Shown in pieces: positions 1-64,000 of a DNA stretch of 64,000 nt (positions within the stretch are counted from its first letter, which is position 1; each line of letters opens with the position of its first letter). The translations under genes and the position numbers were made by a program. The stretch comes from Thermovibrio guaymasensis. GTDB taxonomy: Bacteria; Aquificota; Aquificia; Desulfurobacteriales; Desulfurobacteriaceae. The stretch covers positions 248,001 to 312,000 of the forward strand of contig NZ_RBIE01000001.1 of the NCBI RefSeq assembly GCF_003633715.1, written 5' to 3'. The notes under the pieces are model-generated. The model had not been told where the DNA came from. It saw only the letters and a list, made by a program, of their open reading frames with translations, and did no database searches.

Positions 1-731
1 TCATTCCGATGGATCACGGAGTTTCAATGGGACCTATTCCTGGAATCATTAACATTAGAGAGTCTATTGATAAAGTTGCCAACGGAGGAGCTAATGCAGT
101 TATCGTCCATAAAGGGCTGGTTCGTCACGGTCACAGGAAGAGGGGAAAGGACGTTGGCCTTATAGTTCACCTCTCTGCAAGTACTAACCTCTCTCCTAAG
201 CCCAACTCAAAGGTCCTCGTCTGTACCGTTGAAGAGGCTATAAAGCTCGGAGCTGACGGTGTTTCTGTTCACGTTAACCTGGGAGATATGAATGAAGATA
301 AGATGCTTGAGGATTTCGGTAAAGTCTCTGAAAAGTGCCTGGAATGGGGAATGCCTTTAATTGCAATGATGTATGCCAGAGGGGAGCACATAGAAAACCC
401 TTACGATCCAGAAGTTGTTGCCCACTGTGCTAGGGTAGCGGCTGAGCTTGGAGCAGATATCGTTAAGGTTGTTTATACAGGCGATCCTGAGTCCTTTAGG
501 AAGGTTACTGAAGGCTGTCCAATTCCAGTTGTAATTGCCGGCGGTCCGAAGATGAGTAACGATATGGAGATTTTAGAGATGGTTGAAGGGGCAATGAGGG
601 CAGGTGCCAAGGGAGTCTCTATAGGAAGGAACGCTTTCCAACATGAAAACCCAGAGAAAATAGTTAGGGCGATTGCTGCAATAGTTCACGAGGGCAAGTC
701 TGCAGAGGAAGCTGCAGAGTACCTTAAGTAG
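1..731 (+). CDS. ADH synthase / class I aldolase, DeoC-FbaB family (5' truncated)
   Basis: The frame is open from base 3 and enters the window inside the gene, so the N terminus is missing. The segment [14 protein letters not shown] matches the active-site start of archaeal 2-amino-3,7-dideoxy-D-threo-hept-6-ulosonate synthase (MJ0400 type). The Tyr of MMYARG and the Schiff-base Lys of [10 protein letters not shown] are present, as is the C-terminal phosphate-binding [11 protein letters not shown]. It is a TIM-barrel aldolase forming either the ADH precursor of aromatic amino acids or cleaving fructose-1,6-bisphosphate. Sequence alone does not decide between these; the motif favours the ADH-synthase branch. 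It ends convergently, overlapping the next gene by 8 bp. Confidence 0.85.
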
Positions 732-2430
732 GGGCCTGTGCCCCTTCTTTAAAGGATATATGTTTTGCTAGTGGTTCAAGTTGAGGGAAGAGGGATAGGA
801 GCTCCAGGCTGTCTTTAAAGGGCCTTTTTAGAATTATCTCTGTTGCCGTCTTCTTTGATATTCCCGGTATGTAGGAAAGGAGCTTTAGGCTTATTGAGTT
901 TATCTCAATCGGTATTGGTATTCCAATTACGGAGCGTTCTCTGTGGCCTACCACAATTACGTTGACTTTACTGAAGAGTTCCATTCTCTCGGGAATCCTA
1001 ACTAAGACTGGATAACTTCCTATCTGCCTTCCAAGTGTGTGCCCTCCATCGTATGCTTCAAGGAGAACGTCCTTTATAACAGTTCCTGTTGGGAAAACTC
1101 TCTTCATCATTGGAAGGTCAAACTCCTCCCTAACCCACTCCTTAAATCTTTCGTACTCCTTTCTGTACTTTGTCTTTGTTCTTTTTACCATTTCTGAAAT
1201 TGGAGTTCCTTCAAAAACCATAACTTGCCTTATGTTTACTCTCCTTACCAGCAATCCTTCGTCTAGAACTGACTTTAAGAAGTCTACGTTCTTCCTAAAG
1301 GTCTCTTTTGTTTCCCCGGGAAGGCCGACTAAGAAGTTTATCCCCGGTAACAGTTTAAACAGGCCGTCCTCCCTTTCCTTAAAGGCCCCCACTTCATTAA
1401 CGATCCTTATTGCCCTCTTTATTCCCTCAGGTTTTACTTTCAAAAAGTTGTTCTCTATTACCTTTTCATCTGCCGTTTCAAGGCCGAAAGGAGCGACGTC
1501 CCCCTCTGTATCGTACTTAGCTATACATTCAAGGGCTCTTTTACTCTCGTTAGGGTGTTTATCTATAGTTCCTGCATTAACGTTGTCTATGTGTAGAGTT
1601 CTTATATCGCCAACTTCCCTAATTTCCCTGAACAGTTTGCATATAACTTCGGGGTTTGGTTTTGGGAACTCTCCCTCTGTTTTTACTGCTTTATAGCCAA
1701 GTATGTTGGGCTGGCGGCCAATTCTAAAGTATTTGACTCCGTTTTGGTATAGGGCTTTTACTTCTTCAACTACTTTCTCCAGTTCCCTTTCGTCGGGGCT
1801 ACCGTAGAAACCTTCGGTACAGTAGGAGCAGTGTCTTCTCCTTTCACAACCCCTGAAGGTTTCTATCTCGCATATGACGTTTGGAAAGTAAAAGTGTTTT
1901 TTCACTATGAAAGCTCCCAAGGGAGCGAAAGTATTAACGTGCTTTGCCCTTCTTTTCTGGTCAAATACTCCTTCAGGGAGCTCCCTCCCTTCTACTAAAT
2001 ACTTCCCCAAGTAGTAAGCTGCAAGTTCAACGTCTCCCCTACAGATTAACTGGTAGCCCTCAAAGGGGAGCTCCTTAGCCCTCGTTCCCCCTTTAAGTGT
2101 GAAACCAAACTTTATGGGACCTCCAACTACTTTATAGGTGGGTATTTTCCCTATTTCGTTAATTTCCTTCTCTGTAATCGGCTTTCCTCCAAGGTACCTT
2201 CCCGGAACGGTCATTCCGGTAATGAGGAAGATTACGTCTGCATCAAAGAGAGATTCTTTTAGTGAAGGTTCCCTCCTTAACTGGTCAATTGCAAAGTAGT
2301 CAATGGACTCTTCTGGAATACCTGCTGCAACGAGTGCTCCTGCTGTATAGCGAACGTAAGTTGATATGTAAGGAGGAACCCCAAGGCAAGTTGGTTCGTC
2401 AACGTAGCCGTCAACTATTACTACTCTCAT
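724..2430 (-). CDS. COG1031-type radical SAM protein with C-terminal helix-hairpin-helix
   Basis: Protein of 568 residues. The first 180 residues look like a B12-binding-type Rossmann region. A radical SAM core follows with C195, C201 and C204 in [12 protein letters not shown]. This is CX5CX2C, not the usual CX3CX2C. Further motifs include [13 protein letters not shown] and [11 protein letters not shown]. Residues about 515-545 ([17 protein letters not shown]) form a helix-hairpin-helix, a nucleic-acid-binding motif. This architecture defines an uncharacterised family I know mainly from archaea; the substrate is unknown. RBS AGGAGAG precedes the ATG. It overlaps the antiporter gene upstream and is probably co-transcribed with it. 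Confidence 0.85.
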
Positions 2431-3580
2431 TCTCTCTCCTAACTAGGAGGTTAAAAAGTGTTGGAGCTCCAATTCCCGTAACTATTGCAAGTAATATTAA
2501 GATGCTCTCCGTGTGGTGGTCTATCAACCCCATCTTTACGCCTAGCTCTGCGGTAACGACTACCAGCGTGAGGGGGGCAGATAGGAGAGTTCCCGCCCCT
2601 AGTGCTTGCCTTAAGGAGTAGTTCTCAAGAACTAGAAGGAGTGACGGGATAACTTTAACTGCAAAGCTTAAAGCTACCAGTATTGCTAGGAGTTTGAGAG
2701 TATGGATGTCAATGTGTGGCATTAGGAAGTTTATACCTACGTAGATGAAGAATATGGGGATTAGGAAGCCAAAACTGATTCCTGAGAGTTTCTCTTCAAT
2801 GTTCTCTGTTTCCTCAAAGACTGTTGAGAAGATCATTCCTGCTATGAAGGCGCCGATTATAGGTTCAACGTTTATTAGGGAGGCTCCAAAGGAGAGGGCA
2901 AACATTACGGCAAGGCTGATTCTTACTCCTATTTCGGAGGGATTCTTCTCAAAGAAGAACTTAAACTTATCGGGGTACCACCAGACAAAGCTCTTCAGGA
3001 ATATAAGGATTATCCTTGCTACCACCAGGAATAGGATGAGTTTTCCAACTCCAAGCCAGAACTCAAATCCTAAACCGTGCTCGTAGTAGAGGGAAAGTAA
3101 AGTAAGCAGGGCTATACTTAGGACCTCTCCTATAGTTCCTACTAGGAAAACCGTTTTTCCGTAATGGGTAGAGAGGAGTCCCCTTTCCCTTAGGACTGAG
3201 ACAACTATTCCTACCGAAATTGCCCCTACTGCTATACAGGTTATGGCGTTAAAGTTGAGCTTCTTTCCAATTGAGAATGAGAGCAGGAATACAAGTGAAG
3301 GAATGAGGGTGTAAAGGAATTTGCTCTTAAGGGGAAGTGAGTTAATCTCCCTCAGCTTGACTTCAAGTCCGGCTGCAAACATCAGTAGGAGAAATCCGAA
3401 TGTGGATAGGAAGCTTAACCACTGGGAAGGTTCAACTAAGTCCAGCACGCTTTCCCCAATCACTATACCGTAGAGGATCTCTCCCACAGCCACCGGAATC
3501 CTCAAGAGCCTGCTCAGGAAGGGAACGAAGAGAATTCCGAAAGAGATTAGGAGAATTGATAGGAATGAGCTTTCACTCAT
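2411..3580 (-). CDS. CPA2-family cation:proton antiporter (KefB/NapA-like)
   Basis: About 389 residues with 11-13 hydrophobic segments and no soluble C-terminal domain. Family features are the early GEILYGIVIGESVLDLV region, a central PIIGAFIAGMIFST segment, and IFFIYVGINF. It should exchange Na+ or K+ for H+ in the inner membrane. I chose the ATG at 3580 because AGGTGAG lies just upstream; a GTG at 3589 is in frame but lacks an RBS. The preceding gene, one base away, supplies a TrkA/RCK domain, so the two probably form one regulated transporter split over two polypeptides. Confidence 0.85.
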   Translation of the reverse strand: MSESSFLSILLISFGILFVPFLSRLLRIPVAVGEILYGIVIGESVLDLVEPSQWLSFLSTFGFLLLMFAAGLEVKLREINSLPLKSKFLYTLIPSLVFLLSFSIGKKLNFNAITCIAVGAISVGIVVSVLRERGLLSTHYGKTVFLVGTIGEVLSIALLTLLSLYYEHGLGFEFWLGVGKLILFLVVARIILIFLKSFVWWYPDKFKFFFEKNPSEIGVRISLAVMFALSFGASLINVEPIIGAFIAGMIFSTVFEETENIEEKLSGISFGFLIPIFFIYVGINFLMPHIDIHTLKLLAILVALSFAVKVIPSLLLVLENYSLRQALGAGTLLSAPLTLVVVTAELGVKMGLIDHHTESILILLAIVTGIGAPTLFNLLVRRENESSNS

Positions 3581-3581
3581 T

Positions 3582-4988
3582 TTACTCACCTACACAGATT
3601 AGTATTGAGGAACACTTTGCCTTGTGGAGCATAAAGTAGGGAGGATAGGGAGAGAACCAGTTTACTTTCCTTCCCTTCCTCGCTCCTATTACTGCAAGGT
3701 CGTACTTTTTACTCTCTTTTGAGAATTCCCTGATTGGGTTCCCTACTCTCTTAACGAACTCAATCGGCGTTTTGTACATGTAGGAGAGTTTTGTGACCTT
3801 TTCCCTTAGCTGGTTCGCCTTTGTGTCGTTCTCTGAAGGGGCAACGTAGAGGGCACTGAGGGAGGCTTTAAGCATTAAGGAGAGCTCTATTCCTGCCTCA
3901 AGAGCCCTTAGGCTGCTGAAGGATCCCGATACGGGTACTAAAATTCTCTCAACAGGCGTAGTTCCCCTTGCAACTAGAACTGGGGATAGTGTCTCTTCTG
4001 CAACCAAGACTGGAAAGGTCTTTATTCCAAAGTTTAAAGGGAACTCTTTGTACTTGTCAGGCATTACTATTAGACCGAAGTTTTCTCCCTTAATTTCGTT
4101 GAAGAACTCTTTCTCACACAGTTTTAGCTTCTTTTTCTTTATATTTCCCTTTTCTGAGTTGTTAAAAAGCTTCAGTTTAGTTTTTTCTATCTCTTTACAG
4201 AAGTAGATTGAGAGTTTCTGAACTTTTGTATTCTCATAGAAGAACTTTCCGTCCTTTATTACTTCTTCCCTATTTTCTGGGAGGAAGATTACCTCTTCAA
4301 TACCAAACTGGAGAGGAAACTGGGGTTCTCCTGACTTTATTAGTCCGGCAATGTACTTGAGAATTTTTGGGTCTCCGACTATTAAAACTCTGTCGCCTGG
4401 CTTTACAACAGTTCTAGGCTTTGGAAGTATTAATTTATCTCCCCTAAAGATTGCAACGATTCTCCAGCGCCTTGATGAGAACTTACCGACAGGGTAGCCT
4501 GCAATTATGGAGGTTGGCATAACGTTTACTTCAATTATCTCTCCCTGCCCAAGCCCTACGTTTGTCGGAACCACTATTCCCGACTCAATTTGCCTCTCAA
4601 GGAGGGAGGCTGTAGCGACCGCTTTGTTTATGTAGTTAATTCCCTCCCTTTCGTAAAGGTGGTCGTGTTCAGTGCTGTTTGATACTGCGTAAATCGTTGG
4701 AACGTCAAACTCCTTTGCAATCCTGCAGGCCTCTATGTTTGCTTCGTCGTCGCCGGTGCAGGCAGTGAATGCCGTTGCTTCCTCAATTCCAGCCTTCTTA
4801 AGCATTAGCTTGCTGGTTCCGTCCCCTTGAAGGAGGAGGACTCTGTTCATACTATCTGAATCAAGGATTTCAACGATTTTCTTGAGCTTTTCTTCGTCCT
4901 GATCAATTACTACTATGTTCCACTCTTTCTGAAGCCTTTTAAGGAGCTCCCTCCCTACTTCGCCGGCTCCGAGGATTATTAGTTTCAT
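3582..4988 (-). CDS. TrkA-N/TrkA-C (RCK) protein fused to a universal stress protein domain
   Basis: Protein of 468 residues with three parts. Residues 1-120 are an RCK_N Rossmann domain (GAGEVG at 7-12, acidic D29 at the end of beta 2). Residues about 140-225 are an RCK_C domain ending in VVKPGDRVLIVGD. A variable linker follows, and about residues 345-468 are a Usp domain (ERILVPVSGS at its start, VIGARKG near its end). RCK domains gate K+ channels and antiporters in response to NAD(H) or nucleotides; Usp domains often bind ATP. With the next gene it likely forms a two-subunit antiporter sensing redox or energy state. RBS GAGGTGGAGA precedes the ATG. Confidence 0.82.
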   Translation of the reverse strand: MKLIILGAGEVGRELLKRLQKEWNIVVIDQDEEKLKKIVEILDSDSMNRVLLLQGDGTSKLMLKKAGIEEATAFTACTGDDEANIEACRIAKEFDVPTIYAVSNSTEHDHLYEREGINYINKAVATASLLERQIESGIVVPTNVGLGQGEIIEVNVMPTSIIAGYPVGKFSSRRWRIVAIFRGDKLILPKPRTVVKPGDRVLIVGDPKILKYIAGLIKSGEPQFPLQFGIEEVIFLPENREEVIKDGKFFYENTKVQKLSIYFCKEIEKTKLKLFNNSEKGNIKKKKLKLCEKEFFNEIKGENFGLIVMPDKYKEFPLNFGIKTFPVLVAEETLSPVLVARGTTPVERILVPVSGSFSSLRALEAGIELSLMLKASLSALYVAPSENDTKANQLREKVTKLSYMYKTPIEFVKRVGNPIREFSKESKKYDLAVIGARKGRKVNWFSPYPPYFMLHKAKCSSILICVGE

Positions 4989-5081
4989 TCTCCACCTCTT
5001 TTAAGATGGCTAGAAAATATATTCTACGAACTGCTCCTTTCAAGAAATTAGTAATTGTTCTCAATAAGCTTGATTAAAGTA

Positions 5082-5110
5082 TTGACATGTCTAGATTTTG
5101 GCTATAAGAT
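5082..5110 (+). promoter_or_regulatory. sigma-70-type promoter of the sufCB-SOR operon
   Basis: A perfect TTGACA lies at 5082-5087 and TAAGAT at 5105-5110 with a 17-bp spacer. It sits about 30 bp before the sufC ATG, in the only sizeable gap of this region. Seen by eye, not tested. Confidence 0.55.
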
Positions 5111-5138
5111 AAAAGTTAACTTGAAAAGGAGGGAAGGC

Positions 5139-5873
5139 ATGAATCCTTTGCTTACTGTAAATAACGTTAAGCTTACCATAGAGAATAAGCCCATCTTGAA
5201 AGGGGTAAACCTCGTTGTGAGAAAAGGGGAGATTCACGCTATTCTCGGTCCAAACGGTGCAGGTAAGTCAACGTTAGCCTCTCTCATAATGGGAATTAAC
5301 GACCTTAAAGAACCAACAGAAGGGGAAATCATATTTAAAGGAAAAATCCTCAATGGGCTTGAAATATACGAGAGAGCAAGGTTAGGCTTGACCCTTGCGT
5401 GGCAGGATCCAGCTAGGTTTGAGGGTATTACAGTTGAGGAGTACTTAAAGATTTCCGGTAAGGATAATCCGGAACTTGATGTAGTTGAATGCCTTGAGTT
5501 AGTAGGTCTTGACTGTAGTTATTTAGGCAGGTTCGTTGATGAGACCCTTTCTGGAGGAGAGAGGAAGAGAGTTGAACTTGCCTCTATCCTTGCTATGAGA
5601 CCGGAGCTTGCAATCCTTGACGAGCCAGATAGCGGAATTGACTTTGTATCAATGGAAGACATAGCAAACATGATTAAGACTATGAGGGAAAGGGGAACTA
5701 CGGTTTTAATGATTACCCACAGAGAAGAGATTGCTGAAGTTGCAGATAGGGCTACTCTCATGTGTGACGGTAAGGTCGTTCAGACCGGTTCTCCGAAGGA
5801 AGTTGGAGAAAAGTTTAAAACTATGTGCGTTAAGTGTGAGGTTCGTAACCCGGAACTGGTTGGAGGTGAGTAA
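5139..5873 (+). CDS. sufC: FeS cluster assembly ATPase SufC (SmsC-like)
   Basis: ABC ATPase of 244 residues. Walker A is GPNGAGKST at 37-45, the signature is LSGGERKRVE, and Walker B is LAILDEPDSGID. The last ends in the D-S-G-I-D form typical of SufC. I start it at 5139 because GGAGGG precedes this ATG; the frame is open further upstream, but that stretch has the promoter in it. The C terminus carries an extra CVKC pair close to the end. It partners the SufB-like protein, with which it overlaps by TAATG, to power FeS cluster assembly in the cytoplasm. Confidence 0.93.
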   Translation: MNPLLTVNNVKLTIENKPILKGVNLVVRKGEIHAILGPNGAGKSTLASLIMGINDLKEPTEGEIIFKGKILNGLEIYERARLGLTLAWQDPARFEGITVEEYLKISGKDNPELDVVECLELVGLDCSYLGRFVDETLSGGERKRVELASILAMRPELAILDEPDSGIDFVSMEDIANMIKTMRERGTTVLMITHREEIAEVADRATLMCDGKVVQTGSPKEVGEKFKTMCVKCEVRNPELVGGE

Positions 5874-6820
5874 TGGAAGTTAAAAAAGACCTTCTTAGTC
5901 TTATAGGAAAGAGGTTTACTCAGATAGGCCTTCCGAAAGAGCTTTTTGAAAAGAATAAGTTCAACCTCTTAGTTGATAGGAATAAAGTGGTAGTTCGCTA
6001 TCCTGCTCCCGGCGTTCGTTCTGAGGTTGTTGAAACTCCTACGGGAGTTAAGACCAAGGTTTACATTGAGCCCGGAACTAAACTTGAAGAACCTGTAGTT
6101 CTGTGTTTCGGTGCTGCAGAGGCTACAGAAGTTCAGACGACCGAAGGAGAGATAGTAGTTGGTGAAGGGGCAGATGTGAAGTTTCAGGTTTACGGAGCTA
6201 TGGCTGAAGGGATTAAGCTTAAGCATAAGAATAAGCTCAAGGTAAGGGTTGAAAAGGGTGCCCGCTTTGAGTTCCTTGATCTCCACTACAACGGAGAGGA
6301 GACCTTCGTTGAGCTTGAGACGGAGACTGAGGCTTACGTTGCAGAAAATGCCTACTTCCGTTCAGTTTTTAAGCAGACAAGGGGAAGGGCAGGAAAGGTT
6401 AGGATTGTTTTAAGTGCAAATGTTGATAAGAAGGGAGTTGCAGTTTTTGAGACTAAGATGATTGGGAAGAAGGATGATGAGATCTACGTTGAGGATGTGA
6501 TTCACCTTAACGGTGAAGAGTCAAGGGGAATTTCCAAGAGCCGTATAATCGCCGTAGATGAGACTAAGGCAACTTTTGTTGGTGAGACCTATGGAAATGC
6601 TCCTAGGTGTAGGGGGCATATAGACTGTTCTGAGGTAATAAGGGGTAAGGACGTTGTCGTTAAGGCCGTTCCTGTTGTGGTTGTGAATAATGAAACGGCT
6701 AAAGTTACCCATGAGGCGGCAATCGGTAGTATAGACAAGAAACAGCTAGAAACTCTAATGGCAAGAGGCCTTAGCGAGGATGAAGCTGTTGATGTGATTG
6801 TTCAGGGAATGTTGAGATAA
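5873..6820 (+). CDS. sufB: SufB/SufD-family FeS scaffold protein (minimal, SmsB-like)
   Basis: Protein of 315 residues, much shorter than E. coli SufB (about 495) or SufD. It holds the right-handed beta-helix core and the C-terminal helical domain that binds SufC. C-terminal landmarks are CRGHIDCSEVIRG and KVTHEAAIGSI; the Cys of the first and the Glu of HEAAIGS correspond to the SufB residues needed for cluster formation. There is no second SufB/D gene and no sufS, sufU or sufE beside it. This fits the two-gene SMS-type system (sufC plus one sufB) known from archaea and early-branching anaerobes. Confidence 0.9.
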   Translation: MEVKKDLLSLIGKRFTQIGLPKELFEKNKFNLLVDRNKVVVRYPAPGVRSEVVETPTGVKTKVYIEPGTKLEEPVVLCFGAAEATEVQTTEGEIVVGEGADVKFQVYGAMAEGIKLKHKNKLKVRVEKGARFEFLDLHYNGEETFVELETETEAYVAENAYFRSVFKQTRGRAGKVRIVLSANVDKKGVAVFETKMIGKKDDEIYVEDVIHLNGEESRGISKSRIIAVDETKATFVGETYGNAPRCRGHIDCSEVIRGKDVVVKAVPVVVVNNETAKVTHEAAIGSIDKKQLETLMARGLSEDEAVDVIVQGMLR

Positions 6821-6844
6821 AAAATTTTAAAAGGAGGAGGAAAG

Positions 6845-7180
6845 ATGAAAGTATTTGGACCAGAACCGGAAGGTAAGAGAAAGCACACACCCGTAGTTGA
6901 GGCTCCTTCAAAGGTGAAGAAGGGTGAGTGGTTTGAAGTAAGAGTTGTTGTAGGGAAGGACATTCCTCATCCGAATACTAAGGAGCACTGGATTGAGCAC
7001 ATTTCCCTTTGGGTAGGTGATTTCTTAGCTGGTAGGGCAGACCTTGAACCTGAAAGAGCTGCTTCAGAAGTTATCTTTAAGGTTAAGCTTGAGGAAACGG
7101 CAACTCTAACTGCTCAAGCTTACTGTAACCTCCACGGCCTGTGGCGTAGTGAGGAAGTTAAAGTAGAAGTTGAGGAGTAG
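6845..7180 (+). CDS. superoxide reductase (class II, neelaredoxin type)
   Basis: Protein of 111 residues with a single Ig-like SOR domain and no desulforedoxin domain. The Fe(His)4Cys ligands are H14 (RKHTP), H42 and H48 (HPNTKEH), C94 and H97 (CNLHGLW). It reduces superoxide to peroxide without making O2. The usual Glu of the EKH sixth-ligand motif is Arg here (R12-K13-H14). It lies 24 bp after sufB with RBS AAGGAGGAGG, so FeS assembly and superoxide defence are expressed together. A terminator hairpin follows. Confidence 0.92.
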   Translation: MKVFGPEPEGKRKHTPVVEAPSKVKKGEWFEVRVVVGKDIPHPNTKEHWIEHISLWVGDFLAGRADLEPERAASEVIFKVKLEETATLTAQAYCNLHGLWRSEEVKVEVEE

Positions 7181-7185
7181 TCTAT

Positions 7186-7788
7186 TTAAGCGCCCTTCTG
7201 GGCGCTTTTTACCATTTTCTCTACGTACTTTCCGATAATGTCAAACTCCAGGTTAACCAGACTTCCGCTCCTTTTAAACTTTAAGTTTGTATTTTCAAAT
7301 GTGTGGGGAATAACTGCTACTGAGAAGCTATCCGGAAGGAGCTCAGCAACGGTAAGGCTTATTCCGTCAATTCCAATAGAACCCTTCTCAACTACAAGGT
7401 GGGAGTACTCTTTTGGTAGTTTAAAGGAAAACCTGTAACCTTCACCTTCTCTCTTTATTGAGGTTACCTTTGTTGTTGTATCCACGTGTCCCTGTAGTAT
7501 GTGGCCTCCGAGCCTGTCTCCAAGCCTTAGAGCCCTTTCAAGGTTAACATTCTCTCCCGGCTTTAAGAGTGAAAGGGTCGTCCTTTTTAGGGTCTCGTAG
7601 GAAACGTCAAATGTGAGGAGCTCCCTTCCAATTTCAACTACAGTTAAACAAACGCCGTTTACTGCTATGCTATCTCCAACTCTCGTTCCCTCTAAAACGA
7701 CTCTGCACTCGATAGTTAGTTTAGAGCTCTTTGAACCTTTCTTTATTCCTTTAACCTTTCCGACCTCTTCAACGATTCCGGTAAACAC
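7186..7788 (-). CDS. ribE: riboflavin synthase alpha chain
   Basis: Starts at a GTG giving MFTGIVEEVGKV, the invariant N terminus of the family, with GAGGG just upstream; an ATG eight codons earlier is in frame but would add a non-family extension. Length is 200 residues. It has two tandem lumazine-binding repeats: GDSIAVNGVCLTV with LKPGENVNLERALRLGDRLGGH in the first, and GSIGIDGISLTV in the second. It dismutates two 6,7-dimethyl-8-ribityllumazine molecules to riboflavin. It is divergent from the ppx gene with only 50 bp between. Confidence 0.93.
   Translation of the reverse strand: MFTGIVEEVGKVKGIKKGSKSSKLTIECRVVLEGTRVGDSIAVNGVCLTVVEIGRELLTFDVSYETLKRTTLSLLKPGENVNLERALRLGDRLGGHILQGHVDTTTKVTSIKREGEGYRFSFKLPKEYSHLVVEKGSIGIDGISLTVAELLPDSFSVAVIPHTFENTNLKFKRSGSLVNLEFDIIGKYVEKMVKSAQKGA
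7188..7210 (+). terminator. rho-independent terminator after superoxide reductase
   Basis: AAGCGCCC and GGGCGCTT form an 8-bp stem around loop TTCT, followed by a T tract. The hairpin lies within the last codons of the convergent riboflavin synthase gene, so one sequence is both coding end and terminator. Confidence 0.8.
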
Positions 7789-7838
7789 TTTTCCCTCTTT
7801 TGTAAAATTCAATTCCTAATTATAGCTGGAGGGAAGTT

Positions 7839-8732
7839 TTGAGGATTGCAACTATTGATGTTGGAACCAACTCAACCCGAATTTTAGTTGCCGATGTTGA
7901 GGATGGGGAGGTTAGACCCCTTTTCAAGACTGGTAAGGTAACCCGTCTGGGAAGGGGAGTAAAGGAGACCGGTAGACTTTCAAAGGAGGGTATAGAGGCT
8001 ACCGTTGGAGCTCTCAAGGAATTTAAGGCTATTGTAGAGAGATTTAACGTTGAGAAAGTTGTAGTTGTAACTACCGAGGCTGCCCGCCGTGCAGAAAACG
8101 CTGAAGAGTTCTTGAATAGAGTAAGGGAGCTGGGGTTTAAGATAGACGTTTTGAGCGATAGAGATGAGGCTGAACTCGTTTTCCTTGCAAACCTTAAGGT
8201 TTTTAAACCTAAAGGGAAGGCCATGACCGTTGACCTAGGGGGAGGGAGTACAGAGGTAGTTTACGGCAATGAAACCTCGGTTGAATTCCTTAAGAGTTTA
8301 AAGTTTGGCGTTGTTTTCCTTTATGAAGAGTTTGGGGAGGATTTGGTAAAGCTGGAGGAGTTTATAAGGGGAGAGCTCCTAAAGGTAAAGGAGGAGATTG
8401 AGCCTTCTCAAGACTTTACCGTTTTTGCCGTTGGTGGAACTATAACTTCTGTTGTGGCGATGGAAGAGAAGATGGAAGTTTACAAGCCTGAAGTCGTTCA
8501 TGGTTATAGAGTAACTAAACACTTGATAGATAAGTGGTATAAGCACCTCTCTTCACTTCCAATTGAGGAGAGGAAAAAGGTTGTTGGGCTTGAGGAGAAC
8601 AGAGCTGATGTGATTATTCCCGGCCTAGCCTTCTTTAAAGTTTTCTGTGAAGTCTTCTCTAAGGAGAGTTTGACTGTAAGTGAAGTAGGATTACTTTACG
8701 GTTTAGCACTTAGGGAGGCTTTGAATGGATAG
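7839..8732 (+). CDS. Ppx/GppA-family exopolyphosphatase / pppGpp phosphatase
   Basis: Protein of 297 residues starting at TTG with GGAGGG nine bases upstream. The ASKHA phosphate-1 loop is IDVGTNSTRILVAD, phosphate-2 is TVDLGGGSTEVVY, and the adenosine-type loop is AVGGTITSVVAM. It has only the two-lobed N-terminal catalytic core, like short A. aeolicus Ppx/GppA, and lacks the C-terminal HD-like domain of E. coli Ppx. It hydrolyses polyphosphate or pppGpp; sequence does not decide which. It overlaps the next gene by 8 bp. Confidence 0.88.
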   Translation: MRIATIDVGTNSTRILVADVEDGEVRPLFKTGKVTRLGRGVKETGRLSKEGIEATVGALKEFKAIVERFNVEKVVVVTTEAARRAENAEEFLNRVRELGFKIDVLSDRDEAELVFLANLKVFKPKGKAMTVDLGGGSTEVVYGNETSVEFLKSLKFGVVFLYEEFGEDLVKLEEFIRGELLKVKEEIEPSQDFTVFAVGGTITSVVAMEEKMEVYKPEVVHGYRVTKHLIDKWYKHLSSLPIEERKKVVGLEENRADVIIPGLAFFKVFCEVFSKESLTVSEVGLLYGLALREALNG

Positions 8733-10050
8733 GAGAATAGCGGTAATAGGAACAGGATACGTAGGCTTAGTTTCCGGTGCCTGCTTTGCTTACTTAGGCC
8801 ACAAAGTTATAGGCCTTGATATAGATGAGGAGAAAGTAGAGAAGTTAAGGAAAGGTAAAGTTCCTATCTACGAACCTGGATTAGACAGGATACTCTCAAA
8901 GGCTTTATCCGATGGAAATATAGAGTTTACAACTGATTATGAGTATGCCGTAAAGAACTCAGACTTCATCTTCATAGCAGTTGGAACGCCGTCAAGGGAA
9001 GACGGTTCTGCAGATCTCACCTTTGTAGAGAGTGCTTACAGGAGCATAGCTAGGTATATAGGAGATGAGGACTTTAAGGTAATAGTTAACAAGTCAACAG
9101 TGCCTGTTGGAACTGGAAGGTGGGCAAGAGAGTTTATAGCATCCTTGCTTAGAGAAAGGGGAATAAAGGAGCCTGAAAAGAGGTTTGAAGTAGTTTCAAA
9201 TCCGGAGTTTTTGAGAGAAGGGAAGGCAGTAGAAGACTTTATGAAGCCAGACAGGGTTGTTGTAGGTGCAGACAACCGGGATGTAGCGGGGCTAGTAGCA
9301 TCCCTGTACGAAAAACTTCAGCCTCCGATACTAATAACGGACCTTCCAACTGCAGAGATGATAAAGTACGCCTCAAACGCATTCCTTGCGACGAAGATCT
9401 CATTTATAAATGAGATAGCAAACATATGTGAGAAGTTGGGAGCAGACGTTACGGTGGTTGCAAGGGGGATGGGTTTAGACCACAGGATAAGTCTTCACTT
9501 TCTAAGGGCAGGTTGCGGTTTTGGGGGTAGCTGTTTTCCTAAAGACGTTAAGGCATTAATCCATACAGCTAAAGAGGTAAGGGAGGAACCAGAGCTCCTT
9601 GAGAGTGTAATTTCGGTAAATGAGAGACAGAAGCTTAGACCTGTTGAGAAGCTCCTAAAACACATCCCTAGCTTGGAGGGGAGAAGGGTTGCTGTTTGGG
9701 GATTGTCCTTTAAGCCTGAAACCGATGATATGAGGGAAGCACCGTCAATTCCTATAGTAAGGGAGCTGGTAAAGAGGGGAGCTTACGTTCTTGCCTACGA
9801 TCCGGTTGCCTTAGAGAACGCCAGAAAAGTATTCTCTGAAGAGCTTAAAGCGGGAAGGTTGGAGCTTGTATCTGATAAGTACGAGGCCTTAGAAAGTTCA
9901 GATGCCCTTATACTTGTGACAGAGTGGGACGAGTTTAAAGAAGTTGACTTTGATAAACTTAAGGGCAAAGTGGTAGTTGATGGGAGGAACCTGTGGGAGC
10001 CTTCCATTATGAAACAGTTTTGTACTTATGAAAGTATTGGGAGACCTTAA
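8725..10050 (+). CDS. UDP-glucose 6-dehydrogenase
   Basis: Protein of 441 residues. It has an N-terminal GTGYVGLVSGACFA NAD-binding loop, a YASNAFLATKISFINEIA central helix and the catalytic Cys in GFGGSCFPKD. The C-terminal UDP-binding domain includes LSFKPETDDMREAPS. It oxidises UDP-glucose to UDP-glucuronate, for surface polysaccharide or glycolipid synthesis. UDP-ManNAc dehydrogenases are related, but the motifs here fit UDP-glucose/GDP-mannose types best. It overlaps the phosphatase gene upstream. Confidence 0.92.
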   Translation: MDRRIAVIGTGYVGLVSGACFAYLGHKVIGLDIDEEKVEKLRKGKVPIYEPGLDRILSKALSDGNIEFTTDYEYAVKNSDFIFIAVGTPSREDGSADLTFVESAYRSIARYIGDEDFKVIVNKSTVPVGTGRWAREFIASLLRERGIKEPEKRFEVVSNPEFLREGKAVEDFMKPDRVVVGADNRDVAGLVASLYEKLQPPILITDLPTAEMIKYASNAFLATKISFINEIANICEKLGADVTVVARGMGLDHRISLHFLRAGCGFGGSCFPKDVKALIHTAKEVREEPELLESVISVNERQKLRPVEKLLKHIPSLEGRRVAVWGLSFKPETDDMREAPSIPIVRELVKRGAYVLAYDPVALENARKVFSEELKAGRLELVSDKYEALESSDALILVTEWDEFKEVDFDKLKGKVVVDGRNLWEPSIMKQFCTYESIGRP

Positions 10051-10051
10051 G

Positions 10052-10675
10052 ATGAACATAACCAGTAATAGAGAAGTTCTGAAGAAACTATACTCGCCTT
10101 TTGGATGGCTTTTGGCAAAGGCTAACGTTTCGCCTAACTTAATAACCCTTTCGGCCGTTGTATTTGGAACTCTCGCTGCTTTCCTCTACTATACCGGCCA
10201 TCCTGTCGTTGGAGCTTTTCTACTTTTCGTTTCGGGAGTTCTTGACCTCTGTGACGGTTACGTTGCAGTAAACAACAGGAAGGCAACTAAGTTCGGAGCA
10301 GTTTTTGACTGGATTGCAGATAAATGGGTTGATGGGTTTGTCCTAGGTTCTGTTGCATTAAAGTATGCAAACCCTTGGGTTGCCCTGCTTGCGGTAGTAT
10401 CAACGATGCTTCACACCTTTATAAAACCGGTTGCATATGCAGAGATTGGATATGCAGAAAGGACTACGGGGAAGATTAAGGATCCTCTAGAGAGTACAGG
10501 TTTTTTCGGAAGGCCTGAGACCTTTATAGTTCTTTTTATTTCGTCTATTTTGTATCCTTTGAATCATAAGGTTCTGACTTACGGAATTGAGTTTATCGCT
10601 GTAATGTCCCTTCTTTCCCTGCTCCACAGGGTTTACTACCTGTACAAGAGATACGGAAAAGAGTACGAGGTGTAA
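10052..10675 (+). CDS. CDP-alcohol phosphatidyltransferase family protein
   Basis: About 207 residues with roughly six membrane helices. I prefer the ATG at 10052, next to the preceding stop; an ATG at 10028 overlaps the dehydrogenase and lacks an RBS. The active-site signature of the family, D-x2-D-G-x2-A-R-x8-G-x3-D-x3-D, is seen as DLCDGYVAV...GAVFDWIAD. All four Asp are kept but the Arg is Val. It should transfer a phosphoalcohol from a CDP-activated lipid or alcohol. The substrate (glycerol-P, inositol-P or other) cannot be told. Confidence 0.82.
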   Translation: MNITSNREVLKKLYSPFGWLLAKANVSPNLITLSAVVFGTLAAFLYYTGHPVVGAFLLFVSGVLDLCDGYVAVNNRKATKFGAVFDWIADKWVDGFVLGSVALKYANPWVALLAVVSTMLHTFIKPVAYAEIGYAERTTGKIKDPLESTGFFGRPETFIVLFISSILYPLNHKVLTYGIEFIAVMSLLSLLHRVYYLYKRYGKEYEV

Positions 10676-10678
10676 GTT

Positions 10679-11341
10679 ATGGATAGACCTTACGTTTTAA
10701 TAGTTTCAGAAGTTACTATTGATGGGAAGCTTACTCTTGCCAAGGGAGTTTCAAGTAAAGAGATAATGAAGTTAATGGACGAAGAGGCTAATAGGTACCT
10801 TCACCAGATAAGGGCTGAGTGCGATGGAATAATGGTTGGAGCAAACACTGTTAGGATAGATAATCCGAATCTAACTGTTAGGTACGTTGAAGGAGAGAAT
10901 CCAGTTAGAGTAATTCCGACCTCTACCGGAGATATTCCGCTTGATTCAAACGTACTCAATACAGAGGTAGCTCCCACCATAATTGCTGTTTCTGAGAGAG
11001 CTCCTGAGGTAAGATTGGTAGAGTTTGAAAAGAGGGGAGCAAGGGTAATTGTGGCCGGTAAGGATAGAGTGGATTTTCCTCTCCTTTTAAAGAAGCTCAA
11101 GGAGATTGGAATTAATAAACTCATGGTTGAAGGCGGGAGTAAGGTTAACTGGGAGCTGATTAAGAACGATTTGGTAGATGAAATAAGGTTGATTCACCTG
11201 CCGGTTGTTGTAGGAGGAGACAATGTTCCTTCCCTTACTTCAGGGAAGGGATTTGGTAGTTTAGAGGCTATTAAACGGTTTAAGATAAAGAAGGTATTTA
11301 AGTGCGGTAATCAAATAGTAACTGAGTATCAGCGCTTTTAA
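10679..11341 (+). CDS. stand-alone RibD-type 5-phosphoribosyl-pyrimidine reductase
   Basis: Protein of 220 residues matching only the reductase half of bacterial RibD (dihydrofolate-reductase fold). Motifs are SEVTIDGKL, the GIMVGANTVRIDNPNLTVR substrate/NADPH loop, and LMVEGGSKVNWELI. There is no cytidine-deaminase-type zinc domain. The archaeal and fungal enzymes have this arrangement and reduce before deamination. With riboflavin synthase 2.9 kb away it belongs to riboflavin synthesis, although a dihydrofolate-reductase-like role cannot be excluded. Confidence 0.85.
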   Translation: MDRPYVLIVSEVTIDGKLTLAKGVSSKEIMKLMDEEANRYLHQIRAECDGIMVGANTVRIDNPNLTVRYVEGENPVRVIPTSTGDIPLDSNVLNTEVAPTIIAVSERAPEVRLVEFEKRGARVIVAGKDRVDFPLLLKKLKEIGINKLMVEGGSKVNWELIKNDLVDEIRLIHLPVVVGGDNVPSLTSGKGFGSLEAIKRFKIKKVFKCGNQIVTEYQRF

Positions 11342-11344
11342 GGT

Positions 11345-12331
11345 ATGTTTAAGTATCTATTAAAACGCTTTTTTCAGATGGTTCCTATTGTTATCAGTAT
11401 GACCTTCGTTTCCTTTGTCATCGTTAAACTCGCTCCAGGGAACTACTTCACCCAGCTTGAGCTCAACCCTTCAATTTCAAAGGAGACTATAGAGGAGCTT
11501 AAGAAACTTTACGGTTTAGATCAAAACCTGTTCCTTCAGTACTTTAAGTGGCTCTTAAATGCACTTCAGTTTAACCTTGGTTACTCCTTTGCTTACCACA
11601 AGCCGGTTTTAGATTTAATTAAAGAGAGACTAGTTAATACACTTGAACTTACAGTTACTTCCTTTATCCTCTCCTGGCTCGTAGCTGTTCCCCTTGGAAT
11701 AGTTGCTGGAGTTTACAGAGGGAAACTTTTAGATAGGTTAATAACTCTCTTTTCCTTCTTTGGTATTTCCCTTCCAAACTTCTTTTTAGCGTTTATTTTC
11801 ATGTACTTTGCCGCCAAAACGGGACTTTTCCCTATCGGAGGAGTTGTCTCTCAAAACTACGATTCCCTTCCCTGGTGGGGGAAAGTCCTTGATAGGCTTT
11901 GGCATATGGCCTTACCCCTTTCAGTCCTTGTAATAGGAAGTATTGCAGGTCTTTTAAGACTTGTGAGAAGTACGATAATAGACGAGCTTAACAAGGATTA
12001 CGTTAAAGTTGCAATAGCAAAGGGATTACCTTATAGGGTTGTAGTGATGAAACACGCTTTTAGGAATGCGCTTAATCCGTTTTTAACGTTGATAGGGTTT
12101 GACATTGCCGGTCTCCTTTCGGGAGCGGCTTTAGTTGAGATAATTACTGCCTGGCCGGGAATGGGTAGATTAATGTTTGAAGCTGTTATGTCTCAGGACC
12201 TCTTTTTGGTCATGGGTTCCCTTTACATAGGCGGAATAATGCTTGTTTTGGGAAACTTAATTGCCGATATCCTTATAGCTATTAATGATCCTCGTATAAG
12301 GGAAAAGGAGGTAGAAGGGAGAGTTGTTTAA
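11345..12331 (+). CDS. peptide/nickel-type ABC transporter permease (OppB/DppB family)
   Basis: Protein of 328 residues with six membrane helices, the N-terminal LKRFFQMVPIVISMTF entry helix and the EAA loop (DELNKDYVKVAIAKGLPYRVVVMKHAFRNALNP). It would form half of the inner-membrane pore of a di/oligopeptide importer. No solute-binding protein or ATPase is nearby. The next gene, overlapping by 8 bp, is the partner permease. Confidence 0.9.
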   Translation: MFKYLLKRFFQMVPIVISMTFVSFVIVKLAPGNYFTQLELNPSISKETIEELKKLYGLDQNLFLQYFKWLLNALQFNLGYSFAYHKPVLDLIKERLVNTLELTVTSFILSWLVAVPLGIVAGVYRGKLLDRLITLFSFFGISLPNFFLAFIFMYFAAKTGLFPIGGVVSQNYDSLPWWGKVLDRLWHMALPLSVLVIGSIAGLLRLVRSTIIDELNKDYVKVAIAKGLPYRVVVMKHAFRNALNPFLTLIGFDIAGLLSGAALVEIITAWPGMGRLMFEAVMSQDLFLVMGSLYIGGIMLVLGNLIADILIAINDPRIREKEVEGRVV

Positions 12332-13391
12332 GTCTTTTTTATCCTTCCTTGAGGAACTTTACCTAAAGAATTCCTTAGCGGCATATTCCCTTTTGTTTCT
12401 GCTGTTCCTTTACTTCGTCGCTGTTTTTGCCGATTTTATAGCTCCCTATCCTTACGATGTTCAGTTCCGCCATTATCCTTACTCTCCTCCAACGCCCATT
12501 CACTTTTTTGATGAAAATGGGAAATTTCACATTCGCCCCTTTGTTTACGGCCACAAACTCGTTGACCCTGTTGAGAAGGAGTACGCAGTTGATTACTCAA
12601 AGAAGTACCCGATTTACTTCTTAGTTGAGGGTGAACCCCATTACCTGTTTGGCTTTATAAAGACTAACCTTCATCTCTTCGGTACTAAAGGAGGACACAT
12701 ATTTTTGATGGGAACAGACCGTTTAGGTAGGGACATTTTCTCCAGACTTGTCTACGGAACGAGGATTTCCCTCACAATCGGGCTGATAGGAGTTCTTATT
12801 TCCTTCTCTATAGGACTTCTTGTAGGTTCAGTTGCAGGTTACTTTGGAGGAGTTGTTGATACTTTAGTAATGAGGTTTATTGAAATCCTGATGGCCTTTC
12901 CTGCTTTTTACTTGATGCTTGCTCTTCGCTCAATGTTTCCAATAGATATGCCAAGTATTCTCGTTTTTATCGTTATCGTTGTGATACTCTCACTAATCGG
13001 CTGGGCTGGGCTTTCAAGGGTTATAAGGGGAATGGTCCTCTCTATAAGGGAGAACGATTACGTTAAGGCTGCGAGAGTTTTAGGAGGAAGTCACCTCTAC
13101 GTTATTCTGAAGCATGTAGTTCCAAATACACTCTCTTACGTTATAATTGCGGCAACTTTGAGTATTCCTGGCTATATTCTAGGCGAAGCCGCCTTAAGCC
13201 TTATAGGGCTTGGTATTCAGGAGCCATTTCCTTCGTGGGGAAATATGCTTTCAGAGGCTGAGAACGTTCACGTTCTCTCGTCCCATCCTTGGGTTTTGGC
13301 TTCGGGAGTAGTTATTTCTTTGGTTATTATTGCCTTTAACCTCCTAGGAGATGGCTTAAGGGATTACTTTGACGTAAAGCTGGAGAGGTAG
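12324..13391 (+). CDS. peptide/nickel-type ABC transporter permease (OppC/DppC family)
   Basis: Protein of 355 residues from a TTG start preceded by AAGGAGGTAG. After the first helix there is a periplasmic insertion of about 80 residues (PYSPPTPIHFFDENG through LFGTKGGH) before the typical LMGTDRLGRDIFSRLVYG; this long form occurs in one OppC subfamily. The EAA loop is VIRGMVLSIRENDYVKAARVLG. It pairs with the OppB-like gene upstream. The stop of this gene lies two bases before mraY, which suggests co-transcription with peptidoglycan synthesis. Confidence 0.9.
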   Translation: MFKSFLSFLEELYLKNSLAAYSLLFLLFLYFVAVFADFIAPYPYDVQFRHYPYSPPTPIHFFDENGKFHIRPFVYGHKLVDPVEKEYAVDYSKKYPIYFLVEGEPHYLFGFIKTNLHLFGTKGGHIFLMGTDRLGRDIFSRLVYGTRISLTIGLIGVLISFSIGLLVGSVAGYFGGVVDTLVMRFIEILMAFPAFYLMLALRSMFPIDMPSILVFIVIVVILSLIGWAGLSRVIRGMVLSIRENDYVKAARVLGGSHLYVILKHVVPNTLSYVIIAATLSIPGYILGEAALSLIGLGIQEPFPSWGNMLSEAENVHVLSSHPWVLASGVVISLVIIAFNLLGDGLRDYFDVKLER

Positions 13392-13392
13392 A

Positions 13393-14469
13393 ATGCTTTA
13401 CATTCTCCTTTATCAGGTCTTAGGGATTACTCTTTTTAAATACATAAGTTTTAGGAGCATTTACGCTGCTTTAACTGCTATGTTCGTTGGATTTCTCCTG
13501 TACCCCTACTTTGAAAGGAAGTTAAAGGATTTACAGTTTAAACAGACTATTAAGGATTACCTCCCTGAAACCCATAAGAAGAAGAACGTGCCCACTATGG
13601 GAGGCCTTCTTATCTTAACTGCCCTTTTAATTTCAATTCTGGTATGGAATAACCTGTTTAACAGGTTTATTTGGGTAGTTATTTTTGTCCTATTAGCTTT
13701 TGGAGCTCTCGGCTTCGTTGACGACTACATAAAGGCGAAGTTGAAAAACCCTGAAGGGCTTTCTGAAAGGACGAAATTCTTTTTTCAGCTCCTCTTTGCT
13801 ACTTTAGTTGCAGTTTTCCTATACGTGAGCGGTTTTTCTACTGAGCTCTACTTCCCTGTTTTTAAGAACCTTCACTTTGACCTCGGCCTTCTCTTTATTC
13901 CTTGGGCGGTCTTTATAATCGTTGGGACTTCAAACGCCGTTAACTTGACAGATGGCCTTGACGGCCTTGCAATAGGGCCGGTTTTAACAACTAGTTTCGT
14001 TTTTATGGTTTTCTCCTACGTTGCCGGTAACTACAAGCTGGCAAGTTACCTCCATATTCCCTACGTTCCCGGTGCCGGGGAGCTTACCATTGTGTGTTCT
14101 GCCCTTATCGGTGCCTCTTTAGCCTTCTTATGGTTTAACACCTACCCCGCTGAAGTCTTCATGGGAGATGTTGGTTCCCTCTCTCTGGGAGCTCTCCTTG
14201 GAACGGTTGCTGTTTTAACAAAACAGGAGTTCATTTTGGCAATTGCAGGAGGAGTCTTTGTCCTTGAGACCCTTTCGGTTATAGTTCAGAGGTACTACTT
14301 TAAGTACACAAAGAGGAAGTACGGTCAGGGAAGAAGAATATTTAAGATGGCTCCCTTACATCACCACTTTGAAAAGAAAGGATGGGAAGAGCCTAAGATA
14401 ACTGTTAGGTTTTGGATACTTTCAATAATACTTGCTCTTCTTGCTTTAAGTATGCTGAAGATCCGATAA
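13393..14469 (+). CDS. mraY: phospho-N-acetylmuramoyl-pentapeptide-transferase MraY
   Basis: Protein of 358 residues with ten predicted membrane helices. Family motifs are KKKNVPTMGGLLIL, the catalytic FVDDYIKAK Asp pair, NLTDGLDGLAIGP, MGDVGSLSLGALLG and the cytoplasmic FKMAPLHHHFEKKGW. It links UDP-MurNAc-pentapeptide to undecaprenyl phosphate to give lipid I. It is away from the usual mur/dcw cluster. RBS GGAGAGGT precedes the ATG. Confidence 0.96.
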   Translation: MLYILLYQVLGITLFKYISFRSIYAALTAMFVGFLLYPYFERKLKDLQFKQTIKDYLPETHKKKNVPTMGGLLILTALLISILVWNNLFNRFIWVVIFVLLAFGALGFVDDYIKAKLKNPEGLSERTKFFFQLLFATLVAVFLYVSGFSTELYFPVFKNLHFDLGLLFIPWAVFIIVGTSNAVNLTDGLDGLAIGPVLTTSFVFMVFSYVAGNYKLASYLHIPYVPGAGELTIVCSALIGASLAFLWFNTYPAEVFMGDVGSLSLGALLGTVAVLTKQEFILAIAGGVFVLETLSVIVQRYYFKYTKRKYGQGRRIFKMAPLHHHFEKKGWEEPKITVRFWILSIILALLALSMLKIR

Positions 14470-14470
14470 T

Positions 14471-14770
14471 TTAGTCAATTTTGATTCCTGCTGCTTTTAG
14501 GATTTCCAATACTCTCTTATCCTTAAGGCGACACGGAGATTTGACGTTAAACCTGTCAACTTTCTCAATGATTCCCATTTCCCTTAAGATTGTTGCGTGC
14601 TGAGATAGGAGCGGTTGGGGAACTCCCAGCTCCTCCCTTATCTCTTTTGGTTTTTTAGGGCCTTTTGCCAGTGAAACTACTATTCCTATTCTTATTGGGT
14701 TTGATAGGAGCTCAAATAGCTTTGCATGTTCTTCATATTTTTTATACTTTTTCCCGCAGGATTCAGACAT
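14471..14770 (-). CDS. ArsR-family winged-helix transcriptional regulator
   Basis: Protein of 99 residues with a winged helix-turn-helix: LFELLSNPIRIGIVVSL, recognition helix QPLLSQHATILREMG, wing IIEKVDRFNVKSP. The ELCVCDL metal site of true ArsR/SmtB sensors is absent; the equivalent stretch is KPKEIREEL. Two cysteines remain, C5 and C80, which might act as a thiol or persulfide switch (inference). It is divergent from cysE with 52 bp between, and so may control cysE and itself. Confidence 0.85.
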   Translation of the reverse strand: MSESCGKKYKKYEEHAKLFELLSNPIRIGIVVSLAKGPKKPKEIREELGVPQPLLSQHATILREMGIIEKVDRFNVKSPCRLKDKRVLEILKAAGIKID

Positions 14771-14822
14771 TCAGAACCTCCGTACCTTTTGCGTAAGCTT
14801 ATTTTAGCAAAAGGAGAATTAG
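14771..14822 (+). promoter_or_regulatory. divergent arsR-family/cysE control region
   Basis: The gap contains TTTTGC at 14787-14792 and GCAAAA at 14807-14812, an interrupted inverted repeat that could be an operator, plus AAAGGAG before cysE. No good -35/-10 pair is visible. Confidence 0.3.
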
Positions 14823-15485
14823 ATGTTTAAAAGGTTAAAAGAGGACATAGAAACCGTTTTTGAGAGGGACCCTGCGGCAAGGAGTATTTTAGAAGTTCTC
14901 CTCTGTTATCCCGGCCTCCATGCAGTCTGGTTCCACAGAATTGCCCACTGGTTCTGGACCCACAACCTTAAGCTAATCGCCAGAGTTATCTCCCACTTTT
15001 CAAGGTGGCTTACTGGAATTGAAATTCACCCTGGGGCTAAGATAGGAAGGCGTTTTTTCATTGACCATGGAATGGGTGTCGTTATCGGTGAGACTACTGA
15101 AATAGGAAATGACGTTACCCTTTACCATCAGGTTACTCTAGGGGGAACGAGTACTAAAAAGGGGAAAAGGCACCCGACGATAGGGAACAACGTTGTAATA
15201 GGGGCAGGTGCTAAAGTTTTAGGGCCCGTTAAAATTGGGGATAACTGTAAAATAGGAGCAAACTCCGTTGTTATAAAGGATGTTCCACCTAACTCAACTG
15301 TAGTTGGGATTCCAGGTAAAGTTGTTAGGAGGGAAGGAATAAAGCCAACTAAGGTGGACCTTGAGCACGGGAAGCTTCCAGACCCCATTATGGAATCTCT
15401 TAAACAGATGCTTGACATAATACATGACCTTGAACTTGAGGTTAAGACCCTAAAGAAAGAAATTAGGGAAAAGGAAGAGCGATGA
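14823..15485 (+). CDS. cysE: serine O-acetyltransferase
   Basis: Protein of 220 residues. It has the N-terminal helical region of bacterial SATs ([27 protein letters not shown]) and then the left-handed beta-helix with the active site [28 protein letters not shown]. The C-terminal part is a coiled tail ([15 protein letters not shown]). It makes O-acetylserine for cysteine synthesis. RBS AAAAGGAG precedes the ATG. ATGA overlap couples it to the SPOR-domain gene that follows. Confidence 0.95.
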
Positions 15486-16498
15486 GGTTTTGTCTATCTT
15501 TAATAACAGCCTTTCTGTTTATTCTCCTTTCCTACTCCTTTGCCCAAATTCCTAAACCCGGTTCTAGAGTTTATACCGTTCAGGTTGCCTCTTTGAAGAG
15601 TAAGGTTGAGGCTGAGTCTATTTTAAAAAAGGTCTCTTCTTTTCCAGGAGCACGGATTTCCTACAGGAATGGAAGGTATAAAGTAAGGGTAGGTTTTTTC
15701 AAGACTTATAAGGAGGCCCAGGAGTTTGTTAAAGAGTCTGGGCTGACCAAGGTCGTTTCCGACTATTACATCACGCGGATAAGTTTTAACCCTGAGGGAG
15801 TTTTTTTCCCTGAAAAGGAAGAAAAGAGTAAAGAAATTAAAACTGAAGTTAAAACTCCTCAAGAAGTCAAGGAAGAGGAAAAAGAGGTAGAGACTGAGAG
15901 CCCCGTTCCGTTAGAGAAAGAAAAGGAAGTTTCTACCGGTGAAGATAGCGGAACTGAGAAGGAAAAGGAGGAAGTTGAACCTGATGAAGAGAAACAGTTA
16001 GAGTCTGCGGAAGTGAAGGAGAGTAGAGAGGATAAGGATTTAACTTCAGATGTTAAAAAGCAGGTATTTTCGTATAAGGAGCCTTTACCGAAGGAAACTA
16101 AAGTTAAGAAGGAAAAAGAGGAAGGGGGTAATTGGAAGAAAGTAGCACTTCCTACTTTTATCATTACTTTCCTTTTTGTGTTCTTTTCTTTGTTAAGAAG
16201 AAGGAAGGGCAAGTTGAAGGAAACAGATTTTGAAAGTTACGTTGCAGATTTACTAAATCAGGGAAAGTACAAAGAGTTAATTGAGTTGGCGGTTCCCTAC
16301 CTTATGAAACGGCCTAAAGATACCTTTGTGAAGAAGGCTTTGGCGGAGAGCTACGAAAAGCTCGGTAGGTACCTTGAGGCGGCCGATGTTTACTCTGAGA
16401 TAGCAAAGGACCTTGAGGAAAAGGGACTTAATGTTTTGGCTGAGGACTTTAAGAGGAGAGCCAATGAGCTTTACCAGATGGAATTTGGAAAGAGGTAG
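15482..16498 (+). CDS. SPOR-domain, single-pass membrane protein with C-terminal TPR-like region
   Basis: Protein of 338 residues. A signal-like N terminus (1-21, ending in FAQ) is followed by a SPOR domain at about 28-105 ([33 protein letters not shown]) that should bind denuded peptidoglycan. Residues 110-215 are a very acidic Lys/Glu linker. A membrane helix spans about 221-238, and 245-338 are helical TPR-like repeats. The layout (wall-binding domain, linker, membrane span, TPR) resembles FimV/TspA polar proteins with SPOR in place of LysM. This is an inference; the family is not recognised. Confidence 0.75.
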
Positions 16499-16514
16499 GG
16501 AAGTCTTCCCTACC
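16494..16514. terminator. terminator-like hairpin between convergent genes
   Basis: GGTAGGGAAG and CTTCCCTACC form a near-perfect inverted repeat starting within the last codons of the SPOR gene. T tracts on either side are weak, so its strength is uncertain; its position between two convergent genes supports a role in termination. Confidence 0.5.
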
Positions 16515-16525
16515 CCTTAGAAAAT

Positions 16526-17548
<1,023 letters not shown>

Positions 17549-17556
17549 CTAAATCT

Positions 17557-18084
17557 TTAAGTTTTTTCCTCTCCGAAAGTTTCGCCCTGTAGTGCTCTTA
17601 CCATTGCAACTCTTCCAGTCCTTGCCATTTCTTTGATACCGAGGGGCTTTATTAGTTCTAAAAACGCGTCAACTTGGTCCTCATCTCCGGTTAGTTCAAC
17701 GGTATAGGTATCGTGGGAAACGTCAACGATCTGAGCTCCAAATATGTCAACAAGCCTTTTTACTTCTTCCTTCTTATCCTTTGTCTCAACCGATAGGCGG
17801 ACTATGAGGAGCTCCCTATCCAGCTTCTTCTTATCCGTTAAATCCCTTACCTTAAAGACGTCTATTATTCTCCTTAGCTGTTTGACTATCTGCTCAATTG
17901 TGTGCTCGTCTCCCTTTGCTACCATTGTAATTCTTGATATTGTGGGGTCTTCCGTATGACCTACGTTTAGACTTTCTATATTGTAACCTCTAGAGCTGAA
18001 GAGCTCTATTATCCTTGCTAGAGCTCCCGGCTGATTTTCAACAAGAACGCTTATTATATGTTTCCTCTCCTCTTTCCTATCCAT
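17557..18084 (-). CDS. ilvN: acetolactate synthase small (regulatory) subunit
   Basis: Protein of 175 residues with an N-terminal ACT domain (HIISVLVENQPGALARIIELFSSRG; GYNIESLNVG) and the C-terminal ALS_ss_C domain (KEMARTGRVAMVR). It gives feedback control by valine and stimulates the large subunit encoded just upstream. Confidence 0.96.
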   Translation of the reverse strand: MDRKEERKHIISVLVENQPGALARIIELFSSRGYNIESLNVGHTEDPTISRITMVAKGDEHTIEQIVKQLRRIIDVFKVRDLTDKKKLDRELLIVRLSVETKDKKEEVKRLVDIFGAQIVDVSHDTYTVELTGDEDQVDAFLELIKPLGIKEMARTGRVAMVRALQGETFGEEKT

Positions 18085-18094
18085 AACTTCCTCT

Positions 18095-19834
18095 TTAAAC
18101 CGCTTTTTTCTCCCTCTTCTTACCGTAACTTGGCAGAATCATTTCGTGAAGGGCTCCTCCTGGCGGAACCATCGGATATACGTCCTCTTCCCTATCTACG
18201 ATAAAGTCTATAACAACGGGCCTGTCGTTTATAGACATCGCTTCCTTTAAGACTTCTTCTACTTCTGAGGGCTTTTCAGCCCTTAGTCCGACTCCTCCCA
18301 TTGCCTCAACCAGCTTTACAAAGTCTGGCTGAACGTCAAGGTGAACTTGGGAATAGTTCTTGTCGTAGAAGATTCCCTGCCACTGGCGCACCATTCCGAG
18401 GAAGTTGTTGTTTAGGATTGCTACCTTTATGGGGATGTTGTAGTGAACGGCGGTAACGATTTCCTGCATGTTCATCTGGAACGAACCGTCTCCGGAAATA
18501 CAGAAGACTGTTTTATCGGGCCTTCCAACTTTTGCTCCGATGGCAGCCGGAACGCCAAATCCCATAGTTCCGAGTCCACCAGAGGTAATGAACTGGCGTG
18601 GGTACTTAAACTTGTAGTACTGGGCCGTCCACATCTGGTGCTGTCCAACGTCTGTAGTTATTATGGCCTCTCCCTTTGTTACTTGCCAGACCTTCTCTAT
18701 TACGAACTGAGGTTTTATTATCCTATCGCTCGGTTCGTACCAAAGAGGGTAGCGCTCAGCCCAGCTCCTCACCTTTAGTATCCACCTCTCCCTTGCTCCG
18801 TAGAACTCCCTGTTCTTCGCTACTAACTTTTCAACTTCAGGGAGGAGCTCCTCCATTACGAGCTTTGCATCTCCAACTATAGGTATGTCAACAGGTTTGT
18901 TCTTACCAATCTCTGCGCTGTCAATATCTATATGTATAACCTTTGCGTTTGGGGCAAACTCTGAAAGTTTCCCCGTTACCCTGTCGTCAAACCTTGCACC
19001 TATTGCTATGAGGAGGTCGGCCTCCTGAACTGCCATGTTTGCCGCGTAAGTTCCATGCATTCCGAGCATTCCGAGGAAGAAGGGGTGGTTGCTTGGGACT
19101 GCCGTTAAGCCCATTAAGGTAGCAACCATGGGAATGTTCGCAACTTCTGCCATCTTTACGACTAGGTCTGAGGCTCCTGAGGAGACAACACCTCCGCCGA
19201 TATAGAGAACCGGTCTTTCAGAGGTTGCTATGGCCTTTGCGGCTCTCTTTATCTGTCCTGGGTGTCCCTTTAGAACAGGCTTGTAACTCCTTATCTGAAC
19301 AGGAGCTTTATACTCCTCCTCAAAGAAGTCTGTTAGTTCCCTTGTAACGTCCTTTGGAAGGTCAACCAGGACGACGCCGGGACGGCCTGTTTTTGCAATG
19401 TGGAAGGCCTTTTTAATCGTATCTGCAAGGTCTTTAACGTCCTTTACTAAGAAGTTGTGTTTTGTTATAGGGCGGGTTATTCCAACTGTATCAACTTCCT
19501 GAAATGCGTCGTTGCCTATCATGAAAGTCGGGACGTTTCCTGTAAAGGCTACTACGGGGGAGGAGTCTATCTGAGCTGTTGCTAGGCCTGTTACTAAATT
19601 CGTTGCACCTGGGCCGGATGTGGCAAAGCAGACTCCAACTTTCCCTGTAGCCCTTGCATACCCGTCGGCTGCGTGGGCCGCTCCCTGTTCATGCCTTGTA
19701 AGGTAGTGCTTTAAGGGGCTGAATGGTAATCGGTCGTAGATATCTAATACTGCTCCCCCGGGGTATCCAAAAATCCTTTCAACACCTTCAAGTTCAAGGG
19801 CTCTTAGTAAAATCTCTGCTCCAGAGAGCTTCAT
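18095..19834 (-). CDS. ilvB: acetolactate synthase large subunit
   Basis: ThDP-dependent enzyme of 579 residues. I start it at MKLSGAEILLRALE because AAGGAGGAG precedes this ATG; the frame extends 14 codons further without an RBS. Motifs are IFGYPGGAVLDIYD, the catalytic Glu in TRHEQGAAHAADGYAR, the FAD/PDC middle domain, and the ThDP-Mg motif ISGDGSFQMNMQE with NNNFLGMVRQWQ. It makes acetolactate and acetohydroxybutyrate from pyruvate. It is divergent from the pabB-like gene. Confidence 0.97.
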   Translation of the reverse strand: MKLSGAEILLRALELEGVERIFGYPGGAVLDIYDRLPFSPLKHYLTRHEQGAAHAADGYARATGKVGVCFATSGPGATNLVTGLATAQIDSSPVVAFTGNVPTFMIGNDAFQEVDTVGITRPITKHNFLVKDVKDLADTIKKAFHIAKTGRPGVVLVDLPKDVTRELTDFFEEEYKAPVQIRSYKPVLKGHPGQIKRAAKAIATSERPVLYIGGGVVSSGASDLVVKMAEVANIPMVATLMGLTAVPSNHPFFLGMLGMHGTYAANMAVQEADLLIAIGARFDDRVTGKLSEFAPNAKVIHIDIDSAEIGKNKPVDIPIVGDAKLVMEELLPEVEKLVAKNREFYGARERWILKVRSWAERYPLWYEPSDRIIKPQFVIEKVWQVTKGEAIITTDVGQHQMWTAQYYKFKYPRQFITSGGLGTMGFGVPAAIGAKVGRPDKTVFCISGDGSFQMNMQEIVTAVHYNIPIKVAILNNNFLGMVRQWQGIFYDKNYSQVHLDVQPDFVKLVEAMGGVGLRAEKPSEVEEVLKEAMSINDRPVVIDFIVDREEDVYPMVPPGGALHEMILPSYGKKREKKAV

Positions 19835-19925
19835 AGTTGTACTCCTCCTTAGGCGTGTAAGAGGGAATGATATCAAAAATAAACCTTCCTATATTTATTT
19901 CTCCACCCCTTATTGGGAGGAGTTC

Positions 19926-21203
19926 TTGATAGTAGAGAAGTTGAAATTTAGAGACTCGGCTGAGCTCTTCTTTACCCTTAGGGCTCACGGCTATCCGGTC
20001 AAGCTCTTCCTTGATTCTGCTTCGGTTAACTTGAAAACCGGAAGGTACTCTTTTATAGCCGTCGGCTCTGAGGAGGAGTTTATCTTAGACGAAGGAGCTG
20101 GTGGGTTTAATGAGCTTGAATCCCTTTTCTTTAAGCTTAGGAAGAGGTTTTTTGTTCCGGAAGTTCCTTACGGCCTCATGGGATACGTTTCCTACGATGC
20201 AAATACTTTGATTGAAGAAGTTCCTTCCCCCAAGGTTGACGATATAGGTATGCCGCTCCTCCACTTCTTCCTTCCCCATACCCTCTTTTTCTTTGATAAC
20301 TTAAGGAGGGAGCTCTACTTAGTTTCCCATGAACCCTTTAAAGTTCCGGATAAGAAGGAGTACGTAGGGGAGTATAAAGGGGAGCTCCTATCCTCAAATA
20401 TGGATGAGGAGTACTTTGAGTTGGCAGTTAAGAGGATTAAGGATTACATAGCCTCGGGAGACACCTTTCAGGTTAACTTTTCTCAGAGGTTAGATTTAAA
20501 CTTTTTAGGAGACCCCGTTAGTCTTTACAGGGAGCTGAGGAGGATTAACCCTTCTCCATTTTCATTCTATATGGAGTTGGGGGAGTTTAAGGCGGTTTCC
20601 TGTTCACCTGAGAGGTTGCTTCAGATTGAGGGGAGGGTTGCCCAGACCCGTCCGATAGCTGGAACCAGGAGGAGGGGAAGGACGGCTGAGGAGGATGAGA
20701 AGTTAAAGAGGGAACTTTTACTCTCTGAAAAGGAGCGGGCAGAACACGTTATGCTCGTTGACCTTGAAAGGAATGACCTGGGAAGGGTCTGCGAGTACGG
20801 AAGCGTTGAGGTTAACGAGCTTATGGTCTTAGAGGAGTACTCCCACGTTACCCATATAGTTTCAAACGTAAAGGGAATTTTGAAAGAAGGGGTTAGTGAA
20901 GTAGAAGCTCTCAGGGCGCTTTTTCCCGGGGGAACGATAACTGGAGCTCCGAAGATAAGGACTATGGAGATAATAGCTGAGCTTGAGCCAACCAGGAGAG
21001 CTCTCTACACCGGCTCTGTAGGTTATCTGGGTTTTAATGGAGTTTCTGACTTTAACATAGTTATAAGAACCCTACTCCTTAGGGAGAACAGGGGATTTCT
21101 CCAGGTAGGTGCCGGTATAGTATGGGACTCCCATCCCCTTAGGGAGTACAAGGAGACCCTCCACAAGGCAAGAGCCCTCCTGGCCTCCCTGAACCTCTCT
21201 TAG
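19926..21203 (+). CDS. pabB: chorismate-utilising enzyme, PabB/TrpE family (aminodeoxychorismate synthase component I likely)
   Basis: Protein of 425 residues from a TTG start with GGGAGG nine bases before it. The C-terminal chorismate-binding core is complete: GDTFQVNFSQRL, SCSPERLLQIEGRVAQTRPIAGT, LVDLERNDLGRVCEYGSVEV and FPGGTITGAPKIRTMEII. The overall length and MEII fit PabB. However, the signature is PIAGT as in anthranilate synthase, not the PIKGT lysine form of E. coli PabB, so TrpE activity is possible. No amidotransferase gene is adjacent. It supplies folate or tryptophan precursors. Confidence 0.85.
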   Translation: MIVEKLKFRDSAELFFTLRAHGYPVKLFLDSASVNLKTGRYSFIAVGSEEEFILDEGAGGFNELESLFFKLRKRFFVPEVPYGLMGYVSYDANTLIEEVPSPKVDDIGMPLLHFFLPHTLFFFDNLRRELYLVSHEPFKVPDKKEYVGEYKGELLSSNMDEEYFELAVKRIKDYIASGDTFQVNFSQRLDLNFLGDPVSLYRELRRINPSPFSFYMELGEFKAVSCSPERLLQIEGRVAQTRPIAGTRRRGRTAEEDEKLKRELLLSEKERAEHVMLVDLERNDLGRVCEYGSVEVNELMVLEEYSHVTHIVSNVKGILKEGVSEVEALRALFPGGTITGAPKIRTMEIIAELEPTRRALYTGSVGYLGFNGVSDFNIVIRTLLLRENRGFLQVGAGIVWDSHPLREYKETLHKARALLASLNLS

Positions 21204-21204
21204 C

Positions 21205-21438
21205 TTACTCCTTTTCTTCCGTTTGCTCTTCTTTTTCTCTCTTCTGGCTCTCTAGGAGCTGGCTAAGTTCAGCGACTGTTGAGCTGTTGAGCTTTTCTTC
21301 AATGATGAGCCTTATTAACCTGTTAAGTTTCTGTTCGTTGTTGCCTGCCACTCCGTAGAGGATGTAGTAGAGTTTCTTTGGAATGGAGAGTCTAACCACT
21401 TTGTTGGCCCTTTTTCCGGCTTTTCTTCCTCTTGCCAT
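21205..21438 (-). CDS. small basic protein, ribbon-helix-helix-like
   Basis: Protein of 77 residues. Residues 1-12 are very basic (MARGRKAGKRAN). VVRLSIPKKLYYILYGVAG followed by a helix ending in RLIRLIIEEKLN resembles a CopG/Arc ribbon-helix-helix fold. The C-terminal 25 residues are charged and likely disordered or coiled. RBS CCGGAGGAAA is good. It could be a DNA-binding regulator; the function is unknown. Confidence 0.65.
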   Translation of the reverse strand: MARGRKAGKRANKVVRLSIPKKLYYILYGVAGNNEQKLNRLIRLIIEEKLNSSTVAELSQLLESQKREKEEQTEEKE

Positions 21439-21491
21439 TTTTTCCTCCGGATTTCTGTTTTTTAATTTATTTTATTCAATATTAAAAAGAA

Positions 21492-22448
21492 TTAAAAGAG
21501 TCTTCTTCCTAAAATATCGTGTAGATGGATTATTCCTTTTAACTTTCCTTCCTTGTTAACTACAGGTAAAACTGTTATCTTGTGTTTTTCCATCTCCCTG
21601 AGAGCTTCTTCTCCGTAAGCTTCTTCTTCTATTTTTTTAGGATTTTTTGTCATTAACTCTGAAACTTTCGTTTCTAGTGTAGCTCCCTTTTCAAGAGCTC
21701 TCCTTAGGTCACCGTCGGTTATTATCCCTACCAGCTTTCCATTTTCAACTACGAGAGTTGCTCCAATTTTTTTACTTGAAATCTCAAAAATTGCCTCTTT
21801 TAAGGGTGTATCTGGTTTAACTATCGGAATCTCTCTACCGGTTCTCATTATCTCTTTAACCTTTGAGAGTCTTATTCCAAGCTTTCCTCCCGGATGAAAC
21901 TTTGCAAACTCCTCCGGCGTAAACCCTTTAAGCTTCATAAGTGCAGCTGCAATAGCATCTCCTAGGGCTAAAGTTACCGTTGTTGATGTTGTTGGTGCGA
22001 GGTTTAAGGGACATGCCTCCCTTTTTACTCCGATATTGAGGACTACATCTGAAAGCCTTGCTAGCGATGAATTTGGATTGCTGGTTATGGCTATAACTGG
22101 AATTCCGAAACTCTTTATAAGGGGGATTATTGATAGGAGCTCTGCAGTCTCTCCGCTGTTTGATACTGCTATTACTGTGTCCTCTCCCTTAACCATTCCA
22201 AGGTCGCCGTGGGCTGCGTCGGTTGGGTGGAGGAAAAATGCAGGGGTACCCGTACTTGAGAGGGTTGCCGCTATCTTCTTACAGATTAACCCAGACTTTC
22301 CCACTCCTGTTAAGACTACTCTTCCTCTCGTTCTGTGTAGGAGTTCTACAGCTTTAATAAAGTCTTCGTTAAGCTCTCTGGCCAGTTTCTCTATTGCTTG
22401 AGACTCCTCCAGGAGGACCCTCTTTCCCTCCTTTAATATCTCTTCCAT
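21492..22448 (-). CDS. kdsD: D-arabinose 5-phosphate isomerase (KdsD/GutQ family)
   Basis: Protein of 318 residues. The SIS domain has the signature GRVVLTGVGKSGLICKKIAATLSSTGTPAFFLHP and VIAVSNSGETAELL. A CBS pair follows: MRTGREIPIVKPDTPLKEAIFEI and LMTKNPKKIEEEAYGEEAL. It isomerises ribulose-5-P to arabinose-5-P for KDO synthesis, consistent with a lipopolysaccharide outer membrane. AAGGAGG precedes the ATG. It overlaps the preceding M48 gene by 80 bp. Confidence 0.95.
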   Translation of the reverse strand: MEEILKEGKRVLLEESQAIEKLARELNEDFIKAVELLHRTRGRVVLTGVGKSGLICKKIAATLSSTGTPAFFLHPTDAAHGDLGMVKGEDTVIAVSNSGETAELLSIIPLIKSFGIPVIAITSNPNSSLARLSDVVLNIGVKREACPLNLAPTTSTTVTLALGDAIAAALMKLKGFTPEEFAKFHPGGKLGIRLSKVKEIMRTGREIPIVKPDTPLKEAIFEISSKKIGATLVVENGKLVGIITDGDLRRALEKGATLETKVSELMTKNPKKIEEEAYGEEALREMEKHKITVLPVVNKEGKLKGIIHLHDILGRRLF

Positions 22449-23265
22449 TAAGCCTCCTTAAGACTTTTTCCCTGTACCTTTCTCCGTTAAAGGGATTTCT
22501 GAGCCACTCCCTTGGGAAGGTTCTAATCCAGCGGTTGAGGTTCTCTATTCTCTTTCTGTTTGTCGGGTGGTCCGTAAAGAGCTCTTCAACTCCAGAAGGT
22601 TTAAACTTTATTAGGGAGTCAAGTATTTCAATTGTCTCTATTGATGCTACAGGGTTCCAGCCCGCCTTTCCTGCGTAGTAGGCTCCCATTGTGTCTGCTT
22701 CAAACTCCTCCTTCCTTGAGTATCCAGAAATTACGATCTGGTAGAGGACTTTTAGAACCTGTTCTTCAACTGGGGAGAGCTCCTTACCGCTTAGGGTGAG
22801 GGAGAGGATAAAGTTAATTCCGTAGATTAGCTGTAGCCTTCGTATTGCGTGTCTTCCTACTATGTGGCCCGTTTCGTGGCCAAGTACAAAGGCTAGGTCT
22901 GCTTCGTTCTTTAGTTTCTTTAAAAGGCCTGTGTAGATGTAAACCCATCCTCCGGGTAGTGCAAAGGCGTTAAGCTCGTCCTTCTCTATTACTTTATAGT
23001 GGTACTTTATGTCGTGTCTATCGCTTACAGACGCTATCCTCTGTCCTACCCAGTTAACGTACTGGTTGACTATCGGGTCTTTACAGAGCTTTTCCTTTGA
23101 TTCAACCTTCCTTGCAGTAGCGGCCCCTATTGCAACTTCCTGAGAAGTTGGAATTAGGATGAAGGACGTTTCCCCAAAGGGTGAAGTCCTTACTACCCCG
23201 CAGGCAAAAGCAAAAAGGCTTAATATCAATAAGAGGGAAAGGGCATATATTCTCCTCATAGCCAT
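22369..23265 (-). CDS. M48-family periplasmic metalloprotease lipoprotein (BepA/YfgC-like without TPR)
   Basis: Protein of 298 residues. The N terminus is a lipoprotein signal with cleavage before C22 (LFAFAC). The zinc motif is HETGH in FVLGHETGHIVGRHAIRRL, with the third ligand Glu in KEEFEADTMGAYYAGKAGW. The substrate-groove region NAFALPGGWVYIYTGLL is typical. It likely takes part in outer-membrane protein quality control. The last 27 codons overlap kdsD in another frame, and the C-terminal tail is Gly/Arg/Ser-rich. It could have been lengthened by loss of an earlier stop. Confidence 0.9.
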   Translation of the reverse strand: MAMRRIYALSLLLILSLFAFACGVVRTSPFGETSFILIPTSQEVAIGAATARKVESKEKLCKDPIVNQYVNWVGQRIASVSDRHDIKYHYKVIEKDELNAFALPGGWVYIYTGLLKKLKNEADLAFVLGHETGHIVGRHAIRRLQLIYGINFILSLTLSGKELSPVEEQVLKVLYQIVISGYSRKEEFEADTMGAYYAGKAGWNPVASIETIEILDSLIKFKPSGVEELFTDHPTNRKRIENLNRWIRTFPREWLRNPFNGERYREKVLRRLNGRDIKGGKEGPPGGVSSNRETGQRA

Positions 23266-23296
23266 TAAATTCTACAAAAAGGATTACTGGTAAAGG

Positions 23297-24541
23297 ATGG
23301 ACGGTAAATTAGGAACGTCTCTTGTTCTCACCCAGCAGTTAAAACTTACTCCCAACGTCATTTTTAGCTTGGAGCTCCTGCAACTTCCCCTTTTTCAGCT
23401 TGAAAATATTTTGAGGAATGAGATTGAGGAAAACCCTTTAATAGAGCCCCTAGACTTTGTTTATGAGTCATCTCCTGTTTACTACGAGCCTTCAGAGGAC
23501 GAGGAGAGCTCCCCTCTTCCGTCTCCAGTCTCAGTTAGACAGCAGTTAATTAGCCAGGTAAACCTTGAGTTTGATGGAGTTGAGAGAGAGATAGCTACTT
23601 ATATGGTTGATAACCTTGATAGAAAGGGACTTTTAACTTTACCCCTTGAGGAGATTGCAAGAAGTTTTAAAGTTTCAGTTGAACTTGTTGAATCTGTTAG
23701 GAGGAAGCTGAAAGAGTTTGAGCCGGTTGGCTGCGGTTCTCTAACTTTAGGTGAGCTCCTTGAGTCTCAGCTAAAGGAGGTGGGAGTTCCAGAAAAGTTC
23801 ATAAAAGCCGCTCGTAGTTTTGAATCGGTGAAGAGTAAAGAGGAGTTTCTGGAAAAGAGTGGTTTAAATAAAAAGGAGTTTGAGGAGTTTCTATCCTACC
23901 TAAAGCGTGTAGATCTCCTTCCCTTTGAGGACGGCTTTGGAGTAGTTAAGGTAAAGCCAGACGTTAAAGTTTGGCTTGAGGGAGATGAAGTTAAGGTTGA
24001 AGTTTTAACTCCTAAATCCTTTGAGTTTAGGGTAAACAGCTACTACCTAAAGTACGCAGGGAGGGAAGAGCTCAGGAGGTATCTAAATGAGAAGTACCAG
24101 AGGGCCCTTTACCTGAAGAGGGCTATTGAGAGTAGGGTAGAGACTCTCTCTAAGCTTTCAAAGGCGGTCTTTGAGGGGCAGAGGGAATTTCTGAGGGACG
24201 GGAAGACCCTTAGACCTTTAACGATCTCTCAAGTTGCCCTTCAGGTTTCACTCCACGAGTCAACTGTCAGCAGGGCGGTAAAAGATAAGTTCGTTGAAAC
24301 TCCTTTTGGCGTTTATCCATTAAAGTCTTTCTTTAAAAAGGGAATTTCGGGAACGTCGGTTGAGGAGGTTAAAGGGCTAATAAAGGAACTTATAGAGAAT
24401 GAGGATAAGAGGAAACCTTTGAGCGATAGCAAAATAGCTTCTCTTTTAAAAGAGAGGGGAATAAAGATTGCAAGGAGGACGGTTGCAAAGTATAGGGAGG
24501 AGATGGGAATACCGGGAGCTTACAGGAGGAAGGTAAAGTGA
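23297..24541 (+). CDS. rpoN: RNA polymerase sigma-54 factor
   Basis: Protein of 414 residues. Region I is LVLTQQLKLTPNVIFSLELLQLPLFQLENILRNEIEENPLIE, although listed here as family motif only in parts. Region II is acidic and short, then the core-binding domain, the HTH (ISQVALQVSLHESTVSRAVKDK) and the C-terminal RpoN box ARRTVAKYREE. It directs transcription from -24/-12 promoters with AAA+ activators, typically for nitrogen or surface-structure genes. No activator gene lies in this window. It opens a plus-strand operon with the following membrane protein and glnE. Confidence 0.96.
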   Translation: MDGKLGTSLVLTQQLKLTPNVIFSLELLQLPLFQLENILRNEIEENPLIEPLDFVYESSPVYYEPSEDEESSPLPSPVSVRQQLISQVNLEFDGVEREIATYMVDNLDRKGLLTLPLEEIARSFKVSVELVESVRRKLKEFEPVGCGSLTLGELLESQLKEVGVPEKFIKAARSFESVKSKEEFLEKSGLNKKEFEEFLSYLKRVDLLPFEDGFGVVKVKPDVKVWLEGDEVKVEVLTPKSFEFRVNSYYLKYAGREELRRYLNEKYQRALYLKRAIESRVETLSKLSKAVFEGQREFLRDGKTLRPLTISQVALQVSLHESTVSRAVKDKFVETPFGVYPLKSFFKKGISGTSVEEVKGLIKELIENEDKRKPLSDSKIASLLKERGIKIARRTVAKYREEMGIPGAYRRKVK

Positions 24542-24987
24542 GAACTCCCGACTTGATGGATCTATTCAGCTCGGCTTCCTACAGGTTCCTTTACAGAGTA
24601 GTAAGCTTTTTGAGGTTTTTGTTCATAGTAGTTATGACGGTTTACCTGTTCTCATGCCTTTCAAGTTTGGCTGTGAACCTCTTTGTATACCTAAAGTCTT
24701 CGGGCTTTTACCTCTCTTACGAGAGTATGAGACAGTTCTTAACAGACGCCCTCTTTGTCCTCGTTATTCTGGACTTTGTAAGTGCCATGTTCTATAGTAA
24801 GAGAATTCACTACGTTCTCACCCTTTTAGAGATCGGATTCATAGTTGTAATGAGGAAGTTGATACTCCTTACTCCAACCCCTGAAAACTCTCACCTAATT
24901 TTCGTCCTTTCCCTTGCAGCTTCCGTCTTTTTTATCCTTATCTTCTACTTCTATAAGGTAACTGGAAGGTTAAGGAAAGCGAGGTAG
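24538..24987 (+). CDS. PsiE-like four-helix membrane protein
   Basis: Protein of 149 residues from a GTG that overlaps the rpoN stop (GTGA). Four hydrophobic helices are visible, with a loop YSKRIHYVLTLLEIGFIVVMRKLILL. That loop resembles the conserved charged loop of the PsiE family (phosphate-starvation-inducible, function unknown). The similarity is judged from pattern only. Confidence 0.65.
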   Translation: MRTPDLMDLFSSASYRFLYRVVSFLRFLFIVVMTVYLFSCLSSLAVNLFVYLKSSGFYLSYESMRQFLTDALFVLVILDFVSAMFYSKRIHYVLTLLEIGFIVVMRKLILLTPTPENSHLIFVLSLAASVFFILIFYFYKVTGRLRKAR

Positions 24988-24989
24988 TT

Positions 24990-27635
24990 ATGGAGAGACT
25001 GTTAAAGACTATTTCAGGTTCACTGGAAGGTAGTTGGCTTTCCTCTTTAAAAGTCCTTGAGGATAAACTCTCAGAACTTCCAAACCCAAGGAGGGCCCTC
25101 ATCTACTTTGAAAAACTCCTTTCCTCTTTCCCTGATAGACCAGACTGGCTTGACGATGAGTACCTCTACCACCTGCTTACTCTTTTTTCCTCCTCAAACT
25201 ACTTGGCAGACTTCCTTACCAAGAATCCCCACTTTTTAAAGACCTTAAAGGGTATTTACAGGAGGAAATTTAAACCGGAGGACTTTGAGTTTAGTGTGGA
25301 AGGGGATAGGAGGAAAGTAAAGAAGGAGCTCCTAGACTATAAAAACCTCCAGATGGCAAGGGTGGTCCTCAGGGATTTACTGAGATTCTCTCCCTTTGAA
25401 GAGCTCGTAAGGGATGTAACCCTAGTTCACGATGCAATAAGTAGAGCTTCTTTTTCCTACTTGGAAGAGGAGTTTAAGAGGAAGTATGGAGAGCCTTCCT
25501 GCGGTTTAGCTATAGTTGATATGGGAAAGGCTTCGGCTTTTGAGCTTAACTACTCCTCAGACATTGACCTTATCTTTGTCTATGAGAGCCGTTTTGGGGA
25601 GACTTCAGGGGGAACCGTCGGGAAGCTCCAGAACCACGACTACTTTACTCTCCTTGTAAGGGAGTTCCTTGACCTACTAAACGGCGTTGTAGTAGTTGAT
25701 ACTCGTCTGAGGCCAAACGGAACTATGGGGCCTTTGGTAAATGACATATTGGCCCTGGAAGAATATTACACCGCCGTTGCAAGGCCGTGGGAGAGGTTTG
25801 CCCTCCTTAAGGCAAGGCCTGCTGTAGGGGACTTGGGGAAAACCGGCCTTGAGTTCTTAAAGCTAGCTAAAGCTTTTGTTTATAGGAAGTACGTAGACTT
25901 TACCCTAATTGAGGAGGTTTTAAGGTTAAAGGAACTGATAAAGAGTAAAGTTTCAAAGAAGAGGGGAAAGGTTGACCTGAAGCTCGGTAGGGGCGGAATT
26001 AGGGAGGTTGAGTTCATAGTTCAGGCCTTCCAGCTAATTTACGGAGGAAAACAGAGGGAAATCCGTTGCCGCCATACTTTGACTGCTTTAGATAAGCTCC
26101 ACAGATGGGGCTATCTGGGAGATAAGGAGTATTCAGAGTTAAAGGAAGCTTACCTCTTTTTGAGGAGAGCTGAACACATGCTTCAAATAACAAACTTTAG
26201 GCAGACTCAGACCTTCCACCCTGAAAGTGAGGAGGCAGAGGAACTTTCAAGGAAGATGGGGTTTAAGAACAGGGAAGGGTTCCTCTCAGTCCTCTATCAC
26301 CACATGGATAGGGTTAACTACTACTTTAACAAGTTCTTCCCGACGGGGGACAGGAGGCCTCTATCCACCTACACTGAAGAAGACCTTAAGAGAATGGGGT
26401 TTGTTGAGCCGGGAGAAGTTAAGAGGTTTATAGACGTTCTCCTTTCAATGAAAGTTTTAACTCCTGAAGAGGTTAACAGGATTGATATTATGGGGGAGCT
26501 CTTCTTAAGACTTATTTTTGAAGCCCCCAGCTCAAAGAACGCAATGAAAAATCTGGTTAACTTCTTAGAGAAGGAGGAAGGTAGGGTTTTCTTCTTCTCC
26601 ATTCTTAATCGGATAAACCTTTTAAACCTCCTCTTTTACCTCCTATCAACGAAAGACTTCTTCATAACCCGATTCCGTCAAACTCCAGAGATAGTTGACT
26701 ATGTCTTTCAGCCCCAGCTGATAGAGGAAGAGATAAGGGAGGAGAAGTTAAGGGAGTTCTGGGAGGCCTCTAAGAACCTTAAACTTTTGAAGAATACCTT
26801 TGAAGTAGTTGCCCTTTTAAGGTACAGGCTTAGGAGGTCTGGAGTTGTTGATTTCTTTAACGAGCTAACGACGATTACCGATTTCATTCTGAAGGAGCTC
26901 TACCTTGAGATTTCCCCTTCCTTCTGCGTAGCCTCACTTGGAAAGTACGGAAGTCGTGAAATGAACGTAGGTTCCGACCTCGACCTCCTCTTCTTTAGGA
27001 GTTCAGGACACTCTGAAGAGGAAAGGGCGGTAAGTCTAATTAAGAGACTAGAAGGGCTTGGCTATGAAGTTGATACTCGTCTAAGACCCTTTGGAGAGAA
27101 GGGAGAGCTGATCTTTACGCTTAACTACTTTAAAAACTACCTTAAAGAGAGCGCAAGGGTTTGGGAGAGGTTGGCTTTTACCCGTTTTCGCTTCATCCTC
27201 GGAGAGTGCAGAGAGGAGGTTGAAGAGATAGTAAAGGATTTCCTCTTTGGGAAGCCTTTAGATGAATCTACCTTTAATGAGATCGTTAAGATGAGGGAAA
27301 GGTTGGAGAGGGAGCTTGGAAGGGGAAAGAGGGATATAAAATATTCACCAGGTGGAGTCGTTGACCTTGAATTTATATCCTATACCTACCAGCTCTTAAG
27401 GGGTAGGTGGTTGAGGAATACCTACTATTCCCTCCTTGAACTTTCAAAGGAGGAGAATTCCTTTTCAGGGCTCGTTGACCTCTACCTAGACCTTAGAAGG
27501 GCTGAGGTTGAAAAGAGGCTCTTTGGGGACTTTATTTCCTACGGTGCTAAAATAGATGCCCTTAAGAGAAAGGTAAGGGAAGGATACCGGGAGTTTTTAA
27601 ATTGGTGCAGGAGAGAAATTTCAGAGAGTACTTAG
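24990..27635 (+). CDS. glnE: bifunctional glutamine synthetase adenylyltransferase/removase
   Basis: Protein of 881 residues with two nucleotidyltransferase domains. The N-terminal deadenylylase site is MGKASAFELNYSSDIDLIF (D191, D193); the C-terminal adenylylase site is LGKYGSREMNVGSDLDLLFF. Each is followed by a helical GlnD_UR domain (LGRGGIREVEFIVQAFQL; KYSPGGVVDLEFISYTYQLL). It switches glutamine synthetase off and on in response to PII. The nearby rpoN is in keeping with nitrogen control. No glnA or glnB is in the window. Confidence 0.95.
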   Translation: MERLLKTISGSLEGSWLSSLKVLEDKLSELPNPRRALIYFEKLLSSFPDRPDWLDDEYLYHLLTLFSSSNYLADFLTKNPHFLKTLKGIYRRKFKPEDFEFSVEGDRRKVKKELLDYKNLQMARVVLRDLLRFSPFEELVRDVTLVHDAISRASFSYLEEEFKRKYGEPSCGLAIVDMGKASAFELNYSSDIDLIFVYESRFGETSGGTVGKLQNHDYFTLLVREFLDLLNGVVVVDTRLRPNGTMGPLVNDILALEEYYTAVARPWERFALLKARPAVGDLGKTGLEFLKLAKAFVYRKYVDFTLIEEVLRLKELIKSKVSKKRGKVDLKLGRGGIREVEFIVQAFQLIYGGKQREIRCRHTLTALDKLHRWGYLGDKEYSELKEAYLFLRRAEHMLQITNFRQTQTFHPESEEAEELSRKMGFKNREGFLSVLYHHMDRVNYYFNKFFPTGDRRPLSTYTEEDLKRMGFVEPGEVKRFIDVLLSMKVLTPEEVNRIDIMGELFLRLIFEAPSSKNAMKNLVNFLEKEEGRVFFFSILNRINLLNLLFYLLSTKDFFITRFRQTPEIVDYVFQPQLIEEEIREEKLREFWEASKNLKLLKNTFEVVALLRYRLRRSGVVDFFNELTTITDFILKELYLEISPSFCVASLGKYGSREMNVGSDLDLLFFRSSGHSEEERAVSLIKRLEGLGYEVDTRLRPFGEKGELIFTLNYFKNYLKESARVWERLAFTRFRFILGECREEVEEIVKDFLFGKPLDESTFNEIVKMRERLERELGRGKRDIKYSPGGVVDLEFISYTYQLLRGRWLRNTYYSLLELSKEENSFSGLVDLYLDLRRAEVEKRLFGDFISYGAKIDALKRKVREGYREFLNWCRREISEST

Positions 27636-28213
27636 AGGCTTTAAAGGAGCTCCTGAGCGAGCACTTTGAAGGAAAGTTTTACTTTGTTCCCAGTACGGAC
27701 AGCATTGCTGCTAAGGAGCTCTTTGAACTAAAGCTTGCTCCTGAAGAGGTTCTCTCCTTCCTGGTCAAGTACGGTGAGGATTTAATTTCAAGGAGGTTCA
27801 ACCTATTTCAGGTTAAAGAGCTTGTAAAGAACTTCTCAAGGAGGCCTTCTGAGAGCTGTGAGGTCCCTTACTCTGTAAACAGGGTTGAGATACTGATAGA
27901 CTTTTTAGACTCTCTCTCAATGGAGCTAAAGCTGGATCAGAGTTTACTAAAGAGGCGCCTTGAGGAGCTCTTGGAAGAGGAAGATAGTTTTAAGGTTGAG
28001 AGGGAGCTCTACAGGATAGAGGATGAGCTCTTCAACATGCTTGAGGAGACTCCTGCTGGGAGGAAGTGTAGGGAAGAGGCGGAGAGGAAGGTTGACAGGT
28101 TCTCCTTCTACTGGAAGGAGAAGGTTTTAGAGGTTACAAGGAGAGCTCTCGTTAGAGAGTGTCTGAGGAAGAGGTATGGAATCCCGGAGTTTACGTCTCT
28201 TAACACTCCTTGA
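27602..28213 (+). CDS. helical protein of unknown function
   Basis: About 203 residues, almost all helical and charged, with two lone cysteines (in SESCEVPYS and RKCREEA) and a third near the end. The start is a TTG at 27602 or GTG at 27605, both inside the end of glnE; the 3' end overlaps the next gene by 38 bp. I do not recognise a family. The double overlap implies translational coupling between glnE, this protein and the kinase-like protein. Confidence 0.65.
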   Translation: MVQERNFREYLEALKELLSEHFEGKFYFVPSTDSIAAKELFELKLAPEEVLSFLVKYGEDLISRRFNLFQVKELVKNFSRRPSESCEVPYSVNRVEILIDFLDSLSMELKLDQSLLKRRLEELLEEEDSFKVERELYRIEDELFNMLEETPAGRKCREEAERKVDRFSFYWKEKVLEVTRRALVRECLRKRYGIPEFTSLNTP

Positions 28214-28847
28214 TTACCCCCGAGGAGACGTTAAGAGGGGAGAGAGGATTTATGAGGAACTCAAGGAGAGGGGAGTAGAGGACTTAAAGTTCGTATCAAA
28301 AGGTTACAGAGGAGTTGTTTTCAAAGGCCTTTTAAAGGGAAAACCTGTTGCAGTTAAGGTAAGGCGTTCAGACACTCCAAAGGAAGTTCCCTTAAAAGAG
28401 TATAAGTTCCTCTCACACCTTTTTAATACTTTTGGTTCAGATGCTCCTTCTCCTCTTCCGTACTTTTCCACTAGCGATTTTGTCGTTATGGAGTGGATAG
28501 AGGGAAAGCCCTTTCCCGATGCCTTTAAAGAGGAACCGAGGCTTTCTACTAGGGGAGTTCTGATTTCATGCTACAAACTTGACGTTTCAAAAGTTGAGCA
28601 TTCAGAGATTAAGGGAGAGAAACACCTTATCTTTACAGGTGAAAATGTGAAGGTTATTGACTTTGAGAGTGCAAAATTTAAGGAAAGGCCGAGGAACCTT
28701 CTTCAGTTTGTCGGCTACCACCTAATAGGCAGGGGACTCTATAGGGAGTTGGGAGTAAGTTTAGGGACTTTGAGGGGTTTAATAGAGCTCTACAAGGTAG
28801 ATCCAGATGAAGGTCTAAAGGGCTTTCTATCAGAGTTAAAACTTTGA
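28176..28847 (+). CDS. predicted serine/threonine kinase, COG2112-like
   Basis: Protein of 223 residues with a compact protein-kinase-like fold. The nucleotide loop is KGYRGVVFKG, the ATP lysine is in VAVKVRR, the hinge is VVMEWIEGKPF, and the metal-binding Asp is in VKVIDFESAKF (DFE for DFG). The catalytic-loop position reads KLDVSKVEHSEI, an archaeal RIO-like variant without a plain HRD. This pattern fits COG2112, a family I know chiefly from archaea. The target is unknown. Confidence 0.75.
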   Translation: MESRSLRLLTLLDYPRGDVKRGERIYEELKERGVEDLKFVSKGYRGVVFKGLLKGKPVAVKVRRSDTPKEVPLKEYKFLSHLFNTFGSDAPSPLPYFSTSDFVVMEWIEGKPFPDAFKEEPRLSTRGVLISCYKLDVSKVEHSEIKGEKHLIFTGENVKVIDFESAKFKERPRNLLQFVGYHLIGRGLYRELGVSLGTLRGLIELYKVDPDEGLKGFLSELKL

Positions 28848-28871
28848 CAAGCTGAGCTCTTTGCCTATAAT
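28844..28871 (+). promoter_or_regulatory. consensus sigma-70 promoter for rpmH-rnpA-yidD-yidC
   Basis: TTGACA at 28844-28849 and TATAAT at 28866-28871 match consensus at all twelve positions, with a 16-bp spacer. It overlaps the stop region of the kinase gene and lies about 35 bp before rpmH. It is the best promoter I see in the window, as expected for a ribosomal protein gene. Confidence 0.8.
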
Positions 28872-28904
28872 TCCCATCACAAGTTAAAGCGTGGAGGTGG
28901 CAAA

Positions 28905-29066
28905 GTGTCAACAAAGAGGACGTATCAGCCAAGTAGGCTTCACGGTAAAAGAGTTCACGGTTTTAGGGCCAGGATGAAGAGCAAGAGCGGAAGGGAGATA
29001 CTCAGGAGGAGGAGAAAGAAAGGTCGCTGGAAGTTAACGGTAAGTGACGAGTGGAAGAGAAGGTAA
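28905..29066 (+). CDS. rpmH: 50S ribosomal protein L34
   Basis: Protein of 53 residues read from a GTG preceded by GGAGGTGG. It opens [19 protein letters not shown] and ends in [15 protein letters not shown]. The bacterial L34 core ([32 protein letters not shown]) is unmistakable. The C-terminal extension SDEWKRR is slightly longer than in E. coli. It overlaps rnpA by 16 bp. Confidence 0.97.
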
Positions 29067-29419
29067 GTTTTACTTTCCGCAAGGAAGAGAGACTGCGTAA
29101 GAGCAAAGATTTTAAAAAGGTATTTGACCACGGGAAGAGCCTTGGCGGTTCTACCGTGGCCTTTTACTTTTTACCGAACGACCTCGGCTTTCCAAGGGCA
29201 GGCTTTATAGCCAGTAAGAAGGTTTCAAAGAGGGCAGTAGATAGGAATAGGGCGAAAAGGTTAATGAGGGAAGTATTCAGGTTGAACAAGCACAGGTTAA
29301 AACCTTACGACTTGGTATTTATAGCCCGTAAAGGAATTTTAGGGAAGAAGTATCAGGACGTAGAGAAAGACTTTTTGAGCCTTGCAAAAAAAGCAGGAAT
29401 CTTGAAGGAGAGTGGGTGA
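29051..29419 (+). CDS. rnpA: ribonuclease P protein component
   Basis: Protein of 122 residues starting at a GTG inside the last codons of rpmH. Motifs are [17 protein letters not shown], the RNR signature [23 protein letters not shown] and [10 protein letters not shown]. It binds the catalytic RNase P RNA in tRNA 5' processing. The 16-bp overlap echoes the larger rpmH-within-rnpA overlap known in Thermus. Confidence 0.95.
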
Positions 29420-29622
29420 AGGCTTTAGTTATTTCTGCTATTAAGTTTTACCAAAAAGCTATCTCTCCTCTCTTTCCGGGCAAGTGCCGTTACTATCCTA
29501 CCTGTTCTTCCTACGCCATTCTTTCAATAGAGAAGTACGGCCTTTTAAAGGGTAGTTTAAAGGCCCTATACAGAGTCCTTAGGTGCAATCCCTTTTCAAA
29601 GGGAGGCATAGACTATCCTTAG
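29416..29622 (+). CDS. yidD: membrane protein insertion efficiency factor YidD
   Basis: Protein of 68 residues with the family motifs FYQKAISPLFPGKCRYYPTCSSYA and RVLRCNPFSKGGIDYP. It begins with a GTG overlapping the rnpA stop. It acts in the rpmH-rnpA-yidD-yidC gene order common to bacteria and aids YidC insertion. Confidence 0.95.
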   Translation: MKALVISAIKFYQKAISPLFPGKCRYYPTCSSYAILSIEKYGLLKGSLKALYRVLRCNPFSKGGIDYP

Positions 29623-29657
29623 TTATGTCTAAAATTCTGATTTAAAGGAGTTAGGTA

Positions 29658-31148
29658 ATGGGGCAGCAGCAACCAAGTAAGTTATCGCTGTGGATTCAGT
29701 CATTTATCCTTGCCCTTTTAGTTGTTATAGGCTTTCAGTTTTTCTTCGGCCACAAGGGAGAAAAGGCCGGTGAGGTTTCAAAGGAAACTAAAAGGGCCCA
29801 GAGCGTTAAGGTTTCAGATATCCCTTCTGTAAAGGAACTGGGACAAAGGGTTAATGTTGAAACGCCCCTTTACAGGGCTGAGTTTTCAACCGTTAACGGT
29901 AGGTTAGTTTCTCTCTTTATTAAGAAGTATGACTACCAGTTGGTTTCTCCCTATTCAAAGGTTTCAGGTTTATACCCTTTAACTACTCTTTCCCTTAATG
30001 AGGAGCTCTCTAAGAAGCTCTCAAGATTAAACCTTACCCCTTCTTCACTTCAGCTCAAAGTTGAAGGCTCTCCGAAGAAACTTCTCTTTTCAGGAGAAAT
30101 TGACGGTAAGAGGTTCATAAAGGAGCTCACTTTCTATCCCGATTCTTACAGGATAGACGTTAAAGTGGAAATTGAAGGGGAAGGAGGAGAGCTCTACACC
30201 ATTTTGGGGCCGGATATAAACTTAAGTGCTAGTAAAGAAAGGGGTCACGTCGGTCCTGTTGTTGAGACAGAGGATAAAGTTTACAGGTTAGACCCTAAGG
30301 ACCTCAACGGCTTTGTCTCCTTTAACAAGGTTGTATGGGCGGGAGAGGAAGAGAAGTACTTCTTAATGGCCGCTAAGGATAGGAACTTCTCTGCTATGGT
30401 TAAGGAAGTTGGAGGAGAGCATACTTTAGTTGAGGCTTTTGTTGATGAGTTTACATTTTACGGAGGACCTAAGGAACTTAAGGAGCTTGAGGCCCTTGGA
30501 ATGGAAAGTGCCATAGACTTTGGAATTCTTGGCTTTCTCGCAAAGCCACTCTTAAAGTTCTTCATTTTCCTTCACAAGTTCGTTCCAAACTGGGGAGTTG
30601 AGATAATCATCTTTACCCTGATTATTAAGCTTATTCTCCATCCCCTCACACACAAGAGCTTTGTCTCTATGAAGAAGATGCAGGATTTAGCTCCTAAGCT
30701 TGAGGAGATAAAGAGGAAGTACGGAAACGACCCCCAAAAGCTCCAAGAAGAGACTATGAAACTCTACAGGGAGATGGGAGTTAACCCTGCAAGCGGGTGC
30801 CTTCCGATGCTCCTCCAAATTCCTATCTTCATTGCCCTTTACGAGCTCTTCCTTAACGCAGTTGAGCTTAAAGGGGCTTCCTTCCTCTGGATTAGGGACC
30901 TTTCACAGCCAGACCCAACCTTCGTTCTTCCGATCTTAATGGGCCTTTCTATGATCCTTCAGCAGTTCCTCACTCCTACTACAAACAAGCAGCAGCAGTA
31001 CATCTTCTACGCTATGGCAGTTTTCTTCACCTTCCTCTTTGCCAGTTTCCCTGCAGGACTGGTCCTCTACTGGTTTACGAACAACGTTATTACTGCGATT
31101 CAAAACCTTATAATCATGAAGTTAACAGTAAATAAGGAAGGGGCTTAA
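29658..31148 (+). CDS. yidC: membrane protein insertase YidC
   Basis: Protein of 496 residues. It has an N-terminal helix (LWIQSFILALLVVIGFQFFF), a large periplasmic beta domain at about 50-295, and the conserved insertase core from about 300 (NWGVEIIIFTLIIKLILHPLTHKS). The core includes the hydrophilic-groove Arg region and MQDLAPKLEEIKRKYGNDPQKLQEE. This long form is the Gram-negative type. RBS AAAGGAG precedes the ATG. Confidence 0.97.
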   Translation: MGQQQPSKLSLWIQSFILALLVVIGFQFFFGHKGEKAGEVSKETKRAQSVKVSDIPSVKELGQRVNVETPLYRAEFSTVNGRLVSLFIKKYDYQLVSPYSKVSGLYPLTTLSLNEELSKKLSRLNLTPSSLQLKVEGSPKKLLFSGEIDGKRFIKELTFYPDSYRIDVKVEIEGEGGELYTILGPDINLSASKERGHVGPVVETEDKVYRLDPKDLNGFVSFNKVVWAGEEEKYFLMAAKDRNFSAMVKEVGGEHTLVEAFVDEFTFYGGPKELKELEALGMESAIDFGILGFLAKPLLKFFIFLHKFVPNWGVEIIIFTLIIKLILHPLTHKSFVSMKKMQDLAPKLEEIKRKYGNDPQKLQEETMKLYREMGVNPASGCLPMLLQIPIFIALYELFLNAVELKGASFLWIRDLSQPDPTFVLPILMGLSMILQQFLTPTTNKQQQYIFYAMAVFFTFLFASFPAGLVLYWFTNNVITAIQNLIIMKLTVNKEGA

Positions 31149-32422
31149 TGGAGGGAGGAGGTAGTTTAACCGGTTATTACTTTATTCTCTCCTTTCTCAT
31201 TTTCCTCTCCGCCCTCTTCTCGGCCTCTGAAACGGCCTTCTTCTCACTTAACACTTTGAGGCTTGAGAGGCTTGCCAAAGAGGGTAACAGGAAGGCAGCA
31301 GAAGTACTTAAGTTCCTTCAAAACCCTGCAGATTTAATCGCAACGATTCTGGTCGGTAACGAGATGGTGAACGTCGGTATTGCCTCAACTTCGGCTGTTC
31401 TGTTCGTTAAGCTTTTGGGTCGCGACCTAGGAGCAGCCCTTGCCGTTCCCGTAACTGTTTTTATCCTTTTAGTCTTTGGAGAGGTTACACCTAAGACCCT
31501 TGCCATCAAGTACGCTGAAAGGTATGCCTTTTTTATCCTTCCGTTTATAAAGTTTGCCTACTACTTGACTTACCCGGTTAGGGTTATCCTTGTCGGCTTT
31601 GCCTCCCTCCTTTTAAAACCCTTTGGAGTGGAGCTCTTTAGCTCTCCAAAGGCTATAACCGATGAAGAGTTTATGCTCCTGGTTTCTGAAGGGGCGAAGG
31701 AGGGGACAATTGCACAGGAAGAGAAGGAGCTCATAGATAGGACCCTTGACCTTGGTGAGATTTTGGTTAAGGAGATTATGGTTCCAAAACACAGGATCTT
31801 TGCCTTAAAAGAAGATACTCCTGTTAGGAGAGCTCTGGAGCTTTTAAAGGACGTTAAGTTTTCAAGAATACCGATTTACAAGGATTCCCTTGACCAGGTT
31901 ACCGGCATTCTCTATACAAGGAGGATAATCCCCCTCACTTTAAGACCGGAGGACTTTGATAGGCCGGTTAAGGACTTTGCCTCTGAACCTTTCCTCGTTC
32001 CTGAGTTTTTAACGATTGATAAGCTCCTTGAGGAGATGCAGAGGACTAAGCGCCACATGGCGGTTGTTGTTGACGAATATGGGAATACGGCAGGTGTAGT
32101 TACTCTTGACGATATTTTGAGGGAGATTGTCGGAGAGCTCCCGGACGAGAGGGAGAGCTTATCTGCTCCAGAGTTTGAGAAGTTAGAGGACGGGAAACTC
32201 AGGTTCTCTGGTCAAACTCCCATAGATGAGATGAAGGAGGTTTTAAACCTTGAAGATGACGACCTCCTTGAAGAGGTGGATACCGTTTCAGGTTTCGTTA
32301 TGGCTAACTTAAAGAGGATCCCGAAAGAGGGGGATTCGTTTGCCTATAAAGGTTTCAAATTCACCGTTGAGTCAATGGACGGTAACAGGGTAGGTTCGGT
32401 TGTTGTAGAGAGGTTAAGTTGA
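31148..32422 (+). CDS. CNNM/CBS/CorC_HlyC membrane protein 1
   Basis: Protein of 424 residues: DUF21/CNNM transmembrane domain (1-180; ALFSASETAFFSLN, FGEVTPKTLAIKYAE), a CBS pair (IMVPKHRIFALKEDTPV; HMAVVVDEYGNTAGVVTLDDILREIVGE) and a C-terminal CorC_HlyC domain. The family includes Mg2+ exporters and Co/Mg-resistance proteins. It begins at the yidC stop (TAATG) and is followed by a paralogue. Confidence 0.92.
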   Translation: MEGGGSLTGYYFILSFLIFLSALFSASETAFFSLNTLRLERLAKEGNRKAAEVLKFLQNPADLIATILVGNEMVNVGIASTSAVLFVKLLGRDLGAALAVPVTVFILLVFGEVTPKTLAIKYAERYAFFILPFIKFAYYLTYPVRVILVGFASLLLKPFGVELFSSPKAITDEEFMLLVSEGAKEGTIAQEEKELIDRTLDLGEILVKEIMVPKHRIFALKEDTPVRRALELLKDVKFSRIPIYKDSLDQVTGILYTRRIIPLTLRPEDFDRPVKDFASEPFLVPEFLTIDKLLEEMQRTKRHMAVVVDEYGNTAGVVTLDDILREIVGELPDERESLSAPEFEKLEDGKLRFSGQTPIDEMKEVLNLEDDDLLEEVDTVSGFVMANLKRIPKEGDSFAYKGFKFTVESMDGNRVGSVVVERLS

Positions 32423-33687
32423 TGGAGGTCCTTTTCCTCATTTTCCTCTGTGTCCTTTTTGAAGGTTTCTTCTCAGGTAGCGAGATTGCAATAGTTTCCC
32501 TTCCCCGTCTGGAACTTCAAAAGCGCCTCCAGAAGGGGGATAGGGCAGCACTACTCCTTGCCAGGCTCCTTGAGAATCCTGAAAAGCTGTTAACTACCAC
32601 CCTAATTGGAACTAACCTTTCAACGGTTACAGGTTCAACCCTTTTTGCCACTTACTTTTTAGATAAAATTGCAGAGAAGTTTCCCTCTTTAGCCTCTTAC
32701 CCTGAGCTAATTACCGTCATCTTCTTTACTCCAATTACGCTTACTTTTGGAGAGCTCATTCCCAAGAGTTTGTACCAAAAGTACTCCCACGTTATAGCCT
32801 TTAAGATCGTTTACCCAATCTACTTCTTCTACCTCCTTTTCAAGCCGGTCTCATTCGTAGTTATGGGAATTGCAAGGTTAATAGCCTACCTTCTAAGGTC
32901 TGATAGTGAGAAGAACCCCTTCGTTACGAAGGAAGAGCTCCGCCTCCTCGTTGAGAGTGCAGGTCGGGTTCAGGTTGAGAGGACTGAGAGGGACATCCTT
33001 AGGAATATACTCTACCTAAGGGAGAAACACGTAGGGGATATCTACACTCCCCTTTCTAAGATAATTGCTGTAAGTGAGAACAGTACAGTAAAGGAAGCCG
33101 TAGACCTTTTCTTAAAGAGCGGTTTTTCAAAGCTCCCGGTCTATAGGGACAGGTTTGACAACATAGTCGGCTACCTTCTCATTTCAGATTTAATTAACGT
33201 AGAGGACCCTTCGGTGTCCGTTAAGTACTTCCTAAGGCCTGTGGTCGTTCTCCCTGAGTATATGAACATCTTTGATGCCCTTAAGGAGTTTAGGAAGAGG
33301 AAAGAACAGCTTGGAATAGTTGTTGATGAGTTTGGTTCAACCCTTGGAATAGTCACTATTGAGGATATCCTTGAGGAGATTGTAGGTAAGATTGAGGACG
33401 AGTTTGATAAGGAAGAGCTAAGAATCTTTAAACAGGGTAACGAGATTACCGTTGATTCCCAAGTTGAGATAGATGAGTTGAATAGTTTCTTAAACTACCC
33501 CCTTCCTAAGGGTCAGGATTACGTAACTCTCGGGGGACTTATTCTCTCAAAACTTGGGAGGTTTCCAAGGGTAGGGGAGGTTTTGGAGCTCCCCCACCAC
33601 ACCCTTAAAGTCGTTAGTCTGGGGGAGAGGAGGATAGGTAAGGTAAAGGTAAAGGAGAAGGACGAGAAAACTAAACGTTCCTCGTAA
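32422..33687 (+). CDS. CNNM/CBS/CorC_HlyC membrane protein 2
   Basis: Protein of 421 residues with the same architecture as its neighbour (FFSGSEIAIVSL, FGELIPKSLYQKYS, CBS GIVVDEFGSTLGIVTIEDILEEIVGK). I take the ATG at 32422, which overlaps the upstream TGA; a TTG one codon earlier is also possible. Tandem copies suggest a heterodimer or two cation specificities. The 3' end overlaps the convergent response regulator by 17 bp. Confidence 0.92.
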   Translation: MEVLFLIFLCVLFEGFFSGSEIAIVSLPRLELQKRLQKGDRAALLLARLLENPEKLLTTTLIGTNLSTVTGSTLFATYFLDKIAEKFPSLASYPELITVIFFTPITLTFGELIPKSLYQKYSHVIAFKIVYPIYFFYLLFKPVSFVVMGIARLIAYLLRSDSEKNPFVTKEELRLLVESAGRVQVERTERDILRNILYLREKHVGDIYTPLSKIIAVSENSTVKEAVDLFLKSGFSKLPVYRDRFDNIVGYLLISDLINVEDPSVSVKYFLRPVVVLPEYMNIFDALKEFRKRKEQLGIVVDEFGSTLGIVTIEDILEEIVGKIEDEFDKEELRIFKQGNEITVDSQVEIDELNSFLNYPLPKGQDYVTLGGLILSKLGRFPRVGEVLELPHHTLKVVSLGERRIGKVKVKEKDEKTKRSS

Positions 33688-34327
33688 GGATGTAACCTAC
33701 GTTCGTTAAGGTTTTAAGGTGTTTTCCCTTCTTTCCGAGCTTTCTCCTAAGCCTGTATATGTAAACGTCCAGGACCCTTGAGCTCTTTTTGTTCTTCCCC
33801 CAGATTCTCTCTACTAAAAACTCCTTTGGAAGGACCTCTTCCTGATACTTTATGAGGAGCTCCAGTATTTCAAGTTCAATTTTCGTTAAGTCAACGCTCT
33901 TATCCCCGATTAAAACCCGTCCTTCCTTCTTCTTAAGAATTATTCCCTCAAACTCAAGGACGTTCCTTATCCTCTCTCTGTACCTCCTTAAAATTGCCTG
34001 TGAGCGGGCAAGGAGCTCCCTTGTGCTGAAGGGTTTAACTATAAAGTCATCGGCTCCCGTTTCAAACCACTTAACTTTAAAATCTATGTTGCAGACTGAG
34101 CTTAGGACTACTATTGGAATATCCTTCTTTTCCTTTATCCTCTTACATATTTCAAGTCCTTTAGTTCCAAGGAGTGCAAGGTCAAAAATTAAAAAGGAGT
34201 ACCCGTTTCTCTTAAATATGTCCTCTTGGGACGTTCCTATTTCTACTTCAAACCCGCTGTCTGTAAATACTTCGTAAATCTCCTCTGCAAGGGATTTGTC
34301 GTCCTCTATCAGCAGTACCTTTGTCAT
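33671..34327 (-). CDS. OmpR/PhoB-family response regulator (orphan)
   Basis: Protein of 218 residues. The receiver domain has the acidic pair at D9-D10, phospho-acceptor D49 (FLIFDLALLG) and K98 (IVKPFSTREL). The winged-helix DNA-binding domain is at about 120-218 (VLPKEFLVERIWGKNKKSSRVLDVYIYRLRRKLG). No histidine kinase is adjacent. It is divergent from the porin-acetate operon, whose promoter region carries PhoB-like direct repeats, so it probably controls that operon and itself. Confidence 0.93.
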   Translation of the reverse strand: MTKVLLIEDDKSLAEEIYEVFTDSGFEVEIGTSQEDIFKRNGYSFLIFDLALLGTKGLEICKRIKEKKDIPIVVLSSVCNIDFKVKWFETGADDFIVKPFSTRELLARSQAILRRYRERIRNVLEFEGIILKKKEGRVLIGDKSVDLTKIELEILELLIKYQEEVLPKEFLVERIWGKNKKSSRVLDVYIYRLRRKLGKKGKHLKTLTNVGYILTRNV

Positions 34328-34370
34328 TTTTACACCTTTTTAACGAGATTTTTACATCAAATTAACAGAT
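34327..34370 (+). promoter_or_regulatory. 22-bp tandem direct repeats, candidate operator of the response regulator
   Basis: Two adjacent 22-bp units, 34327-34348 and 34349-34370, each begin with TTTTTACA and carry a second half ending TTAAC ten bases further on. They agree at 14 of 22 positions. An 11-bp half-period repeated on one face of DNA is typical of PhoB/OmpR boxes. The first unit also covers the RBS of the regulator gene on the other strand. Confidence 0.5.
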
Positions 34371-34447
34371 AATTCTAATTAAGTTTTATAAGGAAATTTT
34401 AAAATTTTGTTAAAATGTTGCAACAAAGATTCGGATAGGAGGTTAGG

Positions 34448-35668
34448 ATGAGGAGGATACTGCTAACAGCCTTAACTGTTTCCCTCCTTTCGTCTCCTGC
34501 CTTTGCACAGGACAACGTGGAGGCACTGAAGGCTCAGATTAGAGTTCTCCAGGAACAGATGGCAAAGCTCCAGGAGAAGTTAAAAAAACTTGAAGAGGCG
34601 AGGGGAGGAAAGGCAGTTGTAGGGGCTAAAAGCTCAATCAAGATCTACGGAAAAGTTAAGCTTGATGCCATCTACGACACCCACAACATGGGTAAGGATC
34701 AGTTCATTACCTACCTACCTAAGGGAGCAAGGGAGGATAGGGTAACGTTTAACATGAAGGATACACGCCTTGGCTTTATCATTGACGGTCCGGAAGTTGA
34801 TGGCTGGAAAGTTACCGGAAGGATTGAGAGCGACTTCTACGGTAAGGGAGGAGATGACAACGGAGCTTTTAGGATTAGGCTCTCTTACATCAACTTGAAC
34901 AACGGTCAGGGAACAAACGTCAGAATCGGTCAGGACTACATTCCAATTGCCTCCCAGATGGCTTCAACCCTTGACTTTTTAAGCATGGGAGCTTCCGGTA
35001 ACCTTTGGGACAGGGTTCCTCAGATAACTGTTACTCAGACTTTTGACGGTGGTTTCGGAATTCTTGGAACTGCCTGGAAGAGCTCGGCAACTACAGACGG
35101 CGTAGATATGAGAATGCCCTGGGTTGGTGCTAAGGCCTTCTACAAAGGAGACCTTTTCGGTACCGGTAAGCCCCTTTACTTAGCCCTTGGAGGAGCTTAC
35201 AGACAAGGTAGCGCCGAGGTCGGTGGTGTTAAGGACGACGTTAACGACTACCTTGTTGCCTTTGAGTGGAACGTTCCATTTAACCTCTTCTTCCCAATCG
35301 GAGTTAAGGGAGAGGCTTACTACGGTCAGGGATTAACTTCAAGGGATTTCCTAGTCTTTACACCTCCTCACTACAAAGATGGCAGCGACGTAGAGGAACT
35401 TGAAACCAAGGGAGGTTTCGTCCAGCTCTCAATGAAGCCTTTTGAGAAGGTCTCATTTAACCTCGGAGCGGGTATGAACGATCCGGATAACGATGGAGCG
35501 GATAAAGCAGGTGCCTATGAAAAGAACTGGAGGGCATTTGGAAACGTCCTTTACAAGTTTGCTCCCGGAGTTACCTTCGGTCTTGAGATTGACCACCAGG
35601 AAACCCTTTACGATGATGGCGTTGAGCACGGAAATAGACTGATGGCTTCAGCAATCTACGTATGGTAA
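34448..35668 (+). CDS. outer-membrane porin with N-terminal coiled coil
   Basis: Protein of 406 residues. The Sec signal peptide is cleaved after FAQ near residue 21. A short coiled coil follows at about 25-50 (VEALKAQIRVLQEQMAKLQEK), then alternating beta strands of a 16-18-stranded barrel (IKIYGKVKLDAIYD onward) ending in an aromatic strand and a terminal Trp (SAIYVW). This is the trimeric phosphate/anion-type porin layout seen in deep-branching bacteria. Co-orientation with acetate uptake and AcsA suggests it admits acetate (inference). RBS AGGAGG. Confidence 0.85.
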   Translation: MRRILLTALTVSLLSSPAFAQDNVEALKAQIRVLQEQMAKLQEKLKKLEEARGGKAVVGAKSSIKIYGKVKLDAIYDTHNMGKDQFITYLPKGAREDRVTFNMKDTRLGFIIDGPEVDGWKVTGRIESDFYGKGGDDNGAFRIRLSYINLNNGQGTNVRIGQDYIPIASQMASTLDFLSMGASGNLWDRVPQITVTQTFDGGFGILGTAWKSSATTDGVDMRMPWVGAKAFYKGDLFGTGKPLYLALGGAYRQGSAEVGGVKDDVNDYLVAFEWNVPFNLFFPIGVKGEAYYGQGLTSRDFLVFTPPHYKDGSDVEELETKGGFVQLSMKPFEKVSFNLGAGMNDPDNDGADKAGAYEKNWRAFGNVLYKFAPGVTFGLEIDHQETLYDDGVEHGNRLMASAIYVW

Positions 35669-35694
35669 ATAAATCTTATGGTAAGGAGGGAGTT

Positions 35695-36240
35695 ATGGAA
35701 CTGAAGATTGCTAACCCTGCACCGCTTGGACTTTTCGGCTTTGGTATTACGACGGTTCTTTTAAACCTACACAACGCCGGTATTATTAACCTCGGAACTA
35801 TGATTTTAGCTATGGGAATCTTCTACGGCGGACTTGCTCAGATAATTGCCGGAATTATGGATTTTAAGAAGAACAATACTTTTGGAGCTCTTGCATTTAC
35901 GTCTTACGGCCTCTTTTGGGAGAGTTTAGTTTTCCTCCTGTTAATGAGTAAGTGGGGATGGTGGGCTCCTCAGGATAAGCTTGGAATTGTCTTCTACCTT
36001 CTAATGTGGGGAATCTTTACGTTTCTCCTCTGGATTGTCCTTTATAAAACAAAGCATGGAGCTGATATTCAGTTTGTCTTTATAACACTTTGGATTCTCT
36101 TCTTCCTTCTTGCATTTGGAGACTTTACCGGAAGTACCGCTATAAAAACAGTTGCAGGGTGGGAAGGAATACTCTGCGGTGCTTCTGCAATGTACGTTGC
36201 CTTTAAAACTCTTTTAACTGAGTCTATGGCTCAGGCTTAA
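35695..36240 (+). CDS. acetate uptake transporter, SatP/GPR1-FUN34-YaaH family
   Basis: Protein of 181 residues with six membrane helices. The family signature NPAPLGLFGFGITTVLLN lies near the N terminus and GIFYGGLAQIIAGI in helix 2. I start it at 35695, preceded by AAGGAGGGAG; the frame is open from 35662 but that would overlap the porin gene. It carries acetate or succinate with H+. It precedes acsA in the same operon. Confidence 0.93.
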   Translation: MELKIANPAPLGLFGFGITTVLLNLHNAGIINLGTMILAMGIFYGGLAQIIAGIMDFKKNNTFGALAFTSYGLFWESLVFLLLMSKWGWWAPQDKLGIVFYLLMWGIFTFLLWIVLYKTKHGADIQFVFITLWILFFLLAFGDFTGSTAIKTVAGWEGILCGASAMYVAFKTLLTESMAQA

Positions 36241-36265
36241 ATAACCTTGAGATAGGGAGGTAAAG

Positions 36266-38161
36266 ATGGCAGAGGAGAGGTTGGATCACCTTCTGCAGAA
36301 GGAAACGGTTATCTACCCACCTAAGGAGTTTGTTGAGAGGGCAAACGTCAAGGATTACGAGGCCGAGTACAAGCGCTTCCTTGACAATCCTGAAAAGTTC
36401 TGGGCCGAGGTGGCCGAAAAGCTCTTCTGGTACGAGAAGTGGGAAAAGGTTTTAGAGTGGAACTACCCTTACGCTAAGTGGTTTGTTGGCGGGAAGACAA
36501 ACATTACTGTAAACGCACTTGACCGCCACGTTAAGAACGGTAAGCGTAACAAAGTTGCCTTCTTCTGGGAGGATGAGCTCGGAAACAAGAAAGTTGTTAC
36601 CTACGGGGAGCTTTACCGCCTTGTCAACAGGTTTGCAAACGCCTTAAGGGCCGCTGGAATCAAGAAGGGAGACAGGGTAGTTATCTACATGCCTCTTGTC
36701 ATTGAGCAAATTGTTGCAATGCTTGCCTGTGCCCGTATAGGTGCTGTTCACTCTGTAGTTTACGCAGGCTTCAGCGTTCCGGCTCTAAGGCACAGGATTG
36801 AGGACGCAGAAGCCAAGATGGTAATTACTGCAGACGTTACAATTAGGCGTGGAAGGGCTATTCCTCTTAAGAGGATTGTTGATGAGGCCATCCTTGATCT
36901 TCCATTTGTTGAGCAGGTTGTAGTTCTAAGGAGACTTGAGCCAAAAGTTGACCTCATCGGTGAAAAGGAAGTTGACTTCTACGAGTTTATGGACGGCCAC
37001 CTTGACTACTGCGAGCCTGAGGTTATGGACTCAGAAGACCCCCTCTTTATCCTCTACACTTCAGGTTCAACCGGTAAGCCAAAGGGGGTTCTTCATACGA
37101 CCGGTGGTTACATGGTTGGAACTTACTACTCAATGAAGACCGTATTTGACCTGAAAGAGGACGATATTTACTGGTGTACTGCAGACCCCGGCTGGATTAC
37201 AGGACACAGCTACATAGTTTACGGTCCACTCGTTGCAGGTGCTACTCAGGTTATTGCTGAGGGAGCTCCAAACTACCCAGACTACGGACGCTGGTGGAGA
37301 ATCATTGAGGAGTACGGAGTAAACATCTTCTACACTGCTCCAACTGCAATCAGGATGTTCATGAGGGCTGGAGAGGAGTGGCCCAACAAGTACGATCTCT
37401 CATCCCTAAGGCTACTTGGTTCTGTTGGTGAACCGATCAACCCAGAGGCATGGCTCTGGTACTACAGGGTAATTGGTAAGGAGAAGTGCCCAATCGTTGA
37501 CACCTGGTGGCAGACGGAGACAGGTTCAGTAATGATTACAACAATTGACGGCCTCCCGATGAAGCCAGGTAAGGCTGGAAAGCCTGTTCCGGGAGTTATT
37601 GCCGACGTTGTTGACAAAGAGGGTAACCCTATTGAGCCAAACAAGGGTGGATTCCTCGTCATCAGGAATCCATGGCCTACAATGATGAGGACTATCTGGA
37701 AGAACCCAGAACGCTACGAGCAGTACTGGAATACTATTCCCAACTGCTACACAGCAGGTGACGTTGCAGTTAAGGATAAGGACGGCTACATAATGATCCT
37801 CGGCCGTGCCGACGACGTAATAAACGTTTCCGGTCACAGGATTGGAACTATGGAAGTTGAGTCAGCCTTAGTTTCCCACCCTGCAGTAGCCGAGGCTGCG
37901 GTTATCGGTAAGCCAGACCCTGTTAAGGGAGAGACGATTAAGGCCTTCGTAATCCTTAAAGAGGGCTACTCTGCTTCTGATAAGCTTGTTGAGGACCTTA
38001 AGTACCACGTAAGGATGGAGCTTGGAGCTCTAGCAGTTCCTTCTGAGATTGAGTTCGTTGATAAGCTTCCTAAGACCAGAAGTGGAAAGATTATGAGAAG
38101 GGTCCTTAAAGCTAAAGAGCTCGGTATTGACCCAGGAGACCTTTCAACTCTTGAAGACTAA
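36266..38161 (+). CDS. acsA: acetyl-CoA synthetase (AMP-forming)
   Basis: Protein of 631 residues. The adenylation motifs are [32 protein letters not shown] and [29 protein letters not shown]. The C-terminal acetylation-site lysine is in [11 protein letters not shown]. It activates acetate to acetyl-CoA for assimilation, matching the transporter upstream. RBS GGGAGGTAAAG. A terminator follows directly. Confidence 0.97.
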
Positions 38162-38168
38162 TCCTTTC

Positions 38169-38190
38169 GGGGGCTTCTGCCCCCTTTTTT
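38169..38190 (+). terminator. rho-independent terminator after acsA
   Basis: GGGGGC-TTCT-GCCCCC forms a perfect 6-bp GC stem followed by six T. It closes the porin-satP-acsA operon. Confidence 0.9.
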
Positions 38191-38261
38191 GTTATAATTT
38201 CAAATAAGTAAATAATGTTTGATTTAATTTACAGTTTTTAGTTAGGAAGGGAATAAAAGTA

Positions 38262-39035
38262 ATGACTATAAATATAACTCCTCAGCTTTCTCCTACTGAA
38301 GATGCCGTTCTTTACGATGATAAAAAACACAAAGTTGTTTACCTTGGAACTAAAGGTATTGATAAAGGCTCCGTTGATGTCCTTTCTTATCTTCTGATAG
38401 ATAACGAAGAGGCTATTCTTATAGACCCGGGAGGGTATTATCTGTTTCCCCATATGGTTCAGAAAGTTTCAAAGTATGTAACTTTAGACCAGGTAAAGTT
38501 CCTGTACTTCTGCCACCAAGACCCAGACGTGTGCGGTTCTATACCTATGTGGAAGGACGTTTGTCCTCAGGCGAAGATTGCTATTGGTGAACTTTGGGTA
38601 AGGTTCCTTCCCCACTTTGGCGTTGAGGATATTGAGGATAGCGTTTTTCCAATACCAGCGGAAGGGACTACCCTTCCTGTTGGAAAGTTTCACGTTGAAG
38701 TAATTCCCGCCCATTATCTCCACTCTCCCAATCACTTCAGCCTTTACGATCCAGTTTCTAAGTTCCTCTTCAGCGGGGATATTGGTATAGCTTTGGGAAA
38801 CTTTAATTACTTGGTGGTCAATGACTGGATTAGTCACCTAGACTACCTTTACACTCCCCACAGGATACTTATGGCTAACAATAAAGCTCTAAGAGCTTGG
38901 CTTTCAAAAGTAAAGAAGTTAGACATAGAAGCTATCCTTCCTCAGCATGGAGCCATAATTCCTAAGAACTCTGTCGAATATTTCTTTAAGTTTCTGGAGA
39001 ACTTGAAATGCGGAACAGATCTGATTTCAATTTAG
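38262..39035 (+). CDS. ODP-type diiron protein (metallo-beta-lactamase fold, flavodiiron-like core without flavodoxin)
   Basis: Protein of 257 residues. It has the flavodiiron/ODP version of the metallo-beta-lactamase fold but no flavodoxin or rubredoxin domain. Candidate iron ligands are H85, D87 and D89 (FCHQDPDV), H154 (LHSPNHF), D173 (FSGD) and H229 (LPQHG). The usual H-x-E-x-D-H reads H-x-D-x-D-V here. Its end overlaps the start of an MCP-like gene by 28 bp. Sensor ODPs that bind O2 at a diiron site are known to be encoded beside sensorless cytoplasmic chemoreceptors, which fits this pair. An O2 or NO reductase role is the alternative. Confidence 0.85.
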   Translation: MTINITPQLSPTEDAVLYDDKKHKVVYLGTKGIDKGSVDVLSYLLIDNEEAILIDPGGYYLFPHMVQKVSKYVTLDQVKFLYFCHQDPDVCGSIPMWKDVCPQAKIAIGELWVRFLPHFGVEDIEDSVFPIPAEGTTLPVGKFHVEVIPAHYLHSPNHFSLYDPVSKFLFSGDIGIALGNFNYLVVNDWISHLDYLYTPHRILMANNKALRAWLSKVKKLDIEAILPQHGAIIPKNSVEYFFKFLENLKCGTDLISI

Positions 39036-39757
39036 AGCTCTCAAAAGCCCTTTCAGATTTAGAGAGGGGTATTCTTTCATTAAGTAGAGTTTCTGAAGTT
39101 ATTGATCGTTTAGTTCCTCAGGTAGAGGATATTTTATTGACTAACAGCTCTACTATAGGTGAAAATATTGAAGAATTGAATGAAATATCAAAAAATCTTC
39201 AGGATTTTGTTGAAAGTTTCAAACCAATAGTGGAGGAAATTAGTAAATTTTCCTCTGATTATGATAAGTTGTTAATAAGCCTTAAGGAAATGAATAAACA
39301 CTTAGCCGGTATAGAAGAAGTTGCGTCTCATATTGAGCTCATAGCTATTAATGCCTCTATAGAAGCATCAAGGGCAGGGGAAAGCGGTAGAACTTTTGCC
39401 ATAGTTGCTAAGGAAATTCGCGATATGGCTAAGAAAACTTTTAAGTTAATCTACGAAATTCGTGATGTTGAGAAGGAACTAGAACCAATTTTAAAGAAGA
39501 TTACAGATAACGTTAAAGCTATGAATGAACTTAAGGATAAGATGGATAATCTTATCGTTAGTATTAATAGGGTAATATCCGTTTCAGAGGAACTTAACAG
39601 GATAAATACTTCCCAGTCAAAGGTTGTTCTTGAACTTAAAGGTCTTACTGGGGTCTCAGCAGCTATTCAAAAGGTAGTTTCAATACTATCTGCTGCTAAA
39701 CGCCGTTTTGCTGATGCATTTACTTCACTTTTCTCTTACTTTAAAAAATCTTGTTGA
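39008..39757 (+). CDS. soluble MCP-like signalling protein without sensor domain
   Basis: Protein of 249 residues, predicted all-helical and with no membrane segment. Residues 108-142 (SHIELIAINASIEASRAGES, then GRTFAIVAKEIRDMA) match the hairpin tip of methyl-accepting chemotaxis proteins. The CheA/CheW contact QTNLLALNA is altered to HIELIAINA. Flanking coiled coils are only about 100 residues per arm, shorter than in classical receptors. It overlaps the ODP gene upstream, so ODP is the likely input. No che gene is in the window. RBS GGAGAAC. Confidence 0.8.
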   Translation: MRNRSDFNLELSKALSDLERGILSLSRVSEVIDRLVPQVEDILLTNSSTIGENIEELNEISKNLQDFVESFKPIVEEISKFSSDYDKLLISLKEMNKHLAGIEEVASHIELIAINASIEASRAGESGRTFAIVAKEIRDMAKKTFKLIYEIRDVEKELEPILKKITDNVKAMNELKDKMDNLIVSINRVISVSEELNRINTSQSKVVLELKGLTGVSAAIQKVVSILSAAKRRFADAFTSLFSYFKKSC

Positions 39758-40984
39758 TTAATTTTCCTTAATTAGTATTAAGTCCACCGGTTCTCCTTCC
39801 TTCATAAATTTGACTCCTGAAGGGACAACCATTAATCCTGTATCTCCCGTCATTGCAGAGAGGATTCCAGACCCCTGCCTCCTAAGGGGAATAACTCTGT
39901 ATTCCCTTGAGTTTGGGTCGTAGGTGTATTTACACCTTGCAAACTCTGTTCTATCGGATTTTCTCCTTTTAAAGTCTTTAATAAGAATTCCTTTAACTTT
40001 CTTCCTAAAAGTTTTCTCTGCTCCTAACATTTTCTTAATGAAAGGATAAACGAAGTTGTTAAAGCTTACTACTGTGGAAACTGGAAATCCCGGGAGAGCA
40101 AAGATGAACTTATTCCCCTTCCTGCCGAAAAATACCGGTTTACCCGGCTTCACCTTTACCTTATAGAAGAGGGTTTCAACTCCTATTTCGGGAAGTATGT
40201 CCCTTATGAAGTCGTAGTTACCCATTGATATTCCGCCGGAGGTGATGACTAAATCGCAAAACTCAAGGGCTTGAGTTAGCTTCTCTTTGGTTTCTTCCCT
40301 ATCATCGTCAATGCGGCCAAGGTAGACCGGTTCACCCCCTGCTTCTACCGTAAGGCCGTAAAGGGTGTAGGCGTTTGAGTTCCTAATTTGGGAAATCTCT
40401 TTTAGCTCTTCTCCAGGCTCTACTATTTCGCTTCCGGTTGTTATTATCCCCACCTTCGGTTTTACCGAAACCTTTACGCTGGTCCTGTTAACGGAGGCAA
40501 GTATTCCCATCTCAATCGGCGTTATGTAAGTCCCTCTTTTTAAGAGGACCGTTCCCCTTTTGTAGTCTTCTCCCTTTTCCCTTATATTTGAACCTCTTGG
40601 AAAGGTTCTCTTTATAGTTACAAATCCGTTGTTTTCCTCTGCGTATTCAACAGGAACTACCGTATCACAGCCCTTAGGGATGATAGAGCCTGTAAAAATC
40701 CTTACTGCTTCTCCCCTTTCTAGGACTGAACTTGGAACTTTGCCTGCCGGGATGTCCTCAGTAACCTTAAGTTTTACAGGAACCTCCTCTATATCGTCAA
40801 ACCTTACTCCATATCCGTCCATTGCGGAGACGGGAGCGGGAGGGTTATCTCTATCTGCTAGAACGTCTTCTGCTAAAACTCTGTGAAGTGCGCTGAAGAT
40901 GGGAACTTTCTCTGAAGGAAGGAGCCTAGCTTGGGAGAGGACAATTTCCAGAGCTCTTTCAAAATCTATGTAAACGTTATCCAT
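39758..40984 (-). CDS. moeA: molybdopterin molybdenumtransferase MoeA
   Basis: Protein of 408 residues starting at 40984 after AAGGGAGGAG; the frame is open 22 codons further inside fdhD but has no RBS there. Motifs are AVSAMDGYGV (here PVSAMDGYGV), GSNIREKGEDYKRG, the central ITTGSEIV and SGGISMGNYD, and ALPGFPVSTVVSF. It inserts molybdate or tungstate into adenylated molybdopterin. It ends the formate dehydrogenase operon and converges on the MCP-like gene without a gap. Confidence 0.95.
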   Translation of the reverse strand: MDNVYIDFERALEIVLSQARLLPSEKVPIFSALHRVLAEDVLADRDNPPAPVSAMDGYGVRFDDIEEVPVKLKVTEDIPAGKVPSSVLERGEAVRIFTGSIIPKGCDTVVPVEYAEENNGFVTIKRTFPRGSNIREKGEDYKRGTVLLKRGTYITPIEMGILASVNRTSVKVSVKPKVGIITTGSEIVEPGEELKEISQIRNSNAYTLYGLTVEAGGEPVYLGRIDDDREETKEKLTQALEFCDLVITSGGISMGNYDFIRDILPEIGVETLFYKVKVKPGKPVFFGRKGNKFIFALPGFPVSTVVSFNNFVYPFIKKMLGAEKTFRKKVKGILIKDFKRRKSDRTEFARCKYTYDPNSREYRVIPLRRQGSGILSAMTGDTGLMVVPSGVKFMKEGEPVDLILIKEN

Positions 40985-41751
40985 TACTCCTCCCTTATTA
41001 CTCTGTCTGGTCTGTTGAATATGTTTAACCTTCCTGGCCTTGCGTAACATATGAGTGTAACGTCTGCCCTCTTAGCGATTTCAAGGCCGAGGGAGGAGGT
41101 AGCCGTTCTTGAGATCACAATGGGAATTCCAATCCTTGCACACTTTAAAACCATGTCGGAGGTAAGCCTTCCCGTTGTGTAAATCGCTCCTCTAGGAGGT
41201 AACTTTTTAAGAAGTATGGCTCCTACAACTTTATCTACTGCGTTGTGCCTTCCAACGTCTGCGTAAAAGGCTTCAAAGCCCCTTTCAGACCAGAAACCGC
41301 AGGCATGGGCGCAGTGGGTAAGGTTTCCTACCTCGTTTCTCCTGAGGGTTTCCTTTATCAGTTCGTCAATCTCAGAGAGCTTTATCCTATACTCCTGGAC
41401 ACCTTCAAAGGGCCTTTCCAGCATGTCCCTTGAAATTTTCCCGGTTCCACCACAACCGGAGGTAACGATTACTTCCTTTTTTTCAACTTTTTTGTTCTTC
41501 GTATAGACGAAGATTCCCCCCTTTTCACATACCCTCACTCCCTCTATATCCTCAGGTTTCTGTATGTATCCCTGCGAAAAGAGGAAACCTATTCCAAACT
41601 CCTCAAGGTTACAGGGGAGAACCATTGAACTTCCTATGAGCTGGTCGTTTAAGAAGACTTTATAGGGAACTTCGGTAACGACGAACTCCTCAAGCTCAAA
41701 TTGGCTGTCTGGGACTATTTCTAAGGTTTTGTGTTTTGAGTATAGGTCCAT
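40984..41751 (-). CDS. fdhD: formate dehydrogenase sulfurtransferase FdhD
   Basis: Protein of 255 residues. It has LPCNLEEFGIGFLFSQGYI, ADVGRHNAVDKVVGA, YTTGRLTSDMVLKCARIGIPI and the C-terminal nucleotide-binding region. FdhD carries sulfur from a cysteine desulfurase to the Mo/W-bisMGD of formate dehydrogenase. The mobile-loop CGxCG motif is here SGCGGTG, so the second Cys is Thr. It lies between fdhE and moeA in the fdh operon. Confidence 0.95.
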   Translation of the reverse strand: MDLYSKHKTLEIVPDSQFELEEFVVTEVPYKVFLNDQLIGSSMVLPCNLEEFGIGFLFSQGYIQKPEDIEGVRVCEKGGIFVYTKNKKVEKKEVIVTSGCGGTGKISRDMLERPFEGVQEYRIKLSEIDELIKETLRRNEVGNLTHCAHACGFWSERGFEAFYADVGRHNAVDKVVGAILLKKLPPRGAIYTTGRLTSDMVLKCARIGIPIVISRTATSSLGLEIAKRADVTLICYARPGRLNIFNRPDRVIREE

Positions 41752-41779
41752 ATCGGGTTTTGCCTCTTTTTTACTTAAT

Positions 41780-42628
41780 TTAAAAGCCGAAAAGGTTTTT
41801 TGTTACTTTTTCGTACCCTTCTTCTAAAAGTCTAATATCTATGTAGGGGGTTGCCAAGTCCTCAACTAATGGTGAACAGGTTTTTCCTTCATCACTTAGG
41901 ACTCTTTCGTCAACTGTCTTAATGTAGTGCTTACACTTGTTGCATATATCAACCCTTATGTGCTTATCCTCCTTTGATTCTGGAATGAAGTAGTAGTGTT
42001 CTTCAAGGTCTTCGTTTCCGCAGTTAGCACATACGTCCCTTTTGATCGGCCACTCCCCGTAGCAAACAGGGCAGATTAAGAACCTTTTACCCTCTTTTTC
42101 CTTCTTAAGGTAGCCGATTAGAGCTTTTGAGCCACAGTAAGGGCAGTTTGTACTTTCAAAATCTTCAGTTAGTTGCTCTTGAAGTTTCTTTGAAACGGGA
42201 GAAAGTAGGATTGGAGTAACTGAGAGGACCGATAGGCGGAGGAATTCTAGAGGTACGTCTGGAATCTCTTTCCCTTCCAAAAGGTAACCTGTTAAGGATT
42301 CCTTTACTTTTTCAGGGCTAAAGTACCTATTTCCTTTTGCTTTCTTTGCGCTTTCTTTCATTTGAGGCGTTCCAAAGAGGGATATAAACTCAAAGAAATC
42401 TTCAAAAAGTTTAGAGATAGTTTCACTTTTTATTTCCTTTTCTATTATCTGGATGAGGGGTTTTTCCACTGCTAGTGAAGCTGGAAGTTCCTCGTAGTTA
42501 ATTCCTGTCCTTTCAAATGAGGTCCTCTGAAATTCAAGTATGTTCTGGTAAAGGTCAAGTATTTCCTTTGCTATAGAATTTTCCCTCTTTAGTTCTTTTA
42601 TCCTTCTAAAGGCTGTTTCAAAATCCAC
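41780..42628 (-). CDS. fdhE: formate dehydrogenase accessory protein FdhE
   Basis: Protein of 282 residues from a GTG with AGGAGGT upstream. The C-terminal half holds rubredoxin-like Cys pairs: CPYCGSKA, CPVCYGEW, CANCGNE, CNKCKHY. The end reads VEDLATPYIDIRLLEEGYEK, close to the family C terminus. It is needed for activity of Tat-exported formate dehydrogenase, in support of the Tat signal on FdhA. Confidence 0.93.
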   Translation of the reverse strand: MDFETAFRRIKELKRENSIAKEILDLYQNILEFQRTSFERTGINYEELPASLAVEKPLIQIIEKEIKSETISKLFEDFFEFISLFGTPQMKESAKKAKGNRYFSPEKVKESLTGYLLEGKEIPDVPLEFLRLSVLSVTPILLSPVSKKLQEQLTEDFESTNCPYCGSKALIGYLKKEKEGKRFLICPVCYGEWPIKRDVCANCGNEDLEEHYYFIPESKEDKHIRVDICNKCKHYIKTVDERVLSDEGKTCSPLVEDLATPYIDIRLLEEGYEKVTKNLFGF

Positions 42629-42652
42629 GGTTACCTCCTGGGTTTATAGGTG

Positions 42653-42674
42653 GTAGCCCGGGTGCCCGGGCTAC
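42653..42674. repeat. GC-rich perfect inverted repeat between cytochrome b and fdhE genes
   Basis: GTAGCCCGGG and CCCGGGCTAC flank a 2-base loop just before the fdhE RBS. There is no T tract on the operon strand, so it is more likely an mRNA stabiliser or processing site than a terminator. Confidence 0.55.
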
Positions 42675-42683
42675 ACTAAAGAT

Positions 42684-43337
42684 CTAAAGGATTCCCTTCT
42701 CTTTAAGTTCTTTGTACCACTCTGGGTTGTGAACCTTTATGTAGTCTTCGCTGACCTTTCCGTTAATCATGGCCCATATGGTTCCTGGGTTGGCGATGGT
42801 GGCTAGGTAGAAGTGGATGATAACAAAGGATATCCAGAGGACTCCTACTACAAAGTGGACTACTAGGAAGAGAGCTCTAAGGTCTTTTGAGACCAGGTCG
42901 TACATGAGGCTGAATCCTGTTACTGCCATTACTATTAGAGCTATGAGTCCGAACCAGTAGAAAATCTTCTGCCCTGCGTTTACCCTACCAGCCGGGGCGT
43001 GGGTTTTGTGGGTAGGGTCTAGGTAGCCTCCAAGTTTAGCAAGCCACTTGAAGTCGTAGGGTTTAAAGGTGCTTTCGGGAAGGAGTTTCAGGAATAGGAG
43101 GCCCCCACTTATAGTTAACACCCATCCGAAGAACTCGTGGACCGATTTAACGTTTTTCATTGAGCCAAAGAGGAACTCTCCAAGTCCGTTCCACTTGTAA
43201 GCTAGCGAAAGGCCCGTTATTGCAAGGACTATGAATGATATTAGGTGTATGAAGTGGAGCAGTCTCGTGAGAGCTCCGTACTTTTCAACGTACCTTTTAG
43301 TTCCTTTTCTTATGGCTTCTGAAGCGGTGGCTAGCAT
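42684..43337 (-). CDS. formate dehydrogenase cytochrome b subunit (FdnI/FdoI family)
   Basis: Protein of 217 residues with four membrane helices. Haem-ligand histidines are expected in LLHFIHLISFIVLAITG, VHEFFGWVL and LVVHFVVGVLWISFVIIHFY. The C terminus GTIWAMINGKVSEDYIKVHNPEW is characteristic of FdnI. It passes electrons from the periplasmic FdhAB to quinone. It follows a second, ferredoxin-fused cytochrome b in the operon. Confidence 0.93.
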   Translation of the reverse strand: MLATASEAIRKGTKRYVEKYGALTRLLHFIHLISFIVLAITGLSLAYKWNGLGEFLFGSMKNVKSVHEFFGWVLTISGGLLFLKLLPESTFKPYDFKWLAKLGGYLDPTHKTHAPAGRVNAGQKIFYWFGLIALIVMAVTGFSLMYDLVSKDLRALFLVVHFVVGVLWISFVIIHFYLATIANPGTIWAMINGKVSEDYIKVHNPEWYKELKEKGIL

Positions 43338-43349
43338 AACTCCCTCCTG

Positions 43350-44000
43350 TTAAGCTGGTTTAACATAAAGGGGGACTCCCCTTTCTGAGTAGTAAACGAC
43401 CTTGTAGGGACACACTTCAACACACTTATTGCAGGCTATACACCTGATGTCGTTAAACTCAACGGAACCGTCGTCTTTAGGTTTTATTGCTTCGGTTGGG
43501 CATACGCTGATACAGGGTTTTTCAGGACACTTTTTGCAGAGCTCTACGTACTTCTCAAATAGGATTCTCGGCTTGTTGAACCTTATGAGTGCGTGAACTA
43601 GAGTTACTGTAATCAGAACCAGTGCGAAGGTCTTGTGAACGGACATGGTAAACAGTGTAAGTTTCGGGGAGAAGTTAGACCTAAATATAAGGATTAGTCC
43701 CGTTGGAACCATGATCGTTAAGGATAGGAAAACGAACCAGTAGAATAACCTCTGGAAGAGGGCTTTAGGTGTTAGATTCCCTCTAATTCCCACGTCGGGT
43801 AGGATTTTTAGGCTGAGGTAGGTGTTTGTAAATAGGTATACCCATGCGGTAATCTTGTGAACCAGTTCGGCGTTCTTCTTCCCGCCGAAGAGAACCTCAA
43901 ATAGGTTCTTCCCCTTAATCATCAGGGCCATTCCCGATAGTCCCATTATCACAAATGCTAGGGCGTGAACCGCATGGGTATACTTGTGCTTAACGGCCAA
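43350..44000 (-). CDS. cytochrome b561-like membrane domain fused to a 2[4Fe-4S] ferredoxin
   Basis: Protein of 216 residues from a TTG start (GGAGAAGTAAAG upstream). Residues 1-150 form four membrane helices like those of FdnI, with histidines in HKYTHAVHALAF and FTMSVHKTFALVLITVTLVHAL. Residues about 152-205 carry two clusters: CKKCPEKPCISVCP (CX2CX4CX3C) and CIACNKCVEVCP. The C-terminal ferredoxin follows the last helix. It lies between FdhB and the plain cytochrome subunit, so the complex may have an extra electron branch. I do not know a named family. Confidence 0.85.
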   Translation of the reverse strand: MAVKHKYTHAVHALAFVIMGLSGMALMIKGKNLFEVLFGGKKNAELVHKITAWVYLFTNTYLSLKILPDVGIRGNLTPKALFQRLFYWFVFLSLTIMVPTGLILIFRSNFSPKLTLFTMSVHKTFALVLITVTLVHALIRFNKPRILFEKYVELCKKCPEKPCISVCPTEAIKPKDDGSVEFNDIRCIACNKCVEVCPYKVVYYSERGVPLYVKPA

Positions 44001-44002
44001 CT

Positions 44003-44854
44003 TTACTTCTCCTCTTCGTTAGATGTGATTTCCTCAACCCTCTTTGGTCCTATCGTTACGTAGTGGAAGAGAGCTCCAAGTGCAGACGCTCCGATGGCCA
44101 GAGCTCCAAGCGGACTGAATACCTCCTTCCACCATACGACAGACTGGGTGTGCTGTGGTTTGGGAGGAATCCAGGAGTACTTGTCAGGTGAGAAGGGCAG
44201 AACGAGGATTACGTTGGTCTTGTAATCCCCTACTCCGTAGGCGTTAGCTTCTGAAAAGCCTTTCTCTCTTAGTTTTTCAACCCTCTTTAGAGCTTCCCTT
44301 TCTAGCTCCTCTCTCTCTCCGTACTTTAAGGCCCCCGTAGGGCATGCACTAACGCAGGCCGGAGCTAGACCGTTGTCTATCCTGTCAATACAGAAGTTAC
44401 ACTTGTAGGACTTCTCAGTCTTCTCATCTATGTGGGGAACTCCAAATGGACAGGCATCTGCACAGTTTCCGCATCCAATACACAGGTCGTGATTTACGAA
44501 GACTACGCCGTCTTTCCTAACAGTCATTGCTCCTGTTGGGCAAACGGCGGCACAGTCCGGGTTTTCACAGTGGAAGCACGACTGCCTGTTAAAGAGCCAC
44601 ATTGGGTATCCGTCCTCTTTAAGGTGCTCGTCAAACCTGATAACTAGCCAGGTTTTTGGAGAAAGGTCCTTAGGGTTCTGGTAACTTCCCCAGTTGTGGG
44701 TTTTCTCTGCAGGTAAGTCGTGCCACTGCTTGCAGGCTCCCTGACAACCCCTACATGCAGTACACTTACTTGCGTCGTAGAGGATTGCCTTTCTCTTTAT
44801 ATTTACGTCAACCAAAGATAGGTCGGAGTTTTTATTCATAGTTCCGCTAATCAT
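44003..44854 (-). CDS. fdhB: formate dehydrogenase iron-sulfur subunit
   Basis: Protein of 283 residues. Four [4Fe-4S] sites are set by CTACRGCQGACKQWHD, CFHCENPDCAAVCPTGA, CIGCGNCADACPFGVP and CNFCIDRIDNGLAPACVSACPTGA. A C-terminal membrane helix (LGALAIGASALGALFHYV) anchors it, as in FdnH. It wires the Mo/W site of FdhA to the membrane cytochrome. RBS GGGAGGTAAAG. Confidence 0.95.
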   Translation of the reverse strand: MISGTMNKNSDLSLVDVNIKRKAILYDASKCTACRGCQGACKQWHDLPAEKTHNWGSYQNPKDLSPKTWLVIRFDEHLKEDGYPMWLFNRQSCFHCENPDCAAVCPTGAMTVRKDGVVFVNHDLCIGCGNCADACPFGVPHIDEKTEKSYKCNFCIDRIDNGLAPACVSACPTGALKYGEREELEREALKRVEKLREKGFSEANAYGVGDYKTNVILVLPFSPDKYSWIPPKPQHTQSVVWWKEVFSPLGALAIGASALGALFHYVTIGPKRVEEITSNEEEK

Positions 44855-44885
44855 CTTTACCTCCCCAATTTAGCTTTAAAAAGAG

Positions 44886-44905
44886 GGAGGAGGGCACCCT
44901 CCTCC
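44886..44905 (-). terminator. attenuator-like hairpin between fdhA and fdhB
   Basis: GGAGGAGGG and CCCTCCTCC form a 9-bp inverted repeat right after the fdhA stop. On the operon strand it is followed by CTCTTTTTAAAG, so it resembles a partial terminator that would let fdhA be made in excess of the membrane subunits. Confidence 0.6.
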
Positions 44906-47900
44906 TTAAGCCTTTTCCACGTCTACGAGGAATCCCTTATACTCAGGAATCATCGTGTTTGGATCCCCCCAGTGGGGTGTTGCTTTGTTGGCACTATCGC
45001 CCGTAGAGAGTCCCCTGTATCCCCAGTGCCACGGCATACCAATCTGATAGACCTTTTTACCGTTGACGTTGAGGGGCATCATCCTGTGAGTAACTACTGC
45101 AATTCCCTCTACAGTTCCCCTTGCCGATATTACCCTTACTTTATCTCCGTTCTTAATTCCTTTTTCTTTTGCAAGTTCAACTGGGATTTCTATGAACATA
45201 TCTGGCATCATTTCAACGAGGTAGGGAATGTTCCTCGTTAGAGCTCCAGACTGGTAGTGTTCACAAACCCTGTAGGTTGTGGCTACGTAAGGGAACCTTG
45301 AAGAGCTGCCTTTCTTGTTCATAGGACCGTTAACGAACTTCATGCTGAGGGCAATTGCAGGGTTAAAGTTCTGTTTGGGGTGGAGTAGGTTCTTTGTAAA
45401 GGACTCAAGGGGTTCGTAGAACTCTGGGAATGGACCATCTTTAAGTCCGGGAGCCCAGATCCTTGCAACTCCCTCTGGGAGCATGATGAATGCACCGACT
45501 CCTCTCTTAACTGCATCTGGAGGAGTTGTCTTTCCGTAGTCTGGAACGTCTCCGATCCACCTTGAGCCGTCCCACCAGATAACCGGCCTATCGGGACACC
45601 AAGGCCTTCCCTTATCGTCACAGGAAGCCCTGTTGTAGAGAATTCTTCTGTTGAGAGGCCAGCACCAGGTAAACTTGGGATAGAGGCCGGTTCCCGTTGT
45701 GTCGTCTGTATTTCTCCTTTTGGCAAGGTTCCCCTCTTCTGGGAAGACTCCGCTGTAGAGCCAGTTTCCGCAGGCTGTAGAACCGTCGTCTTTAAGCTTT
45801 GTAAAGTTTGCAACCCTCTTCCTCGTCTTCCAGTCAAACCCGTTTATCTCTGCAAGGACGTCCTCTGTATTAACCTCCTCTCCGTAAGGCCAGTAGGAGT
45901 CAAGTATTGGGTCTGGGAACGTTCCTCCCTCTTTCTCGTAGAGCTCCCTTATCTTCTTAAAGAGCATGTTGATTATGTCTGCGTCGGGTTTTGCTTCACC
46001 CGGTGGGTTAACTGCCTTCCACCTCCACTGGCACCATCTTCCAGAGTTTGTTACCGTTCCCTGCTTTTCGTAACTTGCAGCTGCAGGAAGGAGGAATACT
46101 TCAGTCTTAATGTCGGAAGGATTTACTCCCGGCCTCTTCCAGAACTCAGCCGTTTCAGTCTTAAATAGGTCAACGCAGACCATCCACTTGAGTTCTTCTA
46201 AGGCCTTCCTTTCCTTGTTTGCGTTTGGCCCTCCTACTGCAGCGTTCTGCCCCCAGAGGAACGCTCCCTCAAAGTGGCCGTTGAACATCTTCTCAAAGAG
46301 GACTATGTGGGAATAGTTTTCACCGTCGTCTAACTTCGGTAGGTAGCTGTAGCAGAAGTCATTTTCTTTCTTTGCCTTTTCTCCCCACCATGCTTTAAGG
46401 AGTGAGACTATGAACTTGGGGTAGTTCTTCCAGTAGTTTACTGAACCCTTAATTAGGGGTTTTGGAGTGTACTTATCTAGGTACTGCTGGAGGGTCTGTT
46501 GAGACTCCCTTGGAGTTTTGAGGTATCCGGGTAGTATGTGGAAGAGGAGGCACATGTCTGTTGAACCCTGAACGTTTGACTCACCACGGAGGGCGTTAAT
46601 TCCGCCTCCGGCAAGGCCGATGTTACCAAGGAGTAGTTGCATTATTACGAAGGAACGGATGTTCTGAGTTCCGTAGGTGTGCTGTGTTAGACCCATGGCG
46701 TACATGTGGGTCATAACCCTGTCCGGTCTTCCCGTTGAGGCGACCACTTTTGCAATTTCTAAGAACTTCTCCTTAGGACATCCCGTTATCTTCTCAACTA
46801 CTTCGGGAGTGTACCTTGAGAAGTGCTTTTTGAGGAGTTGGAATACACAACGGGGATGTTGGAGGGTCGGGTCCCTCATTATTTCACCGTTTTCGTCCCT
46901 CTTATAGGTCCAGCCTCCCTTTTTCTTGTCGTACTTACCGTATGCTGAGCCTTCAAACTCACCGAGTTTTATAAAGCCTGAGAAGACTCCCTCTTCAGGG
47001 TCAAAGTCAAACTTATCGTCAACTATCCATGAGGCGTTTGTGTGGAGTTTAACGTACTCTTTGTTGTAGCTCTCAGTTTGGAGGATGTAGTTAATAAGGC
47101 CACCGACGAAGGCAATGTCTGTTCCAATCCTTATTGGAGCGTAGATGTCTGCCTTTGCTGCCGTCCTTGTGAACCTCGGGTCAACAACTATTAGCTTTGC
47201 TCCCCTCTCTTCCCTGGCCTTTTCAACCCACTTAAATGAAATTGGGTGGTTTTCGGCTGCGTTTGAGCCCATTATTAGAATTACGTCTGCGTTCTTTATG
47301 TCAATCCAGTGGTTTGTCATAGCACCACGTCCGAATGAGTTGGCCAAACTGGCCACTGTGGTGCTGTGTCATATGCGGGCCTGGTGCTCCAGGTAAACGA
47401 TACCAAGAGTCCTTAGCATCTTGACTAATAGGTAACACTCCTCGTTGTCAAGGGATGCTGAACCTAGACTGGCAATTCCTTCACACCTGTTAACAACGTT
47501 TCCTTTCTTGTTCCTGGTTATGAAGGTTCTGTCTCTGGTTTCCTTAACTCTCCTAGCTATCTGTTCTATTGCCCACTCCCAGCTTACCTCTCTCCACTCA
47601 GAGGAGCCTGGGGCCCTGTAGAGGGGCTTTGTTAACCTCCTTGGGTTTTCGCTCCCTGCAAGCTGTCTTAAGGTTGCACCCTTAGAACACAGAGCTCCCC
47701 TGTTTATTACGTGGTCTGGGTCTCCCTCAAGGTTTATGACCTTGTTTGTGTGAGGGATGGAGTGGACGAGCATTCCGCATCCTACGGCACAGTAGGGGCA
47801 GATTGTTTTTGTTTCCTTTGCCTTTGTTATTTTGAGCTCCGACGCCTTAGCCTCTGCCGGCTTTAGGTCTATTCCTAGGGCCGTTCCTGCGGTGATGACC

Positions 47901-47938
47901 CCTGCCGCTTTTAGGAAGTTTCTTCTTGTTATTCCCAT
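44906..47938 (-). CDS. fdhA: selenocysteine-containing formate dehydrogenase alpha subunit
   Basis: One gene of 1010 codons read through an in-frame TGA at 47369-47371 (residue 190). Upstream are a Tat signal (ITRRNFLKAAG) and the [4Fe-4S] Cys set CPYCAVGCGML...GALCSKGA. The TGA falls in LEHQARI-U-HSTTVASLANSFGRGA, exactly where E. coli FdnG has selenocysteine, and the frame is intact for 820 codons after it (LIMGSNAAENHP, GGGINALRGESNVQGSTD, C-terminal VRVISARGTVEG). The bis-MGD enzyme oxidises formate outside the membrane or reduces CO2. A SECIS-like hairpin follows the TGA. An interruption by mutation is unlikely. Confidence 0.95.
47321..47371 (-). promoter_or_regulatory. UGA codon and bacterial SECIS hairpin in fdhA mRNA
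   Basis: Starting four bases after the UGA (47369-47371), AGCACCAC (plus-strand 47358-47365) pairs perfectly with GTGGTGCT (plus-strand 47321-47328). The apical part TGGCCA-GTT-TGGCCA gives a GGCC stem with loop AGUUU, close to the GU-containing loops of E. coli fdhF/fdnG SECIS elements that bind SelB. Confidence 0.8.
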
Positions 47939-48024
47939 GGTACCCCCCTTTGAATTGAATAATTATATCTATATATTAGTATAAAATTCCGAATTTTTGA
48001 AGCCTAGATTGTGGGAGGGAAGTT
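47939..48024. promoter_or_regulatory. AT-rich divergent promoter region between fdhA and mobB-like gene
   Basis: The 86-bp gap is AT-rich and holds TATAAT on the fdhA strand (plus coordinates 47962-47967). No clear -35 box is visible, so activation by a regulator is possible. RBS AAAGGGGGG precedes fdhA and GGAGGGAAG precedes the plus-strand gene. Confidence 0.35.
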
Positions 48025-48657
48025 ATGGTTCCTTTAATTTCCTTTACGGGAAGCACCGATCTTGAGGGGTTCGTCTCTAAAGTCCTAGACCTTCTAAGGG
48101 AAAGAGGTTACAGGGTTGCTATTTTTAAAGAGGGTATAACGGAAATCCCCCTTGAAGGTTATAAAGCAGATGGAGTTTGTAGCCTTAATTCAGGGAAAGT
48201 TTCCCTCTCTAGAGGGGTAGATGGCTTTAACCTTAAGTACCTCTCCTTCCTCCTCTTTGACGACTACGACATCGTTGTTTGTCTTGGAGTTGAAGGTCCA
48301 GACTTGCCGAGGTTTGAGCTTCTAGATAGGGGTAAGGGGTTAGATTGCCTAAAGAGTAAAAAGAACGTTATCGGCGTTGTTTCAGACAAAGGTTTTGGAG
48401 GAATTAGAACTTTCCCTCTAGATAGACCTGAGGAACTTGTTGATTTTATAGAGGATAAGTTTATAAAGAGGAGGGAGGATTCTTTTCCGGATGAGGTGGA
48501 GCTCTTTGTGAACGGGCGTAGGGTTCCGATGAAGCACTACGTTAAAGAGACTTTGAGGGAAATCCTTTTTGGTTTTATTAAACCCCTAAAGGGAATAGAC
48601 TACCCGGTTGAGAAGTTGGATATTAGGATTGTTGTCGGTAAGGGAAGAACTCCCTGA
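48025..48657 (+). CDS. MobB-like protein with degenerate P-loop
   Basis: Protein of 210 residues. The N terminus LISFTGSTDLEGFVSKVLDL...RGYRVAIFKEG follows the MobB pattern, but the Walker A GxxxxGK[ST] is lost (GSTDLEG). The C-terminal domain DEVELFVNGRRVPMKHYVKETLREILFGFIKPLKG matches the MobB extension found in archaeal and deltaproteobacterial forms. It sits divergent from the fdh operon and converges on wtpC with a 35-bp overlap. A role in Mo/W cofactor handling is inferred; GTP hydrolysis is doubtful. Confidence 0.7.
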   Translation: MVPLISFTGSTDLEGFVSKVLDLLRERGYRVAIFKEGITEIPLEGYKADGVCSLNSGKVSLSRGVDGFNLKYLSFLLFDDYDIVVCLGVEGPDLPRFELLDRGKGLDCLKSKKNVIGVVSDKGFGGIRTFPLDRPEELVDFIEDKFIKRREDSFPDEVELFVNGRRVPMKHYVKETLREILFGFIKPLKGIDYPVEKLDIRIVVGKGRTP

Positions 48658-49327
48658 TTTTCTGGGGGAGCTCCCCTCTTGCCCTCTCAACAAAGTCTTT
48701 CCAGCTTTCAAAGTAAAAGGTCTTTCCCCTTTCCACGTAGAGGACTCTATCTGCCAGTCTCTCTGCCTCTAGAGGGTCGTGGGTAATGTGTAGGATGGTT
48801 CTCTTTCCCTTTAGTTCCTTTAAGAAGTCTATTAGTTTTGTTTTAGTGAGGAAGTCTAAGGAGCTTAGGGGTTCGTCAAGGATTATTACTTCTGGATCTG
48901 AAAGTATGGCCCTTGCAAGGGCGACTCTCTGAACTTCTCCTCCTGAGACCTCAGAAGGCCTTTTAAACAGAATCTCCTTAACGTTAAACTGGAAGGCTAT
49001 CTCCTCTACTTTCCTTCTATCAAACTTCTCTTTCCTTATCCTTAGGGGAAATTCTAGGTTTTCTAGAATAGACATGTGGGGAAAGAGGGTATTGCTCTGG
49101 GGTAAGTATGAAATTCTCCTCTTTTCAGGCGGTAAGTTACTTATATCTTTACCTTTTAGTATAACTTTGCACCTATCGGCCCTCTCTATACCGGAGATGA
49201 CCTTTGCTATCATGCTCTTTCCGGCGCCGCTTCTTCCTAGAACTACTACGTATTCCTTCTCCTTTACTCGGAAGTTGGCTTCAATCTTAAAGGACTTCAG
49301 CTTCTTTTCAACCTTTACCTCAAGCAA
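48623..49327 (-). CDS. wtpC: tungstate/molybdate ABC transporter ATPase
   Basis: Protein of 234 residues from a TTG start. Walker A is GRSGAGKS, the Q-loop is SYLPQSNTLFPHM, the signature is VSGGEVQRVALARAIL and Walker B is VIILDEPLSS. There is no C-terminal TOBE/MOP domain, as in short WtpC/TupC forms. It energises the WtpAB importer encoded upstream. Confidence 0.85.
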   Translation of the reverse strand: MLEVKVEKKLKSFKIEANFRVKEKEYVVVLGRSGAGKSMIAKVISGIERADRCKVILKGKDISNLPPEKRRISYLPQSNTLFPHMSILENLEFPLRIRKEKFDRRKVEEIAFQFNVKEILFKRPSEVSGGEVQRVALARAILSDPEVIILDEPLSSLDFLTKTKLIDFLKELKGKRTILHITHDPLEAERLADRVLYVERGKTFYFESWKDFVERARGELPQKIREFFPYRQQS

Positions 49328-50108
49328 TCCTCTTCTCTCTCCTGTACGATATTGACAGCAGGATGATAAAGATGATGAGACTTATGCATATTACTAAAAC
49401 GGCAATTGGAGTGGAGTTCTTGAGCCCGTAGTCCTCAAAGCGCTCGTACATGAGGACAGGGGCGGTTATTGGGTAGTAGGCTATTATGAGGATAGCTCCT
49501 ACCTCGCTGATTGAACGGGCAAATGAGAGGATAGCTCCCCTGAGGATGTACGGAAAGGCGAGGGGGAGGATAACGAACTTAACTACTTGGTAGGGGGAAG
49601 CTCCCAAACTCCTTGCGGTCCATATTAGCTCCTTGTTTATTGAGCGAAATCCCATTAAAGAGGAGGTAATTGTGTAGGAGATACTTACAAAACACATGGC
49701 AATTATTATTCCGTAGATCGTATCAACGAAGCTGATTCCTAAGCGGGAAAAGAACTTACCTAAAGGGGAGTTTGAGTTTAGAAGTTCTAAGAGTGTTATC
49801 CCGACTGCAACGTGGGGAATGACTATTGGAAGGTTTATGACGCTCTCAACAAGTTCACTGTACTTAGACTCGGTTTGAAAGAGGAAGTAGGACGTAGGCA
49901 CTCCCATTATTAGACCTACTATAGTGGCAAAGGTCGCTCCCTTTAGACTTGTAAATATGGCTTTCCATACCTCTCCGTCTTTTAAGGTATTTTTAAAGTT
50001 TTCCGGATCTAAGGAGATAAAAACGTTTAAGATTGGAAGGGCTATAAAGGTAAGGCAAGTAAGGGTTAGTGTAATAATTAAAAGATAGAGCCACTTAGGG
50101 TTTTTCAT
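49320..50108 (-). CDS. wtpB: tungstate/molybdate ABC transporter permease
   Basis: Protein of 262 residues with six membrane helices. The coupling EAA loop is INKELIWTARSLGASPYQVVKFVILPLAFPYILRG, and the family motif NLPIVIPHVAVGITLLELLN is present. It overlaps both neighbours by a few bases. RBS GAGGAAAA precedes the ATG. Confidence 0.88.
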   Translation of the reverse strand: MKNPKWLYLLIITLTLTCLTFIALPILNVFISLDPENFKNTLKDGEVWKAIFTSLKGATFATIVGLIMGVPTSYFLFQTESKYSELVESVINLPIVIPHVAVGITLLELLNSNSPLGKFFSRLGISFVDTIYGIIIAMCFVSISYTITSSLMGFRSINKELIWTARSLGASPYQVVKFVILPLAFPYILRGAILSFARSISEVGAILIIAYYPITAPVLMYERFEDYGLKNSTPIAVLVICISLIIFIILLSISYRREKRIA

Positions 50109-51076
50109 TTTTCCTCTTTGGATATCCTCCTAGGAGGGTATAGGGCCTTTTGGTAGCAACTTCTTATAATCTCTGCTCCCCTTTCTGAGGTTACAAAATC
50201 CTCCCACATCTTTGCCTCCTTTGGGTGGGGAGCGTTTTTTAGGGTTGTAATACCGTAGGCTATAGGTTTGCCTGTAATTACTCTACCGTTTCCAAGTACC
50301 AACTTAACCTTTGAGTAGTACTTCCTCAGGCTGAAATCTGAGAGGTTTATCTCCCTTGGAAGTTCCACGTACTTTAGTCGGTGCTGGAGTGCTACGCTCT
50401 TATACTCTACTACGTAGTCAACGGAGCCGCTCTCAAGTAATCCTAAAAGCGCAACTGCCTTTGGGCGAATAAAGAGCTTATCTCCCACCTTCCTGAAGTT
50501 CTTTGGAACTACGATTTTATACCCGTTTGGCTCTCTCTCTACTTTAACGTTTGTACTTGTTTTTAAGAGCTCCTCATAAATGGGTTTTTTATAGTAGTCG
50601 GAGGCCAGGGCAATCATAATTAAAGTTCTATAACCACAGGGGTCTAAATTTGGGTTTGAAAAGCCCCACTTAACGTCTTTTCTCTTTAAGATCTCGTACC
50701 AGTTGCTTTGGTTGATTTTGTCGCTGTACTTTGACTTAGGCGTATAGCAGATTACGAGTTCGTTTGTTGCAAATACTTTAACGTGGTCGGCATAGTTGGG
50801 AAACATGAACTTTGGAATTAGGGAGTAATCTGCACTGGCTACTACATCACACGGTTTGTGGAGGTCAATGACCTTCCTAATGGCCTTTAAACTTCCGCTT
50901 GATTCCCTCCTTACGTCAATGTTGGGGTGTTCCTTCTCAAACTCCTCTTCCAGCTTCTTGAAAGGAACGGAGAGGCTTCCGGCGTGGAAGACTATTAAAG
51001 GGGTCTTCTCTCCTCCGTAGCTGCTATTTAGAGCTAATAGAGTTAATATTAAAAAGGTTTTTAGAACCTTTTTCAA
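50105..51076 (-). CDS. wtpA: tungstate/molybdate-binding periplasmic protein
   Basis: Protein of 323 residues from a TTG start with a Sec signal (LKTFLILTLLALNSSYGG). The mature part opens PLIVFHAGSLSVPFKKLEEEFEK and has the oxyanion-binding SSGSLKAIRKVID, CDVVASADYSLIP and GFSNPNLDPCGYRTLI segments typical of archaeal-type WtpA rather than ModA. It feeds Mo or W to cofactor synthesis for the nearby formate dehydrogenase. Confidence 0.92.
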   Translation of the reverse strand: MKKVLKTFLILTLLALNSSYGGEKTPLIVFHAGSLSVPFKKLEEEFEKEHPNIDVRRESSGSLKAIRKVIDLHKPCDVVASADYSLIPKFMFPNYADHVKVFATNELVICYTPKSKYSDKINQSNWYEILKRKDVKWGFSNPNLDPCGYRTLIMIALASDYYKKPIYEELLKTSTNVKVEREPNGYKIVVPKNFRKVGDKLFIRPKAVALLGLLESGSVDYVVEYKSVALQHRLKYVELPREINLSDFSLRKYYSKVKLVLGNGRVITGKPIAYGITTLKNAPHPKEAKMWEDFVTSERGAEIIRSCYQKALYPPRRISKEEK

Positions 51077-51085
51077 CCTAGCTCC

Positions 51086-51343
51086 CTAATTCTTAAAGCG
51101 TTCAATTGTTTTTTTAACTTCATCAAGGGAGAAAATTCCGCTCCACCTCTTAATCTCTCTTCCATCTACTTCCAGAATTACTGTTGGAGCTGAGAAAATT
51201 AGCTTTTGGGCAGCTTCTTGAGGGTTTTCCTCTATTTCTACTTCTCTAAGCTCAACTTTGAGCTCTTTTACTATCTCCTTAAGTTTTGCCCTTAAGGGAA
51301 TACAGACTTTGCACTTTTTAGAAGAGTAGAGGATTAGTTTCAA
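51086..51343 (-). CDS. thioredoxin/glutaredoxin-like protein
   Basis: Protein of 85 residues from a TTG start. The redox motif CKVC is at 10-13 (SSKKCKVCIP) and the cis-Pro is in SAPTVIL. Size fits small glutaredoxin-like thioredoxins of thermophiles. It lies between the permease and wtpA in a tight operon. Its partner is unknown. Confidence 0.8.
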   Translation of the reverse strand: MKLILYSSKKCKVCIPLRAKLKEIVKELKVELREVEIEENPQEAAQKLIFSAPTVILEVDGREIKRWSGIFSLDEVKKTIERFKN

Positions 51344-52913
51344 CCTATCCTCCTTCCGTCTTTTTCCGGCCTTTCCTTTATTACAAAGTATATGGGATGT
51401 TCGTTTTTAATGTTCAGTTCTTCCTTTATCTTTTCCAGTTCCTTTTCCGCACTTTCTGGTTTTCTGTGAACTATTAGAATTCTCAGAGTTCCTGTTCTTT
51501 CCTTTCCTTTAAGGGAATTTCCTGTAAGGTAAACTTCAACGTTTCCTAACTTCTCCTTTAACTTCCTAACGAGTTCCTTTAACTTTAAAAAGCTCTCCTC
51601 CTTTAAACTTTCACTTACTCTTAGTCTCCAATCAATGTATGGAGCTATTTCCCTTTTGGTTAGGGTTCTATAGGCTATTTCAAATATGAAAGTTCCAATC
51701 AGCATTAAAGTTAAAGATTTTAGGGATTCGGGGCTGTTTTTTAAGTTAAAGCTTACTAAGACTATTCCTGAAAAGGCGCACATTATAAATCCGATAAAGG
51801 ATATCCACCTGTTTGAGTTTGTGTAATTGGCCAAACGGAAATTTGCAAGGTTAACCGCAGAGAAAATCAAAAGGAAGCCGAAGCTCCCTGCTATTGATAT
51901 GTTTTCAAGGTTAAATGAAACTGCAAAGAGTATAGTTATTATGGATAGGATAAGGAGACCCTCTGTCCCTTCTTTCCAGACCTTTTTACTGAAGGAACGG
52001 GGGAGGGCTCCAAGCTTTGCCACTAAGTAGCTTACCCTTGCGCTTCCGTATAGGGTAGCGTTAATTGCACTTGCCGTTGAAAGGAGCGCAGCTATTCCAA
52101 CTAAGGTAAACCCTAACTTACCTAAAAAGGGTTCTGCTGCAACGGCTAAAGCGTAGTCTTTGTACTTTATTACGTCCTGGTAGCTAAGGTTTGAAACTGC
52201 TACTGCGCTTACAAGGCAGTAAACGGTAATAACGGTTAAAACGCTTGCGTAGTATGCTTTAGGAAGTGTTTTTTCCGGATCTTTAACGTCCCTTGAGGTG
52301 TTTGCGATTAGCTCAAAGCCTTCGTAGGAGAGGAAGATTATCAGCCCTCCTACCAGTATTTTCAGAAAACTTTCCCAGTTGTTTGGAGATAGTTTAGAGA
52401 AATCTCCAGTTAAGAATCCTAGAGCTGAAAATAGAAGGAGGATTCCAAGTTTCATAAAGACCATTGCGTCTTCAACTTTTCCACTAACGTAAGCTTCGAG
52501 GAAGTTAAGGAGTGCAAAAAGGAGATGACTCCTGCAATTAGGAGTTTTTTTATCAATAAGATTTCCTTTCCAAATAGTAGTGCTGAACCGTAGCTGCCAA
52601 AAGCGTAGGAGTAGAGGGCTAGCATTATTATGTAACTTGCTAAGAGCAAAGTATTAAGGTAAGACGTAAAGAGATTATTACCGAATCCCCTTACAAGGAA
52701 CTCAACTGTTCCTCCTTCACTTGGGTAGCGGACTGAAAGCTTTGCGTAGGAGTAAGCTGTTAGGAGGGCTATAAAGCCTGCAATTAGGAAGGCTACAGGT
52801 GCAGCCCCCTTTGCAAGGAGAATTGTTAAACCGAGGACGGCAAAGATACCGCCCCCGATCATTCCCCCTACTCCTATTGAGTAGGCTTCCCAAAAGCCAA
52901 TTTTCCTATTCAT
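51340..52913 (-). pseudogene. APC-superfamily amino-acid permease, interrupted by one frameshift
   Basis: The 5' part (52913 down to about 52516; GVGGMIGGGIFAVLG, PSEGGTVEFLVRGFG) and the 3' part (from about 52515 to 51340; FLSYEGFELIANTSRDVKDPEKTLPKA) are two frames of one permease of about 524 residues. Adding one T to the T5 run at 52516-52520 (minus strand) restores a continuous reading ISFFALLNFLEAYVSGKVED that joins both parts. Either a one-base deletion has inactivated the gene or the homopolymer was misread. The C-terminal 100 residues are a soluble domain. Confidence 0.85.
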
Positions 52914-53842
52914 TGTTCTCTCTTTTTGAGGAGAAGCTTAACTGTTCCATATACGCACTTGTTGTATGGAACGTCAATTCCCTTTTCCTTTGCCTTTCTT
53001 ATCAGAGCTCCAGTTATCCCTTCAATCTCTATAGGTTTTCCTTTTTCGTAATCTAAGAGCATGCTTGTTTTGTAGTTCATAAGGTCTGGGGAAGACTTTA
53101 AGTATCCCTCAAGGGTCTTCTCCTTGAGCTTTACACCGTAGGCCTTAGCGACTTCTATACACTCTAACATTAAGTTTTTTACTATCTCGTAGGTTTCCGG
53201 TTGGGATAGGATCTCCCCTACCGTTGCTCTTGTTATTACTGAGTAGGGGTTAAAGGCTACGTTCCACATTAGCTTTTTCCACAGGGTATAGTTTATATCC
53301 CTTGAGACCCTTGCCTCAACTCCGCACTTTTTAAGCTCTTCAACAAGTTTTTCAACCCTTTTTGAGGGCTTCCCTGAGAGTTCCCCAACTTCAAGGAGGC
53401 CTGCCGCCTCGTGAACCACCACTCCCGGCTCTTTGACGTAAGTTCCTACAAAGGCCGTTGCTCCTAAAACTCTCTCTTTACCAACGTACTTTGCAAGTAT
53501 TTCTTCATTCTCTATTCCGTTTTGGACAGAGATTACAACTGTGTTTTCCTTGAGTAGGGGCTCTATCTGAGGTGCTACCTTTTCTGTATCGTAGGACTTA
53601 ACGCATACTAAGACTGCGTCAACCTTTCCGGCCTCTTTTGGGTTGTCTGTAAATACTACTCTTGGAGGCTCTTCCTTAACAGTAAACTCGCCATACTTGT
53701 AGCTTTTAACCTTTAAGCCTTTCTCTTTCATTGCCTTTAAGTGCTCCCCCCTTGCTATAAAGACAACCCTGTGGCCGCAGCGGGCAAGGAGGGAGCCGTA
53801 GAGGCTACCAACCCCACCGGCTCCAAATACTGCAAACTCCAT
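52910..53842 (-). CDS. panE: 2-dehydropantoate 2-reductase
   Basis: Protein of 310 residues. The NADPH loop is FGAGGVGSLYGSLLA, the catalytic Lys is in YTLWKKLMWNVAFNP, and the conserved Glu lies in the C-terminal PIEIEGITGALIRKA. It makes pantoate for CoA synthesis from the same keto acid route as valine. Its start directly follows ilvD. Confidence 0.94.
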   Translation of the reverse strand: MEFAVFGAGGVGSLYGSLLARCGHRVVFIARGEHLKAMKEKGLKVKSYKYGEFTVKEEPPRVVFTDNPKEAGKVDAVLVCVKSYDTEKVAPQIEPLLKENTVVISVQNGIENEEILAKYVGKERVLGATAFVGTYVKEPGVVVHEAAGLLEVGELSGKPSKRVEKLVEELKKCGVEARVSRDINYTLWKKLMWNVAFNPYSVITRATVGEILSQPETYEIVKNLMLECIEVAKAYGVKLKEKTLEGYLKSSPDLMNYKTSMLLDYEKGKPIEIEGITGALIRKAKEKGIDVPYNKCVYGTVKLLLKKREQ

Positions 53843-55495
53843 CTATATCTCCTGAACTGCTCCTTTTGATGCTGAAGTAACGAACTTTGCGTACTTACGA
53901 AGGAGCTTTGACTTAATCTCCTTCTGCTTTGGCTTAAAGTTCTTTAACCTCTCCTGCAATTCCTCCTCGTTTATTAGGAGTTCTAACCTCCTCTCTGGAA
54001 CGTTTATGTGTATCTTGTCCCCGTCCTTAACGACTCCTATGGGGCCTCCTTCTGCTGCTTCTGGAGAGATGTGGCCTATGCAGGGGCCGTGGGTTCCTCC
54101 TGAAAACCTTCCGTCTGTAATTAGTGCAACGCTCTCTCCAAGCCCCATTCCCATAACTGCAGCAGTAACTGCAAGCATCTCCCTCATTCCGGGGCCACCC
54201 TTTGGCCCTTCGTACCTTATTACTATCACATCGCCGGGCTTTATCTGACCGTTCATTACGGCCTTCATTGCGTCCTCTTCACACTCAAAAACCCTTGCAG
54301 TTCCGGTAAAGACTCTCATCTTCTCGCTGAGAGCTCCCTGCTTTATAACGGCTCCGTCGGGGGCGAGGTTTCCGTAGAGGATTGCTATTCCTCCCTCCTT
54401 GCTGTAAGGGTTGTCAACCGGCCTTATAACGTCTTCGTCCCAGATCCTTCCCATTGAAGCTATCTCTTTTATGTCTAAGCCTGAAACTGTTGGGGAGTTC
54501 TCAAGCTTTTCAGTTAGCCTGTTGAGGACTCCGGGAATTCCACCGGCGTAGTGGAGGTCTTCCATTAGGTACTTTCCGCCAGGCCTCATTGAGCAGATCT
54601 TTGGAGTTTCCCTTGAGAGTTGGTCAAAGAGCTTTATGTCAAAGGGGATTCCTGCTTCGTAGGCAATTGCAGGTAGGTGAAGAACTGTGTTTGTTGAACC
54701 TCCGAGGGCAAGGTCAACCCTTATTGCGTTCCTGAAGGCCTCTGGAGTTAGTATGTCCCTTGCTTTAATTCCCTTCTTTACTAGCTCTACGATTTTCTCG
54801 CCGCTTGCCTCGGCTATTCTCTTCTTCTCTGCCAGCGGTGCTGGTGAGGTTCCGCAGTAGGGTAGGCTCATCCCGAGGGCTTCTGTTAAGCAGGCCATCG
54901 TGTTTGCAGTGAACATTCCCTGGCAGGCACCTGAAGATGGGCAGGCTGCTCCCTCAAGCTCAAGGAGTTCCTCTAGAGTAATTTCGCCAGCCTTATACTT
55001 TCCAATTGCTTCAAACGTATGGGTAACGAGGTCTAACCTCTCCTTTCCTCTCCTTCCTGCAAGCATCGGCCCTGCAGTTACGACAATTGCCGGAAGGTTT
55101 AACCTTGCAGCGGCCATCAACATTCCTGGTGTAATCTTGTCACATGCAGTTAGTAGGACTAAACCGTCAAGCTGATGGGCTGTTGCAACGTCCTCTATTG
55201 CATCTGCAATAATTTCCCTTAAAGGTAGGGAGAACCTCATTCCCTCGTGTCCCATTGCTATTCCGTCGCATACTGCAGGGACCCTGAAGATAAATGGGGT
55301 TCCCCCTGCTGCGGCAACTCCCCTTTCAATGAACCTTTCAAGTGAATCCATATCTGCGTGGCCAGGAACCAGGTCGGTCCAGCTTGACACTATTCCAATT
55401 AGCGGTTTCTCAATGTCCTTTCTCTGAAGGCCGGTGGCCATCATGAGAGCTCTTGCCGGCAGCTTTTCAAATTCCCTCAGGGTGTCGCTTTTCAT
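53843..55495 (-). CDS. ilvD: dihydroxy-acid dehydratase
   Basis: Protein of 550 residues. FeS-ligand Cys are in [15 protein letters not shown] and [15 protein letters not shown], and near the N terminus ([17 protein letters not shown]). [28 protein letters not shown] is the C-terminal signature. It forms 2-keto acids in the isoleucine/valine pathway. It completes, at a distance, the ilvBNC cluster at 16.5-19.8 kb. Confidence 0.97.
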
Positions 55496-55722
55496 TTCTC
55501 GCTCTCCTCCTTCGCTTTTTTCATAAGGAGTAGCATCTCGTCCCTAAGGCGCAGTCTCTCCTTCTTTAACTTCTCAAGCTCAACCTCTTCCTGTGGAGTT
55601 AAAACCCTCTTCTTCTCCATCTTGTCAATTATGTCATCAAGCTCCTGGTGTTTTTTCTCAAGGGTTTTAAAGTGGTGAAACTTCTCCCTTGCAAGGGCCT
55701 TGAGGTTTTCGTCTCTCAGCAT
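55492..55722 (-). CDS. DUF465 (YdcH-like) coiled-coil protein
   Basis: Protein of 76 residues, one helical hairpin: [21 protein letters not shown] then [16 protein letters not shown]. This matches the DUF465/YdcH pattern, of unknown function. It overlaps the ilvD start. Confidence 0.75.
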
Positions 55723-55731
55723 CTCTTCCTC

Positions 55732-56169
55732 CTAAATATTGAGTTTAAAGACTAAAGCGTCTTCATCTTTGTAGTACCCTTTTCTCCTTCCGACTTCCCT
55801 AAAACCGAAGGATTTGTAAAGGTTTATTGCAGGAGTGTTTGACTTCCTTACTTCTAAAAAGAGCTCTTTAACTCCCTCTTCTTTAATCCCTTCTATGAAC
55901 TCCTTTAAGAGCCTTTTCCCTACTCCTTTCTTCCTCAATTCCTCCTTTACTGCTATCCTGTTTAGCTCTCCAGTCTCACCGACGACCCAGCCGAAGACGT
56001 AACCTACAACTTCGTCACCTTTCTGGGCTACGAAAATTCTGGTAATTGGCAGGGTAACCTCCCTCAGTAGGAGCTCTTTAGAGTAGGGCTCTTTGAAGCA
56101 CTCACTCTCTAATTTTAGTATATCCGGTAAATCGCTTTCTTTAAAAGGCCTTACCAGGAGGTTTTGCAT
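55732..56169 (-). CDS. rimI: RimI-like N-acetyltransferase
   Basis: GNAT protein of 145 residues. The acetyl-CoA loop is RKKGVGKRLL and the C-terminal VRKSNTPAINLYKSFGFREVGRRKGYY is typical of ribosomal S18 acetyltransferase RimI. It overlaps tsaB, a pairing found widely in bacteria. RBS AAGGGAAC. Confidence 0.9.
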   Translation of the reverse strand: MQNLLVRPFKESDLPDILKLESECFKEPYSKELLLREVTLPITRIFVAQKGDEVVGYVFGWVVGETGELNRIAVKEELRKKGVGKRLLKEFIEGIKEEGVKELFLEVRKSNTPAINLYKSFGFREVGRRKGYYKDEDALVFKLNI

Positions 56170-56746
56170 CGTGTTCCCTTACGTAGTGGAAGGTGAGTGG
56201 TGAGAGCTCCTCCTTTGGGAGTGATAGGAGCTTAACTGCGAGGAGAGTTCTTTCTTCTACTGATTTTATTCCTTGAGGTACTTTAACTTCACCTTTGTAA
56301 ACTATGAGGGGATTTGTGATTTCTTTTACCTTACTTATCAGTTCATCCAGTCCAACGTCTAGAAACTCCCCTCCTACTTTTGCGTAGACCCTTTCCCTTC
56401 TTGCTGGGATTACTGGAACTGGAGTGAATCCAATTTCTTCGTATCCCCACATTAGGGCGTCAAGGGTCGTTGCCGATAGAACTCTAATTCCGCAGGCTTT
56501 AAATGCCTTCCCTACAGTAACTGAGAGCCTAACTCCTGTAAAGGAGCCTGGGCCTGATGATACGACGACTTCCTCTATTTCCTCCTTCCTTACTCCCGCA
56601 AGGTTTAGGGCTCTTTCAATTTGAGAGTAAACTACTTCTGCATGGAGTTTTGGTCTGTTCCACGCTATCTCGGAGAGGAGACTTCCCTCATTTTCAACAG
56701 CAATACTCCCCTCAGGGAGGGATAGGTCTACTGCTACTCTAATCAT
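56141..56746 (-). CDS. tsaB: tRNA t6A synthesis protein TsaB
   Basis: Protein of 201 residues with a reduced ASKHA fold: IRVAVDLSLPEGSIAV, then the signature SSGPGSFTGVRLSVTVGKAF. It has no Kae1 metal site, as expected for TsaB. It binds TsaD to make threonylcarbamoyladenosine in tRNA. It overlaps both neighbours. Confidence 0.93.
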   Translation of the reverse strand: MIRVAVDLSLPEGSIAVENEGSLLSEIAWNRPKLHAEVVYSQIERALNLAGVRKEEIEEVVVSSGPGSFTGVRLSVTVGKAFKACGIRVLSATTLDALMWGYEEIGFTPVPVIPARRERVYAKVGGEFLDVGLDELISKVKEITNPLIVYKGEVKVPQGIKSVEERTLLAVKLLSLPKEELSPLTFHYVREHDAKPPGKAF

Positions 56747-57396
56747 GCTGTCTTTATTACCCTTACCAGAATCGGTTTTCCTTTTTCATCAACGTCAAGT
56801 ATTTCAACTTTAACGTTCGCTATGTCAATAGTTTTCCTCTTTTTAAGGACTATTCCCCTTTCCTTCGCAATCCTTTCGATTAGGTCAATTAAGTACTTAT
56901 CCTCTTCAAAGGGAATGTGGACGTCAAGCATCTCGTTGAGGGACTCAATTGTTATGTAGGGGTCAATAATTATCGCAGTTCCGGAGGGTACGCCCTTAAG
57001 GGTTAGGAATTTCCTTATGAAGAATAAGATTAGGAGGGAAACTGTTCCTAGGAAGACGTTTTTAAAGTCATGGCCAGCGATTATTATTTCCCTTGCTATT
57101 GCGATTAATAGGACATCAAAGACTATTCTCGGCTGGTGTTTTACGAGCATTATGATGAGCTCAACGACAATTACGAACATTAAAAGTGGCGAAATTATCT
57201 CCTTAAGGCTTTCTGTTGCATTTCCTCCCGGTTCTGAGAAAATGAATTTTTCAAGTTGTAGGATTTCAGGAGTTACCAGTAAGAATTCGAAAAAGAGGAT
57301 AGCAGAGATAACTAATAAGGCTACAGTTATTGCTAAGAGGAAACTTTCAGATGCCTTTATTAGAACGTGCTCAAACCTCTTTACTAAAGTCATCAT
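56743..57396 (-). CDS. PsiE-like membrane protein with cytoplasmic C-terminal domain
   Basis: Protein of 217 residues. About four helices lie in the first 130 residues (FLLAITVALLVISAILFFEFLLV; LLMFVIVVELIIMLV; LLIAIAREIII). A soluble alpha/beta part of about 85 residues follows (DIANVKVEILDVDEKGKPILVRVI). The membrane part resembles PsiE-type proteins by pattern. The role is unknown. Gene overlaps with prepilin peptidase and tsaB are 4 bp. Confidence 0.65.
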   Translation of the reverse strand: MMTLVKRFEHVLIKASESFLLAITVALLVISAILFFEFLLVTPEILQLEKFIFSEPGGNATESLKEIISPLLMFVIVVELIIMLVKHQPRIVFDVLLIAIAREIIIAGHDFKNVFLGTVSLLILFFIRKFLTLKGVPSGTAIIIDPYITIESLNEMLDVHIPFEEDKYLIDLIERIAKERGIVLKKRKTIDIANVKVEILDVDEKGKPILVRVIKTA

Positions 57397-58148
57397 ATAT
57401 TCAATCCCCCTAAGTACCAGTTTATTATCCTATCTCCAAAGAAGAGTGAAATCAGGGCTCCAACGGATATGAATGGGCCGAAGGGAATGGCTGCTCCCTT
57501 CTTTTTTAAGGTTAAGAGCCCGTATAGAGCTCCTACCATTGAGGCCAAAAAGAGGGTTAGGAGCACCTTTTCCCACCCTAGGAAAGCTCCAACTACTGCC
57601 ATTATGTTTGCGTCCCCGTAGCCCATTCCCTCCTTTCCTGTAAATACGAAGTAAGTCTCTATTATAAATAGGATTACTCCTGCTCCGAGTGATGCACCGA
57701 AAATGGCCTCTTTGAAGGAGTGGTTTTCGGTAAATAAGAATAGAAGGATTCCTGAAACCAAGGCGAAGTAGCTGAGCTTCACTGGAACTTCCATAGTTTT
57801 CATGTCTATAAAAGAGACGACTATTAAGTAGTAAACGAGAATTAAGTAGTAGAGGGAGTCAAAGGATAGATCGAAATTGCATACTACTGCGGCAGTTAAA
57901 GTTCCCGTTAGGAGTTCTACGATAGGGTAGATGGGAGAGATTTTCTTACCGCAGTTTCTACACTTTCCCCTTAAAATTATGTAGCTTAATACGGGAACGT
58001 TGTCGTACCACTTAATCCTACTTCCACAGTTAGGACAGCTTGAGGGGGGCCAGAGGATAGACTTCCCTTTAGGAATCCTGTATATGCAGACGTTTAGGAA
58101 ACTACCGAAAATCAGTCCGAAGAGGAATGCAACCAAGCACAGGAACAT
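57393..58148 (-). CDS. pilD: type 4 prepilin leader peptidase / N-methyltransferase
   Basis: Protein of 251 residues. The opening FGLIFGSFLNVCIYRIP, zinc-type CPNCGSRIKWYDNVPVLSY and CRNCG pairs, and the catalytic Asp residues in FIDMKTMEVP and GYGDANIM are all present. It cleaves and methylates type IV pilins or type II secretion pseudopilins, so the cell should have such a system elsewhere. Confidence 0.95.
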   Translation of the reverse strand: MFLCLVAFLFGLIFGSFLNVCIYRIPKGKSILWPPSSCPNCGSRIKWYDNVPVLSYIILRGKCRNCGKKISPIYPIVELLTGTLTAAVVCNFDLSFDSLYYLILVYYLIVVSFIDMKTMEVPVKLSYFALVSGILLFLFTENHSFKEAIFGASLGAGVILFIIETYFVFTGKEGMGYGDANIMAVVGAFLGWEKVLLTLFLASMVGALYGLLTLKKKGAAIPFGPFISVGALISLFFGDRIINWYLGGLNI

Positions 58149-58768
58149 TAGTGGGTCTCCTTTGGAGCCGATTTAACGAACTTTACAAGGCCTTTTAGGA
58201 AATCCTTCCACTTTAGGACGGCAGGTTTTAGCCTTTCCCTTAAAACTTTTAGGGCTTCATCCTCTTTCCCTTCGTATAGGAGGTCATCAAGCTCAAAGAC
58301 TGCATCCTCAAGCTTTGCTATCTCCTCCTCTATTCCCTCGTATATTGGAAGTATTCTCGCTCCTGAGTCAACTAGCTTTACGGTCCAGTCAAGGGAATCA
58401 AGTAAGTTGTGGAGCATTACTTTTGCCAGTTCTGGCCTTTCTTTCCAGTCCTGATATATCTGCTCTATTGAGTTTGCCATACCATCTAGGGCTAAGAGTG
58501 CAAGTTCAATCTGCCTGTTAACCATGTTTGTTGAGTGTTCTGTTACTATGTTGAGGTCTTCAAGGTTCTTTACTTCGTCAACCTTTACAGGGTGGAGCTT
58601 CTCTCCCTTTAACTCAACGTGCTTTATTGAGCGCTCTGGAAAGAGGTACCTGTACTCTATTAGCCTTAAAAGGCTTGATGTCGGCAAGTTCTTGAGCTTT
58701 CCCTTTAGCTCAAACTCAATAGGTTTTCCGTCAACCTTTACTCTCACTTTCCTCTTTTCCTGTGACAT
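58148..58768 (-). CDS. protein of unknown function
   Basis: Protein of 206 residues. The first 75 residues are beta-rich (VRVKVDGKPIEFELKG; IKHVELKGEKLHPVKVDEV) and may form a small beta-grasp-like domain. The rest is helical and charged, with LLALDGMANSIEQIYQDW and LHNLLDSLDWTVKLVDSGARIL. No signal or membrane segment and no catalytic motif is seen. It overlaps the helicase gene by 38 bp. The position between helicase and pilD gives no firm clue. Confidence 0.7.
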   Translation of the reverse strand: MSQEKRKVRVKVDGKPIEFELKGKLKNLPTSSLLRLIEYRYLFPERSIKHVELKGEKLHPVKVDEVKNLEDLNIVTEHSTNMVNRQIELALLALDGMANSIEQIYQDWKERPELAKVMLHNLLDSLDWTVKLVDSGARILPIYEGIEEEIAKLEDAVFELDDLLYEGKEDEALKVLRERLKPAVLKWKDFLKGLVKFVKSAPKETH

Positions 58769-61013
58769 TTTCCCTTAAGACCTCCAGAGCTTCCTCTTTT
58801 GATAGTTTAATTGCCTCTCTCCTCCCTACAAAGATGGAGGAGAGGAACTTAAGGAGCCTTTCATTTCCCAGTGGAAATTTAACCTTTGATACTATCTTAA
58901 CAATAGCCGAAACTTCCCTCTCCAGTGCCTTAACTGAGTCGTGTCTGAAAGATAGGGCCTCTTTTAAAGCTTCTAAGTACTCTCCCATTCCCTCTCTTAT
59001 TCCGTTTATTAGGGCAATTTCGTTTGGGATCTTTAAGAGCTCCCCGGCTACTGCAAGTGCGTTACTCCTCATATAACCTAACCCTTCAATGGAGGATATC
59101 AGAGAGTACTTAAAGGGAACCCCTCCCCTAACCATCATTATAACCCTGTGGAGGGTGTCAAACTCAAAGAGGTTTAACCGGCACAGGAGTTGGCCTAGGA
59201 GGGAGCTCTCAGGTGAGAGGTTTGAAAGTTCCCCCGGAGGCCTTGCAACGTTTTTGTAGTAAAAGAAACCTCCCTTTGCGTAGAATATGAGGACTTCTGA
59301 GTTGTCCTTCACTCTCATATTTGTTTCCGTTTCTATCTTACTGATGATCTTCCCCGCCTCTTCTAAGAACCCTTTTCCTGTAAAGAGTGTAACTGTTTTT
59401 GGGTTAAACTCCCTCCTTATAAAGGGCCTTACCGTAAACAGGTAGCCGACAGTTGGGTCTTCACTCCTCAGCTTCTCCGTTTCCTTTAACCTCTGTCCAA
59501 ACTCAATAAAGCAGTAGGGGGAAACGAAGGAGGAGACGAGGAGTTTAGTTAGGGAAGTTGGCTTTGTGTTTTCAAGGAATCCTAGAGTTTGGAGCTCCTC
59601 TAGTATCTCCTGGAGTTCCTTAATGAGGAGGGGGTTTCTCTTGAGGCTGAAGAGCTCCTTTACAGCCTCTTGCCACCTTTGACCGTACCTTACAACTGGA
59701 CCTAGGAGCATTAAGCTTAGAACGGACTTCTTCCTGTTTGGACAGGCGCTTCCCTCCCTTACAAGGCCTTCAGATAGGGCGGTTTCAAAGGGCTTTTCCA
59801 TCTCTTCCTTAAGTGCTTCCTCGATGGCGTTCTCCTTTGCGCCTGTAACGATAAGGTAGGAGTAGCCCTTTTTAGAGAGGCCGAATCTACCGGCTCTCCC
59901 TTCCATCTGGAGGATCGTTAGAGGGTCTGGGAAGAACCGGTAGCTGTAAGTAAACCTGTCAAAGTTTCCCCTTATGAAGACTACTACGTTATCTGCCGGA
60001 AGGTTTACTCCGTAGGCCAAGGTCTGCGTTGCGTAGAGCCTGTTTAGGTCTCCTTCCTTAAACTCCTTCTCTATCTTTTCTCTCTCTTCTTGGGGAACGT
60101 CTGCGTTGTGAAAGGCAACCTTTTCTCCCTTCCTTTCAATTGGAATGAAGGGAAGTGTTTCGTTTAAAACTTCCTTTCCAAACTTTGAATTTTCAACTAA
60201 AAGGGCCTGCCAACCTAAGTCTTTCCTAGGAACGAAAACGAGGCTTTTACCCTTTAAATTTAACGTCTCAACGGCCGAAACTACCTTCTCCTCAGGAGTG
60301 TCTGTCGGTAAATTACTCTTCTTTAATAACTTCCTGAGGTTAAAGACTTTCCTCTCAAGGGGAACCGGCCTCCACTTGCTCTCTATAAAAAGTTCTGCCC
60401 TTATCCACTTTGCAAGCTCGGTAGCTCCCGGTATTGTTGCTGAAAGGAGGAGTAGGGGGACTTCCTCACTTAAAGCGTAAGAGACGAGCTCCTCAATTAC
60501 TGCACCCCTTCCTTCATCCCTAATAACGTGAACCTCGTCAATTACGATGGCTCCTGCTTCTTCAAACCACTTTGCCCTATTCCTTGCTGCTGAAATGAGG
60601 CTTTCGTAGGTGCAGACGACTGCCGGCTGGTCTATTTCACTTAACTCTTCAATTAAGTCTCCCGTTCTTACTCCAACCCTTTTGAAAAATGGCTTAAATT
60701 CCTTAAACTTTTCCCATATTAAGGAGCGTGTAGGGGCTGTATATATGAACCTTCCCGTCCTGTTCTTTAGGAAGAATAGGAGGGAAATTAAGCTCTTTCC
60801 TGAGCTTGTAGGAGAGGACACTAAAGCGTTTCCTTCGCTGTAGTGGCGGTAGAATACCGATTGAATGGGGGTTAAACTCCCGTAGGGAAAGGGGAGGTTT
60901 TCTTCCTTCACTTTCACGAGGGGTTCGTGAATGCTTTTCCCGTCTAAAAGGTAGTCAACGTGGCCGGATTTACCGTCAAATTCTGAAGATTCTAAAACTT
61001 GAATAGTTTTCAT
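58731..61013 (-). CDS. Ski2/Hel308-like superfamily 2 helicase
   Basis: Protein of 760 residues. The Q-like motif LTPIQSVFYRHY, Walker A PTSSGKS, Ia APTRSL, Ib/GG region, motif II DEVH, motif III LLSATIPG, motif V YATQTLAYGVNLP and motif VI QMEGRAGR are complete. Winged-helix and ratchet-like helical domains follow. The C-terminal 200 residues have family-unlike loops. It should unwind DNA or RNA in repair or fork restart. Hel308 forms are best known from archaea. It heads a minus-strand train of about 14 genes. Confidence 0.88.
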   Translation of the reverse strand: MKTIQVLESSEFDGKSGHVDYLLDGKSIHEPLVKVKEENLPFPYGSLTPIQSVFYRHYSEGNALVSSPTSSGKSLISLLFFLKNRTGRFIYTAPTRSLIWEKFKEFKPFFKRVGVRTGDLIEELSEIDQPAVVCTYESLISAARNRAKWFEEAGAIVIDEVHVIRDEGRGAVIEELVSYALSEEVPLLLLSATIPGATELAKWIRAELFIESKWRPVPLERKVFNLRKLLKKSNLPTDTPEEKVVSAVETLNLKGKSLVFVPRKDLGWQALLVENSKFGKEVLNETLPFIPIERKGEKVAFHNADVPQEEREKIEKEFKEGDLNRLYATQTLAYGVNLPADNVVVFIRGNFDRFTYSYRFFPDPLTILQMEGRAGRFGLSKKGYSYLIVTGAKENAIEEALKEEMEKPFETALSEGLVREGSACPNRKKSVLSLMLLGPVVRYGQRWQEAVKELFSLKRNPLLIKELQEILEELQTLGFLENTKPTSLTKLLVSSFVSPYCFIEFGQRLKETEKLRSEDPTVGYLFTVRPFIRREFNPKTVTLFTGKGFLEEAGKIISKIETETNMRVKDNSEVLIFYAKGGFFYYKNVARPPGELSNLSPESSLLGQLLCRLNLFEFDTLHRVIMMVRGGVPFKYSLISSIEGLGYMRSNALAVAGELLKIPNEIALINGIREGMGEYLEALKEALSFRHDSVKALEREVSAIVKIVSKVKFPLGNERLLKFLSSIFVGRREAIKLSKEEALEVLRENVTGKEESESKG

Positions 61014-61065
61014 TTCTCGGAAATCTCCTAAATTTCAATTTATCAATTCTCAAGGGAGGTTTTTG

Positions 61066-61221
61066 ATGCAGATATACGTTTTCCAGTGTAACAAGTGTGG
61101 GGCAGAATTTGAAGAGGTTATTTACTCTCCACTTCAGCTTATGGAGATTAAGTGTCCCAACTGCGGTTCAGATGAAGTTGAAGTAATAGACATAGCCAAC
61201 TTCTGTTCACCTTTTGGCTGA
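61066..61221 (+). CDS. FmdB-like small zinc-ribbon protein
   Basis: Protein of 51 residues with AAGGGAGG eight bases before the ATG. CNKCGAEF and CPNCGSDE provide four zinc ligands (C8, C11, C30, C33), and one more Cys lies near the end (NFCSPFG). It resembles FmdB regulatory-type zinc ribbons. It is divergent from the helicase. Function unknown. Confidence 0.8.
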   Translation: MQIYVFQCNKCGAEFEEVIYSPLQLMEIKCPNCGSDEVEVIDIANFCSPFG

Positions 61222-61231
61222 GGTTAATTTT

Positions 61232-61256
61232 AGGGGCGGTTCGCCCCTGTTATAAT
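61232..61256 (+). terminator. terminator-like hairpin, then a possible -10 box
   Basis: AGGGGCG-GTT-CGCCCCT is a 7-bp stem just after the zinc-ribbon gene. The next bases are GTTATAAT, so TATAAT (61251-61256) may be the -10 of a promoter for the TatA-like gene. No good -35 is visible and the T tract is short. Confidence 0.5.
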
Positions 61257-61285
61257 AGGGATTAAACGCTTATGGAGAACTAACC

Positions 61286-61453
61286 TTGCTTTTAAAAATA
61301 GTTATCCTTCTCGTAGTGGTAGGGGTTATCTTCGGTTGGGATAAAATCATCAACCTCTTTAAGGCCTTCTTCCAGGCAAAGGAAGAGTTTAAAAAGGGCC
61401 TTGAAGGAGAGGAAGAGGAGAAGGAACCTAAGATAAAGGTGGTTAAAAAGTAA
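61286..61453 (+). CDS. TatA-like small membrane protein
   Basis: Protein of 55 residues from a TTG with GGAG eight bases before it. The first 15 residues are one hydrophobic helix (LLKIVILLVVVGVI). An FG turn (FGWDKI) and an amphipathic helix ending EEFKKGL follow, then an acidic/basic tail. This order and the FG motif fit TatA/TatE, the pore subunit of twin-arginine export. The TAT-signalled FdhA would be a substrate. No tatC is nearby, so the call stays tentative. Confidence 0.6.
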   Translation: MLLKIVILLVVVGVIFGWDKIINLFKAFFQAKEEFKKGLEGEEEEKEPKIKVVKK

Positions 61454-61508
61454 TTCTCTAGGACCCTCCCTTTGTTATTATTACTTACTCACTCTCTCTG
61501 GAGGTGTT

Positions 61509-62804
61509 ATGAGGAGGGTTCTGGGTGCTGTTTTTCTTTCCTATCTGTTAACTTTCCCATCATTTGCAGGAAACGTTGATACGTTTGGGGTAGGTTCAAA
61601 AGCCACTTCACTTGGAGGCGCCTTTTCAGCTTACGCTGATGACCCCTTTGCAGTTTACTACAACCCAGCAGGACTGACTCAAATTGAAAGGCCCAGCTTT
61701 TCAATTGGAGCGCTTATCTTAAACCCTTACTTGAAGGTCCATTCTTACAGGGCAACTGATGGAGATGGAAATAGGGTTGAGCCTTACGGAATTTCCTTTA
61801 CCGATTCATCAGATGTGCTTGTAGCACCCCATGGAGGTTTTGCAACTCACCTGTTTGGTAATGTCTACTTTGGAATTGCCGCATACGTTCCCTACGGTCT
61901 CCATATAGAGTGGGAATCTAACCCTTCAAAAAATCCGGGAGCTTATAACGCTTTTGAGTCCTATTACGTAAGGGGAGTTGTGACTCCTACCCTTGCTGTT
62001 AAGCTAACAGATAACTTTTCTGCAGGTTTTGGAATCTCTTTCGGCCGTTCAGATGCTGGAACACAGAGGAGAATTTACTCTCCGAGTGTACCTTCAGTTC
62101 ACAACAGGATTATAAAGGGAGAACTCAGCGACGACTTTAATATCTCCTTTAACGTAGGTTTCCTTTATAAACCTTACGATAATCTTTCCTTGGGATTAAC
62201 TTACCGTTCAAGGACTAAAACCGATTTTGATGGAACAGTTGAAGTTGTAGGTGTTGATAAAGTTCACGCTGAAACTTCAATAGACCATCCAGAGCAGCTT
62301 CAGTTTGGAGTAAAGTATCAGCCTAACAGGAGGTTAATCCTAACGGCTGATGTTGTTTGGACAAGGTGGAGTGTTGTTGACGGTTATACTGTTCGTTTTG
62401 ATAGACCTCTCCTTGGGAAGACAAAAGAGGAGTTTCCGAGGAATTGGGATGATACGAGACAGGTAAGGATTGGTGTAGAGTACAGACTTAATGATGTTAT
62501 CAGCCTTAGAGGAGGCTATTTTTACGACCCTTCCCCAATTCCAGATAGTACCTTTGATATGTTGTGGCCGGATGCGGATAAGAAAACCTACTCTCTAGGT
62601 GCTGGTTTTAACCTCTTCGGAGGAAAATTGACGCTAGATACTGTAGTTCAGTATACAGTTGCAGAGCAAAAGAGGGAAATTGGGGGGGAGAGTGAGAACC
62701 TTAACAACAGTTACCCAGGGGTAAACGGTCAACCTGGAAGGGTTTCAATGTCGGCTGATGGCCACGTTTGGGGATACGGTTTAACTCTCACTTACCACTT
62801 TTAG
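61509..62804 (+). CDS. outer-membrane long-chain fatty acid transporter, FadL/OmpP1/TodX family
   Basis: Protein of 431 residues. A signal peptide (ending SFAG near residue 21) is followed by the family N-terminal hatch: VGSKATSLGGAFSAYADDPFAVYYNPAGL. The barrel ends in the aromatic strand GLTLTYHF. It should move hydrophobic compounds across the outer membrane. The next gene is a VolA-type lipase lipoprotein, an arrangement seen in Vibrio where lipase products enter by FadL. RBS GGAGGTG. Confidence 0.92.
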   Translation: MRRVLGAVFLSYLLTFPSFAGNVDTFGVGSKATSLGGAFSAYADDPFAVYYNPAGLTQIERPSFSIGALILNPYLKVHSYRATDGDGNRVEPYGISFTDSSDVLVAPHGGFATHLFGNVYFGIAAYVPYGLHIEWESNPSKNPGAYNAFESYYVRGVVTPTLAVKLTDNFSAGFGISFGRSDAGTQRRIYSPSVPSVHNRIIKGELSDDFNISFNVGFLYKPYDNLSLGLTYRSRTKTDFDGTVEVVGVDKVHAETSIDHPEQLQFGVKYQPNRRLILTADVVWTRWSVVDGYTVRFDRPLLGKTKEEFPRNWDDTRQVRIGVEYRLNDVISLRGGYFYDPSPIPDSTFDMLWPDADKKTYSLGAGFNLFGGKLTLDTVVQYTVAEQKREIGGESENLNNSYPGVNGQPGRVSMSADGHVWGYGLTLTYHF

Positions 62805-62812
62805 GGGGAGTT

Positions 62813-64000
62813 ATGAGGAAATTTCTTATATTTAGTCTTATTTCAAGTATTATTTTTTCCTGTGGAGGGAGCCTTCAAGATACTTCATCGGCTCCTTCTA
62901 CAGTAGACCATAACCCCGTTGATAGGAGTTATCTGGTGTTTGACCCTCTTTCAAGGGACTCGGAGGCTTCCCTTGGAATACCCTTTCCTAATGATATTTT
63001 TTGGGAAGAAGGGGTTGTAAAGATAGATACAAGTAAAGTTGAAGACCCATCAAAACGGGTTTTCTACCAAGCTATAAATTCTCTAAACTTGAAAGGACTT
63101 TCTCCTAATACACCTATTTTTATTCCCCTTTCAAGGAGCAATCCTATAGATCTGAGTTCGTTAAAGGGGAAGTTCTTGCTGATTGATCTTACAAACCTCC
63201 AATCTCTTCAGAGTAAAGGAAGTTCTCCTTTACCTGTTCAATTGGTTCTTCAAACTTCAAGACTTAAACCTTTACAGGATGGAAATTACCTTAAGTTTTA
63301 TCCCATTAAACCCCTTGAAGCGGGCCATCGGTATCTATTTGTTATCTTTTCAGGAATAAGAGACTTAAATGGAAAAGAGGTTCTTCCTCCTCAAATTTAC
63401 AACCAACTTGAATCGGAAAAGCCTTTGGCCGATCCTCAGCTTGAGAAGTTAAGGGAGCTCTATAGGAAGGAAATTTACGATGGCCTATTTCCAACCTTAT
63501 CTCAGCTTTTGGGAGTAAAGCTGAATGAGGATACGGTAGCAGAGGCATTTACTTTTACTACTGCGGATAAAACTCTTTCTACGGCCGATTTAGGAGCAGT
63601 TAAGGCTTTCCTTGAGGGAGAGACTTCTACTTTAAAAATCTCCGGGCTTCCTTATTCTTCGGTTAATCAGGACTTTGCTTCTATCCTACAACCTCTTTCT
63701 AATCAGAACTTCGTTAACTTCTTGAAGGGACTTGCCCTTAGTTACAGCCAAAGGTATGGAAAAACTCTCTTTCCGGCATTGAGTATTAGAAAACTCAATG
63801 ACTTTTTAGAAGCCCTTCAAAAGGTTTCCTCCGGTGAGGTTTCCTTAGGTGACGTAAACTGGGAGGAGTTTATCAAGTTCATTCCAGTATTTATTGGCAA
63901 TCAAGAGCTTTATAGCGGTAAGGTTTATATTTTCCAGCACGGCCTTGGTAGTGTAAAGGAGAGGGCACTTAATTTACTTGAAGGTGTGAAACTTCCGGTA
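62813..64000 (+). CDS. VolA-type surface lipase lipoprotein, N-terminal part (3' truncated)
   Basis: The open frame runs from an ATG (RBS GGGGGAG) to the window end, 396 codons. A lipoprotein signal has Cys near residue 20 (IIFSCGGS). The N-terminal segment SYLVFDPLSRDS, then FPNDIFW, PTNTPIF-like and LPVQLVLQTSRLKPLQDGNY, fits the Lipase_bact_N domain of VolA/Pla-1/cef lipases. YIFQHGLGSVKERALNL at the end is the start of the alpha/beta-hydrolase lipase domain (QHG oxyanion region). The GxSxG serine lies beyond the window. It should release fatty acids outside for FadL. Confidence 0.8.
   Translation, partial: MRKFLIFSLISSIIFSCGGSLQDTSSAPSTVDHNPVDRSYLVFDPLSRDSEASLGIPFPNDIFWEEGVVKIDTSKVEDPSKRVFYQAINSLNLKGLSPNTPIFIPLSRSNPIDLSSLKGKFLLIDLTNLQSLQSKGSSPLPVQLVLQTSRLKPLQDGNYLKFYPIKPLEAGHRYLFVIFSGIRDLNGKEVLPPQIYNQLESEKPLADPQLEKLRELYRKEIYDGLFPTLSQLLGVKLNEDTVAEAFTFTTADKTLSTADLGAVKAFLEGETSTLKISGLPYSSVNQDFASILQPLSNQNFVNFLKGLALSYSQRYGKTLFPALSIRKLNDFLEALQKVSSGEVSLGDVNWEEFIKFIPVFIGNQELYSGKVYIFQHGLGSVKERALNLLEGVKLPV

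Follow-up and report, generated by a model that had tools for sequence, protein, structure and literature searches.

The fdhA gene of Thermovibrio guaymasensis is read here, with a probability of about 0.97, as encoding the alpha subunit of a periplasmic, membrane-anchored formate dehydrogenase-N that has selenocysteine (Sec) as its metal-binding residue and whose UGA190 is decoded via a hairpin. The Sec reading is supported because the homology through the TGA, the exchange of Cys and TGA at this site, a conserved hairpin of the SECIS-model kind, and the presence of selA, selB, selC, and selD all agree. The gene product is a genuine selenoprotein with good support, of the kind that is commonest in bacteria, and its decoding follows the pattern of many other species; FdhA was found in 67 of 75 Sec-using organisms (PMC1794560).

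In the window (the whole 64,000-nucleotide stretch of DNA that was analysed), fdhA lies on the minus strand at 47938..44906; no strand had been given in the preliminary description. Under the standard code, the locus contains two ORFs, one of 189 aa at 47369..47938 and the other of 816 aa at 44906..47356; when the single TGA at 47371..47369 is read through, a single 1,010-residue protein results, with U at position 190. This fdnG-type protein matched TIGR01553 (formate dehydrogenase-N alpha) with 1421.9 bits against a cut-off of 814.2 over residues 3-1009 of 1010, and its residues 1-1009 aligned with Sec-containing formate dehydrogenases of solved structure. The N-terminus, MGITRRNFLK, is of the twin-arginine type as read by eye. 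Codon 190 aligned with Sec or Cys in relatives and with the TGA of E. coli fdnG (L143), where the motif is NQARV-U-HGPTVASLAPTFGRGAMTNHW, compared with HQARI-U-HSTTVASLANSFGRGAMTNHW here, the TGA position being identical. Thus, the earlier claims that a TGA splits the alpha subunit at the Sec site of FdnG, and that homology continues in frame beyond it, were borne out. The expectation that automated annotation would split the gene held for plain ORF calling, which yields the two ORFs, but not for RefSeq, in which E. coli fdnG is one CDS. Similarity to E. coli and plasmid sequences was only partial among the matches listed, which covered 7-10% of the gene at ~65-69% identity.

The hairpin was examined with positions numbered from the base following the UGA. 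The outer stem is formed by AGCACCAC at +4..+11 (47358..47365, minus strand) and GTGGTGCT at +41..+48 (47321..47328, minus strand), with 8/8 bases paired. The apical hairpin UGGCC-AGUUU-GGCCA occupies +14..+28 (47341..47355, minus strand), in which UGGCC (+14..+18) pairs with GGCCA (+24..+28) at 5/5 positions around the loop AGUUU (+19..+23); ViennaRNA also closes the loop with an A-U pair, leaving a GUU triloop. The geometry proposed from the sequence, namely an 8-bp outer stem starting at +4, a GGCC apical stem, and the loop AGUUU, was therefore reproduced, as was the double occurrence of TGGCCA in this region. The proposed folding of the nucleotides after the UGA also gave a strong structure: the 61-nt fold reached -22.7 kcal/mol (z -2.81 against dinucleotide shuffles, 1/200 of which were equally good), and when synonymous codons were redrawn according to local codon usage, only 8 of 2,000 recodings folded equally well. 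Among 5,000 synonymous recodings, 8/8 outer pairs arose in 0.06% and 5/5 apical pairs in 8%.

In the bSECIS model as cited in PMC13188914, a loop of 3-9 nt with a G at its first or second position is closed by an upper stem of 4-16 bp, the distance to the UGA is 16-37 nt, and the MFE is -7.5 kcal/mol or lower. The fdhA hairpin agrees with this model, having a loop of 5 nt, a stem of 5 bp, G at the second loop position, and a spacing of 18 nt, while its MFE of -7.8 kcal/mol lies within the limit by a narrow margin. When control codon positions in neighbouring genes were assessed, 68 of 3,826 passed a loose SECIS model, and none had an equally strong fold. No match was returned when the window was scanned against Rfam at gathering thresholds; the fdhA SECIS thus scored below the threshold of every Rfam family.

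Whether the hairpin is maintained as RNA was assessed from synonymous codons. One comparison was with a Desulfurobacteriaceae MAG of another genus (L002, whose contig is the same as C117 of genome G020 by coordinates). Between the two genes, 396 of 1,011 codons differed (348 synonymous and 48 non-synonymous), and the proteins were 95% identical, a level maintained on both sides of the TGA. Nevertheless, 25 codons in a row were identical, comprising I189, the UGA, and 23 codons beyond it, whereas the next-longest identical run was 15 codons; a run of 25 was reached in 33 of 20,000 shuffles. Among 87 distinct Sec sequences, the apical region folded at -8.35 kcal/mol, compared with -5.43 kcal/mol after synonymous codons had been permuted between rows (z -23.8). 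L002 was left out of this permutation as well as of the outer-stem and within-family codon-invariance statistics. As judged from these codon comparisons, the fdhA hairpin is under RNA-level selection.

The outer stem requires a separate consideration. In relatives, pairing in the fixed register was 0.636, close to the codon-permutation mean of 0.630, and 59 of 300 permutations were equally high; it was likewise similar in Sec rows (0.631) and Cys rows (0.646, from only 6 rows). These values would be expected if the outer 8-bp stem had arisen from codon choice by chance, with the apical hairpin alone being of importance, which is compatible with the Sec reading. We consider such a coincidence unlikely, since the rarity of 8/8 pairs among synonymous recodings of fdhA speaks against it, and permuting the outer codons alone in relatives made the fold ~2 kcal/mol weaker in both loop classes, with 0 of 100 permutations equally good. 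Because outer-codon permutation weakens folding, a lower stem seems to be favoured in relatives, with its register drifting. We read the perfect 8-bp outer stem of the present gene as a local strengthening of this lower stem. The description of the repeat as unusually perfect is thus correct for this gene, but the fixed outer register is not conserved in relatives. Desulfurobacteriaceae are thermophilic, and raising the temperature from 37 C to 70 C weakened the predicted full fold from -20.4 to -8.0 kcal/mol and the predicted core hairpin from -8.6 to -3.4 kcal/mol. Since predicted folds weaken in this way, strengthening of the stem would have a purpose in a thermophile; the eight outer pairs probably help to keep the hairpin folded when the organism grows at high temperature.

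Relatives were collected from 80 loci in genome contigs, and the site codon was TGA in 74 and Cys in 6. These loci give 81 sites, as L044 contributes both a Cys copy and a distinct gene with a TGA. L106 (a copy of the window gene) and L114 (a copy of L002) were excluded from the counts, whereas L044b, L129, and L130, which are other types of formate dehydrogenase, were counted but left out of the tree. In L117 and L122 the motif was not matched, and they were kept out of the permutation, outer-stem, codon-invariance, and class statistics and of the tree; read by hand, both have the TGA and an AGUUU loop.

The hairpins in L003-L081 were seen in two registers, 15-36 nt after the Sec codon. In one class (51 sequences), a UGGCA or UGGGA loop lies 22 nt after the UGA, and all 51 agree with the SECIS model; codons 6, 7, 8, 10, and 11 after the UGA are 100% invariant synonymously while their neighbours vary, and codon 9 is likewise invariant wherever it encodes Ala. 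The other class (39 sequences, including the present fdhA) has AGUUU, AGUCU, or GGUCU loops at 17-18 nt, and the strict SECIS model fits 19 of the 39. Two of the six Cys rows also fit the model. Passing or failing the strict model is not decisive, because only 19/39 of fdhA's own loop class pass. In a protein tree of 88 Sec rows, built after removal of the hairpin-encoded residues, the hairpin class changed at least 4 times; the tree was a quick one, midpoint-rooted and made without a mixture model. We lean towards the view that one enzyme family uses two alternative SECIS registers in the same codons, in which case SelB would have to accept both and the signal could move while the Sec codon stays. 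A narrow open-access text search, which was not aimed at this point, found no description of a two-register SECIS. What SelB truly requires could be tested on the two registers that occur naturally among the relatives.

The Sec machinery was then considered in the assembly containing the window (1.62 Mb, 9 contigs), where the preliminary description had proposed looking for selA, selB, selC, and selD. All were present: selA (521 bits), selB (431.5 bits, cut-off 242.25), selD (372.3 bits), and selC, the tRNA-Sec (80.8 bits, gathering threshold 47), which has the anticodon UCA in the anticodon loop CUUCAAA and lies on a different contig from fdhA. Absence of selB or selC had been named as a finding that would refute the proposal; this objection fails because both genes are present. 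The selD gene (L103 573-1610, C1) likewise runs through an in-frame TGA, which is its codon 16. A hairpin past this TGA, GCCC-GGUC-GGGC, fits the loose SECIS model.

Considering established knowledge of this pathway, Sec is almost certainly inserted at UGA190. When the ribosome reaches UGA190, the hairpin, with its AGUUU loop 18 nt downstream, would be bound by SelB carrying GTP and Sec-tRNA(UCA). The latter would be produced by SelA from Ser-tRNA with selenophosphate from SelD. After Sec insertion, 820 further residues would be translated, and FdhA would be exported by the Tat route. The enzyme would then oxidize formate, and the electrons would reach quinone by way of FdhB and then the cytochrome b subunit.

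Two other readings of the TGA were weighed. If it were a true stop produced by decay or a sequencing error, the locus would be a pseudogene or encode two proteins, as the two ORFs of plain ORF calling might suggest. We regard this as extremely improbable, since the relative from another genus carries the same TGA with 95% protein identity on both sides, TGA occupies the site in 74/80 relatives, the synonymous codons after it are frozen, and the sel genes are present in the genome. Alternatively, the UGA might be read through as a residue other than Sec, by suppression or as Trp or Cys, and Cys does stand at the site in 6/80 relatives. This too is very improbable: the genome has the complete Sec machinery and a second TGA gene in selD, and a hairpin of the SECIS kind follows the UGA. 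A window screen for genes running through TGA moreover returned only fdhA and two poor candidates, giving no sign of general TGA reassignment. The two weak candidates, at window positions 28845 and 29045 on the plus strand, probably end at ordinary stops. Sec insertion thus remains the preferred reading.

The genes around fdhA are in accordance with a formate dehydrogenase-N, as the partner subunits are present. The iron-sulfur beta subunit gene fdhB (44003..44854, minus strand; PF09163, PF13247) encodes the C-terminal transmembrane helix of formate dehydrogenase-N (PF09163), with a TIGR01582 score of 249.4 bits below the cut-off of 334.7, and the fdnI-type cytochrome b gamma subunit (42684..43337, minus strand) scored 145.6 bits against TIGR01583, over the cut-off of 115.85. 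Beside this normal gamma subunit stands a fusion of a cytochrome-b561-like part and a C-terminal 4Fe-4S ferredoxin (43350..44000, minus strand; PF01292 at 81-144, PF13247 at 153-207), which is also found in L156. Further along the minus strand are genes for an fdhE-like accessory protein (41780..42628; PF24859, PF24860; 62.8 bits against TIGR01562, below cut-off), an fdhD-like sulfurtransferase (40984..41751, named by eye, with an 86% identical homologue in G005), and a moeA-like molybdopterin molybdenumtransferase (39758..41050, named by eye). On the other side of fdhA, a MobB-like gene on the plus strand (48025..48657) is followed by a wtpCBA-type tungstate ABC transporter on the minus strand (48623..51076; C 48623-49327, B 49320-50108, A 50105-51076). 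WtpA scored 377.4 bits (cut-off 242.75), whereas WtpB and WtpC were best matches but below their cut-offs. The MobB-like protein is without the Walker A motif present in its relatives; the region reads MVPLISFTGSTDLEGF here, compared with GYHNSGKTT in L002 and GYQNSGKTT in L154. The gene order is therefore moeA-like, fdhD-like, fdhE-like, gamma, cytochrome-b/ferredoxin fusion, fdhB, fdhA, MobB-like, and wtpCBA-type. Because WtpABC-type genes adjoin the operon, tungsten rather than molybdenum is likely the metal of FdhA.

In G005 (L154, C1:827500-835500), moeA, fdhD, the MobB-like gene, and wtpCBA stand in unchanged order without the fdhE-to-fdhA block, and only ~145 bp separate fdhD from the MobB-like gene, which represents an empty-site arrangement. 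G008 (L155) has moeA in reversed orientation, the MobB-like gene, and wtpCBA, also without the block. Because both genomes have the locus but not the block, the selenoprotein operon is, going by gene arrangement, a present/absent block within an otherwise shared tungsten/molybdenum cofactor locus.

Among 22 Desulfurobacteriaceae genomes, the full-length gene was found only in the present assembly and in G020. The tRNA-Sec was detected in 20/22 (not in G001 or G020), and selB was over the cut-off in 20/22 (not in G018 or G020). With the machinery in 20/22 genomes and the gene in two, the family's Sec machinery is independent of the FdhA enzyme. In G020 (L156), a MAG of 87% completeness with a TGA-bearing fdhA, neither selB nor tRNA-Sec scored above the thresholds applied, and incompleteness of the bin is the probable reason. 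Family f4, which belongs to the same class, was represented by 25 genomes; the gene was present in 14, all with tRNA-Sec, and 3 of the 11 gene-less genomes had tRNA-Sec; all 14 full-length homologues had one TGA and an AGUUU loop. At the same thresholds, neither the gene nor tRNA-Sec was found in f3 (12 genomes) or f2 (2 genomes). A recent transfer between genera was suspected, as FdhA is 95% identical between the present genome and G020, whereas identity reaches only 49-68% in the MobB-like, Wtp, and FdhE proteins. The support was insufficient, because 38% of the comparable sites have different synonymous codons and the tree joins this pair to the f4 clade. Ancestry with strong constraint would explain the FdhA identity equally well.

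These results correct a gene that plain calling would split into two ORFs, show that a seleno-formate dehydrogenase occurs in a family most of whose examined genomes (20 of 22) are without one, and provide a worked case of a SECIS element supported through frozen synonymous codons. Compared with known systems, the f4 formate dehydrogenase-N homologues are sister to the present gene in the tree (12/14 included) and share the single TGA and AGUUU loop at 54-57% protein identity; however, in 13/14 of them tRNA-Sec and fdhA share a contig and lie within ~4 kb of each other, whereas here they are on separate contigs. The Sec-containing alpha subunits of solved structure with which FdhA aligned are 8cm4, 6sdr, and 9qm0; for these and for 1h0h the score was more than 1,078 bits, over residues 1-1009 (34-1010 for 1h0h). 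We take these to be soluble Desulfovibrio enzymes, 1h0h presumably containing tungsten; unlike them, the present operon has membrane cytochrome b subunits. E. coli FdnG shares the TIGR01553 family, the UGA site, and the position of a loop with AGU(C/U)U, but it is without the adjoining tungstate transporter genes and the operon cytochrome-b/ferredoxin fusion. The present outer stem is paired at all 8 positions, unlike that of the E. coli fdnG SECIS, and the hairpin folds more strongly (-22.7 kcal/mol over 61 nt, compared with -14.6 kcal/mol over 54 nt).
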